Assembly (NCBI RefSeq): GCF_009761675.1
Contig: NZ_QUZH01000022.1
Coordinates: 1-64,000, forward strand
Source of the DNA: Bhargavaea sp. CC-171006
Lineage (GTDB): Bacteria; Bacillota; Bacilli; Bacillales_A; Planococcaceae
DNA length: 64,000 nt
Direction of reading: 5' to 3'
The notes beneath the pieces were generated by a model. The model saw only the letters and a program-made list of their open reading frames with translations. It was not told the origin of the DNA and made no database searches. This document shows positions 1 through 64,000 of this stretch, one piece after another. The position numbers were made by a program, and so were the translations under genes. How positions within the stretch are numbered: position 1 is the first letter of the stretch; each line of letters opens with the position of its first letter.

Positions 1-32
1 TGAACTGCACCCGGTCAAGCAGACAGAGGAAA
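1..32. repeat. Left terminal inverted repeat of the IS
   Basis: It pairs with 1639-1670. The inner half, AAGCAGACAGAGGAAA, is identical in both ends, while the outer half has seven mismatches. It lies just past the stop of orfB, so this is the right end in the transcriptional sense. Confidence 0.8.
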
Positions 33-45
33 TAAGTAAAATTGA

Positions 46-849
46 TTAAGCGGCTTCAGTCCTGTATTCAATGGGACTGAGGCCGTTTAGTCGTTCCTGA
101 AGACGGTCGTGGTTATAAAAACGGATATATGCATCAACGGCGTTCTTAAGCTCATCAAACGATTGATATGTACTCAAATAATACTCTTCGCATTTTAAGG
201 CAGCCCAAAAAGACTCCATCGGCGAATTGTCGATGCATCGGCCAACCCTGGACATGCTTTGCGTGATGCCAGCCTGATCTAGTTTGATCTTGAATTGCCT
301 GCTGGTGTATTGGAATCCACGGTCACTGTGGAGAATCGGCTGGGCACCTGGTTCAGCCCGCAGGGCTTGATCCAATGTCTCGAATACCAATGCATTGTTG
401 TTGGAACGGCCCAGGACATAAGAAACGATGGAACCGTCATGGAGGTCACGGATTGCACTCAGGTATGCCTTGGATTCAACACCGTACTTGAACTCCGTGA
501 CGTCCGTGACCCATTTCTGATTGGGCTTGTCCGCAAGAAATTCCCGGTTCAGAATGTTCTCCGCCACGTGTTGCGGAGTGGATAGAAAATAGCGTTTCTT
601 TTTACGGCGGATGACCGATTGGATTCCACCAAGTCTCATCAGGCGGTATACCCGCTTGTGATTGAATTTGCGGCCATGCCTGCGTTCAAGTACCATCTTC
701 ATTCGGCGGTATCCGTAGATGCCTTTGCGCTCCTTGTGAATCTCCCGGATGTCTGTAAGGAGTTCCTGGTTCAATTGCTCTTCTTCCGTGGGAACTCGGT
801 TCAGCCATTGATAGTAGGAAGATCGGCCAATGCCAGCGAGTTCACACAA
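46..849 (-). CDS. IS3-family transposase OrfB (DDE integrase), made by -1 frameshift
   Basis: This is the catalytic part of the transposase. It has an HTH_21-like segment near residues 35-75 (IYGYRR), then the rve integrase core with the three acidic residues: Asp in WVTDVTEF, Asp in HSDRGFQY and Glu in PMESFW. The C-terminus YNHDRLQERL..SPIEY is typical of IS150-type OrfB. The interval given starts at an internal TTG, but the frame is open back to the slippery site at 954-960, so the natural product is an OrfAB fusion. The frame is -1 relative to orfA, as expected. No truncation or internal stop is seen. The family assignment is certain; the subgroup is inferred. Confidence 0.9.
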   Translation of the reverse strand: MCELAGIGRSSYYQWLNRVPTEEEQLNQELLTDIREIHKERKGIYGYRRMKMVLERRHGRKFNHKRVYRLMRLGGIQSVIRRKKKRYFLSTPQHVAENILNREFLADKPNQKWVTDVTEFKYGVESKAYLSAIRDLHDGSIVSYVLGRSNNNALVFETLDQALRAEPGAQPILHSDRGFQYTSRQFKIKLDQAGITQSMSRVGRCIDNSPMESFWAALKCEEYYLSTYQSFDELKNAVDAYIRFYNHDRLQERLNGLSPIEYRTEAA

Positions 850-923
850 TAATTCAATGGGATGTCCTTCCGACTCATGGACCTCGCGGATAGCCAGATA
901 ACAGTTTTCCTGCCGGACCCCGC

Positions 924-1601
924 TTAGAAACGCCTCCTTTCGATTTCGTCCAACTTTTTTAGGAGTGCATTCTGAGCCCGAAGGCGCTCATTCTCCTTCT
1001 CAATCCGCTTGATCTCCAACTTCAGACGCTCCTCGCTGGTCAGCTCTTCGTCTGCCTTTTTGCGTCCGCGTCCGTCCTTCAGTGCCTCTTCCTGGCCTTC
1101 TTCGTATTTCTTCACCCACTGGTAGACCTGATTATAGGAAACCTTGTAGGTTTCGGCTGTTCCCTGATAGTCCTTGCCGGATGCGATACATTGCTGGGCA
1201 ATCTCAACCCGCTCTTTTAAGGTCGTCTTCCTTCCCTTGGTCATGGGATCCCTCCGTTCCTTAAGTCCCTTGGGGACTTCTCCATGACCATTATACTTTT
1301 TCAGCCAATCCCTCAAAACAGAACGGTCGCTGATACTGTATTTGATAACAATTTCACTGGGTGTCAGTCGACCGCTTAAGTAATCCTTAATTGCCGAGAG
1401 CTTCAGTTCCTTTGAATAAGAATTCCATCTCGAACGGGGCTTAAGACCGGTTTCTCCAAACGATTTATATAGGATTAGCCACTGTTTTAATGTGCTTTCT
1501 GACAATCCAAATTGCCGGCAGAGTCGGGCTTTCGAGATTCCACTCTCATAAGCTCGGATGACCTTCATCTTTTCTTCAAGAGAATATCCTTTGTAAGCCA
1601 T
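924..1601 (-). CDS. IS3-family transposase OrfA (HTH protein)
   Basis: 225 residues starting at the ATG at 1601, which has GGAGGG 10 bases upstream; a TTG six codons earlier would overlap that ribosome binding site. The protein holds three successive helix-turn-helix units (around residues 5-45, 60-100 and 125-165) and ends in a charged coiled coil (EIKRIEKENERLRAQNALLKKL), matching the HTH plus leucine-zipper layout of IS150 OrfA. It binds the IS ends and, after frameshifting, forms the N-terminus of the OrfAB transposase. A Leu-Lys-Lys encoded by CTA AAA AAG near its end is the frameshift site. Confidence 0.88.
   Translation of the reverse strand: MAYKGYSLEEKMKVIRAYESGISKARLCRQFGLSESTLKQWLILYKSFGETGLKPRSRWNSYSKELKLSAIKDYLSGRLTPSEIVIKYSISDRSVLRDWLKKYNGHGEVPKGLKERRDPMTKGRKTTLKERVEIAQQCIASGKDYQGTAETYKVSYNQVYQWVKKYEEGQEEALKDGRGRKKADEELTSEERLKLEIKRIEKENERLRAQNALLKKLDEIERRRF
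954..960 (-). other. Programmed -1 frameshift site A AAA AAG
   Basis: On the minus strand the heptamer A AAA AAG is in the orfA reading phase (CTA AAA AAG), the canonical slippery sequence for -1 slippage. After slippage the reading continues GTT GGA CGA and stays open through orfB, while unshifted translation stops at 926-924. This explains the orfB frame offset. Confidence 0.85.
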
Positions 1602-1638
1602 AGGAAAAGCTCCCTCCAAAGTAAACAGAGTTTTGTTT

Positions 1639-1670
1639 TTTCCTCTGTCTGCTTTGAAGGGAGCATATCA
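1639..1670. repeat. Right terminal inverted repeat of the IS
   Basis: Reverse complement of the repeat at 1-32, with 25 of 32 positions matching. It lies upstream of orfA, where IS3-family promoters normally overlap the terminal repeat. Confidence 0.8.
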
Positions 1671-1710
1671 ATCAAGGGATGGTGTTTTTCCTTAGAACAA
1701 TTTCTTCAAA

Positions 1711-2250
1711 TCATTCGCCCACATCTTCTCCGGCTGCTGCCCGGTATACTTTGATCTTGCCGGCGAGGCGGCGTTCATAGGTGGAGAATGACTGGCGCCT
1801 GATCGCCTCGAAATCAAGTTCGCTGATCAGGCGGTGTTTTCGGTTTAATTCTGCTGCGTTGTCCCATGCCGTCTTCTCGGCAATCAGATTCCGCTCTTCT
1901 TCATAAATAATCTTTGCCATATTTTCAGGATTGCGTTCAAGGACTTTAGGCGGCGTCGATTTCTTCATCTGATAAACTTCCCGTGAAAGCGGCAGCCCTG
2001 CAAGAAGCGCCCTGCGATCCAATGCATGGCCTAGTTCGTGCATCGTAATTGCAGCCACATATGTTTTAAGTGAAACCGTTCGCTTCTGCTCTGCAACTGC
2101 CTCAGGAATCCGGTCAGGATCATACGTGATATAGTCATGGATAAAGTGGTAGGTCATGTTAATTCCGTTCCTCTCTAAACGGACTTCACGCGTTACCCCG
2201 ACACGGACCATCGTCTCACGGATGATCTTCTCTATTTGGTGTCGTTTCAC
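1711..2250 (-). CDS. Uncharacterised HExxH metallopeptidase-like protein
   Basis: 179 residues, GTG start. The only clear motif is HELGHALD at residues 71-78, the HExxH zinc site of gluzincin-type peptidases. An acidic stretch about 45 residues later (YEEERNLIAEKTAW) could supply a third zinc ligand. There is no signal peptide or membrane segment, so a cytoplasmic location is inferred. The gene stands alone between the insertion sequence (41 bp away) and the KGG genes. I do not recognise a named family; ImmA/IrrE-like or other small cytoplasmic HELGH proteins are possible relatives. The upstream ribosome binding site is weak (GGGGAAATGAG). Protease activity is unproven. Confidence 0.65.
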   Translation of the reverse strand: MKRHQIEKIIRETMVRVGVTREVRLERNGINMTYHFIHDYITYDPDRIPEAVAEQKRTVSLKTYVAAITMHELGHALDRRALLAGLPLSREVYQMKKSTPPKVLERNPENMAKIIYEEERNLIAEKTAWDNAAELNRKHRLISELDFEAIRRQSFSTYERRLAGKIKVYRAAAGEDVGE

Positions 2251-2407
2251 TTTCTCATTTCCCCATTTTTTATTCTTTTTGTTTAGCCTAATGTTATTTT
2301 ACTATAAGTTCCTGTTTCTCGCATCTAGATGTAATTGGCAATAGAATTAAAAGAATCAATAACTTGTGACTTGTTAAATATAGTGTTGTTTCAAGATGTC
2401 CAAAATC

Positions 2408-2434
2408 GTTCAAATCCATTTTAAACCGCGGTAT
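2408..2434 (+). promoter_or_regulatory. Candidate sigma-B promoter for the KGG genes
   Basis: GTTCAA at 2408-2413, a 15-base spacer, and CGGTAT at 2429-2434, against the sigma-B consensus GTTTAA-N13-15-GGGTAT (one mismatch in each box). It lies about 150 bp before the first KGG gene, whose B. subtilis relative gsiB is a classical sigma-B gene. The rest of 2251-2584 is AT-rich with no further feature seen. Confidence 0.5.
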
Positions 2435-2584
2435 ATTCATATTTATAGTATATGACTGATAGATTAAAAATATTACAAATGTTACGGTTCTTCTTCTTTA
2501 GTTTAGAAGTCACAGAACCGGAAATACAGAGGGTGAGGCTGCGATAGCTTCTTTCCAATAATAATATTTGAGGAGGAATGCAAC

Positions 2585-2860
2585 ATGGCAGACAACAACA
2601 AAAACAATAAGATGTCGAGAGAGGAAGCAGGCCGCATGGGCGGTGAAGCCACTTCCCGCAATCACGATCGTGATTTCTATGAAGAAATCGGACGTAAAGG
2701 CGGAGAGGCCACTTCTGAAAACCATGACAGTGACTTCTACTCTGAAATCGGCAAAAAAGGCGGAGAAGCCACTTCTGAAAACCATGACCGCAGCTTCTAT
2801 GAAGAGATTGGCGAAAAAGGCGGCAACGCACGCAACAACAACAACAATAATAACAACTGA
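2585..2860 (+). CDS. KGG-repeat general stress hydrophilin (GsiB-like) 1
   Basis: 91 residues made of 20-residue KGG repeats (PF10685 type). Four units carry GGEAT or GGNAR, separated by ENHD..FY.EIG. The family includes B. subtilis GsiB and fungal Con-10: very hydrophilic, probably disordered proteins induced by heat, salt, ethanol or drought. The exact protective mechanism is not established. A strong AGGAGG precedes the ATG. The protein ends in eight consecutive asparagines, which is unusual and is encoded by an AAC/AAT microsatellite. A paralogue follows 40 bp downstream and the two share a terminator, so they are probably co-transcribed from the sigma-B-like promoter upstream. Confidence 0.85.
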   Translation: MADNNKNNKMSREEAGRMGGEATSRNHDRDFYEEIGRKGGEATSENHDSDFYSEIGKKGGEATSENHDRSFYEEIGEKGGNARNNNNNNNN

Positions 2861-2900
2861 TTGAGCACTCCACTAACCGATTAATAAAGGAGGAATCAAC

Positions 2901-3131
2901 ATGGCAAAGAACAACAATAACAATAACAACAACCGCAAAATGACAGTTGAAGAAGCAGGCCGAAAAGGCGGCGAGGCGACCGCGGAAAACCATGGCCAGG
3001 AGTTCTACGAAGAGATTGGACGCAAGGGTGGAGAAGCCACTTCCGAGAACCATGACCGCAGCTTCTATGAAGATATCGGCGAAAAAGGCGGCAAGGCCCG
3101 CAACGACAATAACAACAATAATAACAATTAA
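2901..3131 (+). CDS. KGG-repeat general stress hydrophilin (GsiB-like) 2
   Basis: 76 residues with three KGG units, the last two nearly identical in protein and DNA to those of the gene upstream, indicating tandem duplication. This copy has asparagine runs at both ends: eight near the N-terminus and seven at the C-terminus. It has its own strong AAGGAGG site 7 bases before the ATG. As for its neighbour, a role as a disordered stress protectant is inferred from the family. A rho-independent terminator follows at 3147. Confidence 0.85.
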   Translation: MAKNNNNNNNNRKMTVEEAGRKGGEATAENHGQEFYEEIGRKGGEATSENHDRSFYEDIGEKGGKARNDNNNNNNN

Positions 3132-3146
3132 TTAACGATGTTGCAA

Positions 3147-3180
3147 AACACGGGTGAGGTTCTCCTCCCCGTGTTTTTTC
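3147..3180 (+). terminator. Terminator of the KGG gene pair
   Basis: AACACGGG pairs with CCCGTGTT around a short loop and is followed by TTTTTT. Confidence 0.8.
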
Positions 3181-3195
3181 TGTCTTTTGATGTGA

Positions 3196-3230
3196 AGAAA
3201 AACCGGAGAGCAGCTTAAGCTACTCTCCGG
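3196..3230 (-). terminator. Terminator of the DUF2188 gene
   Basis: On the minus strand CCGGAGAG pairs with CTCTCCGG around a 12-base loop that is itself partly self-complementary, then TTTTTC follows. Confidence 0.8.
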
Positions 3231-3275
3231 CCAGTTGGTCGGCAGGATAAATTATTCAGATAGATAAAGACATGA

Positions 3276-3473
3276 TTAATACTTGCGTTTGTCGACCACC
3301 TCGTGTGCTTCATCACAGATCTCGATCTTGCTCGGGCTGTTTGCCTTGGCCAGCATGATGGCTTCGGCAATCGCCTCGTCCTTATAAATAAAAAGCTCTT
3401 CCAAATCCTGATTGCCCATGGTAATCATCCAGCGAGAAGCTTCCTTGTCCGGTGCAACACGATAGCACTGCAT
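3276..3473 (-). CDS. Small DUF2188-like protein
   Basis: 65 residues. The pattern W(M)ITMGNQ, then a helix YKDEAIAEAIMLAKAN and a closing IEICDEAHEVVDKR fits the DUF2188 fold (a short beta-alpha-beta domain common in Firmicutes) but the match is by eye. No function is known for the family. It is a single-gene unit with its own promoter candidate (3533-3561) and terminator (3196-3230), and is transcribed convergently with the KGG genes. Confidence 0.6.
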   Translation of the reverse strand: MQCYRVAPDKEASRWMITMGNQDLEELFIYKDEAIAEAIMLAKANSPSKIEICDEAHEVVDKRKY

Positions 3474-3532
3474 GAACGGTTTCCACTCCTTGTAAAATGG
3501 TCCCGGCTCGGCCGGGTTTAAAGCTTGTTATT

Positions 3533-3561
3533 ATTTTGTATCCTATTCACCAATTTGTCAA
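3533..3561 (-). promoter_or_regulatory. Candidate sigma-A promoter of the DUF2188 gene
   Basis: Minus-strand TTGACA (3561-3556), a 17-base spacer and CAAAAT (3538-3533). The -35 box is perfect and the -10 box is weak. Apart from this and the bpr terminator, the gap 3474-3935 shows nothing I can name. Confidence 0.4.
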
Positions 3562-3895
3562 ACTTTTTTTAGGACTTTTGGACATGGCATAATTGTATGT
3601 AAATCCAGGTTGCCATGTGAAATTTTTCCCAAATTCACCCTTGCAGTCACTCATCCCTTGAAAGGTATAGAACTGTGAGATTTTCTGTGTCTTATCCAAC
3701 CACTCCATCATAGAAGAAAAACCGGAATCAGGGTATCGGGCAAGCGATGGAGAACGATGTTGCCACCCGCGTGATTGCCCTTTCCCGGTTTCTCATTCGT
3801 CCCGGATTATCATTTACTGAGTCTTTTTCGGCATTCAGCCCGACATCCTCCTTTTCGATGTCTGCAACTCCCCTGAAGCAGGAGATCGCAAATAG

Positions 3896-3928
3896 AAAAA
3901 GCACCCTGGATCTTTGGATCCAGGGCGC
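3896..3928 (-). terminator. Terminator of the bacillopeptidase F gene
   Basis: Minus-strand GCGCCCTGGATC pairs with GATCCAGGGTGC around a four-base loop and is followed by TTTTTC; it starts 8 bases past the stop codon. Confidence 0.9.
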
Positions 3929-3935
3929 TCTCTCC

Positions 3936-6900
3936 TCAATCGATATTGATATAGATCTTGCCGTCCGCTGTTTTGCGGGCTTCGTTTCCGAAGTCGTCCT
4001 TCACTTTTACTTCCAGTTGCGCGCCGTTCGCCTTCATGTCTGCCGGTGCGGTCCAATAGCCGACATAGTGGCCCGGCGAGGCTTCCGTCATCGGAAGCTC
4101 AGTCGCATTGGCCGGAAGATTCGTCAATGGCATATGAATGACGAAGCTTGCCTTCAGTCCAGGCTCACTGTCAAACTCGAACTTGAAGGATTGGCCTGTT
4201 TTCAGGTTGACGTCTTCAGCAGGAACCAGGTTCTCAATGGCCGGTGCTCCATATTTAGCCTGGATCGTGACGCTTTTCGTCACTTTGTTTCCTGCCGAAT
4301 CCTGTGCGACCACGCGAATCACATTTTCCCCATTATCGAGGAGGATGCGCTTGGAGTATTTACCGTCGCTCACTTCAGCCTTCTGTCCGTTTACCTTTAC
4401 CCAATCAAGATTGGCATCGGACACAGAACCTTGGACCGTGACGGTCTCGCGGTTCGTCTTTTCGCCGTCAGCCGGGCTATCGATCGTGAGCTCAGGCTTC
4501 TCGGTGTCCAGCGTCACAGAGACCGGAGCGGAAACGCCGGTTTCCTTGCCGTTCAGTAGTGAAGCAGCCGTGAACGTGTTTTCGCCTTCGGCAAGCGTTA
4601 CGTCAAACGAGAACTTCCCGTCGTCGCCCACTGTAGCCGTACCGACTTCTTCACCATTGTTGTCGAGGCGGATCTCGGTTGTAGCCGATGCCGTGCCCTC
4701 GACAGTGATGTCCGCTTCGTTCGTCAGTTGGCCATCGGATGGGCTCGTGATGACCGGAGTCGCGACTTCATAATCCACGCGTGCGCGGATCATATAGTTG
4801 CCCTCTGCCGCAGGTGCCGGGGACCATGCACCACCGACGAACTGATAGCTGCGCTTGGCATTCGGTCCGTTTTCATCCGTTGCGAGACCCGGAGTGTTCG
4901 GGTTCGGATTCGACTGAATGTAGACCATGTAGAAGTCTTTGCCGACATTGATGCCATGTTCTTTAAGGTCGACAACCGTCCATTCCCCGTTGCGGAGAGC
5001 TGTCGCATCGAATGGTCCGGCAAGTTTCTTGCCAGGCGCTCCGTCAGCGCCGGAAGCATCCCAGACTTCAACTGCAAAGTCTGTTCCGCCCGGCACCGGC
5101 CATGAAGTATCCCAGAAGCGGAAGACCCCGGCGGAGACGATGCCTTGCTCTTTGCCTTCAGGTAGGGACATTTTAACTGCCCAGCCGTTGCCCGCATCGT
5201 AGAATGCACGTGCGTTCTCGCCTGTGCCGTCATCATAGCCGATTTCCCCGCCCGGTACCGTGTAGAACGGCTCGAGTGTAATGTCTTGTACAGCCGGTTC
5301 GCTGCCGATTGTGACATTCTCTTCTTTGCCGTGGTAGCCGGATGCGACGATTTTCAGCGTGTAGTCGCCTTCATAGGCTTCGATCTCGTAGCGTCCTTCC
5401 GCATCGGTCGTGACCGGAGCGATGTTCGCATCTTCCACAAGGATTACGGTCGCGCCTTGGACAGGCGAACCATCCGAAGAATCCGTGATGGTACCGCTGA
5501 CCGTGTTCATCGGAATTTCTTCAAGGGTGAAATTGGCTGTCGCCGTTTCATCCGCACCGACGGATACGCTTTGGTTTTCAGAACGGAATCCGTATGCTTC
5601 GGCTACAAGCGTATAGTCGCCTGCAGCAGTGCGCATCGAATATGTTCCATCCGCAGGATTCGTGTAAACCGAAGAACCTGTTTCGAGTACGCTCACCTGT
5701 GCATTAAGAGGGAGAAGAGTTGGAGCAGGCTTCTGGCCGTCTTCTACAGGCTTCACTTCATTTTTCGGCATGACCGGCTTGATCGTTGTCGGATCTATCG
5801 GATCGCCTTTCTTCAGCGCTTCGTTTTCCTTCTTGATCACGCCGAGCTGGTTGCCGTTATTTTCGGCTTTGGCATTGCCCTTGGTCTTGCCTTTGGCTTT
5901 GCCCTTGCCTTTGACCGCCGCGGATGTGGACTCGGATGTGTCAGAAAGGGCGACATCATCGAGGTACCATCCATCACGGGTCACGCTGCCGTCCGAATAA
6001 GCATTGAAGCCGATATAGACACGCTGCCCGGCATACTCGGAAAGGTCCACTTCAACATCCGTCCAGCCATCTGACTGGCCCTGAACCATGTGGAGCTGTG
6101 TCCAATTCTCGTAATCCGTGGAGATGACCACATGGCCATAGTCCCATGCGCGTCCAGTGGACGTGGACTGTTCAAAGTTGTGCCAATGCTTGAACTGCAG
6201 GTAGCTATTGCCTTCCGGAAGGTCGACCGGAGGCATGACGAGCGTCGCATTCATGCGGTTCGCATACTGGCCAGCGAGATTGGTTGCATAGACGTTCTCT
6301 CCGGAGGCCGCATTGCCCGGCCCGGAAGTCGGTACGCCCTGCTCCCAGCTATTTTCTTCACCGAACGATACCCATCCGGTCGCGTCCGCTTCAAAATCTG
6401 TCGAGTAACCGGTTGTGATGCCCGGCTTGACTATCACCGAATACTCGTCGGACGTCACTTCGTTGTTGCCGAAGTCATTGATTGTGAATGAGTAGTTGAA
6501 CTGCTCGCCACCGATATGGTCACCCGGTACGGTGATGGCATAAGTGCCGTCCGTAAAGCTGCCCGACGTGCGGACGAGTTCTGCAGACTGCGCGTTGCCT
6601 TCTGCATCGGTGTAGTTGATGACTGCCGAGCTGACCGAGATGTTGTCGGTGATCCCGACAGCAAGAGTGAGGTCCATGCCGGCATATGTCTCAGTAGGTG
6701 CCGTGTGGCTGAACTCAGGTGCTTCCTCGTCATCGCCTTCCTTCATGACCTGGCCTTCAATCGTGCCGATGCCTGACATGAGAGAGGACACGGCAGCCAT
6801 CGCGTCAACAAGACCATAGCCGTAGCCGTGGTTCGGAACTGTCGGATATTGGCTGTCCGTCAGAGGAACCGCTGTGTCGAGAAGGATCTGTTCCATTTCA

Positions 6901-8303
6901 TCAACAGTGATGTCAGCATCCACCTGGCGGAGCAATGCCGCAACGGCAGAAACTGCGGGACCTGCCATCGATGTACCGTTCCAGCCGCCCTCATAGCCGC
7001 TGCCCGGAACCGAAGAACGGATATTTACGCCAGGCGCGGAAACGTCCGGCTTGATTTCGTCATAAGGAGAAGGTCCGCGGAGTGAGAAGCTTGCGACTTT
7101 GTTGTTGATGTCAGTCGCACCCGTTGCGAAAGATTCAGGATAGTTGGCAGGTGCAGCCACAGATCCCGGTCCGCCAGGATTGAAGAGTGTCGTATTGCCT
7201 GCGGAGAACTCAGGGAAGATCTGAGCCGCGCGCCAGTTTTGGACGACTTCGCGGTACCATTCGTCAAGGCCCGGTCCGCCGCCCCACGAGTTGTTCACGA
7301 CATCTGGTGCCATGTCGACGCGGGCATTGCCCTCCGAATCAGTCGGTGCAAGAATCCATTGTGCCGCTGCCAGGAGGTCACTGTCTGTGCCGCCCGCTGC
7401 AGTAAAGGCTTTGACAGCGATCCACTTCGCTCCCGGTGCGACACCGACTTGGTTGCTGCCGTCCGGCTCAGCGCCGACCATCGTACCGGTCACGTGCGTG
7501 CCGTGGCCCTGGTCATCATAAGGTGTCGTGTTTCCGGCCGTTGCATCGAACCAGTTATAGTCGTGGTCCGCTTCGCCGGTCGCCGTGTTATAGCCCCGAT
7601 ACTTTTCCTTCAGAGCCGGGTGGTCCCACTGAACACCGGTATCGATGCTCGCGACAACCGTACCCGTACCGTCGATGCCAAGGTTCCATGCTTCAGGAGC
7701 CTTGACCCGCTCGACGTTCCACTCGACGTTTGCAATTTCGGCCTTCGGCGTTTTAGCCTCAGGCGTCTTCGTCACGAAAAGCTGGCGGTTTTCATCCGGA
7801 AGAATCTTTTCGACTTCACTGAAGCTTGCGATCTTCTCGGCCACTTCCTTCGTCGCTGTCACCGCCATGCCATTGACGATGTGGTAAGAGCGGACGTTTT
7901 CGGCTTTACCGCTCTTCTCAAGCGTAGTCAGATACTTTTTGACATCTGCCTGCGATGTCTGCGCGGTCGCCTTAAGTTCGGAGACAACTGCCGAACGGGT
8001 CGCCATCTTGGTCTGGTGCGAGGACAGCTCAGCTTTCTGTGCTGATTTCCTTGCAGCGGTCGCGGCCTTGACAGTATCGGCTTTGTCCTTGAACTTGATC
8101 AGGAATGTGACTTTCTCATCATCCTTGAACTCAGTCAGGAGCCGGTCGCTGAGTTTAGCCTGCATTTCCTTGGCAGTGTCAACCGCCGACACACTCGTCC
8201 GCTTTTCCGCGGACACGAGGCCCGGCGCGATCAGTGACGACACCATCAGCACCGTGGCGGCCATGCTCAGTAACTTCGTGGATTTCTTCTTCGATCCCGG
8301 CAT
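3936..8303 (-). CDS. bpr: Bacillopeptidase F-type secreted subtilisin-family protease
   Basis: 1455 residues, close to B. subtilis Bpr (1433). A signal peptide (residues 1-32, KKK then a hydrophobic stretch ending LVSA) is followed by an I9-type propeptide (about 45-178) and an S8 catalytic domain (about 195-505) with Asp221 (SIDTGV), His267 (GHGTHVTG), oxyanion Asn370 (SAGN) and Ser445 (GTSMAGP). Then come an immune-inhibitor-A/MAM-like domain (about 635-790), a lysine-rich low-complexity linker (about 787-860), two carboxypeptidase-regulatory-like beta domains, and C-terminal Ig-like domains. No LPXTG anchor is visible, so the enzyme is probably released and trimmed. GGGGAGG lies 6 bases before the ATG. 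In B. subtilis bpr follows ftsZ; here it is alone beside the rib genes. Confidence 0.92.
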   Translation of the reverse strand: MPGSKKKSTKLLSMAATVLMVSSLIAPGLVSAEKRTSVSAVDTAKEMQAKLSDRLLTEFKDDEKVTFLIKFKDKADTVKAATAARKSAQKAELSSHQTKMATRSAVVSELKATAQTSQADVKKYLTTLEKSGKAENVRSYHIVNGMAVTATKEVAEKIASFSEVEKILPDENRQLFVTKTPEAKTPKAEIANVEWNVERVKAPEAWNLGIDGTGTVVASIDTGVQWDHPALKEKYRGYNTATGEADHDYNWFDATAGNTTPYDDQGHGTHVTGTMVGAEPDGSNQVGVAPGAKWIAVKAFTAAGGTDSDLLAAAQWILAPTDSEGNARVDMAPDVVNNSWGGGPGLDEWYREVVQNWRAAQIFPEFSAGNTTLFNPGGPGSVAAPANYPESFATGATDINNKVASFSLRGPSPYDEIKPDVSAPGVNIRSSVPGSGYEGGWNGTSMAGPAVSAVAALLRQVDADITVDEMEQILLDTAVPLTDSQYPTVPNHGYGYGLVDAMAAVSSLMSGIGTIEGQVMKEGDDEEAPEFSHTAPTETYAGMDLTLAVGITDNISVSSAVINYTDAEGNAQSAELVRTSGSFTDGTYAITVPGDHIGGEQFNYSFTINDFGNNEVTSDEYSVIVKPGITTGYSTDFEADATGWVSFGEENSWEQGVPTSGPGNAASGENVYATNLAGQYANRMNATLVMPPVDLPEGNSYLQFKHWHNFEQSTSTGRAWDYGHVVISTDYENWTQLHMVQGQSDGWTDVEVDLSEYAGQRVYIGFNAYSDGSVTRDGWYLDDVALSDTSESTSAAVKGKGKAKGKTKGNAKAENNGNQLGVIKKENEALKKGDPIDPTTIKPVMPKNEVKPVEDGQKPAPTLLPLNAQVSVLETGSSVYTNPADGTYSMRTAAGDYTLVAEAYGFRSENQSVSVGADETATANFTLEEIPMNTVSGTITDSSDGSPVQGATVILVEDANIAPVTTDAEGRYEIEAYEGDYTLKIVASGYHGKEENVTIGSEPAVQDITLEPFYTVPGGEIGYDDGTGENARAFYDAGNGWAVKMSLPEGKEQGIVSAGVFRFWDTSWPVPGGTDFAVEVWDASGADGAPGKKLAGPFDATALRNGEWTVVDLKEHGINVGKDFYMVYIQSNPNPNTPGLATDENGPNAKRSYQFVGGAWSPAPAAEGNYMIRARVDYEVATPVITSPSDGQLTNEADITVEGTASATTEIRLDNNGEEVGTATVGDDGKFSFDVTLAEGENTFTAASLLNGKETGVSAPVSVTLDTEKPELTIDSPADGEKTNRETVTVQGSVSDANLDWVKVNGQKAEVSDGKYSKRILLDNGENVIRVVAQDSAGNKVTKSVTIQAKYGAPAIENLVPAEDVNLKTGQSFKFEFDSEPGLKASFVIHMPLTNLPANATELPMTEASPGHYVGYWTAPADMKANGAQLEVKVKDDFGNEARKTADGKIYINID

Positions 8304-8600
8304 TGCGTTTCCTCCCCTTCGAATGGTGTTGCCCGGTCCTGTTCAGGCCGTCCATTCCCCGGGAAGAAAAAAGACGGCCCATGCCCCACTCCTCCTTTCT
8401 GTTCTCGAGTGTCCGATCATGCTGCCGTCTTGCTTCTGTGTTGTTAGCACTACTATACATCCTAAAAACTGATATTTTTGAATAGTCAAAAGCCAATCAA
8501 AACAAATGCTTCATTAGGACCGTTTGGCACTGGGAAGAAAGCATTATCCAAAAAATGACTGATTCAGAGAGGTAAACATTTATTTCCATACAGGGCAAGG

Positions 8601-8625
8601 GTTTAACGATAGGACTTTCGGATAT
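8601..8625 (+). promoter_or_regulatory. Sigma-B-like promoter sequence without a visible gene
   Basis: GTTTAA (8601-8606), 13-base spacer, GGATAT (8620-8625). It points into 8626-8984, where I see no reading frame on the plus strand. The 8304-8984 gap otherwise holds only the ribH terminator and the bpr upstream region. It could be a chance match. Confidence 0.25.
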
Positions 8626-8912
8626 GCAGGAATGCATATTTTTCTTTAATTTGGAAAATGAACCTTTTGGAGGATTCTCCTAATTTTTGCAAGAGGCACT
8701 CCATTTTGCGCGATGGGACAATCGGGTCCTAAAGTAATCGGTCATTGTTTCCGAATGAAACTATTTACATACCGTCTGCAATAACAGAACATCATAGAGT
8801 CCTTAATCTTTGGAAACTCCGACTTATGTAACAGGTACCTTTTCTGTTGCTTTTAGGGGAGGCTTGTCATCTTTCTGTAACACCTTTAATTTCAATCCTG
8901 AATAAGGCAAAC

Positions 8913-8940
8913 AAAAAAGCAGGCCCCGAATTCGGAGACC
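8913..8940 (-). terminator. Terminator of the riboflavin operon
   Basis: Minus-strand hairpin built on CCGAATTCGG, extended by GGTC/GGCC with a bulge, followed by TTTTTT; located 45 bp after ribH. Confidence 0.65.
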
Positions 8941-8984
8941 CACCAACTTAGCTTAAGTTTGTCTGATATGAAACAGTAAACTCC

Positions 8985-9455
8985 TCAATCCCTCAGTTGA
9001 CGCAGCAAATTTGCCATCTCAATAGCGGCTGTTGCGGATTCGGCGCCTTTGTTTCCTGCTTTTGTTCCTGCACGTTCGATGGCCTGTTCGATCGTATCTG
9101 TAGTGATGACGCCGAAAAGTACCGGGATGCCGGTATCTGCGGCGGCTTTGGCAACACCTTTTGCAGCTTCCGCGCATACATAGTCGAAATGGGCTGTAGC
9201 GCCGCGAATGACGGCTCCAAGAGTGATTACGGCATCATATTTACCCGAGGCTGCCAGGTTCTGTGCGGCCAACGGGATTTCAAAGGCTCCCGGCACTTTT
9301 GCCACATCAATATCTTCTTCAGCTACGCCGTGACGGCGTAGTGTATCCAAAGCGCCTTCAACCAGCCGGCCGGTGATGAATTCGTTGAACCGCCCGGCGA
9401 CAATAGCGATTTTCAGATCAGTTCCTACGAGATTTCCTTCCAATACGTTAACCAT
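8985..9455 (-). CDS. ribH: 6,7-dimethyl-8-ribityllumazine synthase
   Basis: 156 residues, the usual length. It condenses 5-amino-6-ribitylaminouracil with dihydroxybutanone phosphate to make lumazine, the penultimate step to riboflavin, and in Bacillales forms a 60-subunit shell around riboflavin synthase. Visible motifs are the early [16 protein letters not shown] near residue 58, and [14 protein letters not shown] near residue 83, which holds the catalytic His. AGGAGG precedes the ATG. It is the last gene of ribE-ribBA-ribH, 13 bp after ribBA. Its substrate depends on RibD, which is decayed in this operon. Confidence 0.95.
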
Positions 9456-9468
9456 TATTTTGTCCTCC

Positions 9469-10662
9469 TCATACGTGGAGCAGATGCCCCATCTTGTCCA
9501 TTTTCGTATTCAGGTAGCGATGATTCTCCTGCACGGGCTCCATCTCGATCGGAAGCCGCTCCGTGATGCGTATTCCGTATCGGATGAGCCCTTCCACTTT
9601 TCTCGGATTGTTCGTCATCAGACGGACATCGTCAATTCCCAGGTCTCTCAGCATCTGCGCCGCGGCTGCGTAATCCCTCATGTCATCCGGAAAACCGAGC
9701 CGTTCATTGGCTTCCACGGTATCAAGACCTTCTTCCTGCAGTTTGTACGCCTTCAACTTATTGATGAGGCCGATTCCTCGCCCTTCCTGTCTCATATAAA
9801 GCAGGACCCCTGCCCCTTCTTCCTCCATTTGGCGGAGGGCGGCATGGAGCTGGGGACCGCAGTCGCATCTGCGAGAGCCGAAAACATCCCCGGTCATGCA
9901 TTCCGAATGGATGCGTACAGGAACGGACTTGCCTTCCCGAATTTCTCCCTTGATCAGCGCAAGATGCTCCTGGCCGGTCAGCCGGTCAGTATAGCCGATC
10001 ATCCGGAATTCCCCGAATTCTGTCGGCATCCGGACTTCCGCTTCCCGGGAAACCAGGCGTTCATTCGTTTTCCTGTACTCAATCAGTTGCTTGATCGTGA
10101 TCAGCTTCAGTCCCAACTCCCCTGCCATTACAGTCAGCTCGGGAAGCCGCGCCATCGTGCCGTCGTCATTCATGATCTCACAGATGACACCGCCCGGGGA
10201 GTGACCGGCCAGTCTTGCCAGGTCAACAGCAGCTTCTGTATGCCCCGGCCTTTGAAGAACCCCGCCCGGTTTTGCAATCAGCGGGAAGATGTGGCCGGGA
10301 CGCCGGAAATCTGTAGGTTCCGCATGATGGTCCATTGCGTGGCGGATCGTCTCTGCCCGCTCCCCGGCACTAATACCGGTAGTCGTATGAATGTGATCGA
10401 TGCTGACGGTGAAGGCAGTGCCAAATGTGTCGGTGTTATGGTCAACCATCAGCGGGAGATGCAGGGCTTCCGCCTTTTCTTCAGTGATCGGCATGCAGAT
10501 CAGGCCACGGCCGTATTTCGCCATGAAGTTTACCGTTTCTGCATTCGTCAGCTCCGCAATAGAGACAAGATCTCCTTCGTTCTCCCGGTCTTCGTCATCC
10601 GTTACGATGACGGGCCGGCCAGCTTTCAATTCTTCCAGTGCTTCCTCAATCGATGAAAACAT
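9469..10662 (-). CDS. ribBA: Bifunctional DHBP synthase / GTP cyclohydrolase II
   Basis: 397 residues (B. subtilis RibA 398). The N-terminal half is 3,4-dihydroxy-2-butanone-4-phosphate synthase, with the [10 protein letters not shown] acidic motif and later [11 protein letters not shown]. The C-terminal half is GTP cyclohydrolase II, with zinc cysteines in HSECMTGD and RRCDCG. It makes both starting compounds of riboflavin. I chose the ATG at 10662 because GGGGAG lies 6 bases before it; an in-frame ATG at 10680 overlaps the ribE stop but lacks a ribosome binding site. Expression should follow the FMN riboswitch at about 12.0-12.1 kb. Confidence 0.95.
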
Positions 10663-10679
10663 CTCATTCTCCCCTTTCA

Positions 10680-11324
10680 TCAGGCAAAGCCGTTTTCCTT
10701 GAGCGTGCCGAGTGACAGGCCGTCTGATCGTCCGGCTGAGGGCTGCAACATCCGTTCCGCATACTTTGCGAGGATGTCACACTCCAGGTTGACCAGTTCC
10801 CCCGGCATTTTTGAACCAAGGATTGTGGAGGCGCTTGTATGCGGGACAAGCGAAACAGTGATAGAATCTGTCCCGGCGTCGAACACAGTCAGCGAAGTCC
10901 CGTCCAGCGCGACGGATCCTTTACGGACCAGGTAGAGCGAGAACTCATCCGGTATAGCAAGCTCCAGGTAAATCGCGTTGCCTTCCGGCCGCCTGGAACG
11001 TACCTTCGCCGTGCAATCGACATGACCGGAAACGATGTGGCCCCCAAGACGCCCGTCGGCCCTGAGTGCGCGTTCCAGGTTCACCCGGGTTCCGTTTTTA
11101 ACGGACGCAAGTGACGTAGCCTTTAGTGTTTCCGGCATCAGATCAGCCTTGAAGGCATCCTGGGTGAATTCGGTCACGGTCACACATACACCGTTGACTG
11201 CGATGCTATCGCCCAGCCGGACGTCTTCCAGTACGATAGATGCGCTGATTTCCAGCGTAGCTGCGTCCCGCCCAGGTTTTACCGACCGGACAGTACCGAT
11301 TTCTTCAATAATTCCGGTGAACAT
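10680..11324 (-). CDS. ribE: Riboflavin synthase alpha subunit
   Basis: 214 residues with the internal duplication typical of the family: [10 protein letters not shown] at the start and two lumazine-binding barrels (about 1-97 and 98-195), each with a [13 protein letters not shown] or [12 protein letters not shown] motif. It converts two lumazine molecules to riboflavin plus aminoribitylaminouracil. AGAAAGGATG precedes the ATG. In B. subtilis ribE follows ribD; here it follows a ribD relic. The stop codon abuts the ribBA region. Confidence 0.94.
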
Positions 11325-11874
11325 TGAATCATCCTTTCTTTGGAGGTGAGATGAGAGGCGTTCTATCCGGAACTGCGGTTGAGCCCGGAAAAAACACGGA
11401 ACGGATGCCGTCTTCTAACCGGCGATCCGCTGCTCCGGTTCAGGGATATGAACTGGAGCAGCATCGCGAATTCGGGTGATTCGTGTTCATTAAAACTTAA
11501 ATGGGGTTTTTCCTCCGCGGGGCAGACGGGAGGTCAGGAGAGGATAATTGTGAAGGTTTAGTTAAAGTCCCGATCAGAACAGCCTCGTGACGGCTTCTGA
11601 GCAGGAGTCTGACTATGCGATCTTGTTCGTTGCGGTCGCCGGGTCCGTGATGGACTGGGATCCTGCCATCGGCTGAAACGGCAGAATGGCTGTAAGAGAG
11701 GGTTTCTATCGAACAGTAAAGCAAGGACGGCCATACCATTACCATGGACCACCTATTTTTTCGAAATGATTGGTCTTTACGCAGTGGAGCTTCTGCCGGC
11801 TGATCAGGAAATGCCTGGCCGACAGGCTGTTCAGCAGGTGGCTTTAATTGCTGCATTCAGTAATCTTCAGTCAA
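11325..11874 (-). pseudogene. ribD: Decayed ribD (riboflavin deaminase/reductase) relic
   Basis: The space normally held by ribD (about 1.1 kb) is only 550 bp. After AAGGAGTG a TTG start (11874) reads M-T-E-D-Y then meets TGA; inserting one base restores Y-M-N-A-A-I-K-A-T, which resembles a RibD N-terminus. Further on, in the frame of 11497-11856, come SADGRI and LRSRHEAVLIGT, which resemble the reductase-domain motifs SLDGKIA and LR..DAILVGVGT. The zinc deaminase motifs (HAE, PC..C) are absent. This points to a frameshift plus large internal deletions. RibD would deaminate and reduce the GTP-derived pyrimidine. The identification rests on short motifs, position and start context, not on an alignment. 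Confidence 0.6.
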
Positions 11875-11933
11875 AAAAGCAGCACTCCTTTTAATCTATA
11901 AACAATCAGCCCTGGTTCCGCAAGAACGCAAAA

Positions 11934-11960
11934 GCCCCGCATCAGAAACGATACGGGGCA
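11934..11960 (-). terminator. Terminator of the FMN riboswitch expression platform
   Basis: Minus-strand GCCCCGTATC pairs with GATGCGGGGC around a short loop, followed by TTTTGCGTT. It lies 40 bp after the aptamer and 60 bp before the ribD relic, the usual place for FMN-controlled termination. Confidence 0.7.
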
Positions 11961-11997
11961 AAAAGCATAGCTATATAAACGTCGAACACTGGTGTGT

Positions 11998-12140
11998 TCA
12001 GACGCGGCTCCTTCTCCCATCCAGACTTTCACTGTCGGTCCCGGAGTTGCACCGGGTCCACCGTACGAATACGGGTCACGGACTGAGGGCATGCGCCCAT
12101 CACCGCCGGCCGGGAATTTCACCCTGCCCCGAAGGATTGC
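11998..12140 (-). ncRNA. FMN riboswitch (RFN element)
   Basis: The minus strand carries the hallmark RFN segments in order: GGGGCAGGGTGAAATTCCC, GGCCGGCGGTGATGGGC, a variable stem, the AACTCCGGGACCGACAGT segment and AGTCTGGATGGGAGAAGGAG. All conserved junction pieces appear intact. It binds FMN and should turn the rib operon off when flavin is plentiful, here by the terminator at 11934-11960. It is notable that the switch persists although the first gene behind it is decayed. Confidence 0.93.
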
Positions 12141-12239
12141 CTATTCAAGTATGCTGTCATTGTTTCACAATTAAATATACAGTACAAGAGGAAATAACTG
12201 TTTTGGTGCGATTGAACCATAAAGCTTAATCCAAATATT

Positions 12240-12270
12240 TAAAACCGGAAGGCAATTAGCCTTCCGGTCT
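12240..12270 (-). terminator. Terminator of fabI
   Basis: Minus-strand ACCGGAAGGC pairs with GCCTTCCGGT around TAATT, then TTTTAAATATT. Confidence 0.85.
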
Positions 12271-12279
12271 GATGGGCAG

Positions 12280-13059
12280 TCACCCCATAATATGATAGCC
12301 GCCGTCGACATAGATGACTTCGCCTGTAACACCCGTTCCCATATTGGAAAGGAGCGCAACAGTCATGTCGCCGACTTCCCGCTGATCCACATTGCGCTTG
12401 AGCGGTGCGGTTTCTTCGATCTGGTGAAGAATGGTGTTGAACGAAGGAACTCCCTTCGCCGCCAAGGTGCGGATGGCACCTGCCGATACTGCATTCACAC
12501 GGATGCCGTCCTTGCCGAGATCGTTTGCAAGGTAACGCACCGATGCTTCAAGAGCTGCCTTCGCGACACCCATCACGTTGTAGCCATCCAGGACACGCTC
12601 CGCACCAAGGTACGTCATCGTCACGATTGCCCCGCCTTCGGTCATGTAAGGTTTCGCTTCCCGTGCGACCGCGACCAGTGAATACGCGCTCGTGTCCTGT
12701 GCGAATGCATAGCCGTCCCGGGATGTCTCAACAAAGTCCCCTTTCAGGTCTTCCGCTTTCGCGAATGCCACCGAGTGGACGATACCATGGATTGTTCCGA
12801 CTTCTTCCCCGATTGCGCGGAAAGCTTCTTTGACGCTTTCGTCATCATTCACGTCACATTGGACGATCAGGCGGGCATTGTACCCTTCCTTGTCGAGTGC
12901 GCGCTCCAGCTTCGTGCGGGACCGCTCCTGGCGGTTGGTGAAGATCAGGTTCGCGCCGGTTTCATGCAGTTGCTTGGCGACTCCCCATGCAAGGCTTCGC
13001 TCATTTGCGACGCCCATAATCACGATGTTTTTTCCTTCCAGTTTCAGCAGATCTCCCAT
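12280..13059 (-). CDS. fabI: Enoyl-[acyl-carrier-protein] reductase (NADH/NADPH)
   Basis: 259 residues (B. subtilis FabI 258). It carries out the last step of each fatty-acid elongation cycle, reducing enoyl-ACP. It is a short-chain dehydrogenase with the nucleotide site GVANERSLAWG near residue 17, the FabI-type Tyr in TYLGAE, and the catalytic Tyr-x6-Lys in YNVMGVAK. The ATG at 13059 is chosen because GGGAGG lies 8 bases upstream and the next residues (LEGKNIVIMG) match family starts; a longer frame back to 13098 would run into the operator. A FapR-like operator overlaps the promoter. Confidence 0.95.
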   Translation of the reverse strand: MGDLLKLEGKNIVIMGVANERSLAWGVAKQLHETGANLIFTNRQERSRTKLERALDKEGYNARLIVQCDVNDDESVKEAFRAIGEEVGTIHGIVHSVAFAKAEDLKGDFVETSRDGYAFAQDTSAYSLVAVAREAKPYMTEGGAIVTMTYLGAERVLDGYNVMGVAKAALEASVRYLANDLGKDGIRVNAVSAGAIRTLAAKGVPSFNTILHQIEETAPLKRNVDQREVGDMTVALLSNMGTGVTGEVIYVDGGYHIMG

Positions 13060-13090
13060 TCTGAATACCTCCCGGACATTAATACCAGTC

Positions 13091-13109
13091 ATTAGCATCT
13101 GGTGCTAAT
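13091..13109. promoter_or_regulatory. FapR-like operator upstream of fabI
   Basis: ATTAGCATCTGGTGCTAAT, an inverted repeat of ATTAGCA/TGCTAAT, close to the FapR consensus (ATTAGTACCTRGTCTTAAT, from memory). It sits between the -10 (13115-13120) and the fabI ribosome binding site, where FapR, the malonyl-CoA-sensing lipid regulator, binds in B. subtilis. Confidence 0.75.
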
Positions 13110-13114
13110 GAGAG

Positions 13115-13124
13115 TATAGCATAG
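13115..13124 (-). promoter_or_regulatory. Extended -10 promoter of fabI
   Basis: Minus-strand TATGCTATACT: an extended -10 (TATG-C-TATACT) with no good -35 box at 16-17 bases. The FapR-like site begins 6 bases downstream, so a bound repressor would cover the transcription start. Confidence 0.5.
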
Positions 13125-13151
13125 GAATACGGACCAGAGTGCAGAAGAAAT

Positions 13152-13178
13152 AAAAAACGCACCGGATATTCGGTGCGC
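13152..13178 (-). terminator. Terminator of the C26 amidotransferase gene
   Basis: Minus-strand GCACCGAATATCCGGTGC hairpin followed by TTTTTTATT. Confidence 0.85.
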
Positions 13179-13184
13179 GGCAAA

Positions 13185-13916
13185 TCATGATTTACTTTTC
13201 TTATACTCCTCAGCGGCTTTGATAAATCCTTCGATGATTGATTTCGAGGGCTCATGACCGTTGAGTGCGAAATTCTCCGGGTGCCACTGGGTTGCGAGGA
13301 CAAAACGCTTATCCGTCATTTCGATCGCTTCGACCAGTCCGTCCGGTGACTGGGCCGCGATTTCAACGCCTTCCCCGACTGTCTTGATCCCCTGGTTGTG
13401 GGAAGAATTGACGCGTGTCCGGCCGCCAGGGAACAGCGGCGGAAGAATCTCGCCTCCGATGATATCCACATGGTGGACCGGATGTTCACGTCCGTGTTCC
13501 TGCTTGTGCTTGAGCGGCTCATCCAGCTGCTTTTCAATGCATTGATAAAGCGTGCCGCCGGTCATGACGTTGAGCATCTGCGCCCCACGGCAAGTACCGA
13601 AAAACGGCATATCCCGGGCCAGAACATTTTTGATGACACACGAATCAAATTCGTCCATCTCGAAATTTAGCTGTCCTGTTTCCGGCATCGTCTCCTCCCC
13701 GTAAAGGTTCGGGTCGATGTCCCACCCGCCCGTCATGATGACACCATCCACCATGTCCAGCACGTCGTCCAGATACTCGGAGGGGACGATCGGAAGCATA
13801 ATCGGGATGCCGCCTTCCTGAATCACTACTTCAGGATACACGGGCTGCAGTTTATAGTCGTATAGGTTTTCCTGCTGTTGAGCAGTTATGCCGATAATCG
13901 GTTTCATATCAATCAT
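13185..13916 (-). CDS. Gamma-glutamyl-gamma-aminobutyrate hydrolase-family (peptidase C26) protein
   Basis: 243 residues of a class I glutamine amidotransferase-like fold. The catalytic Cys is in GTCRGAQMLN (about residue 109), and His and Glu are in QWHPENF (about residue 212). The family includes PuuD, which splits gamma-glutamyl-GABA in putrescine breakdown, and related hydrolases of unknown substrate. There are no putrescine genes nearby, so the substrate cannot be inferred. It is a single-gene unit with its own terminator. The start is uncertain: ATG 13916 or the in-frame ATG at 13907; neither has a strong ribosome binding site. Confidence 0.8.
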   Translation of the reverse strand: MIDMKPIIGITAQQQENLYDYKLQPVYPEVVIQEGGIPIMLPIVPSEYLDDVLDMVDGVIMTGGWDIDPNLYGEETMPETGQLNFEMDEFDSCVIKNVLARDMPFFGTCRGAQMLNVMTGGTLYQCIEKQLDEPLKHKQEHGREHPVHHVDIIGGEILPPLFPGGRTRVNSSHNQGIKTVGEGVEIAAQSPDGLVEAIEMTDKRFVLATQWHPENFALNGHEPSKSIIEGFIKAAEEYKKSKS

Positions 13917-14017
13917 CTACTTTCTGAGTTTATGAATACTGATTATGTTGTTCCCGCTTTCAGGCATCCGGTAAACTTGAAAAAATACCCTGATTCCTCG
14001 GAATATTCCCGCTTCCG

Positions 14018-14046
14018 TTGACGCTCAATGTCGGTTCATGTATATT
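14018..14046 (+). promoter_or_regulatory. Sigma-A promoter of cspD
   Basis: TTGACG (14018-14023), exactly 17 bases, TATATT (14041-14046). Predicted start of transcription near 14053, giving a leader of about 49 bases. This explains why a TTG-initiated longer frame from 14018 is not the real gene start. Confidence 0.8.
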
Positions 14047-14101
14047 GAAGGGTAGTTCCGGCCATGCTGGACAAAGACATTTGCGCTTTGGAGGGATGGG
14101 C

Positions 14102-14311
14102 ATGTACCAGGGCAAGGTGAAATGGTTCAGCAATGAAAAGGGCTACGGCTTTATCGAACTCGATAATGGCGAGGACGTCTTCGTTCACCATACCGGGATC
14201 ACCGGTGAAGGCTTCAGGACTCTCGACGAAGGCGAAACCGTCTCGTTCGAAGTGGTGGAAGGCAACCGCGGTCCCCAGGCGGCAAATGTCGTGAGATTAG
14301 ACGCACAATGA
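14102..14311 (+). CDS. cspD: Cold-shock protein (CspA/CspD family)
   Basis: 69 residues, a single OB-fold cold-shock domain. RNP1 is KGYGFIEL and RNP2 is DVFVHHTGI, both intact. Such proteins bind single-stranded RNA and DNA and act as RNA chaperones in cold shock and normal growth. GGAGGG is 6 bases before the ATG at 14102. In B. subtilis cspD lies beside ypeQ, as here. A strong promoter and a terminator flank it, so it is a monocistronic, probably highly expressed gene. The choice of cspD over cspB or cspC rests on the gene neighbourhood. Confidence 0.92.
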
Positions 14312-14318
14312 TATGAAC

Positions 14319-14353
14319 AAATCCCGCTTTGCACAGACGCAGAGCGGGATTTT
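14319..14353 (+). terminator. Terminator of cspD
   Basis: AATCCCGCT pairs with AGCGGGATT, then TTTC. The stem is symmetric and its far side abuts the stop of the convergent ypeQ-like gene. Confidence 0.8.
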
Positions 14354-14541
14354 CATTGGCCGAGCTTATTCAGTTCCGAACCGAGGAAACGGAGCTGCTC
14401 CCCTACGGTGCATTGTTTGATGCAGAAGCGGTGGGCAGTTGACTTTCCCTTTTCCGTCCGAAGCTGCTTTTTCAGAAAGCACCCGTCGCAGTATCGGTCC
14501 AGCAGCTCATCAATGTCCTGGATCAGGTCAATTTTATTCAA
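14353..14541 (-). CDS. ypeQ: Small zinc-finger protein (YpeQ-like)
   Basis: 62 residues from a TTG start at 14541, with GGAGTG 7 bases upstream. Cysteines and one His are spaced as CDGC then about 16 residues to HRFCIKQC, matching the zinc-finger family of B. subtilis YpeQ (C2HCIx2C type). No function is established. It lies between cspD and an RNase HI-like gene as in B. subtilis, and faces cspD tail to tail with a shared hairpin. The symbol is based on motif and neighbourhood. Confidence 0.7.
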   Translation of the reverse strand: MNKIDLIQDIDELLDRYCDGCFLKKQLRTEKGKSTAHRFCIKQCTVGEQLRFLGSELNKLGQ

Positions 14542-14639
14542 CAGCGTTCACTCCAGTTTACTGATTCCCATATTGTACCGGCTTCCTGCTCCTATTTCAA
14601 GCGGACGGGGCTTCCGGTTCAGAAAGAGAAGGTGCTTTT

Positions 14640-15026
14640 ATGCTTGAAGTTTATATAGACGGAGCGGCAGCCGGCAATCCGGGTCCTGCCGGCATCGGGG
14701 TCTTTATCCGTGGCGAAGGCAACGAAGTCAGGATATCCGAGCCCATAGGAGAACTCGATAACCATACCGCTGAATTCCAAGCACTTGTCAGGGGTGTCGA
14801 GGAAGCATCAAAATTGTCGAACGGTATGGTTTCGGTGCGCTCAGACTCGAAAGCGGTCGTCACCGCAGTCGAAAAACGTTATGCGAAAAACCCCTTACAT
14901 ATGGATATGCTCAATCAGGCGCTCCAAATCGCGGACGAGTTCGACTTTTTCTTCATCAAGTGGATACCCGACAGCCAGAACCGGGCCGCGGATTCGCTTG
15001 CAAGGGCTGCCATCCGGAGGAAGTGA
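14640..15026 (+). CDS. RNase HI-family protein (YpeP/YpdQ type)
   Basis: 128 residues with an RNase H fold. The four acidic positions are visible: Asp7 (YIDGA), Glu near 44 (HTAEFQAL), Asp near 69 (RSDSKAV) and Asp near 117 (RAADSLA). It would cut RNA in RNA-DNA hybrids if active; some Bacillus homologues of this small type are reported to be inactive or weak, so activity should not be assumed. GAAGGTG precedes the ATG. It is divergent from the ypeQ-like gene and ends at a bidirectional terminator. Confidence 0.85.
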   Translation: MLEVYIDGAAAGNPGPAGIGVFIRGEGNEVRISEPIGELDNHTAEFQALVRGVEEASKLSNGMVSVRSDSKAVVTAVEKRYAKNPLHMDMLNQALQIADEFDFFFIKWIPDSQNRAADSLARAAIRRK

Positions 15027-15076
15027 TGTTTAGTATGGCCCGGGAATAGCAGGCGGATTCGTGTGGAACCGAACAG

Positions 15077-15114
15077 AAAAAAAGGAAGCCGGGGATTCCC
15101 CGCTTCCTTTTTTC
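15077..15114. terminator. Bidirectional terminator
   Basis: GGAAGC and GCTTCC flank CCGGGGATTCCCCG, with A-run on the left and T-run on the right, so it can end the RNase HI-like gene (+) and the phosphoesterase gene (-). Confidence 0.85.
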
Positions 15115-15116
15115 TC

Positions 15117-15716
15117 TTAGTCCATGACTTTCTTGAAAATGGCGGTCCCTGCATCGGAGTCGTAGAGCACCCAGTTGCGGTCTCCGACAACGGCACCGAC
15201 ATTCACGAATGTACGGCCTTTCGTTACATCGTACGGAACACCGAAGCCAACCTCTTCCACCTGATTATTGATGGACAGCCCCGAATCGTGACTGTGACCA
15301 TAAAAAATCAGATCCGGCCCGGTTTCAGGAAATACGGGCATCCAAGGATCTCCCCCCCATTCCCACTGGTGTCCATGGATCACTATAGCCGTCTTTCCGA
15401 TGCCGATCCGTTCTTCCATCATGCGGATCCTCTGCAGGAGCGGCTCGTCTGATTCAGTGATCTGGGCGATCCGCTCTTCCTGATTGCCCCGGACCGAAGG
15501 AAAAGTCAACATTCCGATCAGCTCATCAGAAAACAGCATGACGTCCTCGAGCCTGCTGAATCGCTCAAAGGGCGCACGCTTTTTGCTGATGATACATTCA
15601 AACAGATCACCGGTGCCGATCAGCTCGGCATCCGGTGCATATTTTTGGATATCATTCAGGACATCCTTCAGATCCTCCACGGATGAATGGATGTCTCCCA
15701 AAAGTGCGTACCTCAT
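15117..15716 (-). CDS. Calcineurin-like metallophosphoesterase
   Basis: 199 residues with the complete metal-binding set: GDIHS near residue 7, GTGDLFE near 34, GNQEE near 77, HGHQW near 113 and GHSHDS near 138. Members of this superfamily hydrolyse phosphodiesters, nucleotides or protein phosphates; the substrate cannot be told here. There is no signal peptide. It overlaps the DUF421 gene upstream by 4 bases (ATGA), suggesting translational coupling with a membrane protein. Confidence 0.85.
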   Translation of the reverse strand: MRYALLGDIHSSVEDLKDVLNDIQKYAPDAELIGTGDLFECIISKKRAPFERFSRLEDVMLFSDELIGMLTFPSVRGNQEERIAQITESDEPLLQRIRMMEERIGIGKTAIVIHGHQWEWGGDPWMPVFPETGPDLIFYGHSHDSGLSINNQVEEVGFGVPYDVTKGRTFVNVGAVVGDRNWVLYDSDAGTAIFKKVMD

Positions 15717-16417
15717 TCTCTACCCCCAGCATCAGTCGTATCGGCGTAGGTACGGATATAAAAGCCTTCTGTCTCGGACCATTCACAATATAGAATTTGA
15801 TCTAGATCGTGATACCCTTGGTCTGCGAGTTGGTCATGGAGCCACTGTTTGTTTTTGCCGACCAGCTCCAGCATATCCTCTTTGACGAATCCGCCATCGA
15901 TCAGCAAGACGGACGGATCTTCCTCCGGCTTTTCAACATTCAGGTCTGCGGCAGTTGCCGGCTTGTACTTGGCATACGTATTGATTGAGACGGAACCGCC
16001 TGGCTCGATCACCAGGTCTTTTACCTCTCTCAATGAAAATACACCTTTTTGCCGCAGCATGATTCGGAGCTGCTCCATTTCCATCATATTGCGGTCCATC
16101 CTCTTCGTGTTCAGCTTGCCATCCTTGATGATGTAGTCCGGCGTACCCATGAGGGCAATCCGCGCCCTGTCGGACTTCTCAGCGATTTTCTCAATGGCGA
16201 AGACGATAAGTCCAAATAATATTAAAGCGAAGATAAGCATCCAAATAGAAACTTTATCGTCATAGATGGATTCTTCCAGAATCCCTCCGAATATGAGGAG
16301 ATAGACGATATCAAATGGTGTCATCTCCGCGAGTTCCTTCCGCCCGAGAATGCGGATAATAACGAGCAGGAATGCAAGCCCGATGACGAGTTTTCCTGCA
16401 ATGAGTAAATAATCCAA
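15713..16417 (-). CDS. DUF421 membrane protein (YetF/YdfS-like)
   Basis: 234 residues. Three hydrophobic segments (about 3-22, 33-52, 58-77) are followed by a cytoplasmic DUF421 domain with GTPDYIIKDGKLN and a C-terminal YetF-type beta domain. B. subtilis paralogues (YetF, YdfS, YkjA) are linked to the spore envelope or to uncharacterised membrane functions. It is the first gene of a two-gene operon with the phosphoesterase. Confidence 0.8.
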   Translation of the reverse strand: MDYLLIAGKLVIGLAFLLVIIRILGRKELAEMTPFDIVYLLIFGGILEESIYDDKVSIWMLIFALILFGLIVFAIEKIAEKSDRARIALMGTPDYIIKDGKLNTKRMDRNMMEMEQLRIMLRQKGVFSLREVKDLVIEPGGSVSINTYAKYKPATAADLNVEKPEEDPSVLLIDGGFVKEDMLELVGKNKQWLHDQLADQGYHDLDQILYCEWSETEGFYIRTYADTTDAGGRE

Positions 16418-16505
16418 GGCAATCCCTCCGTGACAATGATTCTTCCATTATCAAGGTAGTTACCCTGTTACTAAATATTTAAATCTGGCACAGTTTGGAA
16501 GAGTG

Positions 16506-17333
16506 TCAGTCGCTCTTTTTATCTACAGGATTATCCGGATCGGACACCCAGTCGCTGTAGCTTCCGACGTAGAGACGCAGATTCTCCTGCCCGATATGGT
16601 CCAGCATGGCGAAGAGCGGAGCGGCGGTCACGCCGCTGCCACAGTATACCGTCACTTTTTCGTCGACGGAAACGGTTTCTCTAAGAGATTGCTCCGTCGC
16701 TTCTCCGGTATCAAAGTAACCTTGTTTTTTTAGACGTATCCAGTCGAAGTTCCGGGCACCGGGTATGTGGCCGGCGACCGGATCCAATGGTTCATGCTTT
16801 CCAAGGTAACGCTCGGGGGCACGAGCATCCAGCAGGACACCGTCTTCACGGCCTTCCGAGATAACCCTTACGTCTTCCCGGGATGCCAACAGATGTTCCT
16901 GCCAGTCCGGCTTCACCGCTGAAACCTGCGGACGGCACGGCTCGGCATCGACCGGATAACCGGCTGTCCGCAGACCATCGAACCCTTCTTTTAGGATATA
17001 AGCCTGAGTGAATCCGCCATACCTTAGAAGAAAATAAGCCCGCGCTGCGAACGGCTCGCCTCCTCCGTCATAAATCAGGATCCGATCGTCCAGCGACAGT
17101 CCGCTCCGTCTGAAGAGTTCTGTAAGCTGCTCGCGCGAAGGCATCGGGTGACGTCCGCGATCCGATACCATGTCCGACATGTCTTTTTCAAGGTCCCAGT
17201 AAACAGCACCTGCAATATGGCCTTCTTTATACGCATTTTTGCCTTCTTCAGGGTCACTGAGCGAAAACCTGGCATCAATCAGCTTGTAATAGCCTTCCGA
17301 CAGGTCGTCCACCGATTTGAATACGTGCGTCAC
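16506..17333 (-). CDS. Sulfurtransferase (thiosulfate / 3-mercaptopyruvate type)
   Basis: 275 residues with two rhodanese domains. The active site is CGSGVTAAP near residue 237, the CG(S/T)GVT loop typical of mercaptopyruvate or thiosulfate sulfurtransferases; the N-terminal domain has DARFSL and lacks a catalytic Cys. It moves sulfur to cyanide or thiols and can serve sulfide or cysteine metabolism. Its start overlaps the dynA stop by 4 bases, so it is co-transcribed with the dynamin gene, a link with no obvious functional meaning. Confidence 0.88.
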   Translation of the reverse strand: MTHVFKSVDDLSEGYYKLIDARFSLSDPEEGKNAYKEGHIAGAVYWDLEKDMSDMVSDRGRHPMPSREQLTELFRRSGLSLDDRILIYDGGGEPFAARAYFLLRYGGFTQAYILKEGFDGLRTAGYPVDAEPCRPQVSAVKPDWQEHLLASREDVRVISEGREDGVLLDARAPERYLGKHEPLDPVAGHIPGARNFDWIRLKKQGYFDTGEATEQSLRETVSVDEKVTVYCGSGVTAAPLFAMLDHIGQENLRLYVGSYSDWVSDPDNPVDKKSD

Positions 17334-20300
17334 CTGGATCCCTCCATTTCACAGATGGCTTCATAAACCTCTTTCCATTCCTGCAGATTCACAGTCTTTT
17401 CAAGCACTTCCCGCTCGGAAGCGATGCGGGCAAGCGCGCCTTGCAGCAGATGCTGGCGAAGACCTTCCGCTTCAAGTTCCGTCCATTGTGTAAAGTCTTC
17501 GATCATCCGCTTCTTCTCTTTCTCCACGTAAGCCTCTGCATCCTCCCTCGCAACGGCTTCAAGTGCATCCCGGAGCTTATCGCGCCCGCCCCCCTCGAAG
17601 AAGTCTTTATCATTCTTATACAGTCGGTTGACAGAGGCGTACTTATCCGGTTCCGGATAAACTGCCGGGAATGCAAGACTTCCTTTGTCCCGGGGCTCGT
17701 ACGGTGTCAGTGAGAACATGGCGTCCATGTCACGGAGTCTCCGCTGTTCCTCGGTGAACCGCAAGCCCAGACGCCGGATGGTAAAGTTCATAAGCCGGAA
17801 GTCGGTAACCTTCATTTCTTGTACAATGTCGAAACCTACCGCATCAAGTGCTTCGCGCAGTGCGATGGAGAGGGCTTCCCTGGACGGCTTGGACGCGAAG
17901 GTCGCCGGGTTATACGCTTCTCCGAAAAACTCATTGAATCGGAAGAATACCCGCTGAAGCACATAATACAGCAGCTCGTCCAGCTCGGCCTTCGAGTCGT
18001 TGAGGATGACCGGTGCAGCCGATTGCACATAGCGTTTCCGCAGTTCCTGCTCAAAACGGCGGAGCTCTTCCATCCGTTCCGCTTTTCTGGACCGGTTCCG
18101 CTCTGTCCGTTCGATCAGTTCGCCGAGCCGCTCCGCAGTCTTGCGGCTTTCTTCATTGAGTGCCTGGACCGCCAGCCCGCTCAATTCATCGCCGAGGAAT
18201 CGATGGAACGCTTCTTCGAATTCCGGCATGCCGGAGGCGAAATCTGTTCGCTCCTGCTTTTCTTTTAATGCAAGCAGGCTAGAGATGCCGTAGAGCCGCG
18301 GATTGCGGATGCCAAAGCGCTGAAGTTCGCTGCCGACATATTGCTTGACCATGTCCGATTCCTCTTCATTGGCGGCGAGGTCGATCGCGTTGACGAGGAA
18401 GAACATCTTGTCCATCTCGAACGCATCTTTCACACGGCCAAGCTGGATAAGGAATTCCCTGTCCGCAGCCGCGAACGCATGGTTATAGTAGGTCACGAAC
18501 AGGATTGCGTCTGCATTGCGGATGTACTCAAACGCGACATCGGTATGCCGGGCGTTGATCGAGTCTGCCCCTGGCGTGTCCACAAGCGTGATGCCGCGCC
18601 GCGTAAGTTCGCAGTCATAATAGAAGTCGATCGATTCGACAAAGCAGCTTCGGCTTTCTTCGGCCACATACTTGCGGAACTCGTCTTCCTCCACATTTAC
18701 CGTCTGGCCGAGGAGCATACCGCGTTCCGGATAACCGTCGCGGAATGCCCGTATAAACGAGCGGTGCAATTGCTTTCCGTCTTCGATGTCTTCCTTGCCG
18801 ATTGCATTATCAGCCTGCCGGAATGCTTCATCGAGCGAGCGGACGGTCATGCCGAGCTGGGCGAACGCGCGGGTGACGTCATCCGTCATGGCTTCAGTTG
18901 ATTTCAGATGGATGTCTGCGGTTCCGCTTTCGTGTTTGGCGCTCGCCGGCCGGATCCGGTTGATGGCGGCGGTGGTCGGATTCGGGGATACCGGAAGTAC
19001 CGATTCCCCGATCAGGGCATTGGAGAACGACGATTTCCCGGCACTGAAAGCGCCGAACAGGGCAATGGTAAAGTCCTGCTTACCGAGCCGCTCGGCTTTC
19101 CGCATCAGGTAATCAGCGGTTTCCTTAAAGCCCGGAATTGGCCGGACTTTCTCGGCGATCAACGATGCCTGGCTGATGGCCCCTTCGGTGTCGACATGTC
19201 CGATTTCTTCCCGCACGGCTTCATCTTCTGTCCCTGTCTGTTCCTCTTCCTTGTCAGGTGCCATTGACGGGTCGAATTCAATGACCGACTCCATCATCGT
19301 ACGTTCTCTGGCCTTCCAGTCTTCGGCGAGCTCGCCGGCTTTCTTCGCCAGTTGCCGATTTGGTGCCTCCAAGGATTTGCGGAAGTTCTCAATCTCATTG
19401 TCGGCTTCTTCGATCGCGCGGATCGCATCCGCTTTTCTGCCGAGCACGGAAGACTGTTGAAGCTCGGAATCCGTGCGCTCGTTGGCTGCATCGGCAATCC
19501 TCTCTGCCTGCCCGCTTTTCCATCCGTCGGTTTCTCGGATAAACCAGCGGATGGTGGACTGCCGCACCGATTCCGTAAAGTTCAGAACGGTATCCCCCGT
19601 GACGAGGGCCCCCTGCGGAACCTGGCTTTCGATGACCGAAAGCGGCAGATCAAAATCCATACCGTCGATTCCGAGCGCTTCTTCATCAGTCAGCAGGCCT
19701 GCTTCCCTGAGTGCCGTCTTCATCAGGCCGCGGAGGTGGACCGACACTTGCGCATCTGCAGTTTTCCGGTATGTGGCGAGAACCGCTTCCGCCCGCCGTT
19801 GCCGCTCCTCCTCGGTCTTTTTCCCGCTGAACAGGAAGCCGACCTTGAACGACTTGGATTGCGCTTCCAGGTAATCCTTCATGAGATCGCGGACTTCAAA
19901 AGGCATGAGCCCCGCATTTTCAAGTAAATCCTTCCGCTTTGACTCGAAGTCATCCTGCCAGCGCTCAGGTGACAGCAACTCGACCCGCCTCGATGCATCG
20001 GCCGCCTCTTCCTTGATTTCCTCTCGGCGGGTCCATTCCTCTTCGGACAGAATATCCGCATAGGTCGACTTCCGCTCTTCCCGCTCATCCTCAAGGAACC
20101 GGATATGCTCATCGGCAAGCTTCCGGAGTGTGCCCTCAGCCGCTGCCTGAAGCGATTCCTCACGATTATTGATGGATGTCGCGACCAATGACTTCACCTT
20201 TTCAAAATCATTGTTCGGAAGGTCCTTCTCGCGGAGGGAGGTGAAGAAGATCCCTTTCGGATGGACGCCCCACGAAGCGAACGATTCACGTACGGAGTTC

Positions 20301-20953
20301 CTGAAGTCTTCAAAACTCAGCTCGGCCTCCCGGTGCTTATCAATCTGGTTGACAATCAGGTAGACATTCTCGTTATAGGCCATGAGGTTCTTGGTGAACG
20401 TGAAGTTGAGCCCAGATTGGACATGGTTGTAGTCCATGACGTAAAACACCAGGTCCGCCACGTGCAGGGAAGATTCCGTCGACAGCCGGTGGGCATCATC
20501 AGTTGAATCGACGCCCGGGGTGTCCATGACGGTCACGCCTGCCGGAAGTGCGGAATCTTTATGGCCCACCTCGATTTCGGAAACGGCCTGGCCATCTTTC
20601 GAAAACTCCTTCACATATTGGACGTCAATATCACCCGAGAACCGGATCGGCGCCCCGTCCGTCCGGTGGATGATGGCGAAATCATCATCTGCTTTATGTA
20701 CATTTACGATATTGGCACTTGTCGGGATCGGCCCGGTCGCCAGGATGTCCACCCCGGTCAGGGCGTTGATCATGCTGGACTTACCCGCAGAGAAATGGCC
20801 CGCGAATCCGACAATATAATCGTTTCTCATCAGTTTCCTTGCAAATCGCTCCGCCTTCTCAGCGCGCTCCCGGTCCCCGTTCTTGCGGAACAGTGCTGCC
20901 AACTGTGCAGCCTGCCGGATCAGTGGTTCATGATGCTGTTCAAATTGCGCCAT
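17330..20953 (-). CDS. dynA: Bacterial dynamin-like protein with two fused GTPase units
   Basis: 1207 residues (B. subtilis DynA/YpbR 1193). Two complete dynamin units are fused head to tail: G1 loops GHFSAGKSSM near residue 53 and GAFSAGKSSF near 640, switch motifs MDTPGVDS near 144 and VDTPGADS near 785, and NQID / NAID base-recognition motifs. Long coiled-coil stalks follow each GTPase. DynA fuses membranes, works at division sites, and protects against membrane-damaging agents and phage release in B. subtilis. Both nucleotide sites look intact. The degenerate repeat array at 21.0-21.25 kb lies directly upstream of its start. Confidence 0.93.
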   Translation of the reverse strand: MAQFEQHHEPLIRQAAQLAALFRKNGDRERAEKAERFARKLMRNDYIVGFAGHFSAGKSSMINALTGVDILATGPIPTSANIVNVHKADDDFAIIHRTDGAPIRFSGDIDVQYVKEFSKDGQAVSEIEVGHKDSALPAGVTVMDTPGVDSTDDAHRLSTESSLHVADLVFYVMDYNHVQSGLNFTFTKNLMAYNENVYLIVNQIDKHREAELSFEDFRNSVRESFASWGVHPKGIFFTSLREKDLPNNDFEKVKSLVATSINNREESLQAAAEGTLRKLADEHIRFLEDEREERKSTYADILSEEEWTRREEIKEEAADASRRVELLSPERWQDDFESKRKDLLENAGLMPFEVRDLMKDYLEAQSKSFKVGFLFSGKKTEEERQRRAEAVLATYRKTADAQVSVHLRGLMKTALREAGLLTDEEALGIDGMDFDLPLSVIESQVPQGALVTGDTVLNFTESVRQSTIRWFIRETDGWKSGQAERIADAANERTDSELQQSSVLGRKADAIRAIEEADNEIENFRKSLEAPNRQLAKKAGELAEDWKARERTMMESVIEFDPSMAPDKEEEQTGTEDEAVREEIGHVDTEGAISQASLIAEKVRPIPGFKETADYLMRKAERLGKQDFTIALFGAFSAGKSSFSNALIGESVLPVSPNPTTAAINRIRPASAKHESGTADIHLKSTEAMTDDVTRAFAQLGMTVRSLDEAFRQADNAIGKEDIEDGKQLHRSFIRAFRDGYPERGMLLGQTVNVEEDEFRKYVAEESRSCFVESIDFYYDCELTRRGITLVDTPGADSINARHTDVAFEYIRNADAILFVTYYNHAFAAADREFLIQLGRVKDAFEMDKMFFLVNAIDLAANEEESDMVKQYVGSELQRFGIRNPRLYGISSLLALKEKQERTDFASGMPEFEEAFHRFLGDELSGLAVQALNEESRKTAERLGELIERTERNRSRKAERMEELRRFEQELRKRYVQSAAPVILNDSKAELDELLYYVLQRVFFRFNEFFGEAYNPATFASKPSREALSIALREALDAVGFDIVQEMKVTDFRLMNFTIRRLGLRFTEEQRRLRDMDAMFSLTPYEPRDKGSLAFPAVYPEPDKYASVNRLYKNDKDFFEGGGRDKLRDALEAVAREDAEAYVEKEKKRMIEDFTQWTELEAEGLRQHLLQGALARIASEREVLEKTVNLQEWKEVYEAICEMEGSR

Positions 20954-21039
20954 TGGCTACAAATCTCCTCTACGTCTGTTTTCTTGTGCTATCATATCAT
21001 TTTTTCACTGCACCGTGGCAGAGCGGGGATATTTGGGAT

Positions 21040-21256
21040 AGAGGCGCCGCGAAAACGTGGGTGGCGGTCGCGAATTCAGGACTTGCCGACGCGAAACATG
21101 GACTTATGGACGCGAATCCCGGGGCCGTCGCAAAAACGTAGGTTGCGGTCGCGAATTGAGGACTTGTCGTCGCGGAACAGGGACTTGCGGTCGCGAATCC
21201 CGGTCGTCGCGAAAGCAGTACTTGCCGCTGCAAACACTCGCACACTTACGCGTTCC
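21040..21256. repeat. Degenerate tandem array of about 21-bp units (GCGGTCGCGAATTCAGGACTT)
   Basis: Nine to ten imperfect units with a shared CGCGAA core and GGACTT tail, for example GCGGTCGCGAATTGAGGACTT, GCCGACGCGAAACATGGACTT and GTCGTCGCGGAACAGGGACTT. Most are 21 bases; some are 17-20. The array fills the gap between ypvA (stop at 21288) and dynA (start at 20953). It is not a CRISPR array: there are no unique spacers. No function is known to me. Confidence 0.8.
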
Positions 21257-21271
21257 TGCCAGCTCTAACAA

Positions 21272-21300
21272 CAAAAAACCTTCCGCATCACGCGGAAGGC
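21272..21300 (-). terminator. Terminator of ypvA, overlapping its stop codon
   Basis: Minus-strand GCCTTCCGC pairs with GCGGAAGGT, with the TGA stop in the loop, followed by TTTTTTG. Confidence 0.85.
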
Positions 21301-23183
21301 AGGCTGTCTGGCTGGACGGGAAGCACCTTTAGGATCTCCCCTTCAGCCTTAATGTCATTTTCATCAAGCAGCAATTGAATATCTCCATGGTCCTCGGATG
21401 TACGGATCAGGCGGCCGATGCCCTGGCGAAGGCGCAGCAGCATGTACGGCAGGTCGATGTCGCGGTAGGCATCCTCAGCGAACCGGCGTTTCGCTTCGAA
21501 TAGCGGATCATCCGGCGGGTATGGAAGGTCGTGAATGATGACGCGTGTGAGCGCTTCACCCGGAATATCGAGACCCTCCCACAGATGCCAGGAGCAAAGT
21601 ACTTGCGCTTTGCCCTCCTGGAAGTCCCTGACCATCGCGGACAACGCACGGTCCCCTTCGAACAGGAAGCGCGGGTCGTGTCCCACGGCTTTCCTGAAGG
21701 CTTCCATCGAAGATTTCGACCGGAAGAGGATGAGCGACTGCTGTCCATCATCAGCGAGGCGGAGTACGTCCGCCGCCTTGTCTGCGGCACGCTTCACCCT
21801 GATTTTCATCACTTCGTCGTAGTCAAACGGCGACTCAACGGAGAAGGACTTGAAATCTCGGATTCCGAGGGAGCCAGCGAGGAACGAGAAGTCTCCATCC
21901 ACAGACATGGTCGCAGACGAGAAGATGACCGGCATTTTTTTAGAGAACAGGAGTTCCTCCAGCATATCCGTCACAAGACGCGGCATGATGACAAGTGTCT
22001 CGTCGCCGTTCTCATCTTCCAGCCAGTCAACCGCTTCACCGTTTTCACAGAAAAGTTTCATCGAGTGGATGTACTGCTCAAGATATTCCTCGGCCAGCTT
22101 CAGATCGTATTCTGGAATCACGTAAAGATCCGCATCGAAAACCAACTCTTCAAGAATATCAATGGAAAGCTTCACAACGGCAGCGGCGCGGTCACCGATC
22201 GCCTTGGAGCGAACGATGGCACGACGGTCACTCTCCCCTTCCGCGGATTCATGGAGCAAGCGGAAAAGTTCCGCATGATGATCAATCAGCGCCTCCATGA
22301 GGACAAGTGTCTTTTCGCGGACGCCGTCGACCATGATGCGGGACAGTACTGTATCGATCGTGCGTTCCTGTACGCGGTACGTGAATGCCTTCTGCGCCGC
22401 ATACTCCAGCAGGTGGCCCTCGTCGAATACGACAACCGAGGATTCCGGCAGCAGCGGAAGCTGGCCTTGCCGGCTGCGGGATTCTTTCGTCCAAAGATGT
22501 TCCATATAAAAGTCCTGAGAGCATATGATCAGGTCGGTCGACGCCCGGTAATGATTCCGGTGAAGCGTCTGGCCGCAGCGGTTCCGGAGTTCGCATGAAC
22601 CGCACTGATAAAGCGGATGGTAGTTGACAGAACTCCAGTCTTCGTCGGACAGATCCGGGTAATCGGAACGGGCCCCATAAGGATCAAGCCGCATCATTGA
22701 ACCGTGGCCGCGAACAAAATCCGGCAGTCCCGCGTCGATGTCGTCAGCGACGTCAGTCACACCTTTTGATTCATCCAGCCGCTTCAGGCACAGATACTGT
22801 TCACGGGACTTGGCGAGCCGGACGTCAACAGTCAGGCCGAGCGCTCGCTCGAGCTTGCCGATGTCCCCGGTTTCCTTGACCAGCTGATCGATCAGCGTTT
22901 CGTCGGCACACGCGATGATAGCGGGTTTCCCGGTATACCGCGCATACGCGACCGCCGGCAGCAAATAGGCGATCGTCTTGCCCGTGCCGACCCCCGCTTC
23001 CGCGAATAACACCGATTTGTCCTTGAGCGCCTGGCCGATCTGAAACGCCATGAACACCTGCTCATCCCGCAGGTCAAACCCCTTCTCGGTCAGCTCATCG
23101 TACAGCACGTCGCCGATCCAGTCGTCAAGTGACTCAAAAAACGACCGCTCCCGGTCCAATGCAAACGGAATCGCCTGTTTCAA
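21288..23183 (-). CDS. ypvA: DinG/XPD-like ATP-dependent DNA helicase YpvA
   Basis: 631 residues from a TTG at 23183 with AGGGGG 8 bases upstream; a longer frame to 23318 is rejected because it runs through the terminator at 23264-23300. Walker A is GVGTGKT, motif II is DEGH (a DEAH variant). Four cysteines between motifs Ia and II (one in YLCLKR, two in QCGSC, one in RNRC) match the iron-sulfur site of XPD/DinG helicases. It should unwind DNA 5' to 3' in repair. B. subtilis YpvA is similar in size and position. Confidence 0.88.
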   Translation of the reverse strand: MKQAIPFALDRERSFFESLDDWIGDVLYDELTEKGFDLRDEQVFMAFQIGQALKDKSVLFAEAGVGTGKTIAYLLPAVAYARYTGKPAIIACADETLIDQLVKETGDIGKLERALGLTVDVRLAKSREQYLCLKRLDESKGVTDVADDIDAGLPDFVRGHGSMMRLDPYGARSDYPDLSDEDWSSVNYHPLYQCGSCELRNRCGQTLHRNHYRASTDLIICSQDFYMEHLWTKESRSRQGQLPLLPESSVVVFDEGHLLEYAAQKAFTYRVQERTIDTVLSRIMVDGVREKTLVLMEALIDHHAELFRLLHESAEGESDRRAIVRSKAIGDRAAAVVKLSIDILEELVFDADLYVIPEYDLKLAEEYLEQYIHSMKLFCENGEAVDWLEDENGDETLVIMPRLVTDMLEELLFSKKMPVIFSSATMSVDGDFSFLAGSLGIRDFKSFSVESPFDYDEVMKIRVKRAADKAADVLRLADDGQQSLILFRSKSSMEAFRKAVGHDPRFLFEGDRALSAMVRDFQEGKAQVLCSWHLWEGLDIPGEALTRVIIHDLPYPPDDPLFEAKRRFAEDAYRDIDLPYMLLRLRQGIGRLIRTSEDHGDIQLLLDENDIKAEGEILKVLPVQPDSLPSA

Positions 23184-23263
23184 TCGAAAGCCCCCTGTAA
23201 ACGTAATGAAAGCATTTTTCCATTCAGGCGGAAAAATGCACGATTTTATGAGTATAGCACGCC

Positions 23264-23300
23264 ATGAAAAAAGTGGGAAGCATTTAAGTCTATGCTTCCC
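23264..23300 (-). terminator. Terminator of the sigma/anti-sigma operon
   Basis: Minus-strand GGGAAGCAT pairs with ATGCTTCCC, then ACTTTTTTC; 14 bp after the anti-sigma gene. Confidence 0.85.
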
Positions 23301-23314
23301 ATCAGTTGTCCGTT

Positions 23315-24619
23315 TCATTCAAGGCGGATCGTCACGTCGCCTTCGATGTAATTCGGATAGGCGAAGAATTTGATGGTGATCGGATTCACATAATCTCCGT
23401 TTTCGAACTTCATATCACCGTAACTGAAATCGTCGATTTGCCAGGAACCGCTTGAAGTAAGTTCGATTGATTTCCCTTCCGCGTCAACTGCTTCCTGAAG
23501 ATAACCGTAGCCAAATTCATGACCTGTTTTCAGCTTCGTTTCAACCAATGTCGGCGATAGCTCCGTCACTTCAAGCTTTCCGTCTGACGGCGTCTCCAGA
23601 ACTTCACCGGTAAGTGTGTCAACAACGAGACGTTCAGTTTTGCCGATGGCCTGTATGCGGTTCATGCGGAAGACCATCAGATCGGGTTGCTCAAAATAGT
23701 TGCTCTGCAGGAAATAGATATCAGTGCCTTCTTCGTCCCGCGTTGCAGTCATTCCGTTTGCAATCCGGCTCCACACTTCCCCGTCTCCGTTCTCTATCCG
23801 GAGGTCCTCATACTGCAGGACGTCCATCGTATTGTCCGGATCTTCCTTTATTCTGACGGTGACTTTCAGCGGATGGACGGTAATGGATTCAATGGTGAGT
23901 TTTTGCCCATCTATGGTGACGGACCGGTTCAGGTCATATATCTTGCCCTCGGCGACCGGTTTCCGGGTCGTGAACGGAAGGCTGAATTGATGGTCTTCCG
24001 TATCACGAATACTGAGTTTTAATTCGAATTCCTGACTATCCGTCGGCAGCGGTTCGGTAAAGTTGTATTGGATCAGTTGCTCATTGCTCATCTTGCCGTC
24101 TTCGGACGGATAGTTGAAGCTGATGCCCTGGTGTTCGAGCAGTTCATTTCCAGAATAAAGTTCAATCTTGTCGATCTGCGGATCTTTCATACCGGTTGTT
24201 GAATCAACCGTGTAGGAAATGACCATCCCGGACTGATCGACAATGACGCCGTTCAGGGTTACCGTGACCGTTCCATCCGAATCGGTCGAATGGATTTCTT
24301 CATAATACTCATTGTCAATAATCGCCCTCAATCCTTTGTCATATTGGATCATTTCTACGATCATTGACATGCCCGGGAGGCTGGAGACGGCATGTGCAAA
24401 TGCCGGCGAGATTCTGATGGTCATGACAAACGCCAGCAACAGGACGGCAACAGCCGCTGATGGCCAGATAAAACGCTGCGTCGTTTTTTTACGGGCATAC
24501 TGATTTTCCGCCTGCCGGACACCCGCCCTGATTGCATCCGACAGCGCTTCTTCCGGAATCGGAATAATATCCAGTTGTTCCTTCATGCTCCGTAGCCGCT
24601 CCACTTCACGCTCAGTCAT
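23315..24619 (-). CDS. DUF4179-type membrane anti-sigma factor
   Basis: 434 residues. A cytoplasmic N-terminus (1-50) precedes one membrane helix (about 51-72), then a large extracellular beta-rich region containing DUF4179-like and DUF5643-like parts (SYTVDSTTGMKDPQIDKIEL; later strands to the end). Proteins of this type sit beside ECF sigma factors and hold them at the membrane until a signal arrives; the signal here is unknown. The ATG at 24619 is preferred since GGAGG is 8 bases upstream; a GTG two codons earlier is too close. It overlaps the sigma gene by 8 bases. Confidence 0.8.
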   Translation of the reverse strand: MTEREVERLRSMKEQLDIIPIPEEALSDAIRAGVRQAENQYARKKTTQRFIWPSAAVAVLLLAFVMTIRISPAFAHAVSSLPGMSMIVEMIQYDKGLRAIIDNEYYEEIHSTDSDGTVTVTLNGVIVDQSGMVISYTVDSTTGMKDPQIDKIELYSGNELLEHQGISFNYPSEDGKMSNEQLIQYNFTEPLPTDSQEFELKLSIRDTEDHQFSLPFTTRKPVAEGKIYDLNRSVTIDGQKLTIESITVHPLKVTVRIKEDPDNTMDVLQYEDLRIENGDGEVWSRIANGMTATRDEEGTDIYFLQSNYFEQPDLMVFRMNRIQAIGKTERLVVDTLTGEVLETPSDGKLEVTELSPTLVETKLKTGHEFGYGYLQEAVDAEGKSIELTSSGSWQIDDFSYGDMKFENGDYVNPITIKFFAYPNYIEGDVTIRLE

Positions 24620-25130
24620 CTGCACGCCCTCCCTTCCCGTTCATGAAATCCCGCAATGACCGCAATGTCTTGTTGAGACGGGACTTAACAGTGCCCTCCG
24701 GAATTTTCTCGATCGCCGCGATTTCTTTGATCTTCATGTCCTCGAAATACTTCAGATGGATCAGCCGGCGTGACGGGCCAGGCAGGGTGTGAAGGGCCTC
24801 CTCAATGATAAGGAGGTCGTCACCGGTATGCGCGATGCTTTCCGGTATCCGGTCGGTCACCGGTTCACGCCTCGCCTTTTTCAATTCATCCTGGCAGTAG
24901 TTGATCATAATCCGCGTCAGCCACGTTTTTGCATACGACGGCTCTTTCAGCCTCCGGATATTTCGGAAAGCCCTTGCCGTCACTTCCTGCACCGCCTCAA
25001 CGGCGGCATGCTCAGATTTAAGAAAAGCGTACGCCGTGCGGTACAGCGATGCCTTATGCAGCTCCATCAGCTGGACGAACGCCTCAGCATCTCCCGATAT
25101 TGCACGCTCAGCCAATTCTCTATCCTCCAT
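24612..25130 (-). CDS. ECF-type RNA polymerase sigma factor
   Basis: 172 residues with sigma region 2 (about 20-80, AYAFLKSEHAAVEAVQEV..AF) and region 4 (about 110-160, LIHLKYFEDMKIKEIA then GTVKSRL). It resembles the SigV/SigM/SigI-like ECF proteins of Bacillus, but the exact group cannot be set. It forms a two-gene unit with the overlapping anti-sigma gene, and an ECF-like promoter lies 37 bp upstream, consistent with autoregulation. Its likely regulon (cell-envelope stress) is inference. Confidence 0.88.
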   Translation of the reverse strand: MEDRELAERAISGDAEAFVQLMELHKASLYRTAYAFLKSEHAAVEAVQEVTARAFRNIRRLKEPSYAKTWLTRIMINYCQDELKKARREPVTDRIPESIAHTGDDLLIIEEALHTLPGPSRRLIHLKYFEDMKIKEIAAIEKIPEGTVKSRLNKTLRSLRDFMNGKGGRADD

Positions 25131-25164
25131 GGCCTTCCCCCGCTTCCAATCTCTCTGTACTCAT

Positions 25165-25191
25165 TAGACAGGCGAAACGGAGAAAAGTTCA
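25165..25191 (-). promoter_or_regulatory. Candidate ECF autoregulatory promoter
   Basis: Minus-strand TGAAC (25191-25187), a 16-base spacer, TGTCTA (25170-25165), similar to the TGAAAC-N16-CGTCTA pattern of Bacillus ECF sigma factors. The boxes sit about 35 bp before the sigma start codon. Confidence 0.45.
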
Positions 25192-25688
25192 AGGGGGATT
25201 GTCAAAATTTAATTTTGTGGTTTAAGAAAGGACCTCATTTTGCCGACGCAAAATGAAATTTGATACAGAATTAAATAGTGAAATTGAAAATACGAGGTTT
25301 GCCCGACATTGCTTTTTCACTCGAGTCTAAAAAGGTGAACGACTAACTATTTAATTGTATTAGGAAGAAAGAGGGAGCAATTGAATGGCTAGAAGAAAGG
25401 GAGTTCATCAGTTTGAACGACGAGTGCTAAAGTGACTTCGGAGAACATTACACCCAGTAACGATGCTTTTATAAACATACAATTACTTGCGATGGGCCAG
25501 GTAAATTAAGTAATATGATGAGCATGTCAGCTGACCTGGCTTCGATCTGGATTCCAACCAAGCGAAATCATTAGCCGAATCCTTTCGAGGAAGTTTCTTC
25601 CTCATGAAAATACATAATATGAGATCCAAATGACCAAGCCAGGGCGCATGATATTGTGAAACGTACTTCTTACTTTGAGGAGGATCTT
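25192..25688. other. Low-GC intergenic stretch before the acyltransferase
   Basis: About 500 bp of visibly AT-richer sequence than its surroundings. I see no convincing gene, RNA or repeat in it; a 16-codon frame at 25385 has a ribosome binding site but no support. It probably entered together with the downstream gene. Confidence 0.5.
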
Positions 25689-26747
25689 ATGAATCAAAAG
25701 ATTTTTTATGGTGTCGATTTAATTAAAGTGATTGCCATACTGAGTGTGGTCAGTGTTCACTTCCTTCTGAACACCGATTTTTACAATTCCCCCATTATTG
25801 GGACATCGTTGACTCTCCAAGTTTTCTGGCGGCAATTGTTCATTGTTTGTGTTCCACTTTTCTTAATTGCAACGGGATTCCTTCAGTGGAAGAAGGAATG
25901 GAATAAAAAGTATTTCAAGAGCGTTCTCAATGTTATATATATTTATTTGGTTTTATCAGTTGTCATCATACTTGCAAGAGCTTTATATTTTGGGGAAGAG
26001 CGTACAATTCTGGAGTGGATCCAAAGCGTATTTGAATTCAAGGGTATTCGGTATGCTTGGTACGTTGAAATGTATATCGGCCTTGCTTTGCTGATCCCCT
26101 TTTTAAATAACATCTGGAAAGCTTTTAAAACTAAAAAGGAATTCCAGGTCTTCCTGCTGATTCTTATATTCACCACATCTGTTCCTGGTTTTTGGAATGT
26201 TTTTAATAACGACATCCCCTACTTGTCTGTGATCGAGTTCCCGGATTTTTGGATGAGATTGTACCCAATTACTTTTTATTTTCTGGGAGTATATATAAGA
26301 AAACACGGTTTAAGCATTTCTCCTATGCGCTCCTTTTTCATGTTTTTGATTGTTACTTCTATCGAAACAGCAATCATTTGCATCAAGAGTGGTGATGGAA
26401 CCATTGTGAACGCCGTCGGTGGTTATCACTCCATTTTAATTGTTGTCCAATCAGTTTTCTTATTTGCTGCCTTTTATAAAATGGAAGCTCCCGTCTCAAA
26501 AATCGGTAAAGTGATGTCAATACCCATCACCTCAATTTCTGTTTTGACATTAGATATTTATCTTGCTTCTGCAATTACGGACAAGTTTGTCTATCAGTAT
26601 TTCTATGAACACTTCTTTACCACACAAAAATACGCCATTCTGTATGCACCGCTATGCGTCATTTCCTCTTTTGTCCTCGCTTATTCTATAGCGCTGTTGA
26701 GGCACAGACTGTTGCCCCTAAAACGACGCAACAAAACAGGGAAATAA
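25689..26747 (+). CDS. Acyltransferase-3 family membrane protein
   Basis: 352 residues from the ATG at 25689, with GAGGAGG 5 bases upstream. About ten hydrophobic segments and the N-terminal GVDLIKVIAILSVVSVHF with its conserved His match the acyltransferase-3 (WecH/OatA/NRF-6) family, which O-acetylates sugars or peptidoglycan in the membrane. No extra SGNH domain is present. Base composition is clearly lower in GC than the neighbours and the gene stands alone on the plus strand with its own terminator, so horizontal gain is likely. The acceptor sugar is unknown. Confidence 0.8.
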   Translation: MNQKIFYGVDLIKVIAILSVVSVHFLLNTDFYNSPIIGTSLTLQVFWRQLFIVCVPLFLIATGFLQWKKEWNKKYFKSVLNVIYIYLVLSVVIILARALYFGEERTILEWIQSVFEFKGIRYAWYVEMYIGLALLIPFLNNIWKAFKTKKEFQVFLLILIFTTSVPGFWNVFNNDIPYLSVIEFPDFWMRLYPITFYFLGVYIRKHGLSISPMRSFFMFLIVTSIETAIICIKSGDGTIVNAVGGYHSILIVVQSVFLFAAFYKMEAPVSKIGKVMSIPITSISVLTLDIYLASAITDKFVYQYFYEHFFTTQKYAILYAPLCVISSFVLAYSIALLRHRLLPLKRRNKTGK

Positions 26748-26758
26748 GCAGTAACTAT

Positions 26759-26791
26759 CAAAAAAGACCTCTCATGTTGAGGTCTTTTTTA
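26759..26791 (+). terminator. Terminator of the acyltransferase gene
   Basis: AAAAAAGACCTC pairs with GAGGTCTTTTTT around a short loop. Confidence 0.9.
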
Positions 26792-26815
26792 TTACAATCA
26801 CGATCCTAGAAAGCA

Positions 26816-26843
26816 TAAAAAAACCGGACATCCGCCCGGTTTC
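26816..26843 (-). terminator. Terminator of the ypsC-like gene
   Basis: Minus-strand AAACCGG pairs with CCGGTTT around GCGGATGT, then TTTTTATG. Confidence 0.8.
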
Positions 26844-26854
26844 CCCACTTAAAA

Positions 26855-27988
26855 TCAATCTCTTTTCTTTTGTCCCCAGAATTGGTAATAGTCAGTGCGG
26901 ATGAAACCGTTGAAGAGTTTACGCTTCTTGGTTGCTTTCCGTCCGAAGAGATCTTCGAAGTTCTCCATGGATGAAAGCATGTAGACCGACCATGTCGGGT
27001 ACTGTTTCATCACCTGGCCGAGTCCGCGGATGACTTGTTCAACTTCCTCGACTTCGCCGATCCGCTCGCCATATGGAGGGTTGGAGGCCATGACGCCATT
27101 AGCTTTGTCAGTAGTGAAGTCGGCAGCCTGCATCTGTTTAAAGTGAATGAGATCGGCAAATCCGGCTTCAGCGGCGTTGTCTTCGGCGATTTTGATCATT
27201 CGGTGATCAATATCGGTACCTGTGATGTCGAGTTGGACATCGTAGTCGGCGACGCTGTCTGCATGGGCCCGGACGTCTTCCCATACGGAAGCGTTCATCC
27301 ATGGCCATTGTTCGCTCACGAATTCCCGATTGTAGCCGGGGGCGAGGTTCTGGCCGATCATGGCCGCTTCGATCGCCAGTGTACCGGAGCCGCAGAATGG
27401 ATCGTGGAACGGCCTGTCAGGGCTCCAGCGAGTCAGCTGGACAAGTGCAGCGGCAAGCGTTTCCTTGAGCGGCGCATCTCCCTGCCCCACCCGATAGCCC
27501 CTTTTGTGGAGACCGGCTCCGCTCGTGTCAATCGTGAGTGTTGCCACGTCTTTCAGCACGGACACTTCAATTTTGAACAGCGCTCCGGTTTCCGGCAAAA
27601 TGCCTCGCCGGCCATAGGCCCCGTTCAGCCGTTCGACGATGGCTTTCTTGGTGATCGCCTGGCAGTCACGCACACTGCCGAGCTGGGATTTGACGGACTT
27701 TCCGCTCACCGGGAACTCGGCGTCTGCCGGAAGGTAGTCCTCCCACGGGATCGACTTGACACCCTCAAACAGATCGTCGAATGTGATTGCCTTGAACTCG
27801 CCGGCAACGATTTTGACACGGTCGGCAATACGGAGCCACAGGTTTGCCCGCGCGATTGCGGTTTCGTCCCCTTCAAAATAGATCTTCCCGTTTTCAACGG
27901 TCGGCTCATAGCCGAGCGCGCGGACCTCGTCGGCAACAGGCTTCTCCAGACCCATCGCTGCGGTCGCCACCAGTTTGAATATAGTCAT
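26855..27988 (-). CDS. ypsC: THUMP-domain RNA methyltransferase (RlmL/YpsC family)
   Basis: 377 residues (B. subtilis YpsC 385). An N-terminal THUMP-type RNA-binding region (about 50-160) precedes a Rossmann methyltransferase with DPFCGSGTLAIEAA (SAM loop, about residue 197) and the amino-methyltransferase motif NPPYGER (about residue 302). Homology suggests N2-guanine methylation of 23S rRNA; the exact base is not proven. The ATG at 27988 has GAGGAGTGG 9 bases upstream. It lies just downstream of rnpB, as in B. subtilis. Confidence 0.9.
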   Translation of the reverse strand: MTIFKLVATAAMGLEKPVADEVRALGYEPTVENGKIYFEGDETAIARANLWLRIADRVKIVAGEFKAITFDDLFEGVKSIPWEDYLPADAEFPVSGKSVKSQLGSVRDCQAITKKAIVERLNGAYGRRGILPETGALFKIEVSVLKDVATLTIDTSGAGLHKRGYRVGQGDAPLKETLAAALVQLTRWSPDRPFHDPFCGSGTLAIEAAMIGQNLAPGYNREFVSEQWPWMNASVWEDVRAHADSVADYDVQLDITGTDIDHRMIKIAEDNAAEAGFADLIHFKQMQAADFTTDKANGVMASNPPYGERIGEVEEVEQVIRGLGQVMKQYPTWSVYMLSSMENFEDLFGRKATKKRKLFNGFIRTDYYQFWGQKKRD

Positions 27989-28048
27989 CGTATCGTACCA
28001 CTCCTCACCGCCGGGACGTTCCCCGGCGAGTCTGCTGTATGTATCGTA

Positions 28049-28084
28049 CAAAAGAAACGCCCTCCTGTCATGGGAGAGCGTTTC
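28049..28084 (-). terminator. Terminator of rnpB
   Basis: Minus-strand GAAACGCTCTCC pairs with GGAGGGCGTTTC around CATGACA, followed by TTTTG. Confidence 0.8.
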
Positions 28085-28099
28085 GTTACATGCAAATAT

Positions 28100-28500
28100 A
28101 CCGTCGCCATTCGATAAGCCATGTTTTGTTCCATCGTACTCAGACGGCTTACGCCTCGTACTCCGGCGGTAATCATCTATCTACAGGCTTCTGCCTGTCC
28201 CTTCCTCCGTTCGTTTCCTTCGGAAGGACGCCCCTACCAAAATTTGGGTTTCTCGCTCGAGGGGTTTACCCGTTCCACCCGCACCGTTTCCGATGCGACT
28301 ACGTCACTGTGGCACTTTTCAGGGGATCTCTGCCATATCCCAAAGGACTTAGGCATTATCCCCGCCGTCAGACCCGGAAGGATCTGCCCCGGCTTATGAC
28401 TTTGCCGGGCACGAACACTACGGTCATCTCAGAACCGTGCGAGCATGGACTTTCCTCTACAACCCGAAGTTGCAGCGATTACCTGAATGGCGACTTTGGC
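28100..28500 (-). ncRNA. rnpB: RNase P RNA, Bacillus (class B) type
   Basis: About 400 nt, the catalytic RNA that trims tRNA 5' ends. Conserved stretches are visible in order: GTAATCGCTGC, GAGGAAAGTCCATGCTCGC, GAAGTCATAAGC-like and AAGTGCCACAGTGACG segments, AAACCCCTCGAGCGAGAAAC with CCAAATTTTGGTAGGGG (a class B signature), GTAGATAGATGATTACCGCC, and the 3' piece ACAAAACATGGCTTATC. The ends GTCGCCATTC and GAATGGCGAC pair as helix P1, which fixes the boundaries to within a few bases. Position between ypsC and gpsB matches B. subtilis. Confidence 0.96.
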
Positions 28501-28507
28501 AACGATC

Positions 28508-28536
28508 ATCATACCATAAACGCGCCCCGGAATCAA
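28508..28536 (-). promoter_or_regulatory. Sigma-A promoter of rnpB
   Basis: Minus-strand TTGATT (28536-28531), exactly 17 bases, TATGAT (28513-28508). The expected start at about 28501 agrees with the P1 end of the RNA. Confidence 0.85.
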
Positions 28537-28583
28537 ATGGAACATCCTTCCACTCGTTTTCATTCCTGGGCGCGTTCTGTGCA

Positions 28584-28883
28584 TCAGTCGTTCAGTTTAT
28601 TTCCGAATACATGGCGCTCGAGATTCGACAACCGCTTCAGGATGTCGAAGTTCGTTGTGCCTGTCTGCTGAGGTGCCGGTGCGGATGACCGGCTTTTCAG
28701 CTCTTCGATTTCCTCGGTAAGCCGCCTGTTTTCTTCGGTCAGTGCGGCAATCTTCTTGTTGAATGCTTCATAGTCTTGGATGATTTCATCGAGAAAATGA
28801 TCAACTTCGTCCGGCTTGTATCCCCGGACTCCAGTTTTGAATTCGTGTTCGAGGATTTCCTTGGCGGTGAGTTTAGTCTCCAT
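28584..28883 (-). CDS. gpsB: Cell-division adaptor GpsB
   Basis: 99 residues. The N-terminal DivIVA-type domain ([18 protein letters not shown], with [12 protein letters not shown]) binds the membrane and the tails of class A PBPs; a coiled coil (about 38-68) and a short C-terminal trimerising segment ([14 protein letters not shown]) follow. It moves PBP1 between side wall and septum, and its target PonA is also in this window at 33.7-36.5 kb. It is a single gene just upstream of rnpB. Confidence 0.94.
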
Positions 28884-29042
28884 GACTCTCGTCCTTCCGT
28901 CTTTGCTTGCTTCCTTAAATTATAGCATATTTTGCCCGCGCGTGTTTAACTCTGTCGGAAAGAATAGGACCTATGTCGGAATCTGCGCTTGCCCGGGAAA
29001 TAGTCGGAAGACTCCACTATGAATATTTCCCCGCTCCGATTC

Positions 29043-30290
29043 TTATTTTCCCTGTTTTCTGCGTACGCGGGCCAGGCGGCTTTCAAAACGTTCCTGCCAC
29101 CGCTCTTTCCGGAAGGGTTTCAGCGCCTTCATGTTCTTCAACAGCCCTGCGGCACGGAGACAGTTCATCTCCGCTTCGGGCAGATTGCCCAGGCGATGTT
29201 CCTGCAGCTTTGCCAGCTCCTCGAGAGCCTGCAGGGTTTTCCCTTCATCAAGCCCGCCCTTATAGGCTTGCAGAAAAGCGGATTCCGCATCCTTATAACG
29301 CTGCTCTTTCTTCAGGAGGAAACCGAGATAATAATACGCTTCATCGGTTTCATCGAAAAAGACATTCGTCACTTCTTCGAGCACCTCGCGGCTTTTTTCG
29401 TATGCTTTCAAATCACCGAACCATTTGCCGATGTTTGTATGCGGAAGCGGGGTCTCTTCTTCATTCTCTTTCATGAGCAGGGACGTCAGCTTGGAAAACA
29501 GCGTTACAAGTGACAGCAGGTCCCACTCATTATGACGAAGGACGCGGAGCAGAAGGTCCGGGTTCCCGCTGCGTACTGCATCGGTGTATATGATCGGCGC
29601 AAGGAAGCCCGGCACATCGTCTTCCCGGTGAAAGTCGAGTACTTCTTCCTCGACTGATTTTAACGAGAAACTGTCCAGGCTGCCCTTCCAGATGCGCCGG
29701 GTCCCCTGGAGCAGGTCGATATGCGCGGGGTCGGGAAGGTTCGGCAGATGATCCCGGTTCATCGTCCAGCGGGTCTGGAGCTGAGGCCAGTCAAAACTCT
29801 TTCCGTTGTAGGTGACAAGGGTGCGTCCCGGTTTCCAGAGGCCGGTCTCGAACAAAAACGCCGTTTCGTGTGCCGGATCTGCCAAAACATATTGGTCGAG
29901 CGTGAAATCCTCCCCGTCCGTCGAAAGAAGGCCGGCCATGAAAATGAGAGACCCGGTCCCCTTCAGGCCAGTCGTCTCCGTATCAAAAAACAGAAGTTTC
30001 TTCTCATCTCCTTCAGCGAAGGGATGGATGCCGTCCGATCCGGACCAGACCGATGCCGCTTCTTCGAGCATGCCAAGCGCCAGTCCGCCATGCACGGTAT
30101 CCGCTGGATAGTGTGTCCGCTTCAGGAAGACCGTGCCGAATTGGTTGTCGATGCGCTTTAATCCGGCCGTCTCCCACCGCTCCGCATATTCCGGAGCGGA
30201 CGGCTTCTTGTAGGCCGTTTCCTTCACTTTTTCGGCAGGTGCCTTTTTCAGCATCTTCTTCATCTGCATCAGACGGTTTTCATAGGACAT
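29043..30290 (-). CDS. mrfB: Mitomycin repair factor B (DEDD exonuclease YprB)
   Basis: 415 residues. An RNase H-like exonuclease domain (about 95-265) holds FDTETTGL (first Asp-Glu pair), a second Asp in YNGKSFDWP, and ..NEWDLLSL at the end, consistent with DEDD nucleases. The C-terminal third has TPR-like helices (DEAYYYLGFLLKKEQRYKDAE). In B. subtilis YprB (MrfB) works with YprA (MrfA) in a repair pathway for mitomycin C damage that is independent of UvrABC. It follows mrfA by 6 bp, so the two are one operon. Confidence 0.88.
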   Translation of the reverse strand: MSYENRLMQMKKMLKKAPAEKVKETAYKKPSAPEYAERWETAGLKRIDNQFGTVFLKRTHYPADTVHGGLALGMLEEAASVWSGSDGIHPFAEGDEKKLLFFDTETTGLKGTGSLIFMAGLLSTDGEDFTLDQYVLADPAHETAFLFETGLWKPGRTLVTYNGKSFDWPQLQTRWTMNRDHLPNLPDPAHIDLLQGTRRIWKGSLDSFSLKSVEEEVLDFHREDDVPGFLAPIIYTDAVRSGNPDLLLRVLRHNEWDLLSLVTLFSKLTSLLMKENEEETPLPHTNIGKWFGDLKAYEKSREVLEEVTNVFFDETDEAYYYLGFLLKKEQRYKDAESAFLQAYKGGLDEGKTLQALEELAKLQEHRLGNLPEAEMNCLRAAGLLKNMKALKPFRKERWQERFESRLARVRRKQGK

Positions 30291-30296
30291 CGCGGC

Positions 30297-32567
30297 TCAC
30301 CCCGCAAGCTTTCTGAGAAGCTCTGCGACACGGCGCTTAATGTTGCCGCCAGATTCCTGGGCGCCGATGCAAACCGGACATCCGGACTCGCACGGACATG
30401 ACTCGACGTGCCCCGCCGTCTGTTCGAGGAGATCCGGCCACATGCCGTGGATGCGTTTGCTGAGGCCGATACCGCCCGGATAGCTGTCGTACACGAAGAA
30501 CGTCGGCCGCTTGGTGTGGACAGCTTTGACTTGCGGGACGACATGGATGTCGGAACGGTCACAGCTGACGAACATCGGGATGAACGAATGCATCGCATAG
30601 GCGGCGCCGGTCATGGCGTCGGTCAGGTCGGATTCCGTCCAGTCCCCCGGCCGCTCAAACGACAGCCAGGCGGAAGACGTGTGCATCTCCTCTGCCGGAA
30701 GTGTGATCGGCCCGGAACCGATATTGTCATGGGTGTCGAACCGGATCTTCTTGAAGATGGTCGGCATGGCGAGTACGGCGATGTCTCCGAACGACTCGGT
30801 ATGGTCTCCCCGGTCCTCGAATTCATCTTCCGCAATGACCTTGAGCTCGACGGCCAGGTTGGCATCGGTGAAGTAATCGACATCGACTTCCCGTACGTAT
30901 GCCTTCTTTTCTTCCCAGTCGAGTTCCTCGACCTGGTACTGGGTGCCCTGGTGAATGTAGATTGCTTCTTCGTGAAGCAGCGTCATTGCGCTGTAGCGGT
31001 CCATCTCACCGATGACTGTCGTGTCGCGCGGGACCGACTTGTCGATGATGATGACGTTCTCCTGGGATGCTGACCGCAGGCTGATCTCGCTTGCCGGGAA
31101 CCGCTCGCTCATCCAGTGCCACTTGTCTCCCGCCTGGACGAGGATGCCCTCTGAAGCAAGGAAGGCGAGCAGCTCCTGCACGTCAAACTCGCCGTACTGT
31201 TCGTCAAGTGTGAACGGCAGCTCGAACGAGGCGCATTTCAGATGGTCCATGAGAATCAGGATGTTGTCCGGATGGATGCGCGCCTCTTCCGGAGACTGGC
31301 CGAACAGGTACTCCGGATGGTCAATCACATACTGGTCAAGCGGCAGCGATTGCGCGACATAGATGATCAGCGCCTCGTCCTGGCGGCGTCCCGCCCGTCC
31401 AGCCTGCTGCCAGGCACTTGCGATGTTCCCCGGATAGCCCGTCATGATGCACGCCTGCAGCTGCCCGATATCCACGCCGAGCTCAAGCGCATTTGTCGAG
31501 ACGACGGTCTTGATGTTCCCGTTCCGGAGGCCCTTTTCGATTTCCCTCCGCTCCGACGGAAGATAACCGCCCCGGTAGCCGCGGATCGTCGTGTCCGACA
31601 GCTTCTTCTTTGTCATCTCTTTCATATACGTAACTAGCATCTCGACGCGCACCCGGCTTTTGGCGAAAACAATGGTCTGGATGTTCTCTTGGTAGAGCCT
31701 GCGGGCAAGATCACGCACCTCCAGCACCGCAGATCTGCGGATTCCGAATGTCGGGTGCACCACGGGGGGATTATAAAAGATGAAGTGCTTTTTGCCCGAC
31801 GGCGCGCCGTTGTCTGCGATCAGCGCCATCTCCCGATTCGCGAGCGACTCCGCGAGTTCCTTCGGATTGGCGATTGTGGCGGACGTACAAATGATGACCG
31901 GGTCACTGCCGTAATAGCGCGCAATCCTTACCAGCCTGCGAAGCACATGGGAGACATGGCTGCCGAAGACCCCTTTATACGTATGAAGCTCGTCGATCAC
32001 GATATACTTAAGATTTTCAAAAAGCGAGACCCACTTCGTATGGTGCGGCAGGATCCCCGAGTGGAGCATGTCCGGATTTGTCATGATGATATGGCCGGAC
32101 TTCCTTACTTTCTGGCGGATGCCCGGGCTCGTATCCCCATCATACGTGTGGCTGAGGATTTCCTCTCCACTTTCTTCGATGAGCCGGTGAAGGTCCGCCA
32201 TCTGATCCTGTGCAAGGGCTTTTGTCGGAAACAGATAAAGCGCACGGGACGACCGGTCTTCCAGCACCGACTGCAGAACGGGCAGGTGATAGCAGAGGGA
32301 CTTTCCCGAGGCGGTCGGTGTCACTGCAGTAAATGACCTGCCGGAAAAGGCCAGGTCGAACGCTTCGCGCTGGTGTGTATACAGCCGTCTGATCCCGCGT
32401 GACTCGAGCGCTTTCCGGATTGACGGATGAAGCCGATCGGGGAAAGGGGCGTAGCGGGCCTCCTTCCCCTCAATCACGCGGTGATGCCGGACCGATTCCT
32501 GCATTTCCGGATCGGCCAGCCACTCACCGACCAGTTCACCGATGGTCTTTTGTTTGTTCAGCACCAT
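30297..32567 (-). CDS. mrfA: Mitomycin repair factor A (DEAD/DEAH helicase YprA)
   Basis: 756 residues with two RecA-like helicase domains: TPTASGKSLCY (Walker A), DELHTY (motif II, DEVH-like), then the C-terminal helicase motif QQAGRAGRR near residue 390. The C-terminal DUF1998 region ends with a four-cysteine metal site in SCPCESGCPVC. MrfA is a 3'-5' helicase that acts with MrfB on mitomycin C lesions in B. subtilis. It overlaps the yppE end by 32 bases and precedes mrfB by 6 bp. Confidence 0.9.
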   Translation of the reverse strand: MVLNKQKTIGELVGEWLADPEMQESVRHHRVIEGKEARYAPFPDRLHPSIRKALESRGIRRLYTHQREAFDLAFSGRSFTAVTPTASGKSLCYHLPVLQSVLEDRSSRALYLFPTKALAQDQMADLHRLIEESGEEILSHTYDGDTSPGIRQKVRKSGHIIMTNPDMLHSGILPHHTKWVSLFENLKYIVIDELHTYKGVFGSHVSHVLRRLVRIARYYGSDPVIICTSATIANPKELAESLANREMALIADNGAPSGKKHFIFYNPPVVHPTFGIRRSAVLEVRDLARRLYQENIQTIVFAKSRVRVEMLVTYMKEMTKKKLSDTTIRGYRGGYLPSERREIEKGLRNGNIKTVVSTNALELGVDIGQLQACIMTGYPGNIASAWQQAGRAGRRQDEALIIYVAQSLPLDQYVIDHPEYLFGQSPEEARIHPDNILILMDHLKCASFELPFTLDEQYGEFDVQELLAFLASEGILVQAGDKWHWMSERFPASEISLRSASQENVIIIDKSVPRDTTVIGEMDRYSAMTLLHEEAIYIHQGTQYQVEELDWEEKKAYVREVDVDYFTDANLAVELKVIAEDEFEDRGDHTESFGDIAVLAMPTIFKKIRFDTHDNIGSGPITLPAEEMHTSSAWLSFERPGDWTESDLTDAMTGAAYAMHSFIPMFVSCDRSDIHVVPQVKAVHTKRPTFFVYDSYPGGIGLSKRIHGMWPDLLEQTAGHVESCPCESGCPVCIGAQESGGNIKRRVAELLRKLAG

Positions 32568-32922
32568 CCGTCCCCTCCTCCATTGCCGCGATCATGGTCT
32601 TCAGCAAATACTCCGCTGATTGGATTGAATCATAGAACCGCTTCTTGCCGGTTTTCGGATAAAACGATTGAACGATGAACTGCGTCATCATGTCAGCCGC
32701 ATTCTCGATTTGTGCCTCGTGCACATGTTTCGGCCGCTCATGCCGGATCCACTCTTCTGACATTACCTTCCAGTCGGAAATCAGCTGGTGCACAGGGTCC
32801 GCATACGGCTTCACTTCTCCGAAAAAGTCCGGCTCCCGCTCCTCTTCCCTCATACGGGCGTGGCGGGGCCGGCATTTTCCGCATTCGTCCAGAAGCTCTT
32901 TGGTCATTTCATAAAGTTTCAT
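32536..32922 (-). CDS. yppE: YppE-like DUF1798 protein
   Basis: 128 residues, all-helical, matching the small DUF1798/YppE family (WKVMSEEWIRHERPKHVHEAQI). No biochemical function is known. It heads the yppE-mrfA-mrfB cluster, its 3' end overlapping the mrfA start by 32 bases, and is divergent from recU, with a 188-bp shared intergenic region. AAGGAAG precedes the ATG. Confidence 0.75.
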   Translation of the reverse strand: MKLYEMTKELLDECGKCRPRHARMREEEREPDFFGEVKPYADPVHQLISDWKVMSEEWIRHERPKHVHEAQIENAADMMTQFIVQSFYPKTGKKRFYDSIQSAEYLLKTMIAAMEEGTDGAEQTKDHR

Positions 32923-33058
32923 ATATATGGTCTTCCTTTTTTATTGGTTTTCTTCATCCTACCAAATATGATGATCAGTGACCACCTGGAGGGGAACAGA
33001 CATTCTTCGAATGGAGATTGTAAAAAACATCCTGCCCGCTTTCCGCAACCCGGCGGTG

Positions 33059-33076
33059 CCATAAGACGTCTTATGG
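33059..33076. promoter_or_regulatory. Perfect 18-bp palindrome at the recU promoter
   Basis: CCATAAGACGTCTTATGG is fully self-complementary. It covers the place where the -35 box of the recU promoter would be (TATGAT at 33083-33088), so it is a good candidate operator. It does not resemble the Bacillus LexA box (CGAAC-N4-GTTCG). The cognate regulator is unknown. Confidence 0.5.
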
Positions 33077-33079
33077 ATG

Positions 33080-33088
33080 TGGTATGAT
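33080..33088 (+). promoter_or_regulatory. Extended -10 promoter of recU-ponA
   Basis: TGG-TATGAT, an extended -10 box 22 bases before the recU start codon. There is no good -35; the palindrome occupies that position. Confidence 0.5.
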
Positions 33089-33110
33089 AAGTGAATGCGA
33101 GGTGAGAAAG

Positions 33111-33716
33111 ATGGCAATTCGCTATCCCGGCGGAAGAAAGTATACCCCGGCCGAAAAGCCCGCGGTGAAGTCTGCAAAAAAAGACTACTCGTTCAGCAAT
33201 AGGGGTAAGACATTGGAGGACGAGTTGGACGAGTCCAATGCCTACTATCTTGCAAACGGCATCGCGGTCATTCACAAGAAACCCGTACCCGTGCAGATTG
33301 TAAAGGTCGACTATCCGTCAAGAAGTGCCGCGGTCATCCGTGAAGCTTACTTTAAGACACCCTCGACGACCGACTACAACGGGATCTACCACGGCCATCA
33401 TATTGATTTTGACGCGAAGGAGACCGGAATCAGTTCCTCCTTTCCGCTGAAAAACATCCACGAGCACCAGGTCGAGCACATGCGGAGCGTGACCGACCAG
33501 GGAGGCACCGCTTTCCTGATCGTCAAGTTCACCGAAACCGAACGTTATTTTATTGTCCCGTTCGACCTGGTTGACCGTGCCTGGAAGCGGATGAAGGAAG
33601 GCGGCCGGAAATCCATTCCGGTCGCCGAACTTGAGGAAGATGCCGTCGAGTTTCACGCCGGATTCCGGCCGAGGCTCGACTATCTGGGCGCCATCGCGAA
33701 ATTAGGCATTTCTTAA
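33111..33716 (+). CDS. recU: Holliday junction resolvase RecU
   Basis: 201 residues (B. subtilis 206). The nuclease core has NRGKTLEDELDESN (about 32-45), the catalytic acidic residues and Lys in YNGIYHGHHIDFDAKET (about 90-105) and the QVEHM motif. It cuts Holliday junctions in recombination and helps segregate chromosomes. The ATG at 33111 follows GAGGTGAG by 5 bases. It is co-transcribed with ponA 24 bp downstream, the order found across Bacillales. Confidence 0.95.
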   Translation: MAIRYPGGRKYTPAEKPAVKSAKKDYSFSNRGKTLEDELDESNAYYLANGIAVIHKKPVPVQIVKVDYPSRSAAVIREAYFKTPSTTDYNGIYHGHHIDFDAKETGISSSFPLKNIHEHQVEHMRSVTDQGGTAFLIVKFTETERYFIVPFDLVDRAWKRMKEGGRKSIPVAELEEDAVEFHAGFRPRLDYLGAIAKLGIS

Positions 33717-33740
33717 CGCAATAGAAAGAGAGGAAAACCT

Positions 33741-36464
33741 ATGAGTGACCAGATTCAATCCCGCTCCCAAAGGCGGCAGCAGCAGGAGCAGGCCCGCAAG
33801 ACGGACCGCAAAAGCTCCAAAAAGCCCGGGGGCAAGAAACAGCCGACCTGGAAAAAGATCCTGAAAATCGCTGTCCTCGTGGCGGTGATCGGCTTTGTAT
33901 TCGGCGCCGGTCTGTTTACCTATTACGCGGCGACTGCGCCTGAACTTGACGAGGAGTCGCTGAAGGATCCCCTGGCCTCTGAGCTGTATGTGGAAGGCTC
34001 GGAAGAACCGCTTATTACCCTGGGGCCCGAAAACCGGGAATTTGTGGAATATGAACAGATTCCGAAACTAATGGAAGACGCCATCCTTGCAACCGAGGAC
34101 GTGCGTTTCTACAAGCACCACGGCATGGACCTGTGGCGCCTCGGCGGGGCGGTGCTTGCCAACTTCCGGGACGGCTTTGGTGCACAGGGTGCCAGCACAC
34201 TCACCCAGCAGGTAGTGAAAAATTCGTTTCTCCAAAACGAGAAAACGCTGAAGCGGAAAGCACAGGAAGCATGGCTTGCATTCCAGCTTGAACGGAAATA
34301 CGAAAAAGAAGAAATCTTCGAGATGTACTTCAACAAAGTGCTGATGACCGATAATATCTTCGGCTTCGGTACAGCAGCCGATCAATTCTACGGCAAAGAA
34401 CCGGAAGAGCTGAAGCTGCATGAGGCCGCCCTTCTTGCCGGGATGCCGCAAAGTCCAAACCGCTACAACCCTTACCGACATCCGGAGCGTGCTGAAAAGC
34501 GACGGAACATTGTTCTCGGCCTGATGGTCCAGCACGGCAAGATCTCCCAGGAAGAAGCGGATGCGGCAAAAGCGGTGCCTGTCACGGAAGGACTGGTTCC
34601 CCCTGAGAAACAGAAACATCACGGCAGCAACAAATATGCAGCATTCGTAGATATGGTCAGAGAAGAGTTGGAAGAACATGATCTCTCCATCGCGGACGGC
34701 CTGAAGATTTATACCACTCTGGATCCGGCCGCCCAGGAAAAGGTCGAAGCCACAATCACCAACGATAATATCCCTGGCGAAGCATCTGCAAGCGCGGCAG
34801 TGATCGATACGCAATCAGGGGCCGTCAAGGCGGTTGCAGGGCGCCCTGATTATAAGACCGGGGACAAAAACCTTGCACTGGTCAGCAGCCGATCCGTCGG
34901 GTCGGCAATCAAGCCGATCCTGGACTATGGTCCGGCCATCGAACACCTTGACTGGTCAACCGGACACACGGTCAATGACGAACGCAGGACTTACAAAGGC
35001 AGTGACCAGATCATCAGAAACGCTGACGGACAATACCGCGGCAAGATGACGATGAGAAAAGCGCTGTATATGTCCCAGAACGTACCGGCTGTCGCGACAT
35101 TCGAAGAAGTCGGAGCTTCAAAAGCGTCTGAGTTCGCAAAAAAAGTCGGCATCAATGTAGATAACCCAAATTCATCTTCTGCTCTTGGCGGCGGCGTGGG
35201 AGCATCTCCGCTTCAGATGGCGGGTGCCTATGCGGCATTCGGCAACGGCGGGATGTATACCGAGCCTTACACCATTAACAAAGTCGTCCTGCGCGACGGA
35301 AAAACGGAGCGCGATCTCCGTCCGAAACCGGTAAGTGCCATGAAGGATTCCACTGCATATATGATTACGGACATCCTGAGAGACGTGGTTAAAAACCCTC
35401 AGGGAACAGCATACAAAAATGTAAATTCGCATGGCCTTGATGTTGCGGGCAAGACCGGAACAACCAACTATGACGCAAAAACATTCACCGAACGATTCAG
35501 CGGTGAAGAAATGGCCGTCCCGGACAGCTGGTTTGTCGGTTATACTCCGGAATACTCCATTGCAGTCTGGACCGGCCATGAGGACTACTACAAACCGCTC
35601 ACCAAATGGGAAGAGCGCTGGTTCCCTCAAAAAGCATTTTCTGAAATCCTCGGGGATCTCGCTCAGCGCGGTGATAACTCGTCGTTCCAGAAGCCGAAAT
35701 CCGTCGTGGAAGCGACCATCGAGATCGGAACGGATCCTCTTCGGCTCGCGAGCGACTGGACACCATCGGACAAAAAGAGCACGGAACTCTTCGTACGCGG
35801 CACGGTGCCTGAACGTGTGTCCAAGACATATGAACCTGAAGAAGAGGAAAAAGAAGCGCTGCCGGCACCGACCGGGCTCAGCGCGGACTATGACGAAGCA
35901 CAAAATCTTGTCCGGCTCAGTTGGGAACATGAAGGCGGAGAAGATGTGCAGTTCGCTGTCTCCTATAGCGTCGATGGCGGCGGCGCACAGAACCTGACGA
36001 CCACCACAGAGAAGACCGCAGCGGCGACCGGCGTTGAACCGGGCAAGACGTACACCTTCTCGGTAGTTGCCAAGTCGGGTGATGCTTCCAGTGCCCCTGC
36101 CTCTGTCTCCATCCAGATCGGAGGCGCCCCTGAGGAAGAGCAGCCGGCAGAACCTGACGAAAACGAGCAGGAACCGGATGAGAACGAGCAAGCTCCGGAC
36201 GAAAACGAACAAGAGCCGGATGAAAATGAGCAGGGTGACGGCGGCAATGCCGGTAACCCTGGCAACCAGAATCCCGGCCAGGGTCAGGGTAACGGTTCCG
36301 GCAACCAAGGCAACCCGGACGACGGTCAGGGTGGTCAGGACAACCAAGGCGGAGGCCAGCAGCCTAGCCCAGGCGGCCCGGGAGGACAGACCAATCCTGG
36401 TAACGGCAATGACAACGGGACCGGTGACCAAGGCGGAACCGGCGAAGAAGACCAGAACCCTTGA
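33741..36464 (+). CDS. ponA: Class A penicillin-binding protein 1A/1B
   Basis: 907 residues (B. subtilis PBP1 914). A basic, glutamine-rich cytoplasmic tail (1-38) precedes one membrane helix (about 41-63). The glycosyltransferase domain has catalytic Glu119 in ATEDVRFY and GASTLTQQ. The transpeptidase domain has Ser388-x-x-Lys391 (SAIK), SQN at 446-448 and KTG at 572-574. A fibronectin-III-like domain (about 710-790) follows, then four PDENEQ repeats and a Gly/Asn/Gln-rich tail. It polymerises and cross-links peptidoglycan; GpsB (28.6 kb) is its usual partner. The acidic repeat tail is longer and more regular than I recall for B. subtilis. Confidence 0.95.
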   Translation: MSDQIQSRSQRRQQQEQARKTDRKSSKKPGGKKQPTWKKILKIAVLVAVIGFVFGAGLFTYYAATAPELDEESLKDPLASELYVEGSEEPLITLGPENREFVEYEQIPKLMEDAILATEDVRFYKHHGMDLWRLGGAVLANFRDGFGAQGASTLTQQVVKNSFLQNEKTLKRKAQEAWLAFQLERKYEKEEIFEMYFNKVLMTDNIFGFGTAADQFYGKEPEELKLHEAALLAGMPQSPNRYNPYRHPERAEKRRNIVLGLMVQHGKISQEEADAAKAVPVTEGLVPPEKQKHHGSNKYAAFVDMVREELEEHDLSIADGLKIYTTLDPAAQEKVEATITNDNIPGEASASAAVIDTQSGAVKAVAGRPDYKTGDKNLALVSSRSVGSAIKPILDYGPAIEHLDWSTGHTVNDERRTYKGSDQIIRNADGQYRGKMTMRKALYMSQNVPAVATFEEVGASKASEFAKKVGINVDNPNSSSALGGGVGASPLQMAGAYAAFGNGGMYTEPYTINKVVLRDGKTERDLRPKPVSAMKDSTAYMITDILRDVVKNPQGTAYKNVNSHGLDVAGKTGTTNYDAKTFTERFSGEEMAVPDSWFVGYTPEYSIAVWTGHEDYYKPLTKWEERWFPQKAFSEILGDLAQRGDNSSFQKPKSVVEATIEIGTDPLRLASDWTPSDKKSTELFVRGTVPERVSKTYEPEEEEKEALPAPTGLSADYDEAQNLVRLSWEHEGGEDVQFAVSYSVDGGGAQNLTTTTEKTAAATGVEPGKTYTFSVVAKSGDASSAPASVSIQIGGAPEEEQPAEPDENEQEPDENEQAPDENEQEPDENEQGDGGNAGNPGNQNPGQGQGNGSGNQGNPDDGQGGQDNQGGGQQPSPGGPGGQTNPGNGNDNGTGDQGGTGEEDQNP

Positions 36465-36470
36465 TGAACA

Positions 36471-36504
36471 GACGGTCATGCGTGAAATCGCATGGCCGTT
36501 TTTT
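36471..36504 (+). terminator. Terminator of recU-ponA
   Basis: ACGGTCATGCG pairs with CGCATGGCCGT, then TTTTT. Confidence 0.85.
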
Positions 36505-36524
36505 CATGCGTCAACACGGTTGCG

Positions 36525-36720
36525 CTAGTTTTTCATAGAGGAACTTCTTGGGTTCGTAAGCGAACTCAGGACGGCCTCCCTCTTCGTACGTAAACTTCTT
36601 AGATTCGTGCGGGAACCCGGAACACGCTCCTTTTTGTACACGAACTTCTCGGGTTCGTACACAAACCCGAAGCGCACGCCATTTTTGGTAAGCGGACTTG
36701 GGAAATGCCCAGCTTTCCAC
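36525..36720. repeat. Degenerate tandem array, about 50-bp units
   Basis: Nearly three copies of a 50-51-bp unit that begins AACTTCT and contains TTCGTA, for example AACTTCTTGGGTTCGTAAGC, AACTTCTTAGATTCGTGCGG, AACTTCTCGGGTTCGTACAC. Each unit splits into about 21 + 29 bases, and one stretch (GCGAACTCAGGAC) resembles the core of the 21-bp array at 21.0 kb. The array fills the space between the convergent genes ponA and nth. No function is known to me. Confidence 0.7.
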
Positions 36721-36757
36721 GGAAAAACTCTTGCTGAACTCTTGCAATCAAGCAAAT

Positions 36758-36801
36758 GAAAAAACCGGAATTGCCTTTTCATTGGCCATTCCGGTTTTCT
36801 G
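36758..36801. terminator. Terminator of nth, probably bidirectional
   Basis: AAACCGGAAT and ATTCCGGTTT flank a loop that itself can pair, with A- and T-runs on both sides. Confidence 0.8.
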
Positions 36802-36804
36802 TGT

Positions 36805-37473
36805 TTATTCCGCTTCTTCATCTTTGTTGTTCAGTTTCATACGCTTACGCCCTTCGCGGCACATGTTGAGGATTGGGCAGATGCCGCATTCGGGACCTTT
36901 CGCTTTGCAGAAATATCGTCCGAAGAAGATCAGCTGGTGGTGGGTCTGCGACCATTCGTCTTCCGGTGTCCAGCGCATCAGTTTCTGCTCAACCTCAAGC
37001 GGGCTGTCTTTCCAGCGGTTGAGGCCAAGTCGCTTGGAAACCCTCTCCACATGGGTGTCGACTGCAAATGCCGGCACGCCGTATGCAACGGAGACGACCA
37101 CATTTGCCGTCTTCCGGCCGACACCGGGCAGTGTCGTGAGGGTGTCCCGGTCGTCGGGGACGATTCCGCCATGTTTCTCCAGCAGGATCTCGCTCATCGC
37201 CCTGATGTTTTTCGCTTTGTTCCGGAACAGGCCGATCGAACGGATGTCATCCTGTAGTTCCTCAAGAGGTACCGCCAGGTAATCTTCCGGCCGCTTATAC
37301 TTTTGGAACAGATCCTTTGTCACCCTGTTGACCAGTGCGTCAGTGCACTGGGCTGACAGCATTGTCGCAACCAGCAGCTCGAACGGATTGTCATGGACGA
37401 GTTCACAGTGCGCGTCCGGATACATGTCGGCAATTTCTTCTCGGCATACATTCCATTGGGCTTTCGTCAGCAT
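36805..37473 (-). CDS. nth: Endonuclease III
   Basis: 222 residues. The helix-hairpin-helix LPGVGRKTANVV holds the catalytic Lys, followed by the catalytic Asp in AVDTHVERV. The iron-sulfur site is a C-x6-C-x2-C-x5-C cluster near the end (about residues 188-204). It removes oxidised pyrimidines and cuts abasic sites. It follows dnaD, as in B. subtilis, but a strong hairpin (37492-37524) separates the two, so its expression may be partly independent. Confidence 0.95.
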   Translation of the reverse strand: MLTKAQWNVCREEIADMYPDAHCELVHDNPFELLVATMLSAQCTDALVNRVTKDLFQKYKRPEDYLAVPLEELQDDIRSIGLFRNKAKNIRAMSEILLEKHGGIVPDDRDTLTTLPGVGRKTANVVVSVAYGVPAFAVDTHVERVSKRLGLNRWKDSPLEVEQKLMRWTPEDEWSQTHHQLIFFGRYFCKAKGPECGICPILNMCREGRKRMKLNNKDEEAE

Positions 37474-37491
37474 GTCCTGGTCCTTTCTGAA

Positions 37492-37524
37492 ACGGCCGGC
37501 TCCCGCTTGATGGGAGCCGGCCGG
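37492..37524 (-). terminator. Strong hairpin between dnaD and nth
   Basis: Minus-strand GGCCGGCTCCC pairs perfectly with GGGAGCCGGCC around ATCAAGC, but only GTTTC follows, so termination may be partial. It ends just before the nth ribosome binding site. Confidence 0.6.
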
Positions 37525-37543
37525 CCAATTAGTGGTCTATCGG

Positions 37544-38254
37544 TCAGTCCCGTTCTTCCAGCCAGTTGTAGAACGGGACTTTCCGTTTGGATTCGTTGCC
37601 GGATGCGTGCCGGGAAGGCTGGGCATGGCCGCGGAAATTCCGTGCTTCCCCTTCCGCCTCCTGGACGGTCCGGATGTTTTTCTTTTTCCACTCAAACAGA
37701 ATCCGGTCGATGTAGCGGAGGCTCACTTTCCGCGCAATCACTGCTTCGCGGAGAGCCGCCTTGATCAGATCGGCGGAATGGCCGTCCTGGTCAAACCACA
37801 TCGAGATCGTCTCGCACTCCATCGGGGAGAGAAGCCGGCCGAACTCCTGCTCGAACATGGCGAAAATCTCGCCCTCTTCCGCCTGCCGGTTTTCTTCCTC
37901 CTTGCCGGAGCATCCGAGTACCTGTGCATCGACCAGACGCGTCCAGAGCGGCTGAAGGCTGTAGTTTTCATTCAGCACGCCATTTTCGTCCATCGTCCGT
38001 TCAATCGTCAGGAACCCTGACTGCATCAGGCGCTGGAGGCCGTTGCCGATTTCTTCATCGGACAGCGACATCCTGGCTGACAGGTCCGACGGTCCGGGAA
38101 GGCCCTGACCATTTTCGGCAAACGACATCAGCTGCAGGACAAGAAGGGCATCGAGGTCGCGAATGCCGAGCTGCTTATAAGAGCTAAAAAAGAGCTGGGA
38201 AATGGAGACATTCCCCTGCTCAATCCAGATGCGGAGCCGATCCTGACTAGTCAC
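37544..38254 (-). CDS. dnaD: DNA replication initiation protein DnaD
   Basis: 236 residues. The N-terminal winged-helix oligomerisation domain (about 1-100, ending YSLQPLW) is followed by the DnaD/DnaB2 helical domain (about 125-200, FEQEFGRLLSPME with later YIDRILFEWKKKNIRT). It loads the helicase with DnaB and DnaI and remodels DnaA at oriC. I prefer the GTG at 38254 because AAGGAGG lies 8 bases upstream; an in-frame ATG at 38281 overlaps the asnS stop but lacks a ribosome binding site. Confidence 0.93.
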   Translation of the reverse strand: MTSQDRLRIWIEQGNVSISQLFFSSYKQLGIRDLDALLVLQLMSFAENGQGLPGPSDLSARMSLSDEEIGNGLQRLMQSGFLTIERTMDENGVLNENYSLQPLWTRLVDAQVLGCSGKEEENRQAEEGEIFAMFEQEFGRLLSPMECETISMWFDQDGHSADLIKAALREAVIARKVSLRYIDRILFEWKKKNIRTVQEAEGEARNFRGHAQPSRHASGNESKRKVPFYNWLEERD

Positions 38255-38277
38255 CGAATCAACCTCCTTCATCTTCA

Positions 38278-39573
38278 TCATGGGTAGAGCCTGTTCAGCA
38301 GACGCGGGAACGGAATCGCTTCACGGACGTGTTCGGCTCCGGAGATCCAGGCAACTGTCCGCTCAAGGCCGAGACCGAAACCGGAATGGGGCACGGAGCC
38401 CTGTTTGCGGAGCTCGAGGTACCATGCGTAGGCCTCTGGGTCCAGCTGATGCTCTTCGATCCGCTGCTTCAGGAGGTCATAATCATGGATCCGCTCGGAA
38501 CCGCCGATGATCTCACCGTAGCCTTCCGGTGCGATCAGATCCGCACAGAGCACGACATCGTCGCGGTCCGGATGCGGCTGCATGTAGAACGGCTTGATCG
38601 CCGTCGGGTAGTTCACAATGAATACCGGCTTGTCATGGTGTTCAGCGATCGCTGTCTCGTGCGGTGCGCCGAAGTCGTCGCCCCACTGGATGTCGTCGAA
38701 GCCCTTTTCGTGGAGGAATTCGATCGCTTCGTCGTATGTGATGCGCGGGAACGGGGCCTGAATCTTTTCAAGTTTGGACGTATCGCGACCGAGTACGCCG
38801 AGTTCCAGCTGGCAGTTTTTCAGCACAGACCGGACCAGGTGAGAGACATATTGCTCCTGAACCTCAAGGCTTTCGTCGTGTTCGGTGAACGCCATTTCCG
38901 GCTCCATCATCCAGAACTCGATCAGGTGGCGTCGGGTCTTGGACTTTTCCGCCCGGAATGTCGGCCCGAACGAGAATACCTTGCCAAGTGCCATCGCGGC
39001 TGCTTCCAAATGGAGCTGGCCGGATTGGGACAGGAATGCATCCTCATCAAAGTACTTGGTGTGGAACAGTTCCGACGTGCCTTCCGGTGCTGAACCGGTC
39101 AGGATCGGAGGGTCGATCTTCACGAAACCGCGGTCATTGAAGAATTCATAAGTCGCGCGGATGATTTCGTTCCGGATCTTCATGATGGCATGCTGCTTCT
39201 TGGAACGGAGCCAGAAGTGGCGGTTGTCCATCAGGAATTCGGTGCCGTGCTCTTTCGGTGTGATCGGGTAGTCCTCAGCCTCTCCGATCACTTCGATGCC
39301 GGAAACCTGAAGCTCGCATCCGAAAGCGGACCGCCCGTCCTCGATGACGGTACCGGTCACGTACATCGACGTTTCCTGGTTGATCGATTTTGCCGCAGCG
39401 AACACGTCTTCCGGAACATCTGCCTTGACGACGACCCCCTGCACAAAGCCGGAACCGTCGCGGAGCTGAAGGAAGGCAATCTTCCCGCTTGAGCGCTTGT
39501 TCGCGAGCCAGCAGCCGATGCGGACTGTTTCTCCGACATGCTGCGGCATTTCTTTAATCATGATTTTATCCAT
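38278..39573 (-). CDS. asnS: Asparaginyl-tRNA synthetase
   Basis: 431 residues (B. subtilis 430). An N-terminal OB-fold anticodon-binding domain (about 15-100) and a class II catalytic core with motif 2 ([16 protein letters not shown]) and motif 3 ([12 protein letters not shown]). It charges tRNA-Asn directly. GGAGG stands 8 bases before the ATG. Between aspB and dnaD, as in B. subtilis. No T-box is visible in the 23-bp gap to aspB. Confidence 0.96.
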
Positions 39574-39596
39574 AAAGTAAACCTCCGATTATCGTT

Positions 39597-40790
39597 TCAG
39601 TCTTGCCAGCGGGCCTCCACAAATTCACGGATCCGCCGGACGGCTTCCTTGAACTGCGAGAGTTCGGTCGCATAGCTGAGCCGGATCGTATCCGGTGCCC
39701 CGAAGCCGCTTCCCGGAATCACTGCGACCTTTGCTTCTTCCAGGAGCGCACGCGCAAAGGCATCGGTGTCTGTGAAGCCGGTGTTCCGGACTGCCTCCGA
39801 CACGTCAGGAAGCAGGTAGAAGGCGCCCTGCGGCTTCAGGACCTTGAAGCCCGGAATATCTGAAAGGATCGGATAAACGGCATCCAGGCGCTTTCCAAAG
39901 TCCTTTCTCATCGTCTCGACCGCATCCCACGAACCTTCATATGCCTCAATCGCCGCATATTGCGAAGTTGTGACCGGGTTGGACGTGGAATGGCTCGCAA
40001 GGTCAGTCATCGCCTTGATGACCGCCTCGTCGCCGCATGCGTAGCCGATTCTCCAGCCTGTCATCGAGTGGGACTTCGAGACGCCGTTAATCACAATCGT
40101 GCGGTCTTTCGCATCATCTGAAAGCGTCGCAATGGATACATGCTTGGCATCACCGTAGATCAGTTTTTCGTAGATCTCATCGGAGATGATCCAGATGTCC
40201 GCTTCCCTGCAGACTTCCAGGATGGCACGCATCTCGTCTTCGGTATAGATCATCCCCGACGGGTTGCTCGGTGAGTTCAGGATAAACGCTTTTGTCTTTT
40301 CCGATACTGCTTCTTTCAATTGTTCGGCCGTGATCTTGAATCCGGAATCCACCGATCCTTCTATGTGTACAGGAACGCCGCCGGCAAGTTTCACCTGTTC
40401 GGGATAGCTGACCCAGTACGGGATCGGGATGATGACTTCGTCGCCCGGGTCCAGGATGACCTGGAAGAGCGTATACAGAACGTGCTTCGCCCCGATGCCG
40501 ACGAGTACCTCGGATGGCTTGTATGTAAGTCCGTGGTCCCTTGCCATCTTGCGGATGATGGCATCTTTAAGCTCCGGAAGACCGCCTGCCGGCGTATATT
40601 TTGTCTTGCCTTCCTTCATCGATGCATAGGCGGCTTCAATGATATGGTCCGGCGTATTATAATCCGGCTCCCCGGCACCGAGTCCGATGACGTCGATGCC
40701 CTCTTTTTTCATCTGCTTCGCCTTTGCTGTGATCGCAAGCGTCGAAGATGGTGTAAGCGTTTCTGTCCGTTTTGCCAGTCTGCGGTCCAT
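39597..40790 (-). CDS. aspB: Aspartate aminotransferase
   Basis: 397 residues of the fold-type I PLP family. The Schiff-base Lys lies in NGVSKSHSMTGWRIG (about residue 240), with the SNPSGM substrate motif and a phosphate-binding region. It interconverts aspartate and oxaloacetate with glutamate. Since asnS follows 23 bp later, the pair supplies aspartate-family amino acids and their charging. AGGAAGGGG precedes the ATG. Confidence 0.94.
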   Translation of the reverse strand: MDRRLAKRTETLTPSSTLAITAKAKQMKKEGIDVIGLGAGEPDYNTPDHIIEAAYASMKEGKTKYTPAGGLPELKDAIIRKMARDHGLTYKPSEVLVGIGAKHVLYTLFQVILDPGDEVIIPIPYWVSYPEQVKLAGGVPVHIEGSVDSGFKITAEQLKEAVSEKTKAFILNSPSNPSGMIYTEDEMRAILEVCREADIWIISDEIYEKLIYGDAKHVSIATLSDDAKDRTIVINGVSKSHSMTGWRIGYACGDEAVIKAMTDLASHSTSNPVTTSQYAAIEAYEGSWDAVETMRKDFGKRLDAVYPILSDIPGFKVLKPQGAFYLLPDVSEAVRNTGFTDTDAFARALLEEAKVAVIPGSGFGAPDTIRLSYATELSQFKEAVRRIREFVEARWQD

Positions 40791-40805
40791 GCCGGGAACC
40801 CCTTC

Positions 40806-41285
40806 CTATAAGTTCAATATTTTCGTCCGTGTTTTGCCGTCCCCAAAATTCAAAAGAACATAGTTCAGCTTATCATCAGGCCCGGTAAAGGCCACTTCCC
40901 AGTAAGGTCCGGATTTGTCTGTTCCAAGGTGGACATGGATCACATCCGAAACGTTCATCTCCTCACGGACTGCCGAAAGCGCTTCTTTCGGACTGATGCC
41001 TTCTGAAAGGAGGACGCCCTGGATTTCACCTTTTTTGCCGTCCGGAACAAATACCGCCTTTGATCGGCCCTCTTTGTCCTTGCCCAGCACCGTAATAGAC
41101 GGTCGGGTCCCGTTCACAGGGTAGGATCTGGTGATTTCGGTAAGTTGACCTTCCGCGATTGCACGCGTCTCAGCCTTTTCTTCCGCTTTCCCGATCGGCT
41201 TCTGGGCCTGATAAAAAACGATAACCCCGATCAGCGTAAATAGGGCGAGCGTGAAGATGGCAGTGAATCTGATCCAGTTTTTCAT
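40806..41285 (-). CDS. ypmB: YpmB-like membrane-anchored protein (DUF5590)
   Basis: 159 residues from the ATG at 41285 (B. subtilis YpmB about 161). A single N-terminal helix (about 7-27) is followed by two PepSY-like alpha-beta units, the second with GISPKEALSAVREEM and YWEVAF. It is probably an extracytoplasmic membrane-anchored protein. Function is unknown. The adjacent ypmA-aspB order is conserved in Bacillales. The longer frame to 41348 would put basic residues before the helix and is less likely. Confidence 0.8.
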   Translation of the reverse strand: MKNWIRFTAIFTLALFTLIGVIVFYQAQKPIGKAEEKAETRAIAEGQLTEITRSYPVNGTRPSITVLGKDKEGRSKAVFVPDGKKGEIQGVLLSEGISPKEALSAVREEMNVSDVIHVHLGTDKSGPYWEVAFTGPDDKLNYVLLNFGDGKTRTKILNL

Positions 41286-41292
41286 GACACGG

Positions 41293-41463
41293 TCACGTCC
41301 TGTAGATTGTGAAAACAGCCGTCTCATGATCATCCGGGTCGAGGGCAAGCCCGAACATCAGGTCGTCTTCCTTCAATGTCCGGTTAAGCGCGTCGACAAT
41401 TTTATATAGATCCGGCTGATACTTTACTTTGATGGTGTTCACAATTTCAATTCTGCTTTCCAT
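41293..41463 (-). CDS. ypmA: YpmA-like small protein (DUF4264)
   Basis: 56 residues from the ATG at 41463. The sequence closely follows what I recall of B. subtilis YpmA: IEIVNTIKVKYQPDLYKIVD, LNRTLK, LMFGLALD, AVFTIYRT. No function is known. A longer start at 41487 overlaps the dinG stop by 4 bases, but family length favours the internal ATG. Confidence 0.8.
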   Translation of the reverse strand: MESRIEIVNTIKVKYQPDLYKIVDALNRTLKEDDLMFGLALDPDDHETAVFTIYRT

Positions 41464-41483
41464 ATTAGACCTGCCTTCTGTCT

Positions 41484-44267
41484 TCATACTTCGTCATTAT
41501 ACCAACTTTCCAATTCAAGCACCATATCACCAAGGCCGACTTTCTCGACAGGGACAGGCGGTAGCGCCCGGATGAACTCTGCACCGTAAGATTTCTTCTC
41601 GATCCTGCGGTCAAGCACAATATAGGCCCCGCGGTCGGATGTCGAGCGGATCAGCCGCCCGAACCCCTGGCGGAACTTGATGATGGCCTCCGGCAACGAA
41701 AGTTCCTGAAACGGATTTTTCCCCAAAGCTGCCACTCTTGCGGCCCTTGCCTTGAACAGAGGGTTCTCCGGTGAGCTGAATGGCAGCCGGACAACGATGA
41801 CCGCAGCCAGTGCTTCACCCGGTACGTCCACCCCCTCCCAGAAGCTGTCCGTGCCGAACAGCACGGAATGATTGAAACGCTGGAAAGACTTCAGAAGCCG
41901 CATCCGGCTTCCCGGTGTGATGCCCTGGGCAATCAGCATATATTCTGCCAGCAGTTCGCTGTCGACGATCAGCTCGTAGGTTTTGCGCAGCATGTCATGG
42001 GAGGTGAAGAGAACAAAGCACCTTCCCCCAGTCGCGATCACTGCCTGAACAACTGCGTCTGCGACCGATTCGATGTATTCTTGCTGCGGCACATTCAGGA
42101 TATCAGGCATATCACTGACGATGTACATTTTTGCACCCCGGTAAAATTCCGGCGGTGCGGTGAACTTCCGGATTTCGACCGTCCGGGGAAGACCGATCTG
42201 ATCGGCGATGAACCGCTCCCTTCCCGGAATTGAAAGCGTCCCGGATGTCCAGATCACCCCGAAGCGCCCATCCGGATTGACCGCTTTCCGGATCATGCCG
42301 GAAACATCAGCAGGCTGCCGGACAATCTTCAGGCTTCCCGGAATGCTTCTCATGTCGGCCTCTATCCAGGCAGCCGCATCCTCAAGTCCTGCCGGGCCGA
42401 ACAGTTCCATCCAGCCGGCAGCCTGCAGACGGATTTCACGGATCCAGTGCTGCCACTCAGACAGGAACCGGGCTTCTTCAGGCTGGTGTCCTCCTGCGGA
42501 AACAAGAGGCGAAGTGAGTTCTGTGACTTTATCCAGATAGGCATACAACTGCTCACCGGCTTCCCTGCAGCGCGGGAGGAGCGGTTCGAGATCAGCGAGC
42601 GCATAGGTCCGTTTTTGTTCATGCGGACGGTCTTCACCCAAAGTCTGAATAAGCAGTTGGATGCCCTCGAAAGCGCCATCGAATGCATCCATCGCCCTGT
42701 CATACATCTCCCCTGCCCGCACGGCCTCCCGCTCGCCCGGAAAGCCGGTTTTACGGGCAAGCGAAACAAACCGGTCTTGAAGGAGCCCTTCACCGGATCT
42801 CCCCATCTGGCCAAGTGTGTATTTGAAATCAGTGTATGAAAAGAGCGTTTCTGCATGGGAGCGTGCCGCCGTGATGAACTGATGGGCCTCATCAATGACC
42901 ATTCCCGACAAATCCGGAAACGGTGAATGGCTGCGCTCCTGCGCCGACAGGAGCATGGCATGGTTGGTGACGATCAGATCCGCATTCCTTGCAAGCTCCA
43001 GCGTACGGAGGTAGTAATCGATGTTCTCCAGTTCCCCATCGCGGACGGCGGCCCGGTATTTGCGGATCTTATCAAGGAAAAGTCCGCCCCCGCCTGACAC
43101 ATTGAGTTCCTCCAGATCTCCGGTCTCAGTGCCGGCCAACCAGACCACCACCTGCAAGATGGCGAGGGTCTCGTCATAGGACTCATCCGCCGCCGCCAAA
43201 ATGCCTGCAAACCGCTCAAGGTCGATATAGTGCCCGACGCCTTTCAGGAGCGCTGTCCTAATTGGCACTCCGACGGCCCGCTCCACCTTTTCCACATCAT
43301 TGCCGATTATCTGCTCGGTCAGGTGGTTGGTATAAGTGCTGATGACTATCGGTTTGCCTTCTCGGAGGGTGTGGACCACTGCCGGAAGAAGATAGGCAAA
43401 AGTTTTGCCGATACCGGTCGCTGCTTCTGCAGCGAACTCGGATTTTGTTTCGAGTGTGGTATAAACGGTATCCATCATAGCGGATTGTGCCGGCCGATCC
43501 TCGTAATGCTCAAATGCATGGCGGAACCGGGATTCTTTCTCCTGCGGATTCCCGGGATAGGCGATATTTGCGGAAATGCGTGACTTTGGCGGTACCGATT
43601 TTTTCATTGCGATACCTTTCCAGATCCGGTAGCCGCCTTCTCCAATGGCATGACGCCGTTTTTCCTTAAGTGCACTATAAAACAGTGAACTCAGGTCCGA
43701 CTTGAGCCGGAATGAACGTTTATGGAGTATGGAAAGCGTCGGCTCCGGCAACCGGGCGGTCTCTTCCCGGAGCCTGATGAAGAGCTCCGCCGTTGCCTTG
43801 GCATCCTCGATGGCACGATGGGCATTTTCCAGAACGATGCCGAATTCCGCTGCAATATCCTGCAGCTTGAAGCTTGGCGCGGACGGACGGATGATTTTCG
43901 CAAGTTCCACGGTATCGACAGTTTCCCCGCTCCACTTCGGAAGGCCTGCACGCTGGAATTCATGCTGCAGGAAAGGCAGGTCGAACGATACATTATGCGC
44001 GACGAACACGCAGCCCTCAAGCCATTCCCTGATTTCGGCCGCCCGTTCCTCGAACATCGGGGCTCGGGACACATCTTTGTCCCGAATTCCTGTCAGGCTG
44101 CTGATGAAGGCCGGAATCTTCCGTCCGGGATTCAGGAAGGTGGAATACGTTTTTGTCACGGTGCCGTTTTCCACAAGGGCCATCCCGATTTCAATCATCC
44201 TGTCTCCACTTTTCGGTGAATGTCCGGTCGTTTCAAGATCTACGACCGCATATCGTTTTCCGTCCAT
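41484..44267 (-). CDS. dinG: DinG-type protein: 3'-5' exonuclease plus helicase domains
   Basis: 927 residues (B. subtilis DinG about 931). An N-terminal DEDDh exonuclease domain has DLETTGHS near residue 10, HNVSFDLPFL near 91 and AHRAIEDAKAT near 150. A helicase-like region has ATGIGKT near 288 and DEAHQF near 455. Unlike YpvA in this window, the stretch between motifs Ia and II has no cysteines, so no iron-sulfur cluster is expected; reported Gram-positive DinG of this form act as exonucleases. It has its own extended -10 promoter, and I see no LexA box. Confidence 0.92.
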   Translation of the reverse strand: MDGKRYAVVDLETTGHSPKSGDRMIEIGMALVENGTVTKTYSTFLNPGRKIPAFISSLTGIRDKDVSRAPMFEERAAEIREWLEGCVFVAHNVSFDLPFLQHEFQRAGLPKWSGETVDTVELAKIIRPSAPSFKLQDIAAEFGIVLENAHRAIEDAKATAELFIRLREETARLPEPTLSILHKRSFRLKSDLSSLFYSALKEKRRHAIGEGGYRIWKGIAMKKSVPPKSRISANIAYPGNPQEKESRFRHAFEHYEDRPAQSAMMDTVYTTLETKSEFAAEAATGIGKTFAYLLPAVVHTLREGKPIVISTYTNHLTEQIIGNDVEKVERAVGVPIRTALLKGVGHYIDLERFAGILAAADESYDETLAILQVVVWLAGTETGDLEELNVSGGGGLFLDKIRKYRAAVRDGELENIDYYLRTLELARNADLIVTNHAMLLSAQERSHSPFPDLSGMVIDEAHQFITAARSHAETLFSYTDFKYTLGQMGRSGEGLLQDRFVSLARKTGFPGEREAVRAGEMYDRAMDAFDGAFEGIQLLIQTLGEDRPHEQKRTYALADLEPLLPRCREAGEQLYAYLDKVTELTSPLVSAGGHQPEEARFLSEWQHWIREIRLQAAGWMELFGPAGLEDAAAWIEADMRSIPGSLKIVRQPADVSGMIRKAVNPDGRFGVIWTSGTLSIPGRERFIADQIGLPRTVEIRKFTAPPEFYRGAKMYIVSDMPDILNVPQQEYIESVADAVVQAVIATGGRCFVLFTSHDMLRKTYELIVDSELLAEYMLIAQGITPGSRMRLLKSFQRFNHSVLFGTDSFWEGVDVPGEALAAVIVVRLPFSSPENPLFKARAARVAALGKNPFQELSLPEAIIKFRQGFGRLIRSTSDRGAYIVLDRRIEKKSYGAEFIRALPPVPVEKVGLGDMVLELESWYNDEV

Positions 44268-44303
44268 CTATATCATCTCGCTGTCCGTCGGTGTCTTACC
44301 GAA

Positions 44304-44312
44304 ATTGTACCA
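44304..44312 (-). promoter_or_regulatory. Extended -10 promoter of dinG
   Basis: Minus-strand TGG-TACAAT, about 37 bases before the dinG start codon, without a clear -35 box. Confidence 0.45.
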
Positions 44313-44372
44313 CATACCCGGGCTTTGAATCGTCTGTCCGGCGGCCTGAAATATGCGCAGGTCCACTCCAAA

Positions 44373-44405
44373 CAAAAGAACTCCCGAATAACAGGGTTCG
44401 GGAGT
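44373..44405 (-). terminator. Terminator of panBCD
   Basis: Minus-strand ACTCCCGAA pairs with TTCGGGAGT around CCCTGTTA, then TCTTTTG. Confidence 0.8.
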
Positions 44406-44413
44406 CCGGCATT

Positions 44414-44797
44414 TTAATAAACCGTCGCTTCCGGCTCGTGACCGATGACGTCGTCGATCCGGTTGTCTTCGCCCATCAGGACGATATTCGGCTTATGGTG
44501 TTCTGCTTCATTTGCATTGATATGGACATAGCTGAGAATGATGACCGTATCACCGGGCTGGACAAGGCGGGCGGCGGCTCCGTTGACACAGATGACCCCG
44601 CTCCCGCGCCGGCCCTCAATGATATAGGTTTCAAAACGCGCGCCGTTATTGTTGTTCACTACCTGGACTTTTTCGTTCGGCAGCATACCGGCTGCGTCCA
44701 GGATGTCACGGTCGATTGTGATGCTGCCGACATAGTTCAGGTTCGCTTCTGTGACTGTGGCGCGGTGGATTTTACCGCTCAGCATGATTCTCATCAT
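44414..44797 (-). CDS. panD: Aspartate 1-decarboxylase
   Basis: 127 residues. The self-cleavage Gly-Ser is in NYVGSITID (Ser about 26), which yields the pyruvoyl cofactor; Lys9 in LSGKIHR and Tyr at about 59 (TYIIEG) are present. It makes beta-alanine for pantothenate. Its start overlaps the panC stop (ATGATGA). Last gene of panB-panC-panD. Confidence 0.95.
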
Positions 44798-45651
44798 GAT
44801 CGCTTCCCCTCCAGATTAACCAGGATGTTGTCAATCAGGCGTGCACCGGAAAATTGGACAGCCGCGGCGATAATCGCTTCCCGAGACGACGCGGAGAGTG
44901 GCCGCAGTGACGGATACTCAAGTATTTCCGCATAGTCGGTTTCCGCTCCCGGAATGTGCCCGAGGCTTTTACGGAGAGTGCCGAGGGCAAGGTCAGGATC
45001 TCCCGATTCCCTGAACATCCTCGCCCCTTGCTGCAGAGATTCGTAAATAGCCGGGGCTTGCTCCCGCTCTTCGGGAGTCAGCCGGACATTCCGCGAGCTT
45101 TTTGCAAGTCCGTCCTCTTCACGGACAGTCGGCACGCGGCGGATTTCCAGCGGGAAGTTATAATCTCTTACAAACGTTTCTATGATGGCCAGCTGCTGTG
45201 CATCTTTCTGGCCAAAATAAGCACGCTCCGGCATGGTCAGATGGAACAGCTTGGTGAGAACTTTCAGGACGCCGTCAAAGTGGCCCGGACGGCTTGCGCC
45301 GCATAATACATCCGCCTGCCGGCCGGGCAGGATGCGGATTTCACTGTTTTCCGGATACATCTCCTCCGGCGTCGGATGGAACAGGATGTCAACACCCGCC
45401 TTTTCCGCAAGTTCCGCATCCCGCTCAAGATCTCTCGGATAGCTGTCGAAATCTTCACCGGGGCCGAACTGCGCAGGATTGACAAAGATGCTCATGATCA
45501 CGACGTCATTTTCTTTCCCGGCTTCCCGGGCCAGTGACAGATGCCCTTCGTGCAGATAGCCCATCGTCGGAACGAACCCGATGCTTTTCCCTTCCGAAGC
45601 GAGGCGCCCCGACACTGCGGCCATATCTGTGACTTTCTCAATGCGTTTCAA
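44794..45651 (-). CDS. panC: Pantothenate synthetase
   Basis: 285 residues from a TTG at 45651, which has GGAGG 7 bases upstream and gives the usual short N-terminus; an in-frame ATG at 45666 is possible. The ATP-binding motif is [13 protein letters not shown], followed by [16 protein letters not shown] and a KMS-like SSRNVRL. It joins pantoate and beta-alanine. Its start lies inside the 3' end of panB (14-29 bases of overlap). Confidence 0.94.
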
Positions 45652-46486
45652 CCGGGTCGCCTCCATACAGTTTGCCTGCTTCTTCCTCTTTCATCGTGAA
45701 GCGGTGGGCATCCGCCGGGAAGGAGCCGTCCCTTACCGCTGTCGCATAGGCGGTGATGCCATCTCGGATCGGTGTGCCGGCGTCGGCAAACCGGCGGACA
45801 AACTTCGGTACATGATGACTTCCGTAGCCGATCAGATCATGGAATACAAGCACTTGTCCGTCCGTTTCCGCACCGGCTCCGATTCCGATCACAGGGATGG
45901 AAAGCTCTTCGGTAATCCGGCCGGCAAGCTGATGGGGAATGCATTCAAGGACGAGCATGCAGGCGCCTGCTTCCTCCACTTCCTTCGCTTCCCGGATCAG
46001 CCGGAGCGCATCTTGCGCCGTCTTTCCCTGAACCTTGTAGCCGCCCGTAACGCCTGCCGACTGCGGCAGGAGCCCGAGATGCGCAACCACGGGAATCCCC
46101 GTCGACACGAGTCTCCCGATTGCTTTCGCCACAATGCCCGCACCCTCAAGCTTTAGGGCGTCCGCACCGGTTTCCCGGAACAAGCGGACAGCTGCTTCAA
46201 GTGTACGGTCGATGCTCCCGTGGTAAGTGCCGAACGGCATGTCCACAACTGTGAATGCATCTCCAGCCCCCCGTTGCACCGCCTTGCCATGGTGAATCAT
46301 ATCCTCGAGGGTCACCGGCACGGTTGAATCATAACCGAGCACGACCATTCCGAGTGAATCTCCGACAAGCAGTACATCCATTCCGCTATCGGCAGCCATC
46401 TTTGCCGTCGGATAATCGTACGCCGTCATCATCACAATCTTTTCGCCGTTCTGTTTTTTCTTCATCAGGTCTGCAGTGGTTGTCAT
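45638..46486 (-). CDS. panB: 3-methyl-2-oxobutanoate hydroxymethyltransferase
   Basis: 282 residues from the ATG at 46486 with AAAGGAG upstream. Motifs [29 protein letters not shown] and [11 protein letters not shown] are typical. It makes ketopantoate from ketoisovalerate and methylene-THF. It heads panBCD and is preceded by an unusually long leader (46487-46702) ending in a terminator hairpin. Confidence 0.95.
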
Positions 46487-46512
46487 TATTCTTCTCCTTT
46501 CCTGGAGAAAAC

Positions 46513-46547
46513 CAAAAGCCCTTCCGCCAAAAATGGCAGAAGGGCTG
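46513..46547 (-). terminator. Terminator or attenuator hairpin just before panB
   Basis: Minus-strand AGCCCTTCTGCC pairs with GGCGGAAGGGCT around ATTTTT, followed by TTTGGTTTTC. It ends only 10 bases before the panB ribosome binding site, leaving no room for a promoter, so it probably controls read-through into panB. Confidence 0.8.
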
Positions 46548-46702
46548 AATATGCATTCCGGTCTTCTCCGTCCCTGTCTTTTCGGATCAAGGCGGACCAA
46601 GTCTATTGGCGATCCTTCCCGTCTTGGGAATGGCTTCGCTTTTCCGGCCGTTCAGCTTGTTTCAGGTGCAGTTCAGTTACGATACCGCCCTTCTCCGCCT
46701 CC
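46548..46702 (-). promoter_or_regulatory. panB leader, possible pan-motif or attenuator
   Basis: About 150 bp of untranslated leader between a promoter at 46703-46732 and the terminator at 46513-46547. It can fold into hairpins (for example GGATC..CCAA..TTGG..GATCC). A conserved RNA called the pan motif is known upstream of pantothenate genes in Firmicutes, but I cannot confirm its consensus here. Confidence 0.35.
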
Positions 46703-46732
46703 AATATAGCAGAAAGCGGTTTCCCTGCGCAA
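46703..46732 (-). promoter_or_regulatory. Candidate panBCD promoter
   Basis: Minus-strand TTGCGC (46732-46727), 18 bases, TATATT (46708-46703), directly after the birA stop. Confidence 0.5.
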
Positions 46733-46736
46733 GCGG

Positions 46737-47726
46737 TTATTCTGCGGGCTCGATGTCCGCGGAATAAATGCCGCGGATGCTGCCGTCTTCTGTCCGGATC
46801 TCCAGAACGCCGTCTTCTGTGATGCCGACTGCCGTCCCGGTAACTGTCTCCCGCACCATGACCGCATTCACTCTTCGGCCGATCGTATCAGAGTTTTCCT
46901 CCCATAGGAACTTGATGGGTGCAAACCCCTCTTCAAGATATAACCTTGAGTAATACCCGAGATTTCTCAGTACCGCGGCCGCAAGCGCAGCGCGGTCAAG
47001 CGGCTGGCCGGATTCCATCCGGATAGAAGTCGCGATATCCGCCAGTTCTTCCGGGAAGTCTTCCGGCTCCTGGTTTACATTGATGCCGGTGCCGATGATG
47101 ATTGCCTGGACACGGTCGGGGTCTGCCTGAAGTTCGGTCAGGATGCCCGTCACCTTCCGGCCGCCGATCAGCAGATCATTCGGCCACTTGATGCGTGCTT
47201 CCACATCCGCCAGCTCGCGGATGGCCCGGCAGATGGACACAGCGGCAATCAGCGTAAACTGTGGTGCCCGGTGCGGCGGGATGTCCGGTTTGAGGATGAT
47301 ACTCATCCAGATTCCCTTGCCGGCGGCGGATGTCCAAGGACGCGCCAGCCGGCCGCGTCCTGCCGTCTGTTCCTCAGCGACGATCACTGTCCCGTCGGGT
47401 GCGCCGCTTTGCGCTTCCCTGTGGGCGATTGGCATCGTCGATTCGACTGATTCAAAGTGGATGATCTCACTGACGAATGGGTCATCCTTCAGGTGCTTCC
47501 GGATCAGTGCGGGCGTAAGCCTGTCCGGTGATGCCTCCAGCACATACCCTTTTTTCCGGACGGAGCGGACAGTAAAGCCGTCCTCCTCCAGTTCACGGAC
47601 CCACTTCCAGACGGCCGTACGGGAAACACCGGCTTCATCAGCCAGCATCTGTCCGGAGACCGGCTCTCCGCCGGCCTCCATGAGCCGCCTGAGCAGGCTC
47701 TCTTTATCTTTTACTTTCGATTCCAT
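46737..47726 (-). CDS. birA: Biotin-[acetyl-CoA-carboxylase] ligase and repressor
   Basis: 329 residues. An N-terminal helix-turn-helix (ADEAGVSRTAVWKWV) shows it can act as a biotin-operon repressor. The ligase domain has the biotinyl-AMP motif GRGRLARPW, KWPNDLLIG and a C-terminal SH3-like domain. It overlaps the upstream cca gene by 23 bases, so it is translated from the same message. Biotin genes are not in the window. Confidence 0.94.
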   Translation of the reverse strand: MESKVKDKESLLRRLMEAGGEPVSGQMLADEAGVSRTAVWKWVRELEEDGFTVRSVRKKGYVLEASPDRLTPALIRKHLKDDPFVSEIIHFESVESTMPIAHREAQSGAPDGTVIVAEEQTAGRGRLARPWTSAAGKGIWMSIILKPDIPPHRAPQFTLIAAVSICRAIRELADVEARIKWPNDLLIGGRKVTGILTELQADPDRVQAIIIGTGINVNQEPEDFPEELADIATSIRMESGQPLDRAALAAAVLRNLGYYSRLYLEEGFAPIKFLWEENSDTIGRRVNAVMVRETVTGTAVGITEDGVLEIRTEDGSIRGIYSADIEPAE

Positions 47727-48897
47727 CTAAAAACCATCCTTTGATGTCTTCCCGGGTGTTCTTGAGATGCCCGGTGACGACCGCTTCCTCGATGTTTGAC
47801 AGCCACTCTTTCACCCATGGTCCGCCCTTTTTGCCGGACCATCCGATCAGATCATTTCCGGTAATGGCGAGGTCCCTCAGGGAAGAGATGGGGAGCCCGT
47901 TTTTCAGGGACCTGATCTTCCCCGGATCTTCCGGATCACCGGATTTCCCCGTCAGATGGGCGAACTTCGCGCCTGTGATGAGCGCATGCTCCGGCAGCCG
48001 GTAGGCATCCATCGGATTATACGGGCGCTCCGAACGGATTTTGCACGACTTGAGAATATCTCCGACCGACCGCTTCTCCGCGTTCGACAATTTGTACGGA
48101 TTGCCTTCCGGAAAACCGGCCAGAAGGTAGAGCAGTGCCCAGCCCTCGACCGTTTCTGCCGGCTTGCCGAATTTCTGCCAGATGCCGAGGTTCGTTGCTG
48201 AGAATGCCCGCTCCATTAGCGGAAGATGTTCCGCAAGGCCTGTCTCCGCCATGAGTTGCGCAGCAAGGCCCGCCCGGCCGCTTGCCCAGACCTTGTCCAT
48301 TTCCACCTTGATGCGCTCCACGGATACATGGTGGATGCTTGCGGCTTGCCTGCTGATCGCCGCTTTTGTTCCAGGTTCAATTTCAAATCCGGTCCTCGCA
48401 GCGAAGCGGACGGCACGCAGCATCCTGAGCGCATCTTCCCCGAACCGTTCGTCCGGGTCGCCGACAGCACGGATAATCCCCCGTCTGATGTCCTCTTCCC
48501 CTCCGAAAGGGTCATAGAGAGAGCCATCCCCCCGGATGGCGATGGCATTCATCGTGAAATCCCGGCGCCGAAGATCTTCCCTGAGCGAAGTCACATATTC
48601 CACATGATCGGGACGGCGGTGGTCAGTATAGATGCCTTCTGTCCGGTAGGTTGTCACTTCGACCGGCGGAGACGGATCAAGAACCATCACCGTTCCGTGG
48701 GCAATGCCGACATCTGCCGTTTTGGGGAAGATCGTCTTGACCTCCTGCGGCAGTGCCGCCGTCGCAACATCCACGTCATGAGCCGGCAGTCCCATCAGAC
48801 GGTCACGGACCGCCCCCCCGACAATCACCGCTTCATGACCGGCTTCCCTGAGGCGCCCGACAATTTCAAATGCCGATTGCCAGTGTTTGTCCGTCAA
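47704..48897 (-). CDS. cca: CCA-adding tRNA nucleotidyltransferase
   Basis: 397 residues, class II type. The nucleotidyltransferase head has GGAVRDRLMG and the acidic pair in HDVDVATAA (two Asp), then the RRDFTMNAIAI motif and the RFGEDALRMLRAVRFAARTGF motif. It adds CCA to tRNA 3' ends. It overlaps bshA by 4 bases and birA by 23. Confidence 0.95.
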   Translation of the reverse strand: MTDKHWQSAFEIVGRLREAGHEAVIVGGAVRDRLMGLPAHDVDVATAALPQEVKTIFPKTADVGIAHGTVMVLDPSPPVEVTTYRTEGIYTDHRRPDHVEYVTSLREDLRRRDFTMNAIAIRGDGSLYDPFGGEEDIRRGIIRAVGDPDERFGEDALRMLRAVRFAARTGFEIEPGTKAAISRQAASIHHVSVERIKVEMDKVWASGRAGLAAQLMAETGLAEHLPLMERAFSATNLGIWQKFGKPAETVEGWALLYLLAGFPEGNPYKLSNAEKRSVGDILKSCKIRSERPYNPMDAYRLPEHALITGAKFAHLTGKSGDPEDPGKIRSLKNGLPISSLRDLAITGNDLIGWSGKKGGPWVKEWLSNIEEAVVTGHLKNTREDIKGWFLDGIESKR

Positions 48898-50033
48898 GAT
48901 TCCTTCCGCTCCAGCAGCTCGTAGTAGGCCGACTCGTATTCACGGACAATCCGCTCCGAACCGAACCTCTCCCGAACCGAACGGATGGCATCTTGGGAGA
49001 ATCTTGAGGCCAGATCGGAATCCTTCAAAATGCGGATCGCCGCCTCTGCGTACCCCTCGATGTCACCGAGAGGTCGGATAAAGCCGTTTCTCCCGTCCTC
49101 GATCACTTCAGGTATGCCGCCGATGTCCGAGCCGATGCACGGCACGCCGCAAGCCATCGCCTCGATCAGGACGAGTCCAAATGCCTCTTTTTCAGAGACG
49201 AGCATGTTCAGGTTACTGATTGAGAACAGATCAGGCAGGTCGTCGCGCTTGCCCAGGAACAGCACTTCCGTCCCAAGCCCTTCTTCTGCAACCAGTGCAT
49301 GGATTGGCTCGACTTCCGGTCCGTCTCCGACAAGGAGCAGCTTTGACGGCACTTCCCTGTTGATGATGGCAAAGCTCCGGACGACATCCTCGATACGCTT
49401 GACCTTGCGGAAGTTGGATACATGGATGACAATCTTGTCCGCCTCGGCGATGCCGAGGCCCGCCTTCATATGGTAGGCATTGACGGGACGGTAGCTGCGC
49501 TCATCAATAAAGTTGTAGATGGTCCGGATCTCGTTCGCCGGCCGGATCAGTTCGTATGTCTCTTCCTTGAGGGAATCCGAGACCGCTGTTGTCATATCGG
49601 ATTTGTTGATTCCGTATTTCACTGTGCCGGATAGTGTCCGGTCATGGCCAAGAATGGTCACGTCCGTCCCGTGCAGCGTCGTGATGATCGGGATGGGCAC
49701 ACCTGCCATGTCGCGCCCGAGCGCGGAGCAGATCGCATGCGGGACGGCATAGTGGGCATGCAGGATGTCGAGTTCTTCCTCGACGATGACTTCCGATATT
49801 TTATTGGCTAGGGCGATGTCATATGGCGTGAACTTGAATACGGCATATTGACTGACCTCAACTTCATGGACTGTGATGTTGGGCTGGTCCATGTAAAGGC
49901 GGAACGGACGGCCGGACGTGATGAAATGGACGTCGTGGCCCCGCTCCGCAAGAAGGATGCCGAGTTCAGTTGCAACAACCCCTGAACCGCCGAGAGACGG
50001 ATAGCAGGTGATGCCGATTTTGAGTTTTCTCAT
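48894..50033 (-). CDS. bshA: N-acetyl-alpha-D-glucosaminyl L-malate synthase
   Basis: 379 residues, GT-B retaining glycosyltransferase of family GT4 ([19 protein letters not shown] at the start; [20 protein letters not shown] near the end). It makes the first intermediate of bacillithiol, the main low-molecular thiol in Bacillales. It directly overlaps mgsA by 4 bases; in B. subtilis bshB1 lies between them, so the deacetylase must be encoded elsewhere. Confidence 0.94.
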
Positions 50034-50446
50034 GCCATGCCACCGCCTTCAGGGTTTTTGTTGAGCCGCCAATCGAGATGGTCCTCCGAAAGTCCGCGCA
50101 AAAGCACTTCGGCCGTGCCCATGTTCGTGGCAAGCGGCACCTTGTATACATCCGACAGGCGCAACAGTGCCGAAACATCCGGCTCGTGAGGCTGGGCGGT
50201 GAGCGGATCGCGGAAGAAAATAATGAGATCGAGGCGGTTCTCCGCAACCATCGCCCCGATCTGCTGGTCGCCGCCGAGCGGTCCTGACTTGAAACGGTGA
50301 ACATCCAGTCCGGTTGCTTCTCCAACAAGCTTGCCTGTCGTGCCGGTCGCAAACAAAGCGTGTTCCTTGAAAATTGGCAGGTAGGCGATGACGAATTGGA
50401 TCAGATCATCTTTCTTCCTGTCGTGTGCGATCAGTGCAATATTCAT
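50030..50446 (-). CDS. mgsA: Methylglyoxal synthase
   Basis: 138 residues (typical). The active-site Asp and His are in [12 protein letters not shown] and [13 protein letters not shown], and TGTTGKL binds phosphate. It converts dihydroxyacetone phosphate to methylglyoxal, relieving sugar-phosphate stress. TGGAGGGG precedes the ATG. It overlaps bshA by 4 bases; bacillithiol also detoxifies methylglyoxal, which may explain the link. Confidence 0.95.
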
Positions 50447-50460
50447 CCGAACCCCTCCAG

Positions 50461-51222
50461 TTACCCGATAATCTTGTCTAATCCGTCTATGAGACAGTCC
50501 CTATTCATGACCTCTTTCACGGCAAGCACCATTCCCGACATGTAGGACTGCCTGCTGAAAGAATCATGCCGGAGCGAGAGCAGCTGCCCTTCGCCGCCAA
50601 ACAGCACTTCCTGATGGGAGACCAGTCCCGGAAGACGGACGCTATGAACCGGGATTCCGGCAACATCCGTCCCTCTGCCATCCGGTGCATCGCCGCCTTC
50701 TTGCGATCCGGCCGCTTCAGCCATCATCCTTGCGGTCAGCGACGCCGTCCCGGACGGATACTCTTTTTTGCCGTCATGGTGCAGCTCAATGATTTCCGCG
50801 TCCGGCATATACTTTACAGCCATTGCGGCAAACTTCATGAGAAGAACGGCACCGATCGAGAAATTCGGGGCCAGGATGCACCCGATTCCGTGCTCCCTGG
50901 ACAGCTCCGAAAGCTTCCCGATCTGATCCACCGTCAGCCCGCTCGTCCCGACAACGGGCCTGATCCCGTTCATGATGGCGTCCCGTGTATTCGGATAAAC
51001 CGACTCATGGCTGGTCAGTTCGACCAACACATCCGGTTTCGCCTCATCGACGAGGGTCAGCATATCCGTATAGATCGGGACGGACCCTGCAAGCATGTTT
51101 GAACTTTCCGCCATCTTTCTGTCCAGAACACCAACCAGCAAAAACTCACGGCCGGTGATCATCGTCTCCACCGCGAGTGCGCCCATGCGCCCGCGGGGAC
51201 CTGCAACTGCAACACGGATCAT
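50461..51222 (-). CDS. dapB: 4-hydroxy-tetrahydrodipicolinate reductase
   Basis: 253 residues. Nucleotide motif [10 protein letters not shown] at the start, the catalytic [15 protein letters not shown] near residue 150. It supplies diaminopimelate and lysine. I chose the ATG at 51222 (7 bases after GGGGAGG); an ATG at 51228 that overlaps the ypjD stop is only 1-2 bases after it. Gene order ypjD-dapB-mgsA is conserved. Confidence 0.94.
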
Positions 51223-51224
51223 CG

Positions 51225-51560
51225 TCATTCCTCCCCGATTTTGGTCCACCGCCCGCTGTCGCGTCGGTTGAACTTCTCCATGACCCCGGCAAGCGCCCGG
51301 TCAAGGTCGATCCCGTTCGCATTGGCGAAACAGACGAGGACGAAGAACAGGTCGCCCGTCTCCTCCTCAAGTGACTTCTCAGCCTCTCCGGGTTTCTTCT
51401 TTTTCGTGCCGTATACATGCTGCACTTCCCTCGACAGTTCCCCCAGCTCTTCCGTCAGCCTGGCGAGCATCTCCATCGGCGGGAAATACCCCTCCTTAAA
51501 CTGGGATATGTAACGGTCCACTTCTTGTTGCATGTCCTTCATCGTACGAGATTCATCCAT
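51225..51560 (-). CDS. ypjD: MazG-type nucleotide pyrophosphohydrolase YpjD
   Basis: 111 residues, an all-alpha MazG fold with the metal motif EELGELSREV and EEETGDLFF. It would split non-canonical nucleoside triphosphates; the substrate is unknown. It is the first gene of the ypjD-dapB-mgsA-bshA-cca-birA run, with the promoter at 51584-51611 and AAAGGAGTG upstream. Confidence 0.88.
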   Translation of the reverse strand: MDESRTMKDMQQEVDRYISQFKEGYFPPMEMLARLTEELGELSREVQHVYGTKKKKPGEAEKSLEEETGDLFFVLVCFANANGIDLDRALAGVMEKFNRRDSGRWTKIGEE

Positions 51561-51583
51561 ACATGCATCACTCCTTTGTCAAT

Positions 51584-51611
51584 CGTATATAATCCCCTGC
51601 TCTATTGTCAA
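51584..51611 (-). promoter_or_regulatory. Sigma-A promoter of the ypjD operon
   Basis: Minus-strand TTGACA (51611-51606), 16 bases, TATACG (51589-51584). It would drive ypjD through birA, which have overlaps or gaps of at most 15 bp. Confidence 0.6.
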
Positions 51612-51665
51612 AACTAATTGAATCAAGGATACTTGACGTGGGGTAAAGACTTGTTCGGAGGGGTG

Positions 51666-52541
51666 ATGCATTTGTTCCGGGGGATCAAAATCAAAAATCT
51701 GATCATGATTCTTTTTGGCGCGGCCATCTTCAGCTTTGGCCTTGTCCATTTCAATATCCAGCATGAGCTTGCGGAAGGGGGCTTTACCGGCCTGACGCTG
51801 ATTCTGCTGTTCGTATTTAAGCTGGACCCGGCCATTATGAACCTGGTCCTGAACGTGCCGATGTTCTTTATCGGATGGAAGCTGCTCGGACGGAAAACGT
51901 TCATCTATACAGTCGTAGGTACTGTGGCTGTGTCGGTCTTTCTCCGCATCTTCACAACATATCAATATGACATCCATATGGAGAACGACCTCCTTCTCGT
52001 CTCCCTGTTCGCAGGCGTCTTTATCGGCATCGGGCTCGGAATCATCTTCCGTTTCGGCGGAACGACCGGAGGCGTAGACATCATCGCCCGCCTGGCGAAC
52101 AAGTACTACGGATGGAGCATGGGCCGCACGATGTTCATCTTTGATGCAGGTGTCATCCTTCTTTCCTGGGCGACCTATCTCACGATGCCGAAGATGATGT
52201 ATACACTGGTTGCGGTCTATGTCGGCGCAAGGGTCATCGACTTCGTACAGGAAGGCGCCTACTCGGGACGCGGCGCCTGGATCATCTCCGAATGGCAGGA
52301 CGAGATCGCGGATAAAATCACGGCGGAGATGGACCGGGGTGTAACTGTCATGAAGGGCCGCGGCCACTATACCAAGCAGGAGCGCGAAGTGCTGTACTGC
52401 GTGGTCGGCAAGAACGAGATCGTCAGGCTGAAGAACATCATCAACAGCGTGGACCCGTCAGCTTTCGTTTCTGTCACGGACGTGCATGATGTCATGGGCG
52501 AAGGGTTTACACTGGATGAGGAAAAAAAGCCGCTTGACTGA
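51666..52541 (+). CDS. ypjC: YitT-family membrane protein YpjC
   Basis: 291 residues from the ATG at 51666 (GGAGGGG just upstream; a TTG two codons on is also possible). Five hydrophobic segments in the N-terminal 200 residues form the YitT/DUF161 domain, and the C-terminal part (CVVGKNEIVRLKNII.VDP.AFV) is a DUF2179 cytoplasmic domain. Function unknown; related to YitT transporter-like proteins. It is on the opposite strand to its neighbours. It faces the yugP-like gene tail to tail. Confidence 0.85.
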   Translation: MHLFRGIKIKNLIMILFGAAIFSFGLVHFNIQHELAEGGFTGLTLILLFVFKLDPAIMNLVLNVPMFFIGWKLLGRKTFIYTVVGTVAVSVFLRIFTTYQYDIHMENDLLLVSLFAGVFIGIGLGIIFRFGGTTGGVDIIARLANKYYGWSMGRTMFIFDAGVILLSWATYLTMPKMMYTLVAVYVGARVIDFVQEGAYSGRGAWIISEWQDEIADKITAEMDRGVTVMKGRGHYTKQEREVLYCVVGKNEIVRLKNIINSVDPSAFVSVTDVHDVMGEGFTLDEEKKPLD

Positions 52542-52571
52542 TTTTTCGGCAGACCAAAATGGAGATCATAC

Positions 52572-52612
52572 AAAAACACCCCGTCATTCCTTCAGAGGAA
52601 AGCCGGGGTGTC
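52572..52612 (-). terminator. Terminator between ypjC and the yugP-like gene
   Basis: ACACCCCG pairs with CGGGGTGT; the minus strand has TTTTTG after it, the plus strand only TCTTG, so it mainly serves the minus strand. Confidence 0.75.
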
Positions 52613-52622
52613 TTGCATGCAA

Positions 52623-53291
52623 TTATTCGCGGTTCTGGAAAATCAGGACCAGTCGCAGGAGTTCGAGGACAGCGACTGCGGCTGCCGCCACATAAGTGAG
52701 TGCAGCTGCACTAAGCACTTTTTTGGCATGGGGCTCCTCTTCGTTCCGGATGATGCCCAGCTCGACGATCTGGTTCATCGCACGGCTTGAGGCGTTAAAC
52801 TCGACCGGCAGCGTCACAAGCTGGAACAGGACGCCGACCGCCATGAGCACGATACCGATTCCAAGCAGATTGTTCATGCTTGAGAAGAACAGGCCTGCCA
52901 TGATGAAGATCCACGACGCGTTGGATGTGATGTTCGCAACAGGGGCCAGCCGGTGGCGGAAGCGGAGGAATGCATAATCCTGCGCATCCTGGATGGCGTG
53001 GCCGACTTCGTGGGCTGCGACGGCCGTACCCGCGACGGAAGCGTTGTGGTAGTTGTCCGAAGAAAGCGCAACCGTCTTGGTCAGCGGATTGTAATGATCG
53101 GACAGTACACCCTGCGTTTCGACAACTTTTACATTATCAAGGCCGTTGCGGTCAAGGATCATCCGTGCCACTTCCCTTCCGGTCATGCCGGACGTGGAGC
53201 GGACACGGGCATACTTGTTGTACGTGTTTTTGACTTTGAACTGCGAATAGAGGGGCAGTGCAATGATGATGATCAGATAGATCAGGAACAT
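52623..53291 (-). CDS. yugP: YugP-like membrane zinc metallopeptidase
   Basis: 222 residues with several membrane helices (about 2-18, 125-145, 147-170, 195-218). The zinc motif is AAHEVGHAIQD (about residue 93). It resembles B. subtilis YugP, whose role is unknown. In B. subtilis this place between ypjA and ypjC holds ypjB, so the gene seems to occupy a different neighbourhood here. Substrate unknown. Confidence 0.88.
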   Translation of the reverse strand: MFLIYLIIIIALPLYSQFKVKNTYNKYARVRSTSGMTGREVARMILDRNGLDNVKVVETQGVLSDHYNPLTKTVALSSDNYHNASVAGTAVAAHEVGHAIQDAQDYAFLRFRHRLAPVANITSNASWIFIMAGLFFSSMNNLLGIGIVLMAVGVLFQLVTLPVEFNASSRAMNQIVELGIIRNEEEPHAKKVLSAAALTYVAAAAVAVLELLRLVLIFQNRE

Positions 53292-53318
53292 TCTTCTTCC
53301 TCCCTTTTGTCTCTCTCT

Positions 53319-53939
53319 TTATTTTACCGGCTGAGGAGCTTCTCCGGCAACTGATACGTTCCGGCGGCGCCAAGCATAAATCGCCAGCGAGATGCAGGCA
53401 ATAGACAGCCAGAACGTGAAGTAGCCGATGACCCGGATATGCTCCATGATCCGGCCGTAGATCGGCATCTGCCCGAACACATAGTCGATCACATCATTAT
53501 GCAGTGTCCAGACAGCAGCGATGGCGATATGCCAGACGCCAAACGCATACTTCGGCAGATAAAGGACCGCCTGGACCGCCATCAGGAAGTGGGAAGCGAC
53601 GAGCATCCATCCCGTGGCACCGATCTCGCCGACTTCCACAAGTGTCCAGATGTTCATGACGACCGCCCATAAGCCGTATTTGACAAGCGTGATCAGGGCG
53701 AGTGCCTCAATCAGCTTCCAGTGCCTTCCCCAGATCCAGGCGGCAATTGCGAGCGTGAAGAACAGGCTGGCCGTCGGGCTGTCCGGCACGAACAGGAGGA
53801 AAATCGGTTCGGTGATCCGGAGCTGGGACTCGTACCAGATATAGCCGTAGATCGTGCCGCCCAGGTTGATGAAGAATAGAAGGGTGAGGAAACGCCGGTC
53901 TTCCAGGACCGCGCGGATGTATGGGATCACGGATTGCAT
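53319..53939 (-). CDS. ypjA: YpjA-like DUF1405 membrane protein
   Basis: 206 residues with six hydrophobic segments (family DUF1405), including GGTIYGYIWYESQL and a late RIMEHIRVIGYFTFWL. Function unknown; it always sits beside the qcr genes in Bacillales. CCCGGAGG precedes the ATG. A terminator separates it from qcrC. Confidence 0.85.
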   Translation of the reverse strand: MQSVIPYIRAVLEDRRFLTLLFFINLGGTIYGYIWYESQLRITEPIFLLFVPDSPTASLFFTLAIAAWIWGRHWKLIEALALITLVKYGLWAVVMNIWTLVEVGEIGATGWMLVASHFLMAVQAVLYLPKYAFGVWHIAIAAVWTLHNDVIDYVFGQMPIYGRIMEHIRVIGYFTFWLSIACISLAIYAWRRRNVSVAGEAPQPVK

Positions 53940-53956
53940 GGGAAACCTCCGGGTAA

Positions 53957-53983
53957 GAAAAAAGAGCCAGTCCCCTGGCTCTT
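53957..53983 (-). terminator. Terminator of qcrABC
   Basis: Minus-strand AGAGCCAG pairs with CTGGCTCT, followed by TTTTTC; it ends before the ypjA ribosome binding site. Confidence 0.85.
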
Positions 53984-53993
53984 TCTTTCGGAA

Positions 53994-54776
53994 TTATTGT
54001 TGGGTAACAGTAGAGAGGAACTCAGCAAGCTGCTGAAGCTCTTCGTCACTGCCTTCGAATGCGTCAGCCGGCATGACCTGCTGGCCGTCTTTGACGACGC
54101 CGTTTACGGCGATGTCCGCAACTTCTTCAGGTGTATGGCCTGTACCCGTGAGCGGAACCCCGGCAGGAGTCCCTTCGAAGTTCTCGCCGTGGCAGGTGAC
54201 ACACGATTGGCCCATATAGATTTCATAGCCCGGATCAGACGTGTCAAACTCTGCTTCTTCGACGATTTGACCTTGTGCTTCTGCCGCTTCCCAGTCATGG
54301 TTGACGACAGATTCCCAAGTGAGGTAAATCATCGCAAACAGTGTGAGAAGCATGAAAGCTGTAGGCAGTGGGCGCTTGAACGGACGGCGCTCTTTGGACG
54401 TATCCAAAAATGGCATAAGCAGGAGCGCGCCGATTGCGAGGCCCGGGATAATGATGGCACCGACAACGTTATACGGGCCGGAAGCAAATTCATATTTCAG
54501 GAGCTGATACATCTGAAGGAAGTACCAGTCAGGCAGCGGGATGTACCCGGTGTCTGTTGGGTCGGCCTGCCGCTCAAGCGGCGACGGGTGCGCGACCGTA
54601 AGAATCAGGTAACCGACAAGGAAGATGGCGCCGATGATCCATTCTTTCAGAAGGAAGTTCGGCCAGAAAGCCTCCGTCTTGCCAGGATACTCTGAATAGT
54701 CTTTAGGGATCCGGTTCTTCTCGTAAGAACGGATACGGGAATCCCCGACAAATTTCATCCCTTTACCGCGATGCAT
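53994..54776 (-). CDS. qcrC: Menaquinol:cytochrome c reductase, cytochrome b/c subunit
   Basis: 260 residues. It fuses a subunit IV-like membrane part (helices about 45-65, 95-120, 130-148) to a covalently bound cytochrome c domain with heme motif CVTCHG (about residue 193) and a distal Met in VMPADAF. Part of the bc complex that passes electrons from menaquinol to cytochrome c. GGAGGGG precedes the ATG. Order qcrA-qcrB-qcrC. Confidence 0.95.
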   Translation of the reverse strand: MHRGKGMKFVGDSRIRSYEKNRIPKDYSEYPGKTEAFWPNFLLKEWIIGAIFLVGYLILTVAHPSPLERQADPTDTGYIPLPDWYFLQMYQLLKYEFASGPYNVVGAIIIPGLAIGALLLMPFLDTSKERRPFKRPLPTAFMLLTLFAMIYLTWESVVNHDWEAAEAQGQIVEEAEFDTSDPGYEIYMGQSCVTCHGENFEGTPAGVPLTGTGHTPEEVADIAVNGVVKDGQQVMPADAFEGSDEELQQLAEFLSTVTQQ

Positions 54777-54816
54777 AGTGTCCCCTCCTCTATAAGGATC
54801 TTAGTGTCCGCCAGTC

Positions 54817-55491
54817 TTACAACGGACCGGAAATACCTTGTCTCCGGATCATGATGAAGTGCGCTGCGAGCAGTCCGAGCAGGGCAGCCGGCAGGAAGAA
54901 GACATGAATCGCGAAGAAGCGTGTCAGTGTCTGCGCACCAAGGATCGTGGCGTCCCCTGCAAGGAGGATCTTGATCCAATCCCCTATGAACGGTACGGAA
55001 GCGGCAATCTCGATGCCGACCTTAGTAGCGAACAGGGCTTTCATGTCCCATGGGAGAAGGTATCCTGTAAAGCCGAGTCCGAGCATGACGATGAAGATCA
55101 GGACACCGACCATCCAGTTCAGCTCACGCGGCTTCTTGTAGGAGCCTGTGAAGAATACCCGAAGAGTATGGAGGAACATCATGACAATGACAAGAGAGGC
55201 TCCCCAGTGGTGCATACCGCGCACAATTTCTCCGAATGCCACTTCGTTCTGAAGATAGTAAACGGATTTCCATGCATTTTCAATGTCCGGCGTGTAATAC
55301 ATGGTGAGGAACATTCCGGACAGGATCTGGATGACCGTAACGAAGAATGTCAGGCCCCCGAAACAATAAATGAATGCAGAAAAGTGATGCGCAGGGTTTA
55401 CGTGCTCAGGTACTTCATGGTCGGCAATATCGCGCCAGATCGGCGTGATATCCAACCGCTCGTCCACCCAGTCATAGATCTTGTTCAGCAC
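54817..55491 (-). CDS. qcrB: Menaquinol:cytochrome c reductase, cytochrome b6 subunit
   Basis: 224 residues with four membrane helices; two pairs of heme-b His are visible (GMHHWGASLV, HTLRVF, and FFAIHVFFLP, LAAHFIM). GTG start at 55491 with AGGGGG upstream. It carries the quinol sites of the bc complex, between qcrA and qcrC. Confidence 0.95.
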   Translation of the reverse strand: MLNKIYDWVDERLDITPIWRDIADHEVPEHVNPAHHFSAFIYCFGGLTFFVTVIQILSGMFLTMYYTPDIENAWKSVYYLQNEVAFGEIVRGMHHWGASLVIVMMFLHTLRVFFTGSYKKPRELNWMVGVLIFIVMLGLGFTGYLLPWDMKALFATKVGIEIAASVPFIGDWIKILLAGDATILGAQTLTRFFAIHVFFLPAALLGLLAAHFIMIRRQGISGPL

Positions 55492-55514
55492 GGTTGTCTT
55501 ACCCCCTAACTAGA

Positions 55515-56021
55515 TTAAATCAACGTATTCGGTTTTGTGGCCCCAAGGTAGAGCAGGTCATCTTCGATTTTTACATCAAATTCGTCCAGAGGTCCGGTTG
55601 GTGGCGTTCCCGGAACGTTCTGGCCGTTCTTCTCGTAGCGGCCTGCGTGGCATGGGCAGAAGAACTGATTCGGGTGTGCCGAATCCCCTGCCCAGTTGAC
55701 TGTGCAGCCAAGGTGCTTACATACAGGCGAAAGAGCTACGACTTTATCGCCTTCTTTGTAAACCCATGCTGTACCGGTCACTTCGGACTCGTACCAGCCG
55801 TCAACCTGATCGTACGTGAAGTCTACACGGACAGGCTCTTCTGTCAGCTCGCTCACCTTTTGGCTTGTCGGGATGTAATCTCCCGCAGCGCCGGCTTCGA
55901 GGACAGGGTCCACTGCGAAACGGATCATTGGCATGAGCATTCCGGAAGCCATGAATCCGCCGACGCCCATAAGTGTGTAGTTCAGGAATTGGCGCCGTGA
56001 AACTCGAGTATTGCTCATCAT
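55515..56021 (-). CDS. qcrA: Menaquinol:cytochrome c reductase, Rieske iron-sulfur subunit
   Basis: 168 residues. A twin-arginine-like N-terminus (SRRQFL) with one membrane helix precedes the Rieske domain; the cluster motifs are CKHLGC (about 107) and CPCHAG (about 126). It transfers electrons from menaquinol. The start may be the ATG at 56018 (better spacing to GGGGGG). First gene of qcrABC. Confidence 0.95.
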   Translation of the reverse strand: MMSNTRVSRRQFLNYTLMGVGGFMASGMLMPMIRFAVDPVLEAGAAGDYIPTSQKVSELTEEPVRVDFTYDQVDGWYESEVTGTAWVYKEGDKVVALSPVCKHLGCTVNWAGDSAHPNQFFCPCHAGRYEKNGQNVPGTPPTGPLDEFDVKIEDDLLYLGATKPNTLI

Positions 56022-56092
56022 GTTCCCCCCTCTTACTAAAGGTTCAGTCCATCGGACAAACTTTTACTGAATAGCTTAGCTAGGACATATCT

Positions 56093-56121
56093 ATGATATC
56101 CCAATCAAATTCGAAATTCAA
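56093..56121 (-). promoter_or_regulatory. Candidate sigma-A promoter of qcrABC
   Basis: Minus-strand TTGAAT (56121-56116), exactly 17 bases, TATCAT (56098-56093), about 70 bp before qcrA. Confidence 0.6.
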
Positions 56122-56168
56122 CAAAGCATTTGGCGGTATGTGGAGATTGTGAACTTTTTTTGTCGGCT

Positions 56169-56615
56169 TTATTCGCTTGTCCATCTGGCGGTGAGAACCG
56201 GGATGATCTGCCGCACCTGATCTTCAAGGACGGACTGTTTCAATTTCTTGTCCATGCTCTCCAGCGGAATCGACGGAATCCAGATGGCATCCGGGATGAT
56301 GCCCTCTCTTGACCAGGAAGGATCAGTCGTCAGGTGGAACACATGCTTAAACGGCATGTCCGAGATCGAGGCGGACCATTCCGAAGCAAGCCGGCTCTTG
56401 TCATTGCCATCTGTATAGCTGAATGGCGGAAACAAGACGACCCGCCCCTTGAACTGCCGTTCGATGAATGCGGCCAGGTTCATGAGAAACTCGGCCGAAG
56501 ACGCGCTCTGCTTCATAGCGCCCCCGCTTCCGATATGGACGAGGGGAATGATGGCGGTATCGATATATTCCTGCTGCTGCATATAAAGATCAAGGTCATT
56601 CGCTGTCCAGTTCAT
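56169..56615 (-). CDS. ypiF: YpiF-like protein (DUF2487)
   Basis: 148 residues from the ATG at 56615 with AGGAGG upstream. It starts MNWTANDLDLYMQQ and matches DUF2487 by position between ypiB and qcrA. No motif of known function is seen. B. subtilis ypiF occupies the same place. Role in the bc complex region is not established. Confidence 0.8.
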   Translation of the reverse strand: MNWTANDLDLYMQQQEYIDTAIIPLVHIGSGGAMKQSASSAEFLMNLAAFIERQFKGRVVLFPPFSYTDGNDKSRLASEWSASISDMPFKHVFHLTTDPSWSREGIIPDAIWIPSIPLESMDKKLKQSVLEDQVRQIIPVLTARWTSE

Positions 56616-56680
56616 AGAAAAACTCCTCCTAAAAGCTTCCATTCAAACTTTCCTGCCTTTTCACTTTACCACAAGCAAAA

Positions 56681-56711
56681 GAAAAAGACTTCATCCGGGA
56701 AGATGAAGTCA
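56681..56711 (-). terminator. Terminator overlapping the ypiB stop
   Basis: Minus-strand GACTTCATC pairs with GATGAAGTC around TTCCCG, then TTTTTC; the stop codon overlaps the first arm. Confidence 0.8.
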
Positions 56712-57263
56712 CTTGGAGCCAATCTCCTTGATCGACTGGAGCGTCTTGGAGAGGGCGAAAAATTTATCTTTGTCGTTCTGGTCGAGCGCCTCGTCGATCT
56801 GGCGGAGAAGCTGCTCCTCGCGGAAGGCCAGGACGCTCTCTTCGAGCAGCTGTTCGGCTTCCCTGCGGTCCTTGTCGCTGATTTTGATGTATTCCGGTAC
56901 GTACGGATTGTCCTCCAGCACTGCCGCATACTCTGGGCATGCATGCCGGTTCGGGAAGTTGAGCTGGAGGTACATATGCTCTTCCGGATGGAGCCGCAAG
57001 TCATGGAATGACTTCTCGGCATCCGCAGTCATCAGATTCCCTTTGTAAAAGCGGAATGGGATGCCGTCCGAATCGGTTGTGGACATTACCATCGCCCTCG
57101 GGCAGTAGTGTGCCTCATCAACGAAACGCACATGATTCAGCAGCTGATCGTGGCTCAGGAGATAATTCAGGATCCAAACGCACTCCCGCCGTTTTAAATG
57201 GTAGGTTTTCAGAAACCACCTGACAAACTCCTTTTTCTCGGCGACCGGGACTGACGCTGTCAC
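56709..57263 (-). CDS. ypiB: YpiB/ReoY-like regulator
   Basis: 184 residues of the UPF0302/YpiB family. The N-terminal KKEFVRWFLKTYHLKRRECVW block and C-terminal helical region fit family descriptions. In Listeria the homologue ReoY helps ClpCP degrade MurA, which tunes peptidoglycan synthesis; by analogy this may do the same. It is 20 bp after ypiA, whose homologue acts in the same path. Confidence 0.85.
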   Translation of the reverse strand: MTASVPVAEKKEFVRWFLKTYHLKRRECVWILNYLLSHDQLLNHVRFVDEAHYCPRAMVMSTTDSDGIPFRFYKGNLMTADAEKSFHDLRLHPEEHMYLQLNFPNRHACPEYAAVLEDNPYVPEYIKISDKDRREAEQLLEESVLAFREEQLLRQIDEALDQNDKDKFFALSKTLQSIKEIGSK

Positions 57264-57282
57264 ACCATCCCCTCCTTTCCCT

Positions 57283-58536
57283 TTACATTTCCGTCTCCAG
57301 GAATGAAGACCATCTCGGATCGTCCGGCATGAGGACGGCGAGTTGCTTTATCAATTCGATGGCCTCTTCCCTTTTTCCTTCATCCAGCAGGAAAAGGGAG
57401 AAATTCTCAAGGAACTGCGGGTCTTCCCTGAAATCATTATATGCAAGCCGGTAAAAATCATATGCCTCATTGAACTGTTCTTCGCGCTCGTGGGCGGCCG
57501 CGGCAAACGGATAGAGTGCCGGCCAGTCCCGGCCCTCATCCCGCAGCTCTCCGATCATCGAGATGATTTCTTCATTCCGCTCCTGATGATCGTAAAGCGA
57601 CATGAGTGCATGGAGGGCATCCATATACTCGGGATCGAGTGCGATCGCCTCATTGAAGTGGGATTCGGCTTCTTCCGTGCGGCCGGTTTTGAGTGCAAGC
57701 TTTCCGGCCGAAAAGTAAAGTTCCTTGTCGTATTTATCACGGGCAAGCCCTTCCTGAAGCGTCGTATAAGCGGACTCGTCCTCCCCTTCCATCGTCTGCG
57801 CCTGGGCAAGCAGGGCATAAGCGGAAAAGTAATCGGGGTCCATTGCTTTCAGTTCTCCAAGCTTCTTTATGGACTCTCCGTACTGTTTGCTCTGGTAAGC
57901 GGCATAGGCATAGCCGAACAGCATATCGGGTGTTCTCGCATCTTCCAGCGATTCCGCATAGTATGGCAGGGCTTCCTCAAATGCCGCCCCGGCCGCATAG
58001 GCTTCCGCAATCCGGTCGGAAAGCCGGACACCCGCCAATTCCCTGGTGGCCTGGCGGACCTCCTTATAAAGCCTTGCCGCCTCCGCATAGCGTCCGCCAT
58101 CCAAAAGAAGCTCGGCTTTGGCGAACTTCACCGCGGGCTCGTCCGGGAGGATCCCTTCGGCTTCCTCGACCTTCCTCAGAGCCGCTTCCGCCATTCCGGC
58201 CATCTGATAGTAGTCTGCGAGAACAAGAAGTGCCTGCGGATACTCTTCGTCCTGCGGTCCCACAGAAGTCAGCAGCAGGAGGGCCTCATCTTCCTCACCG
58301 AGCTCGATAAGCACCTGTGCCCGGTCGATCTTCAGCTGTGCCTCTTCCGGCATCAGCGACATCATGCCCTCATAAAGCGTGTCCGCCTCCTGAAGGAACC
58401 CGTACTCGGCCAGAAATCCAGCAGCCATATAGCGAGTCTCCATATCGGGGGAAGCCCCGATTTCGAGAATGAGCGATTCCGCTTTCTTGAATTCGCCATC
58501 CAGAATATATTGTTGAAGTTGTTCGATTGTCTCCAT
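57283..58536 (-). CDS. ypiA: TPR-repeat protein YpiA
   Basis: 417 residues made almost wholly of tetratricopeptide-like helices (for example ALLVLADYYQMAGMAEAALR, ELYFSAGKLALKTGRTEEAE). No signal peptide. In B. subtilis and Listeria, YpiA-type proteins are reported with ReoM/ReoY in controlling MurA turnover. Begins the ypiA-ypiB pair. Ribosome binding site is weak (GGGGACGGG). Confidence 0.85.
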   Translation of the reverse strand: METIEQLQQYILDGEFKKAESLILEIGASPDMETRYMAAGFLAEYGFLQEADTLYEGMMSLMPEEAQLKIDRAQVLIELGEEDEALLLLTSVGPQDEEYPQALLVLADYYQMAGMAEAALRKVEEAEGILPDEPAVKFAKAELLLDGGRYAEAARLYKEVRQATRELAGVRLSDRIAEAYAAGAAFEEALPYYAESLEDARTPDMLFGYAYAAYQSKQYGESIKKLGELKAMDPDYFSAYALLAQAQTMEGEDESAYTTLQEGLARDKYDKELYFSAGKLALKTGRTEEAESHFNEAIALDPEYMDALHALMSLYDHQERNEEIISMIGELRDEGRDWPALYPFAAAAHEREEQFNEAYDFYRLAYNDFREDPQFLENFSLFLLDEGKREEAIELIKQLAVLMPDDPRWSSFLETEM

Positions 58537-58600
58537 CAGTATTCACCCGTCCCCGCATTTTTCATACTTCAATGCTACTGGAAGCAAGGCTTCCTTCACA

Positions 58601-58624
58601 AGAAAAAAGCCCCTCCAGGGAGCT
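58601..58624 (-). terminator. Terminator of the aro-tyr-his cluster
   Basis: Minus-strand AAGCTCCC pairs imperfectly with GGGGCTT, then TTTTTC; overlaps the end of aroA. Confidence 0.7.
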
Positions 58625-59916
58625 TATTCTCCGCGGAGGGAATCCAGATGTCCGAAAAATTCCGGGTAGGAAATCGCGATGCATCCGGGGTCCTGAAGTT
58701 CAACGGGACCGTCCGTGACAAGCGCCGCAATCCCGGCCATCATACCGATGCGGTGGTCCCCCCTTGAATCAAGGGCGGCGCCCGACAGTTTCGTCGGACC
58801 ATGGATGACCATGCCGTCGGCTGTAGGAGAGATGTCCGCCCCGAGTTTTCCAAGTTCTTCGGCAACGGCAGCGATGCGGTCCGTCTCCTTGACCCGGAGC
58901 TCTTCCGCATCACGGATCACGGTCGTCCCCTCGGCCTGTGTCGCCAGAAGGGCGATCACCGGAATCTCATCGATCAGGCGGGGGATCAGGTCGCCGCCGA
59001 TTTCGGTCCCCTTCAGGGAAGACGAGCGGATGGTGACTGCTCCGCGCCGCTCAGAATCATCTGTGTCGGTCACGTCCACCTCAAAATCGGCGCCCATTGC
59101 TTTCAGGACGTCGATCATGCCTGTGCGCGTAGGATTCAGACCAACGTTTTTGAGAACCACTTCACTATCCGGCACCATCGCTGACGCTGCCAGGAAGAAC
59201 GCCGCCGACGATATGTCGCCGGGTACATCCACATGGACCGGTGTGAGCTCCTGGCCGCCCCGCAGAGTAATGACGCCGTCCTCCGACTGAACGTCCATCC
59301 CGAAATTGCGCATCATCCGCTCCGTATGGTCGCGGGAGACTTCCTTCTCGCGGATGACCGACGTTCCACCGGCGCGCATTGCGGCAAACAGGATAGCCGA
59401 CTTGACCTGCGCGCTCGCGACAGGCATCTCGTAGTCGATGGGGCTGAGAGGCCCCCCCAGGACCGAAATCGGTGTGTACTGGGCCCCCTCGCGGCCGCGG
59501 ATATCGGCCTCCATCTGTTTGAGCGGGCCGGTCACTCTCTTCATCGGCCGTTTGGCGATCGACTCATCCCCCGCAATTACCGAATGGACTCGTGAGCCGG
59601 CAAGGATTCCGAGCATCAGGCGTGTGGTCGTGCCGGAGTTTCCGGTGTAGAGAATATCCGCCGGCTCCTGCCACCCGTCTATGCCGGGACTTTCGATCAC
59701 CAGTTCCGTTCCGTTGCGGCTGATATCCGCTCCGAGCAGGCGGAAGCATTCGATTGTACGCAGGCAATCCTCGCCAGGCAGAAAACCAGAGACTGTCGTA
59801 CGGCCCTTTGCGATTCCCCCGAACATGACCGCCCGGTGAGAGATGGATTTGTCTCCCGGCACGGAAATTGTGCCGCGTAGTGGTGCCCGCGGGTAATTCA
59901 GTGTCATCTTGTCCAT
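58624..59916 (-). CDS. aroA: 3-phosphoshikimate 1-carboxyvinyltransferase (EPSP synthase)
   Basis: 430 residues. Motifs PGDKSISHRAVM (about 20), TGNSGTTTRLM (about 92), DIPGDISSAAFFLAASAMVP-type loop (about 230) and the RDAEELRVKETDRI loop (about 340). It is the sixth shikimate step and glyphosate target. The symbol aroE is used in B. subtilis. Last gene of the cluster. Confidence 0.96.
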   Translation of the reverse strand: MDKMTLNYPRAPLRGTISVPGDKSISHRAVMFGGIAKGRTTVSGFLPGEDCLRTIECFRLLGADISRNGTELVIESPGIDGWQEPADILYTGNSGTTTRLMLGILAGSRVHSVIAGDESIAKRPMKRVTGPLKQMEADIRGREGAQYTPISVLGGPLSPIDYEMPVASAQVKSAILFAAMRAGGTSVIREKEVSRDHTERMMRNFGMDVQSEDGVITLRGGQELTPVHVDVPGDISSAAFFLAASAMVPDSEVVLKNVGLNPTRTGMIDVLKAMGADFEVDVTDTDDSERRGAVTIRSSSLKGTEIGGDLIPRLIDEIPVIALLATQAEGTTVIRDAEELRVKETDRIAAVAEELGKLGADISPTADGMVIHGPTKLSGAALDSRGDHRIGMMAGIAALVTDGPVELQDPGCIAISYPEFFGHLDSLRGE

Positions 59917-59937
59917 TTGTTCCGGCCCCCTGCCCTG

Positions 59938-61044
59938 TTAGGTAATGTAGATATCGTAATTCGTCCGTTCGCTCAGCAGTATTCGGCCCTTTTCCCTGTC
60001 TTCGGTCGTCTGGAAGCTGACAACCATGATTCCGAAGACGTCCGTGCGCGATTCGACGATGCGCACGTTCGTGATCGAGATGCCTGCATCTGCCAGAGAC
60101 CCTGCGATTTCGGAAATCGCACCCGGACTGTCCGGGATATTGACATTGAGGTCGAACGTCGTGTAGAGCGCACCCTGCGACTTGGCCGGCAGTGTGTCCC
60201 GGTATGCCTTCGCCCCGCCGTAGAATTCATGGATCGATTCGGCGTCACCCGACTCGATCATTTCTCGTACGGCATTCATCTCCTCGATCCACAGGTCGAG
60301 CTGATCGATCAGCTCATCGCGATTTTGCAAAGTGATGTCACGCCACATGACCGGATCAGAAGAAGCGATTCTCGTGATGTCGCGGAACCCGCCAGCAGCC
60401 AGTTCCCGTGTGAACGGCATCTCTTCCGTCTCCTGTTCAAGCCTGCGTACGAGGGAGGCCGCGACAACATGCGGAAAATGGCTGACGACGGCTGTCATGG
60501 TGTCATGTTCTGCTGCGGAGACAACCGCCGTCTTGGCCTTTGTCACCGACAGGAAAGATTCCAGCTTCCTCACAGCCGGAGCATCCTTCCGTCCGGCCGG
60601 TGTCAGCAGGTAATATGCGTTCTCGAAAAGGTGCTCACGGGCTGCGCGCACGCCGCTCTTGTGTGAGCCTGCCATCGGGTGGCCGCCGACAAAAACTGCA
60701 TTGCCCCCGGCGAACCTTCCGGCTTCTTCCATGATCCAGGTTTTCGTGCTTCCCGTATCGGAAAGGATGGCGCCTTCTTTCAGATTCCATCCGGAAGCGG
60801 CTTCTTTCAGCATCCTCACTGTTTCATTTACGGGTGTGGCAAAAAATATGTAATCACAGCCTTCGGCAGCCTCTGCTGCCGATCCGGCCGAATGGTGGAT
60901 CACACCAAGCGTCTGTGCCTCACGGAGCGTCACCGGATCGGCATCGAAGCCTGTGACTGTAACGTTTCCGTGGCGCTGGATCGCCAGGGCGAGGGATCCG
61001 CCAATCAGGCCGAGGCCGATGATTGCAGCTTTCAACTCAGACAA
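59938..61044 (-). CDS. tyrA: Prephenate dehydrogenase
   Basis: 368 residues from a TTG start at 61044 (GGGAGTG 7 bases upstream). N-terminal Rossmann motif IIGLGLIGGSLALA, HPMAGSHKSG substrate motif, and a C-terminal ACT domain (about 295-368) for tyrosine feedback. It makes 4-hydroxyphenylpyruvate. Located between hisC and aroA. Confidence 0.94.
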   Translation of the reverse strand: MSELKAAIIGLGLIGGSLALAIQRHGNVTVTGFDADPVTLREAQTLGVIHHSAGSAAEAAEGCDYIFFATPVNETVRMLKEAASGWNLKEGAILSDTGSTKTWIMEEAGRFAGGNAVFVGGHPMAGSHKSGVRAAREHLFENAYYLLTPAGRKDAPAVRKLESFLSVTKAKTAVVSAAEHDTMTAVVSHFPHVVAASLVRRLEQETEEMPFTRELAAGGFRDITRIASSDPVMWRDITLQNRDELIDQLDLWIEEMNAVREMIESGDAESIHEFYGGAKAYRDTLPAKSQGALYTTFDLNVNIPDSPGAISEIAGSLADAGISITNVRIVESRTDVFGIMVVSFQTTEDREKGRILLSERTNYDIYIT

Positions 61045-61070
61045 AACCCAACACTCCCATCAAACACTGC

Positions 61071-62174
61071 TTACGCTTCGGACACTCCTTGCGCAAGCAC
61101 TTCTTCAAGCGCGGCAAGCAGTCCCTCATTATCTTCCCGGGTCCCCACGGTGATGCGCACATATCCCGGTGTCCCAAGCTTGTCGCCGCTGCGCACGATA
61201 TACCCGCGCTTCAGCAGCTCATCTGCAGCAGCGTCGGCGCTTCCCTTCACTTCCATCAGCACGAAGTTCGCTTCCGAGCGTGGACATTTCAGCCCGTGCG
61301 CCTCCGCAAAACGGGCGTACTGTTCCTTTCCTGCCTCGTTCTGCTGACGGGTGCTGTCAATGAACGGCTGGTCCCGGAGCGCAAGGGCAGCAGCCTGCTG
61401 GCCCAGGACATTCGTGTTAAACGGCGGACGGACAGGATCGAGCTTTGCGATCAACTCTTCCTTTCCAATTGCATAGCCGACACGGAATGCCGCAAGTCCA
61501 TACGCCTTCGAGAAAGTGCGAAGCACGAGAACGTTCGGGAATTCTTCGACCAGGTCAAGCGGATCCCCGTATGACGGATCCGTAACAAATTCATGATAAG
61601 CATTGTCGACAACGACCAGCACATGCTCCGGAACCTCCCGGATAAAGGCTTTCAGGTCCTTTTGGGGGATGATGCCCCCGGTCGGATTGTTTGGCGTGCA
61701 CAGCCATACGATTGAAGTGTTTTCGTCGATGGCCTTCAGCATGCCGTCAAGGTCATGGCTGAAATCTTCAAGGAGCGGGACTTCTCTGATCTCCGCACCC
61801 TGAATGCGAGCGTTGTGCCGATACTGCGGGAACGAAGGCCACGGCATGACCGTATTGTCGTTTTCGGACAGCAGTGCCCGGGAAAGGATGACGATCAGCT
61901 CATCCGATCCTGCACCGAACAGGAGCTGCCGGGGGGTTATGCCCAGCTTGGCGGACAGCGCCTCCCGCAGGCCGGTCGCATAGCCATCCGGATAAAGTGC
62001 GGTTTCAAGTCCGGCTTCCGCGATGAATTTCTTGACTTCAGCGGAACAGCCGAACGGGTTTTCGTTCGAGGCAAGCTTGACGATGCGATGAAGGCCGAAC
62101 TCTTTCTTGACCTCCCCGATTGTCTTACCCGGCTCATAGGCCCGCATGCCTTCCAGTCGAGGATTCCATCTCAT
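61071..62174 (-). CDS. hisC: Histidinol-phosphate / aromatic aminotransferase
   Basis: 367 residues, PLP aminotransferase. Schiff-base Lys in RTFSKAYGLAAFRVG (about 218), CTPNNPTGG (about 154). In Bacillus this enzyme serves both histidine and phenylalanine/tyrosine synthesis, which fits its place between aroH and tyrA. It overlaps aroH by 4 bases. Confidence 0.94.
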   Translation of the reverse strand: MRWNPRLEGMRAYEPGKTIGEVKKEFGLHRIVKLASNENPFGCSAEVKKFIAEAGLETALYPDGYATGLREALSAKLGITPRQLLFGAGSDELIVILSRALLSENDNTVMPWPSFPQYRHNARIQGAEIREVPLLEDFSHDLDGMLKAIDENTSIVWLCTPNNPTGGIIPQKDLKAFIREVPEHVLVVVDNAYHEFVTDPSYGDPLDLVEEFPNVLVLRTFSKAYGLAAFRVGYAIGKEELIAKLDPVRPPFNTNVLGQQAAALALRDQPFIDSTRQQNEAGKEQYARFAEAHGLKCPRSEANFVLMEVKGSADAAADELLKRGYIVRSGDKLGTPGYVRITVGTREDNEGLLAALEEVLAQGVSEA

Positions 62175-62563
62175 CTTGCTCCCTCCTTTTCCGCAGCCGC
62201 ACCGGCCAGATCCGGCCGCAGGCGGACGGCTTCGTTCCTGTAGACATGTTTGATTTCTTTTTGAGTCTTTACAGTATTCGCATGCATAAGCAGGCGGATG
62301 CAGAGAGGCAGCGCACCGGGCACATCCATCTCATGGGTGCACATGACCGGCACATACTCCCAGCCTTCCATCGTCCTGACAGCCTTGGCAGGGAATCCCG
62401 AAGAAATATCCGTTGTGGTCGAGATGATCACCGAGACGATTTCTTCCGGTTCCAGCCCATTCTGTTCCGCCATTTCCCGAGCGAGAGCGGCGGTCTCCTG
62501 CATGATCTGCTGCTCTTCATCTGCCGTGATGCATGTTGCACCGCGGATGCCCCTTACCATCAT
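62171..62563 (-). CDS. aroH: Chorismate mutase AroH
   Basis: 130 residues of the trimeric AroH fold (not AroQ). MVRGIRGATC at the start with active-site Arg, SVIISTTTDISSGFPA and VPVMCTHEMDVPGALPLCIRLLMH. It turns chorismate to prephenate. It overlaps aroB and hisC; B. subtilis has trpEDCFBA between aroH and hisC, absent here. Confidence 0.94.
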   Translation of the reverse strand: MMVRGIRGATCITADEEQQIMQETAALAREMAEQNGLEPEEIVSVIISTTTDISSGFPAKAVRTMEGWEYVPVMCTHEMDVPGALPLCIRLLMHANTVKTQKEIKHVYRNEAVRLRPDLAGAAAEKEGAR

Positions 62564-63651
62564 TCCGGTCTCACCCCCGTGCGTATTCTGAACTCCCTGT
62601 CGGCCTCCCGGCAGTCCTCTTCCGTGACACGACTGACATACGGCGCGCCGGCTTCCGGAAGGAGGACGAAGTGGAGGTCGCCGAAGGAAGCTTTTTTATC
62701 TTTTTTCATGTAACCGAACAATTCCTCAAATGAATAATCTTTAACCGACTTCAGCGGATAACCGTTTCTTGCGGCAAATTCCTGGAGGGCGTCGGTCAAT
62801 TCCCTGCCGGCCCCGGCCTTTTGCTCGCTCAGGATCAGTGCGTAAATCATCCCGATCATGACCGCCTCTCCGTGGGTAAGCCCCCCATAGCCCGCAGCCG
62901 CCTCTACGGCGTGGCCGTATGTATGGCCAAAGTTAAGATACTTGCGGACGGAGCCTTCCCGCTCATCCCGGCCGACAATTTCCGCTTTCACGCGGATGCC
63001 GCGGACGATGTGGCGGATCAGTTCCTCTTCACCCATTTTGTCGAGCTCAAGCGTGTGGAGCATCTCCGGTGCGTCTTCCTTGGATGAGATCAGCACATGC
63101 TTGACCGCCTCGGCCATACCCGACCGGATTTCCACTTCGGGTAGCGTCCGGAGAAGCTCTGTATCGTACAGGACCGCGATCGGCTGATGAAATGCCCCGG
63201 TCATATTCTTGCCGCCGGGAAGGTTGATCGCGGTCTTGCCGCCGACAGAACTGTCATGTGCCAGAATCGTCGTCGGACACTGGATAAAGCGGATTCCCCG
63301 CATGTAGGCCGCCGCCGCATAGCCGGCAAGGTCACCGCATGCTCCACCGCCGAAAGCGATCAGTACGGATTTCCTCGTGCATCCCGCTTCCAGGAGAAAT
63401 TGCTGTGAGTGTCCGAACCACTCGAGCGTTTTGCAGGATTCGCCTGACGGAACATCCAGCCAGGCGGCATCTCTGCCCGCTCCGCCCAGAGCCGAACGCA
63501 GCCGGTCTCCGTGAAGGGCGGACACTTTTTCATCCGCAATGACAGCGACCCGGTCAGCATCGGCAAGAAAGCTCTCAAGCTCCCGCAGCGCGCCAGGTCC
63601 CACCACCACGTCGTAGCTGCGTTCCTGCGTCTCTACCCTGACTGTCTCCAT
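62560..63651 (-). CDS. aroB: 3-dehydroquinate synthase
   Basis: 363 residues. NAD-binding GGGACGDLAGYAAAAYMRG, PTTILAHDSSVGGKTAIN, and zinc ligands in LNFGHTYGHAVE and GLTHGEAVMIGM. Second shikimate step. It starts 2 bp after aroC and overlaps aroH by 4 bases. Confidence 0.96.
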   Translation of the reverse strand: METVRVETQERSYDVVVGPGALRELESFLADADRVAVIADEKVSALHGDRLRSALGGAGRDAAWLDVPSGESCKTLEWFGHSQQFLLEAGCTRKSVLIAFGGGACGDLAGYAAAAYMRGIRFIQCPTTILAHDSSVGGKTAINLPGGKNMTGAFHQPIAVLYDTELLRTLPEVEIRSGMAEAVKHVLISSKEDAPEMLHTLELDKMGEEELIRHIVRGIRVKAEIVGRDEREGSVRKYLNFGHTYGHAVEAAAGYGGLTHGEAVMIGMIYALILSEQKAGAGRELTDALQEFAARNGYPLKSVKDYSFEELFGYMKKDKKASFGDLHFVLLPEAGAPYVSRVTEEDCREADREFRIRTGVRPE

Positions 63652-63653
63652 CT

Positions 63654-64000
63654 TCAGAACTCCCGTGCGTAAGCGAGGAATTCCCCGATGTTCTTTTTGA
63701 GTCCTTCGATTGTGTCACTATGGAATGTTTCGGAAATGGCTTTTGCCACTTCCCATGCAACAACATGTTCAGCGACAACGGAGGCCGCAGGCACCGCACA
63801 GCTGTCGGAGCGCTCGATGCTTGCCTTGAAAGGTTCTTTCGTATCGATATCAACACTCTCAAGCGGTTTGTATAGCGTCGGAATCGGCTTCATGACGCCG
63901 CGGACCACGATCGGCATGCCTGTAGTCATGCCGCCCTCGAAACCGCCCAGATTGTTCGTGCGGCGGCGGTAGCCGTCTTCTTCAGTCCATTCGATTTCGT
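63654..64000 (-). CDS. aroC: Chorismate synthase (3' part only)
   Basis: The window ends inside the gene; the last 114 codons are present. [13 protein letters not shown] (beginning near 63969) and the [19 protein letters not shown] block are typical of chorismate synthase C-termini. It makes chorismate using reduced FMN, linking it to flavin supply. B. subtilis calls it aroF. First gene here of aroC-aroB-aroH-hisC-tyrA-aroA. Confidence 0.93.

Follow-up and report, generated by a model that had tools for sequence, protein, structure and literature searches.

The window analyzed here is a 64,000-nucleotide stretch of Bhargavaea sp. CC-171006 DNA, in which birA ends at 46737 and panB starts with the ATG at 46486. 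The locus is read from the minus strand throughout, and the following features were assigned between the two genes, given in the order of transcription:

46703-46732, minus strand: promoter candidate, read by eye, with −35 TTGCGC (46732-46727) and extended −10 TGC-TATATT (46711-46703)
46687-46696, minus strand: inferred transcript 5' end, GGAGAAGGGC, which overlaps P1 and is the candidate antiterminator strand of Bhargavaea
46564-46691, minus strand: pan motif RF01749, two tandem bulged-A hairpins, from the covariance model match
46664-46691, minus strand: pan hairpin 1 (P1), 46691-46681 paired with 46674-46664, each strand with one bulged A (46683, 46667), from the Rfam alignment
46568-46595, minus strand: pan hairpin 2 (P2), 46595-46585 paired with 46578-46568, each strand with one bulged A (46587, 46571), from the Rfam alignment
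46560-46569, minus strand: P2 tail GGAGAAGACC, candidate antiterminator strand of most relatives; in the window its best partner is the strand behind the U-run
46517-46546, minus strand: terminator hairpin, 13-bp stem and 4-nt loop, 5' arm 46546-46534 = AGCCCTTCTGCCA
46507-46516, minus strand: terminator U-rich tail TTTGGTTTTC, from terminator prediction
46504-46513, minus strand: GGTTTTCTCC, pairing with the P2 tail (outer stem) or partly with the ribosome site, from pairing calculation
46491-46499, minus strand: panB ribosome binding site AAGGAGAAG, with AAGGAG at 46499-46494

An earlier note on this DNA had suggested that the leader could be the pan RNA motif. A scan with the Rfam pan model (RF01749) bears this out: positions 46691-46564 (minus strand) match over the full model length with 37.4 bits, 1.2 bits above the gathering score of 36.2, and this is the single pan match found in the genome. 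The model alignment places two tandem stems in the window, each with two bulged A, and the motif precedes panB, then panC and panD, as pan motifs do. Other Rfam models near the leader all scored far below their cut-offs. Elsewhere in the window, an FMN riboswitch (12005-12140, minus strand, 104 bits) and a bacterial RNase P class B RNA (28110-28490, minus strand, 329 bits) were found.

The other seven Bhargavaea genomes score 37.7-57.1 bits against RF01749 (cut-off 36.2). In six of the eight Bhargavaea leaders P1 and P2 are 68-70 nt apart and the scores are 37.4-43.9 bits; in the remaining two the gap is 38 and 41 nt, with scores of 57.1 and 49.2 bits. The marginal score in the window is thus attributed to the ~30 nt more between the hairpins in these six leaders. 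The extra stretch (46663-46596, minus strand, in the window) folds into a hairpin in all six of them, with energies of -10.0 to -16.0 kcal/mol. At one position of this linker hairpin, two species have U-A and two others C-G, but the window has a mismatch, as does L037 in the register used. A third pan hairpin is not claimed here, since by the alignment count no pair changed on both sides. PanB of the genus is 80-91% identical to six named Bhargavaea records, and one genus member (L033) carries the same leader as Edaphobacillus lindanitolerans.

The pan motif was found in 141/151 genomes of the window's family, in 172/299 Bacilli genomes and in 127/299 genomes of a phylum sample (the samples overlap); the B. 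subtilis genome, used as a control, carries it as well. Ten family genomes are without it, and five of these also lack panB (Pfam PF02548). The other five, all of genus g9 (L311-L314 and L316), have panB and give no pan match even at E 10; in L314, panB lies close behind birA. Within the family, double copies are confined to genus g7, where sixteen genomes have them. In 10/10 g7 genomes examined, the pan operon is split and its panB and panC parts each have their own pan leader, the second copy sitting between birA and panC (L120-L139). From the 157 family matches (141 genomes, 16 of them double), 139 leaders were used, including 20 of the 32 from g7; together with 79 leaders of other families they make up the 218 Bacilli leaders analyzed below.

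At L317, L253 and other loci, the gene directly behind pan often encodes a Rossmann/DUF2520 protein, with panB next (PF10728 in L317 and L253), and this protein may be a ketopantoate reductase. Outside Bacilli, some pan motifs precede uptake genes: BioY is encoded behind pan in L345 and L359, an ECF S-component (Pfam) is the second gene in L345 and in L323, where the first gene is BirA-like, and an OPT-family transporter (Pfam) follows in L353. L349 and L357 show a similar uptake-gene context, by eye only. In the 2010 description, the passage on pan lists no operons other than those of panB, panC and aspartate decarboxylase (PMC2864571).

The earlier note had proposed comparing panB leaders for covariation. 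Within Bhargavaea the pan stems hardly vary, so that covariation is uninformative there. Across Bacilli (214/218 leaders parsed for each hairpin), both stems do covary. For P1, canonical pairing is 89.7% over 103 distinct strand pairs, compared with a mean of 77.5% and a maximum of 79.7% when the 3' strands were re-dealt 500 times; for P2, 91.7% canonical pairs were counted in 24 distinct pairs (re-dealt mean 87.4%, maximum 90.8%). In every feature examined, the birA-panB stretch is a genuine member of the known orphan RNA family pan.

A promoter candidate just past birA and a leader of about 200 nt had also been noted before, and both hold up. The candidate has a poor −35 and an 18-nt spacer, and the consensus promoter scan did not list the TGC-TATATT promoter upstream of pan. 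An extended −10 of the form TGnTAnnnT occurs in the 45 nt upstream of pan in 177/218 Bacilli leaders, compared with 21.5 expected after shuffling. We infer a transcript start near 46696, and therefore a leader of ~210 nt. Because the extended −10 ends 11 nt before the motif, P1 would begin ~5 nt or less from the transcript start. The leader folds more stably than 200 dinucleotide shuffles of it (z -4.9), and it contains three copies of GGAGAAG, one each at the 5' end, the P2 tail and the ribosome site.

The terminator that the earlier note had placed just before the panB ribosome site was likewise recovered. Its energy in the window is -24.9 kcal/mol, and its U-rich tail ends ~8 nt short of AAGGAG. 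For relatives, a strong terminator was defined as a hairpin with a U-run and an energy of -15 kcal/mol or lower between P2 and the panB start codon, with the search beginning behind P2. Such a terminator is present in 8/8 Bhargavaea leaders versus 5/80 shuffled segments, in 110/139 leaders of the window's family versus 3/417, and in 45/77 leaders of other Bacilli families versus 11/231 (two of the 79 are too short for this count). Even at -6 kcal/mol, a hairpin is absent from 4/218 Bacilli leaders: in L305 and L306 panB lies directly behind pan, with no space for a terminator, and L221 (best -5.4) and L256 show no hairpin at this energy. In L130 and L137, a hairpin starting inside P2 was rejected as the terminator. 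The distance from P2 to the terminator is ~90-100 nt in L007, L142 and similar leaders (genus g13) and up to ~200 nt in L156 and L158, with the terminator arm still conserved in both groups.

In the window's family, the terminator 5' arm is close to CCCUUCUGUCC (135/139 leaders match at least 8 of 11 positions), and it is more constant than the 3' arm, with 98 versus 187 departures in 1370 paired cells when the 5' arm is counted from the consensus and the 3' arm from the complement. The complement of this arm is the P2 3' strand plus tail, typically GGGACGGARG. When this pairing was compared with that of shuffled arms, the mean z was -1.79 in 105 distinct family leaders outside Bhargavaea, -1.03 in 72 leaders of other Bacilli families and -1.27 in 41 leaders outside Bacilli. 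The other pan strands gave z near zero in these sets, with one exception: in the family, the P1 5' strand reached -1.08. With only -0.13 in other Bacilli families and no own-partner fit, this strand was rejected as a general antiterminator. For these pairing tests, the four hairpin-less leaders were dropped from the 218 and the remaining 214 reduced to 179 distinct ones. Outside Bacilli, 41 of 45 loci were used; L330 (hairpin too short for the filter), L332 and L346 (P2 of both missed by the pattern) and L342 (taken from the wrong strand) were dropped. L327 was dropped as a repeat of L256.

The fit of each arm to its own partner was then assessed by comparing its pairing with its own tail to that with the tails of other leaders. 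In this permutation, which ignores the tree, arms fit their own tails in 27 other Bacilli families (z -2.99, p 0.003; controls -0.44, -0.77, -0.60 and +0.02). Loci outside Bacilli were fetched after this result as a further test, and their 22 families gave z -2.15 and p 0.011 (controls -1.32, -0.70 and +1.20). Over the 49 families excluding the window's, z is -4.74 (ten draws, -5.48 to -3.76; controls -0.51, -1.12 and +0.72), with a median of 0.0000 for the share of 3000 permutations that did as well. No such fit is seen inside the window's family (z -0.26, p 0.41 over 18 genera). With all 45 groups pooled, z is -1.15 and p 0.12, which is weak and not better than three of the four controls (-1.13, -0.96, -0.84 and -0.43). 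Our reading is that the family's missing signal reflects its near-constant arm and tail. The search for an antiterminator among relatives, which the earlier note had called for, yielded a candidate pairing. This pairing of arm and P2 tail would also explain the conserved unpaired AaGG that ends the Rfam consensus.

The genus of the window departs from this pattern. The arm is CUUCUGCC in all eight Bhargavaea leaders, and most of the family has CUUCUGUCC. Pairing of the Bhargavaea arm with the P2 tail, at ~-8 kcal/mol, is no better than in shuffles (z +0.57, from only two distinct arm/tail combinations), and the partner in this genus is therefore assigned from energies alone. The arm pairs better, at -18 to -20 kcal/mol, with GGAGAAGGGC plus the three nt before the inferred start. 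Growing transcripts of the window were folded from 46696 as equilibrium calculations. With only the arm and loop emerged, the mean probability of pairing between arm and 5' end is 0.63-0.68; it is 0.47 with half of the 3' arm out and 0.00 with the complete 3' arm, when the terminator arm pairs with its 3' arm at 0.97 and P1 rises from 0.59 to 0.98. At no stage does the arm pair with the P2 tail (0.00). From these folds and the closely related leaders compared, we propose that in Bhargavaea the antiterminator partner may have moved to the transcript 5' end.

Judged from complementarity, the layout looks like that of a terminator/antiterminator switch. The terminator 5' arm would pair either with an upstream pan strand, allowing read-through, or with its own 3' arm, causing a stop. 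Something that binds the tandem bulged-A hairpins would lock them and hold back the upstream strand, so that the terminator forms and panBCD is switched off. For most relatives, the strand held back would be the P2 3' strand plus tail; in Bhargavaea, it would more likely be the transcript 5' end, which overlaps the P1 5' strand. That binding is the OFF signal, and what the signal is, are guesses from pathway logic. The leader probably controls panBCD by transcription attenuation. The earlier note had suggested as much, and of its reading the pan identity and the terminator stand, now joined by a candidate antiterminator; attenuation itself we infer. Counting against it are the missing own-partner fit in the window's family and its weakness over all groups pooled, the poor tail pairing of Bhargavaea and the four Bacilli leaders with no hairpin at -6 kcal/mol. 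The wider proposal strikes us as an even bet: pan in Bacillota would be a general attenuation switch, with the P2 3' strand plus tail as antiterminator against a dedicated arm, governing vitamin B5 synthesis and, in some non-Bacilli, uptake, and with the antiterminator moved to the 5' end in Bhargavaea.

The hairpin before panB could instead be nothing other than the end of the birA transcript, with the pan motif not acting on it. Indeed, birA lies directly upstream on the same strand, no terminator is visible from its stop codon to the pan promoter, and in L316, which has no pan motif, a short hairpin with a U-run is still seen by eye between birA and panB. The terminator arm, however, is complementary to pan strands beyond shuffles, and the panB leaders of the two-copy genus g7 offer a separation of the two genes. 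In 10/10 of those examined there is a pan motif and a hairpin with a U-run, and no BirA match in the 300 nt upstream. Judging by these leaders, the motif and a terminator hairpin track the pan genes rather than birA. The birA-end explanation, which the earlier note had named as the alternative that would refute it, therefore fits badly, and we consider it very unlikely. A different question is what the attenuator would sense. A protein binding both hairpins, rather than a metabolite, is compatible with attenuation and nearly as credible as not: the two short stems are similar, each with two bulged A, and a dimeric protein-binding motif was suggested in the pan passage of Weinberg et al. 2010 (PMC2864571). 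Against this, no candidate protein was found, with no systematic search behind that result.

Control might also act mainly on translation, with GGUUUUCUCC (46513-46504) covering the ribosome site and the P2 tail releasing it. The post-terminator stretch folds over the ribosome site in 8/8 Bhargavaea leaders, and the P2 tail pairs with this strand beyond shuffles, with a z of -3.3 for 104 family leaders and of -5.8 for the eight of Bhargavaea. It also fits its own partner, at z -3.8 across 18 genera of the family and z -2.9 across 27 other families of Bacilli. Against shuffles, however, this outer stem is weak outside the family (z -0.53 in 71 leaders of other Bacilli families). Covering of the ribosome site is weak within the family (z -1.05), where 21/104 leaders fall in the best 5%, and still weaker in other families (z -0.42). 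As a general feature, such covering was rejected, having given near nothing in the first version of the test and a weak result in the second. A mainly translational leader would moreover leave the terminator unexplained, and we regard it as improbable. The stem of P2 tail and post-terminator strand can form only in transcripts that have passed the terminator. A second, translational layer of control is possible.

The pan motif was described in 2010 by Weinberg et al., whose pan passage mentions neither terminator nor antiterminator (PMC2864571). In a 2017 Paenibacillus riograndensis transcriptome, a pan leader of panB-panC is listed among the expressed leaders (PMC5670726). The terms 'riboswitch', 'leader' and 'attenuat' do not occur in the main text of a study on B. 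subtilis coenzyme A synthesis from 2024 (PMC11487621). No later study of the pan mechanism or its signal was found in the open-access literature searched. The element is thus a known one; what is new is a testable mechanistic reading, for which sequence comparison gives the best support outside the window's family. Because it names a specific antiterminator pairing, this reading can be tested by a few point changes in Bacillus subtilis. The question concerns the way in which many Gram-positive bacteria adjust their vitamin B5 and coenzyme A supply.

Compared with RF01749, the window is alike in its tandem bulged-A hairpins upstream of panB, panC and panD genes, and differs by the longer inter-hairpin spacer of six of the eight Bhargavaea leaders. 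In trp/TRAP and pyr/PyrR leaders, binding to the nascent leader chooses between terminator and antiterminator. The pan leader would share this choice, although it has hairpins where those attenuators use repeats or a single binding loop, and to our knowledge, unlike for trp and pyr, no protein is known for pan. FMN and SAM leaders place an upstream sensor before mutually exclusive antiterminator and terminator pairings and then a biosynthetic operon. Unlike for these riboswitches, we know of no ligand for pan, and its sensor would consist of two small hairpins instead of a multi-branched fold; the order of sensor, antiterminator, terminator and operon, however, is one that the pan leader would share with them.
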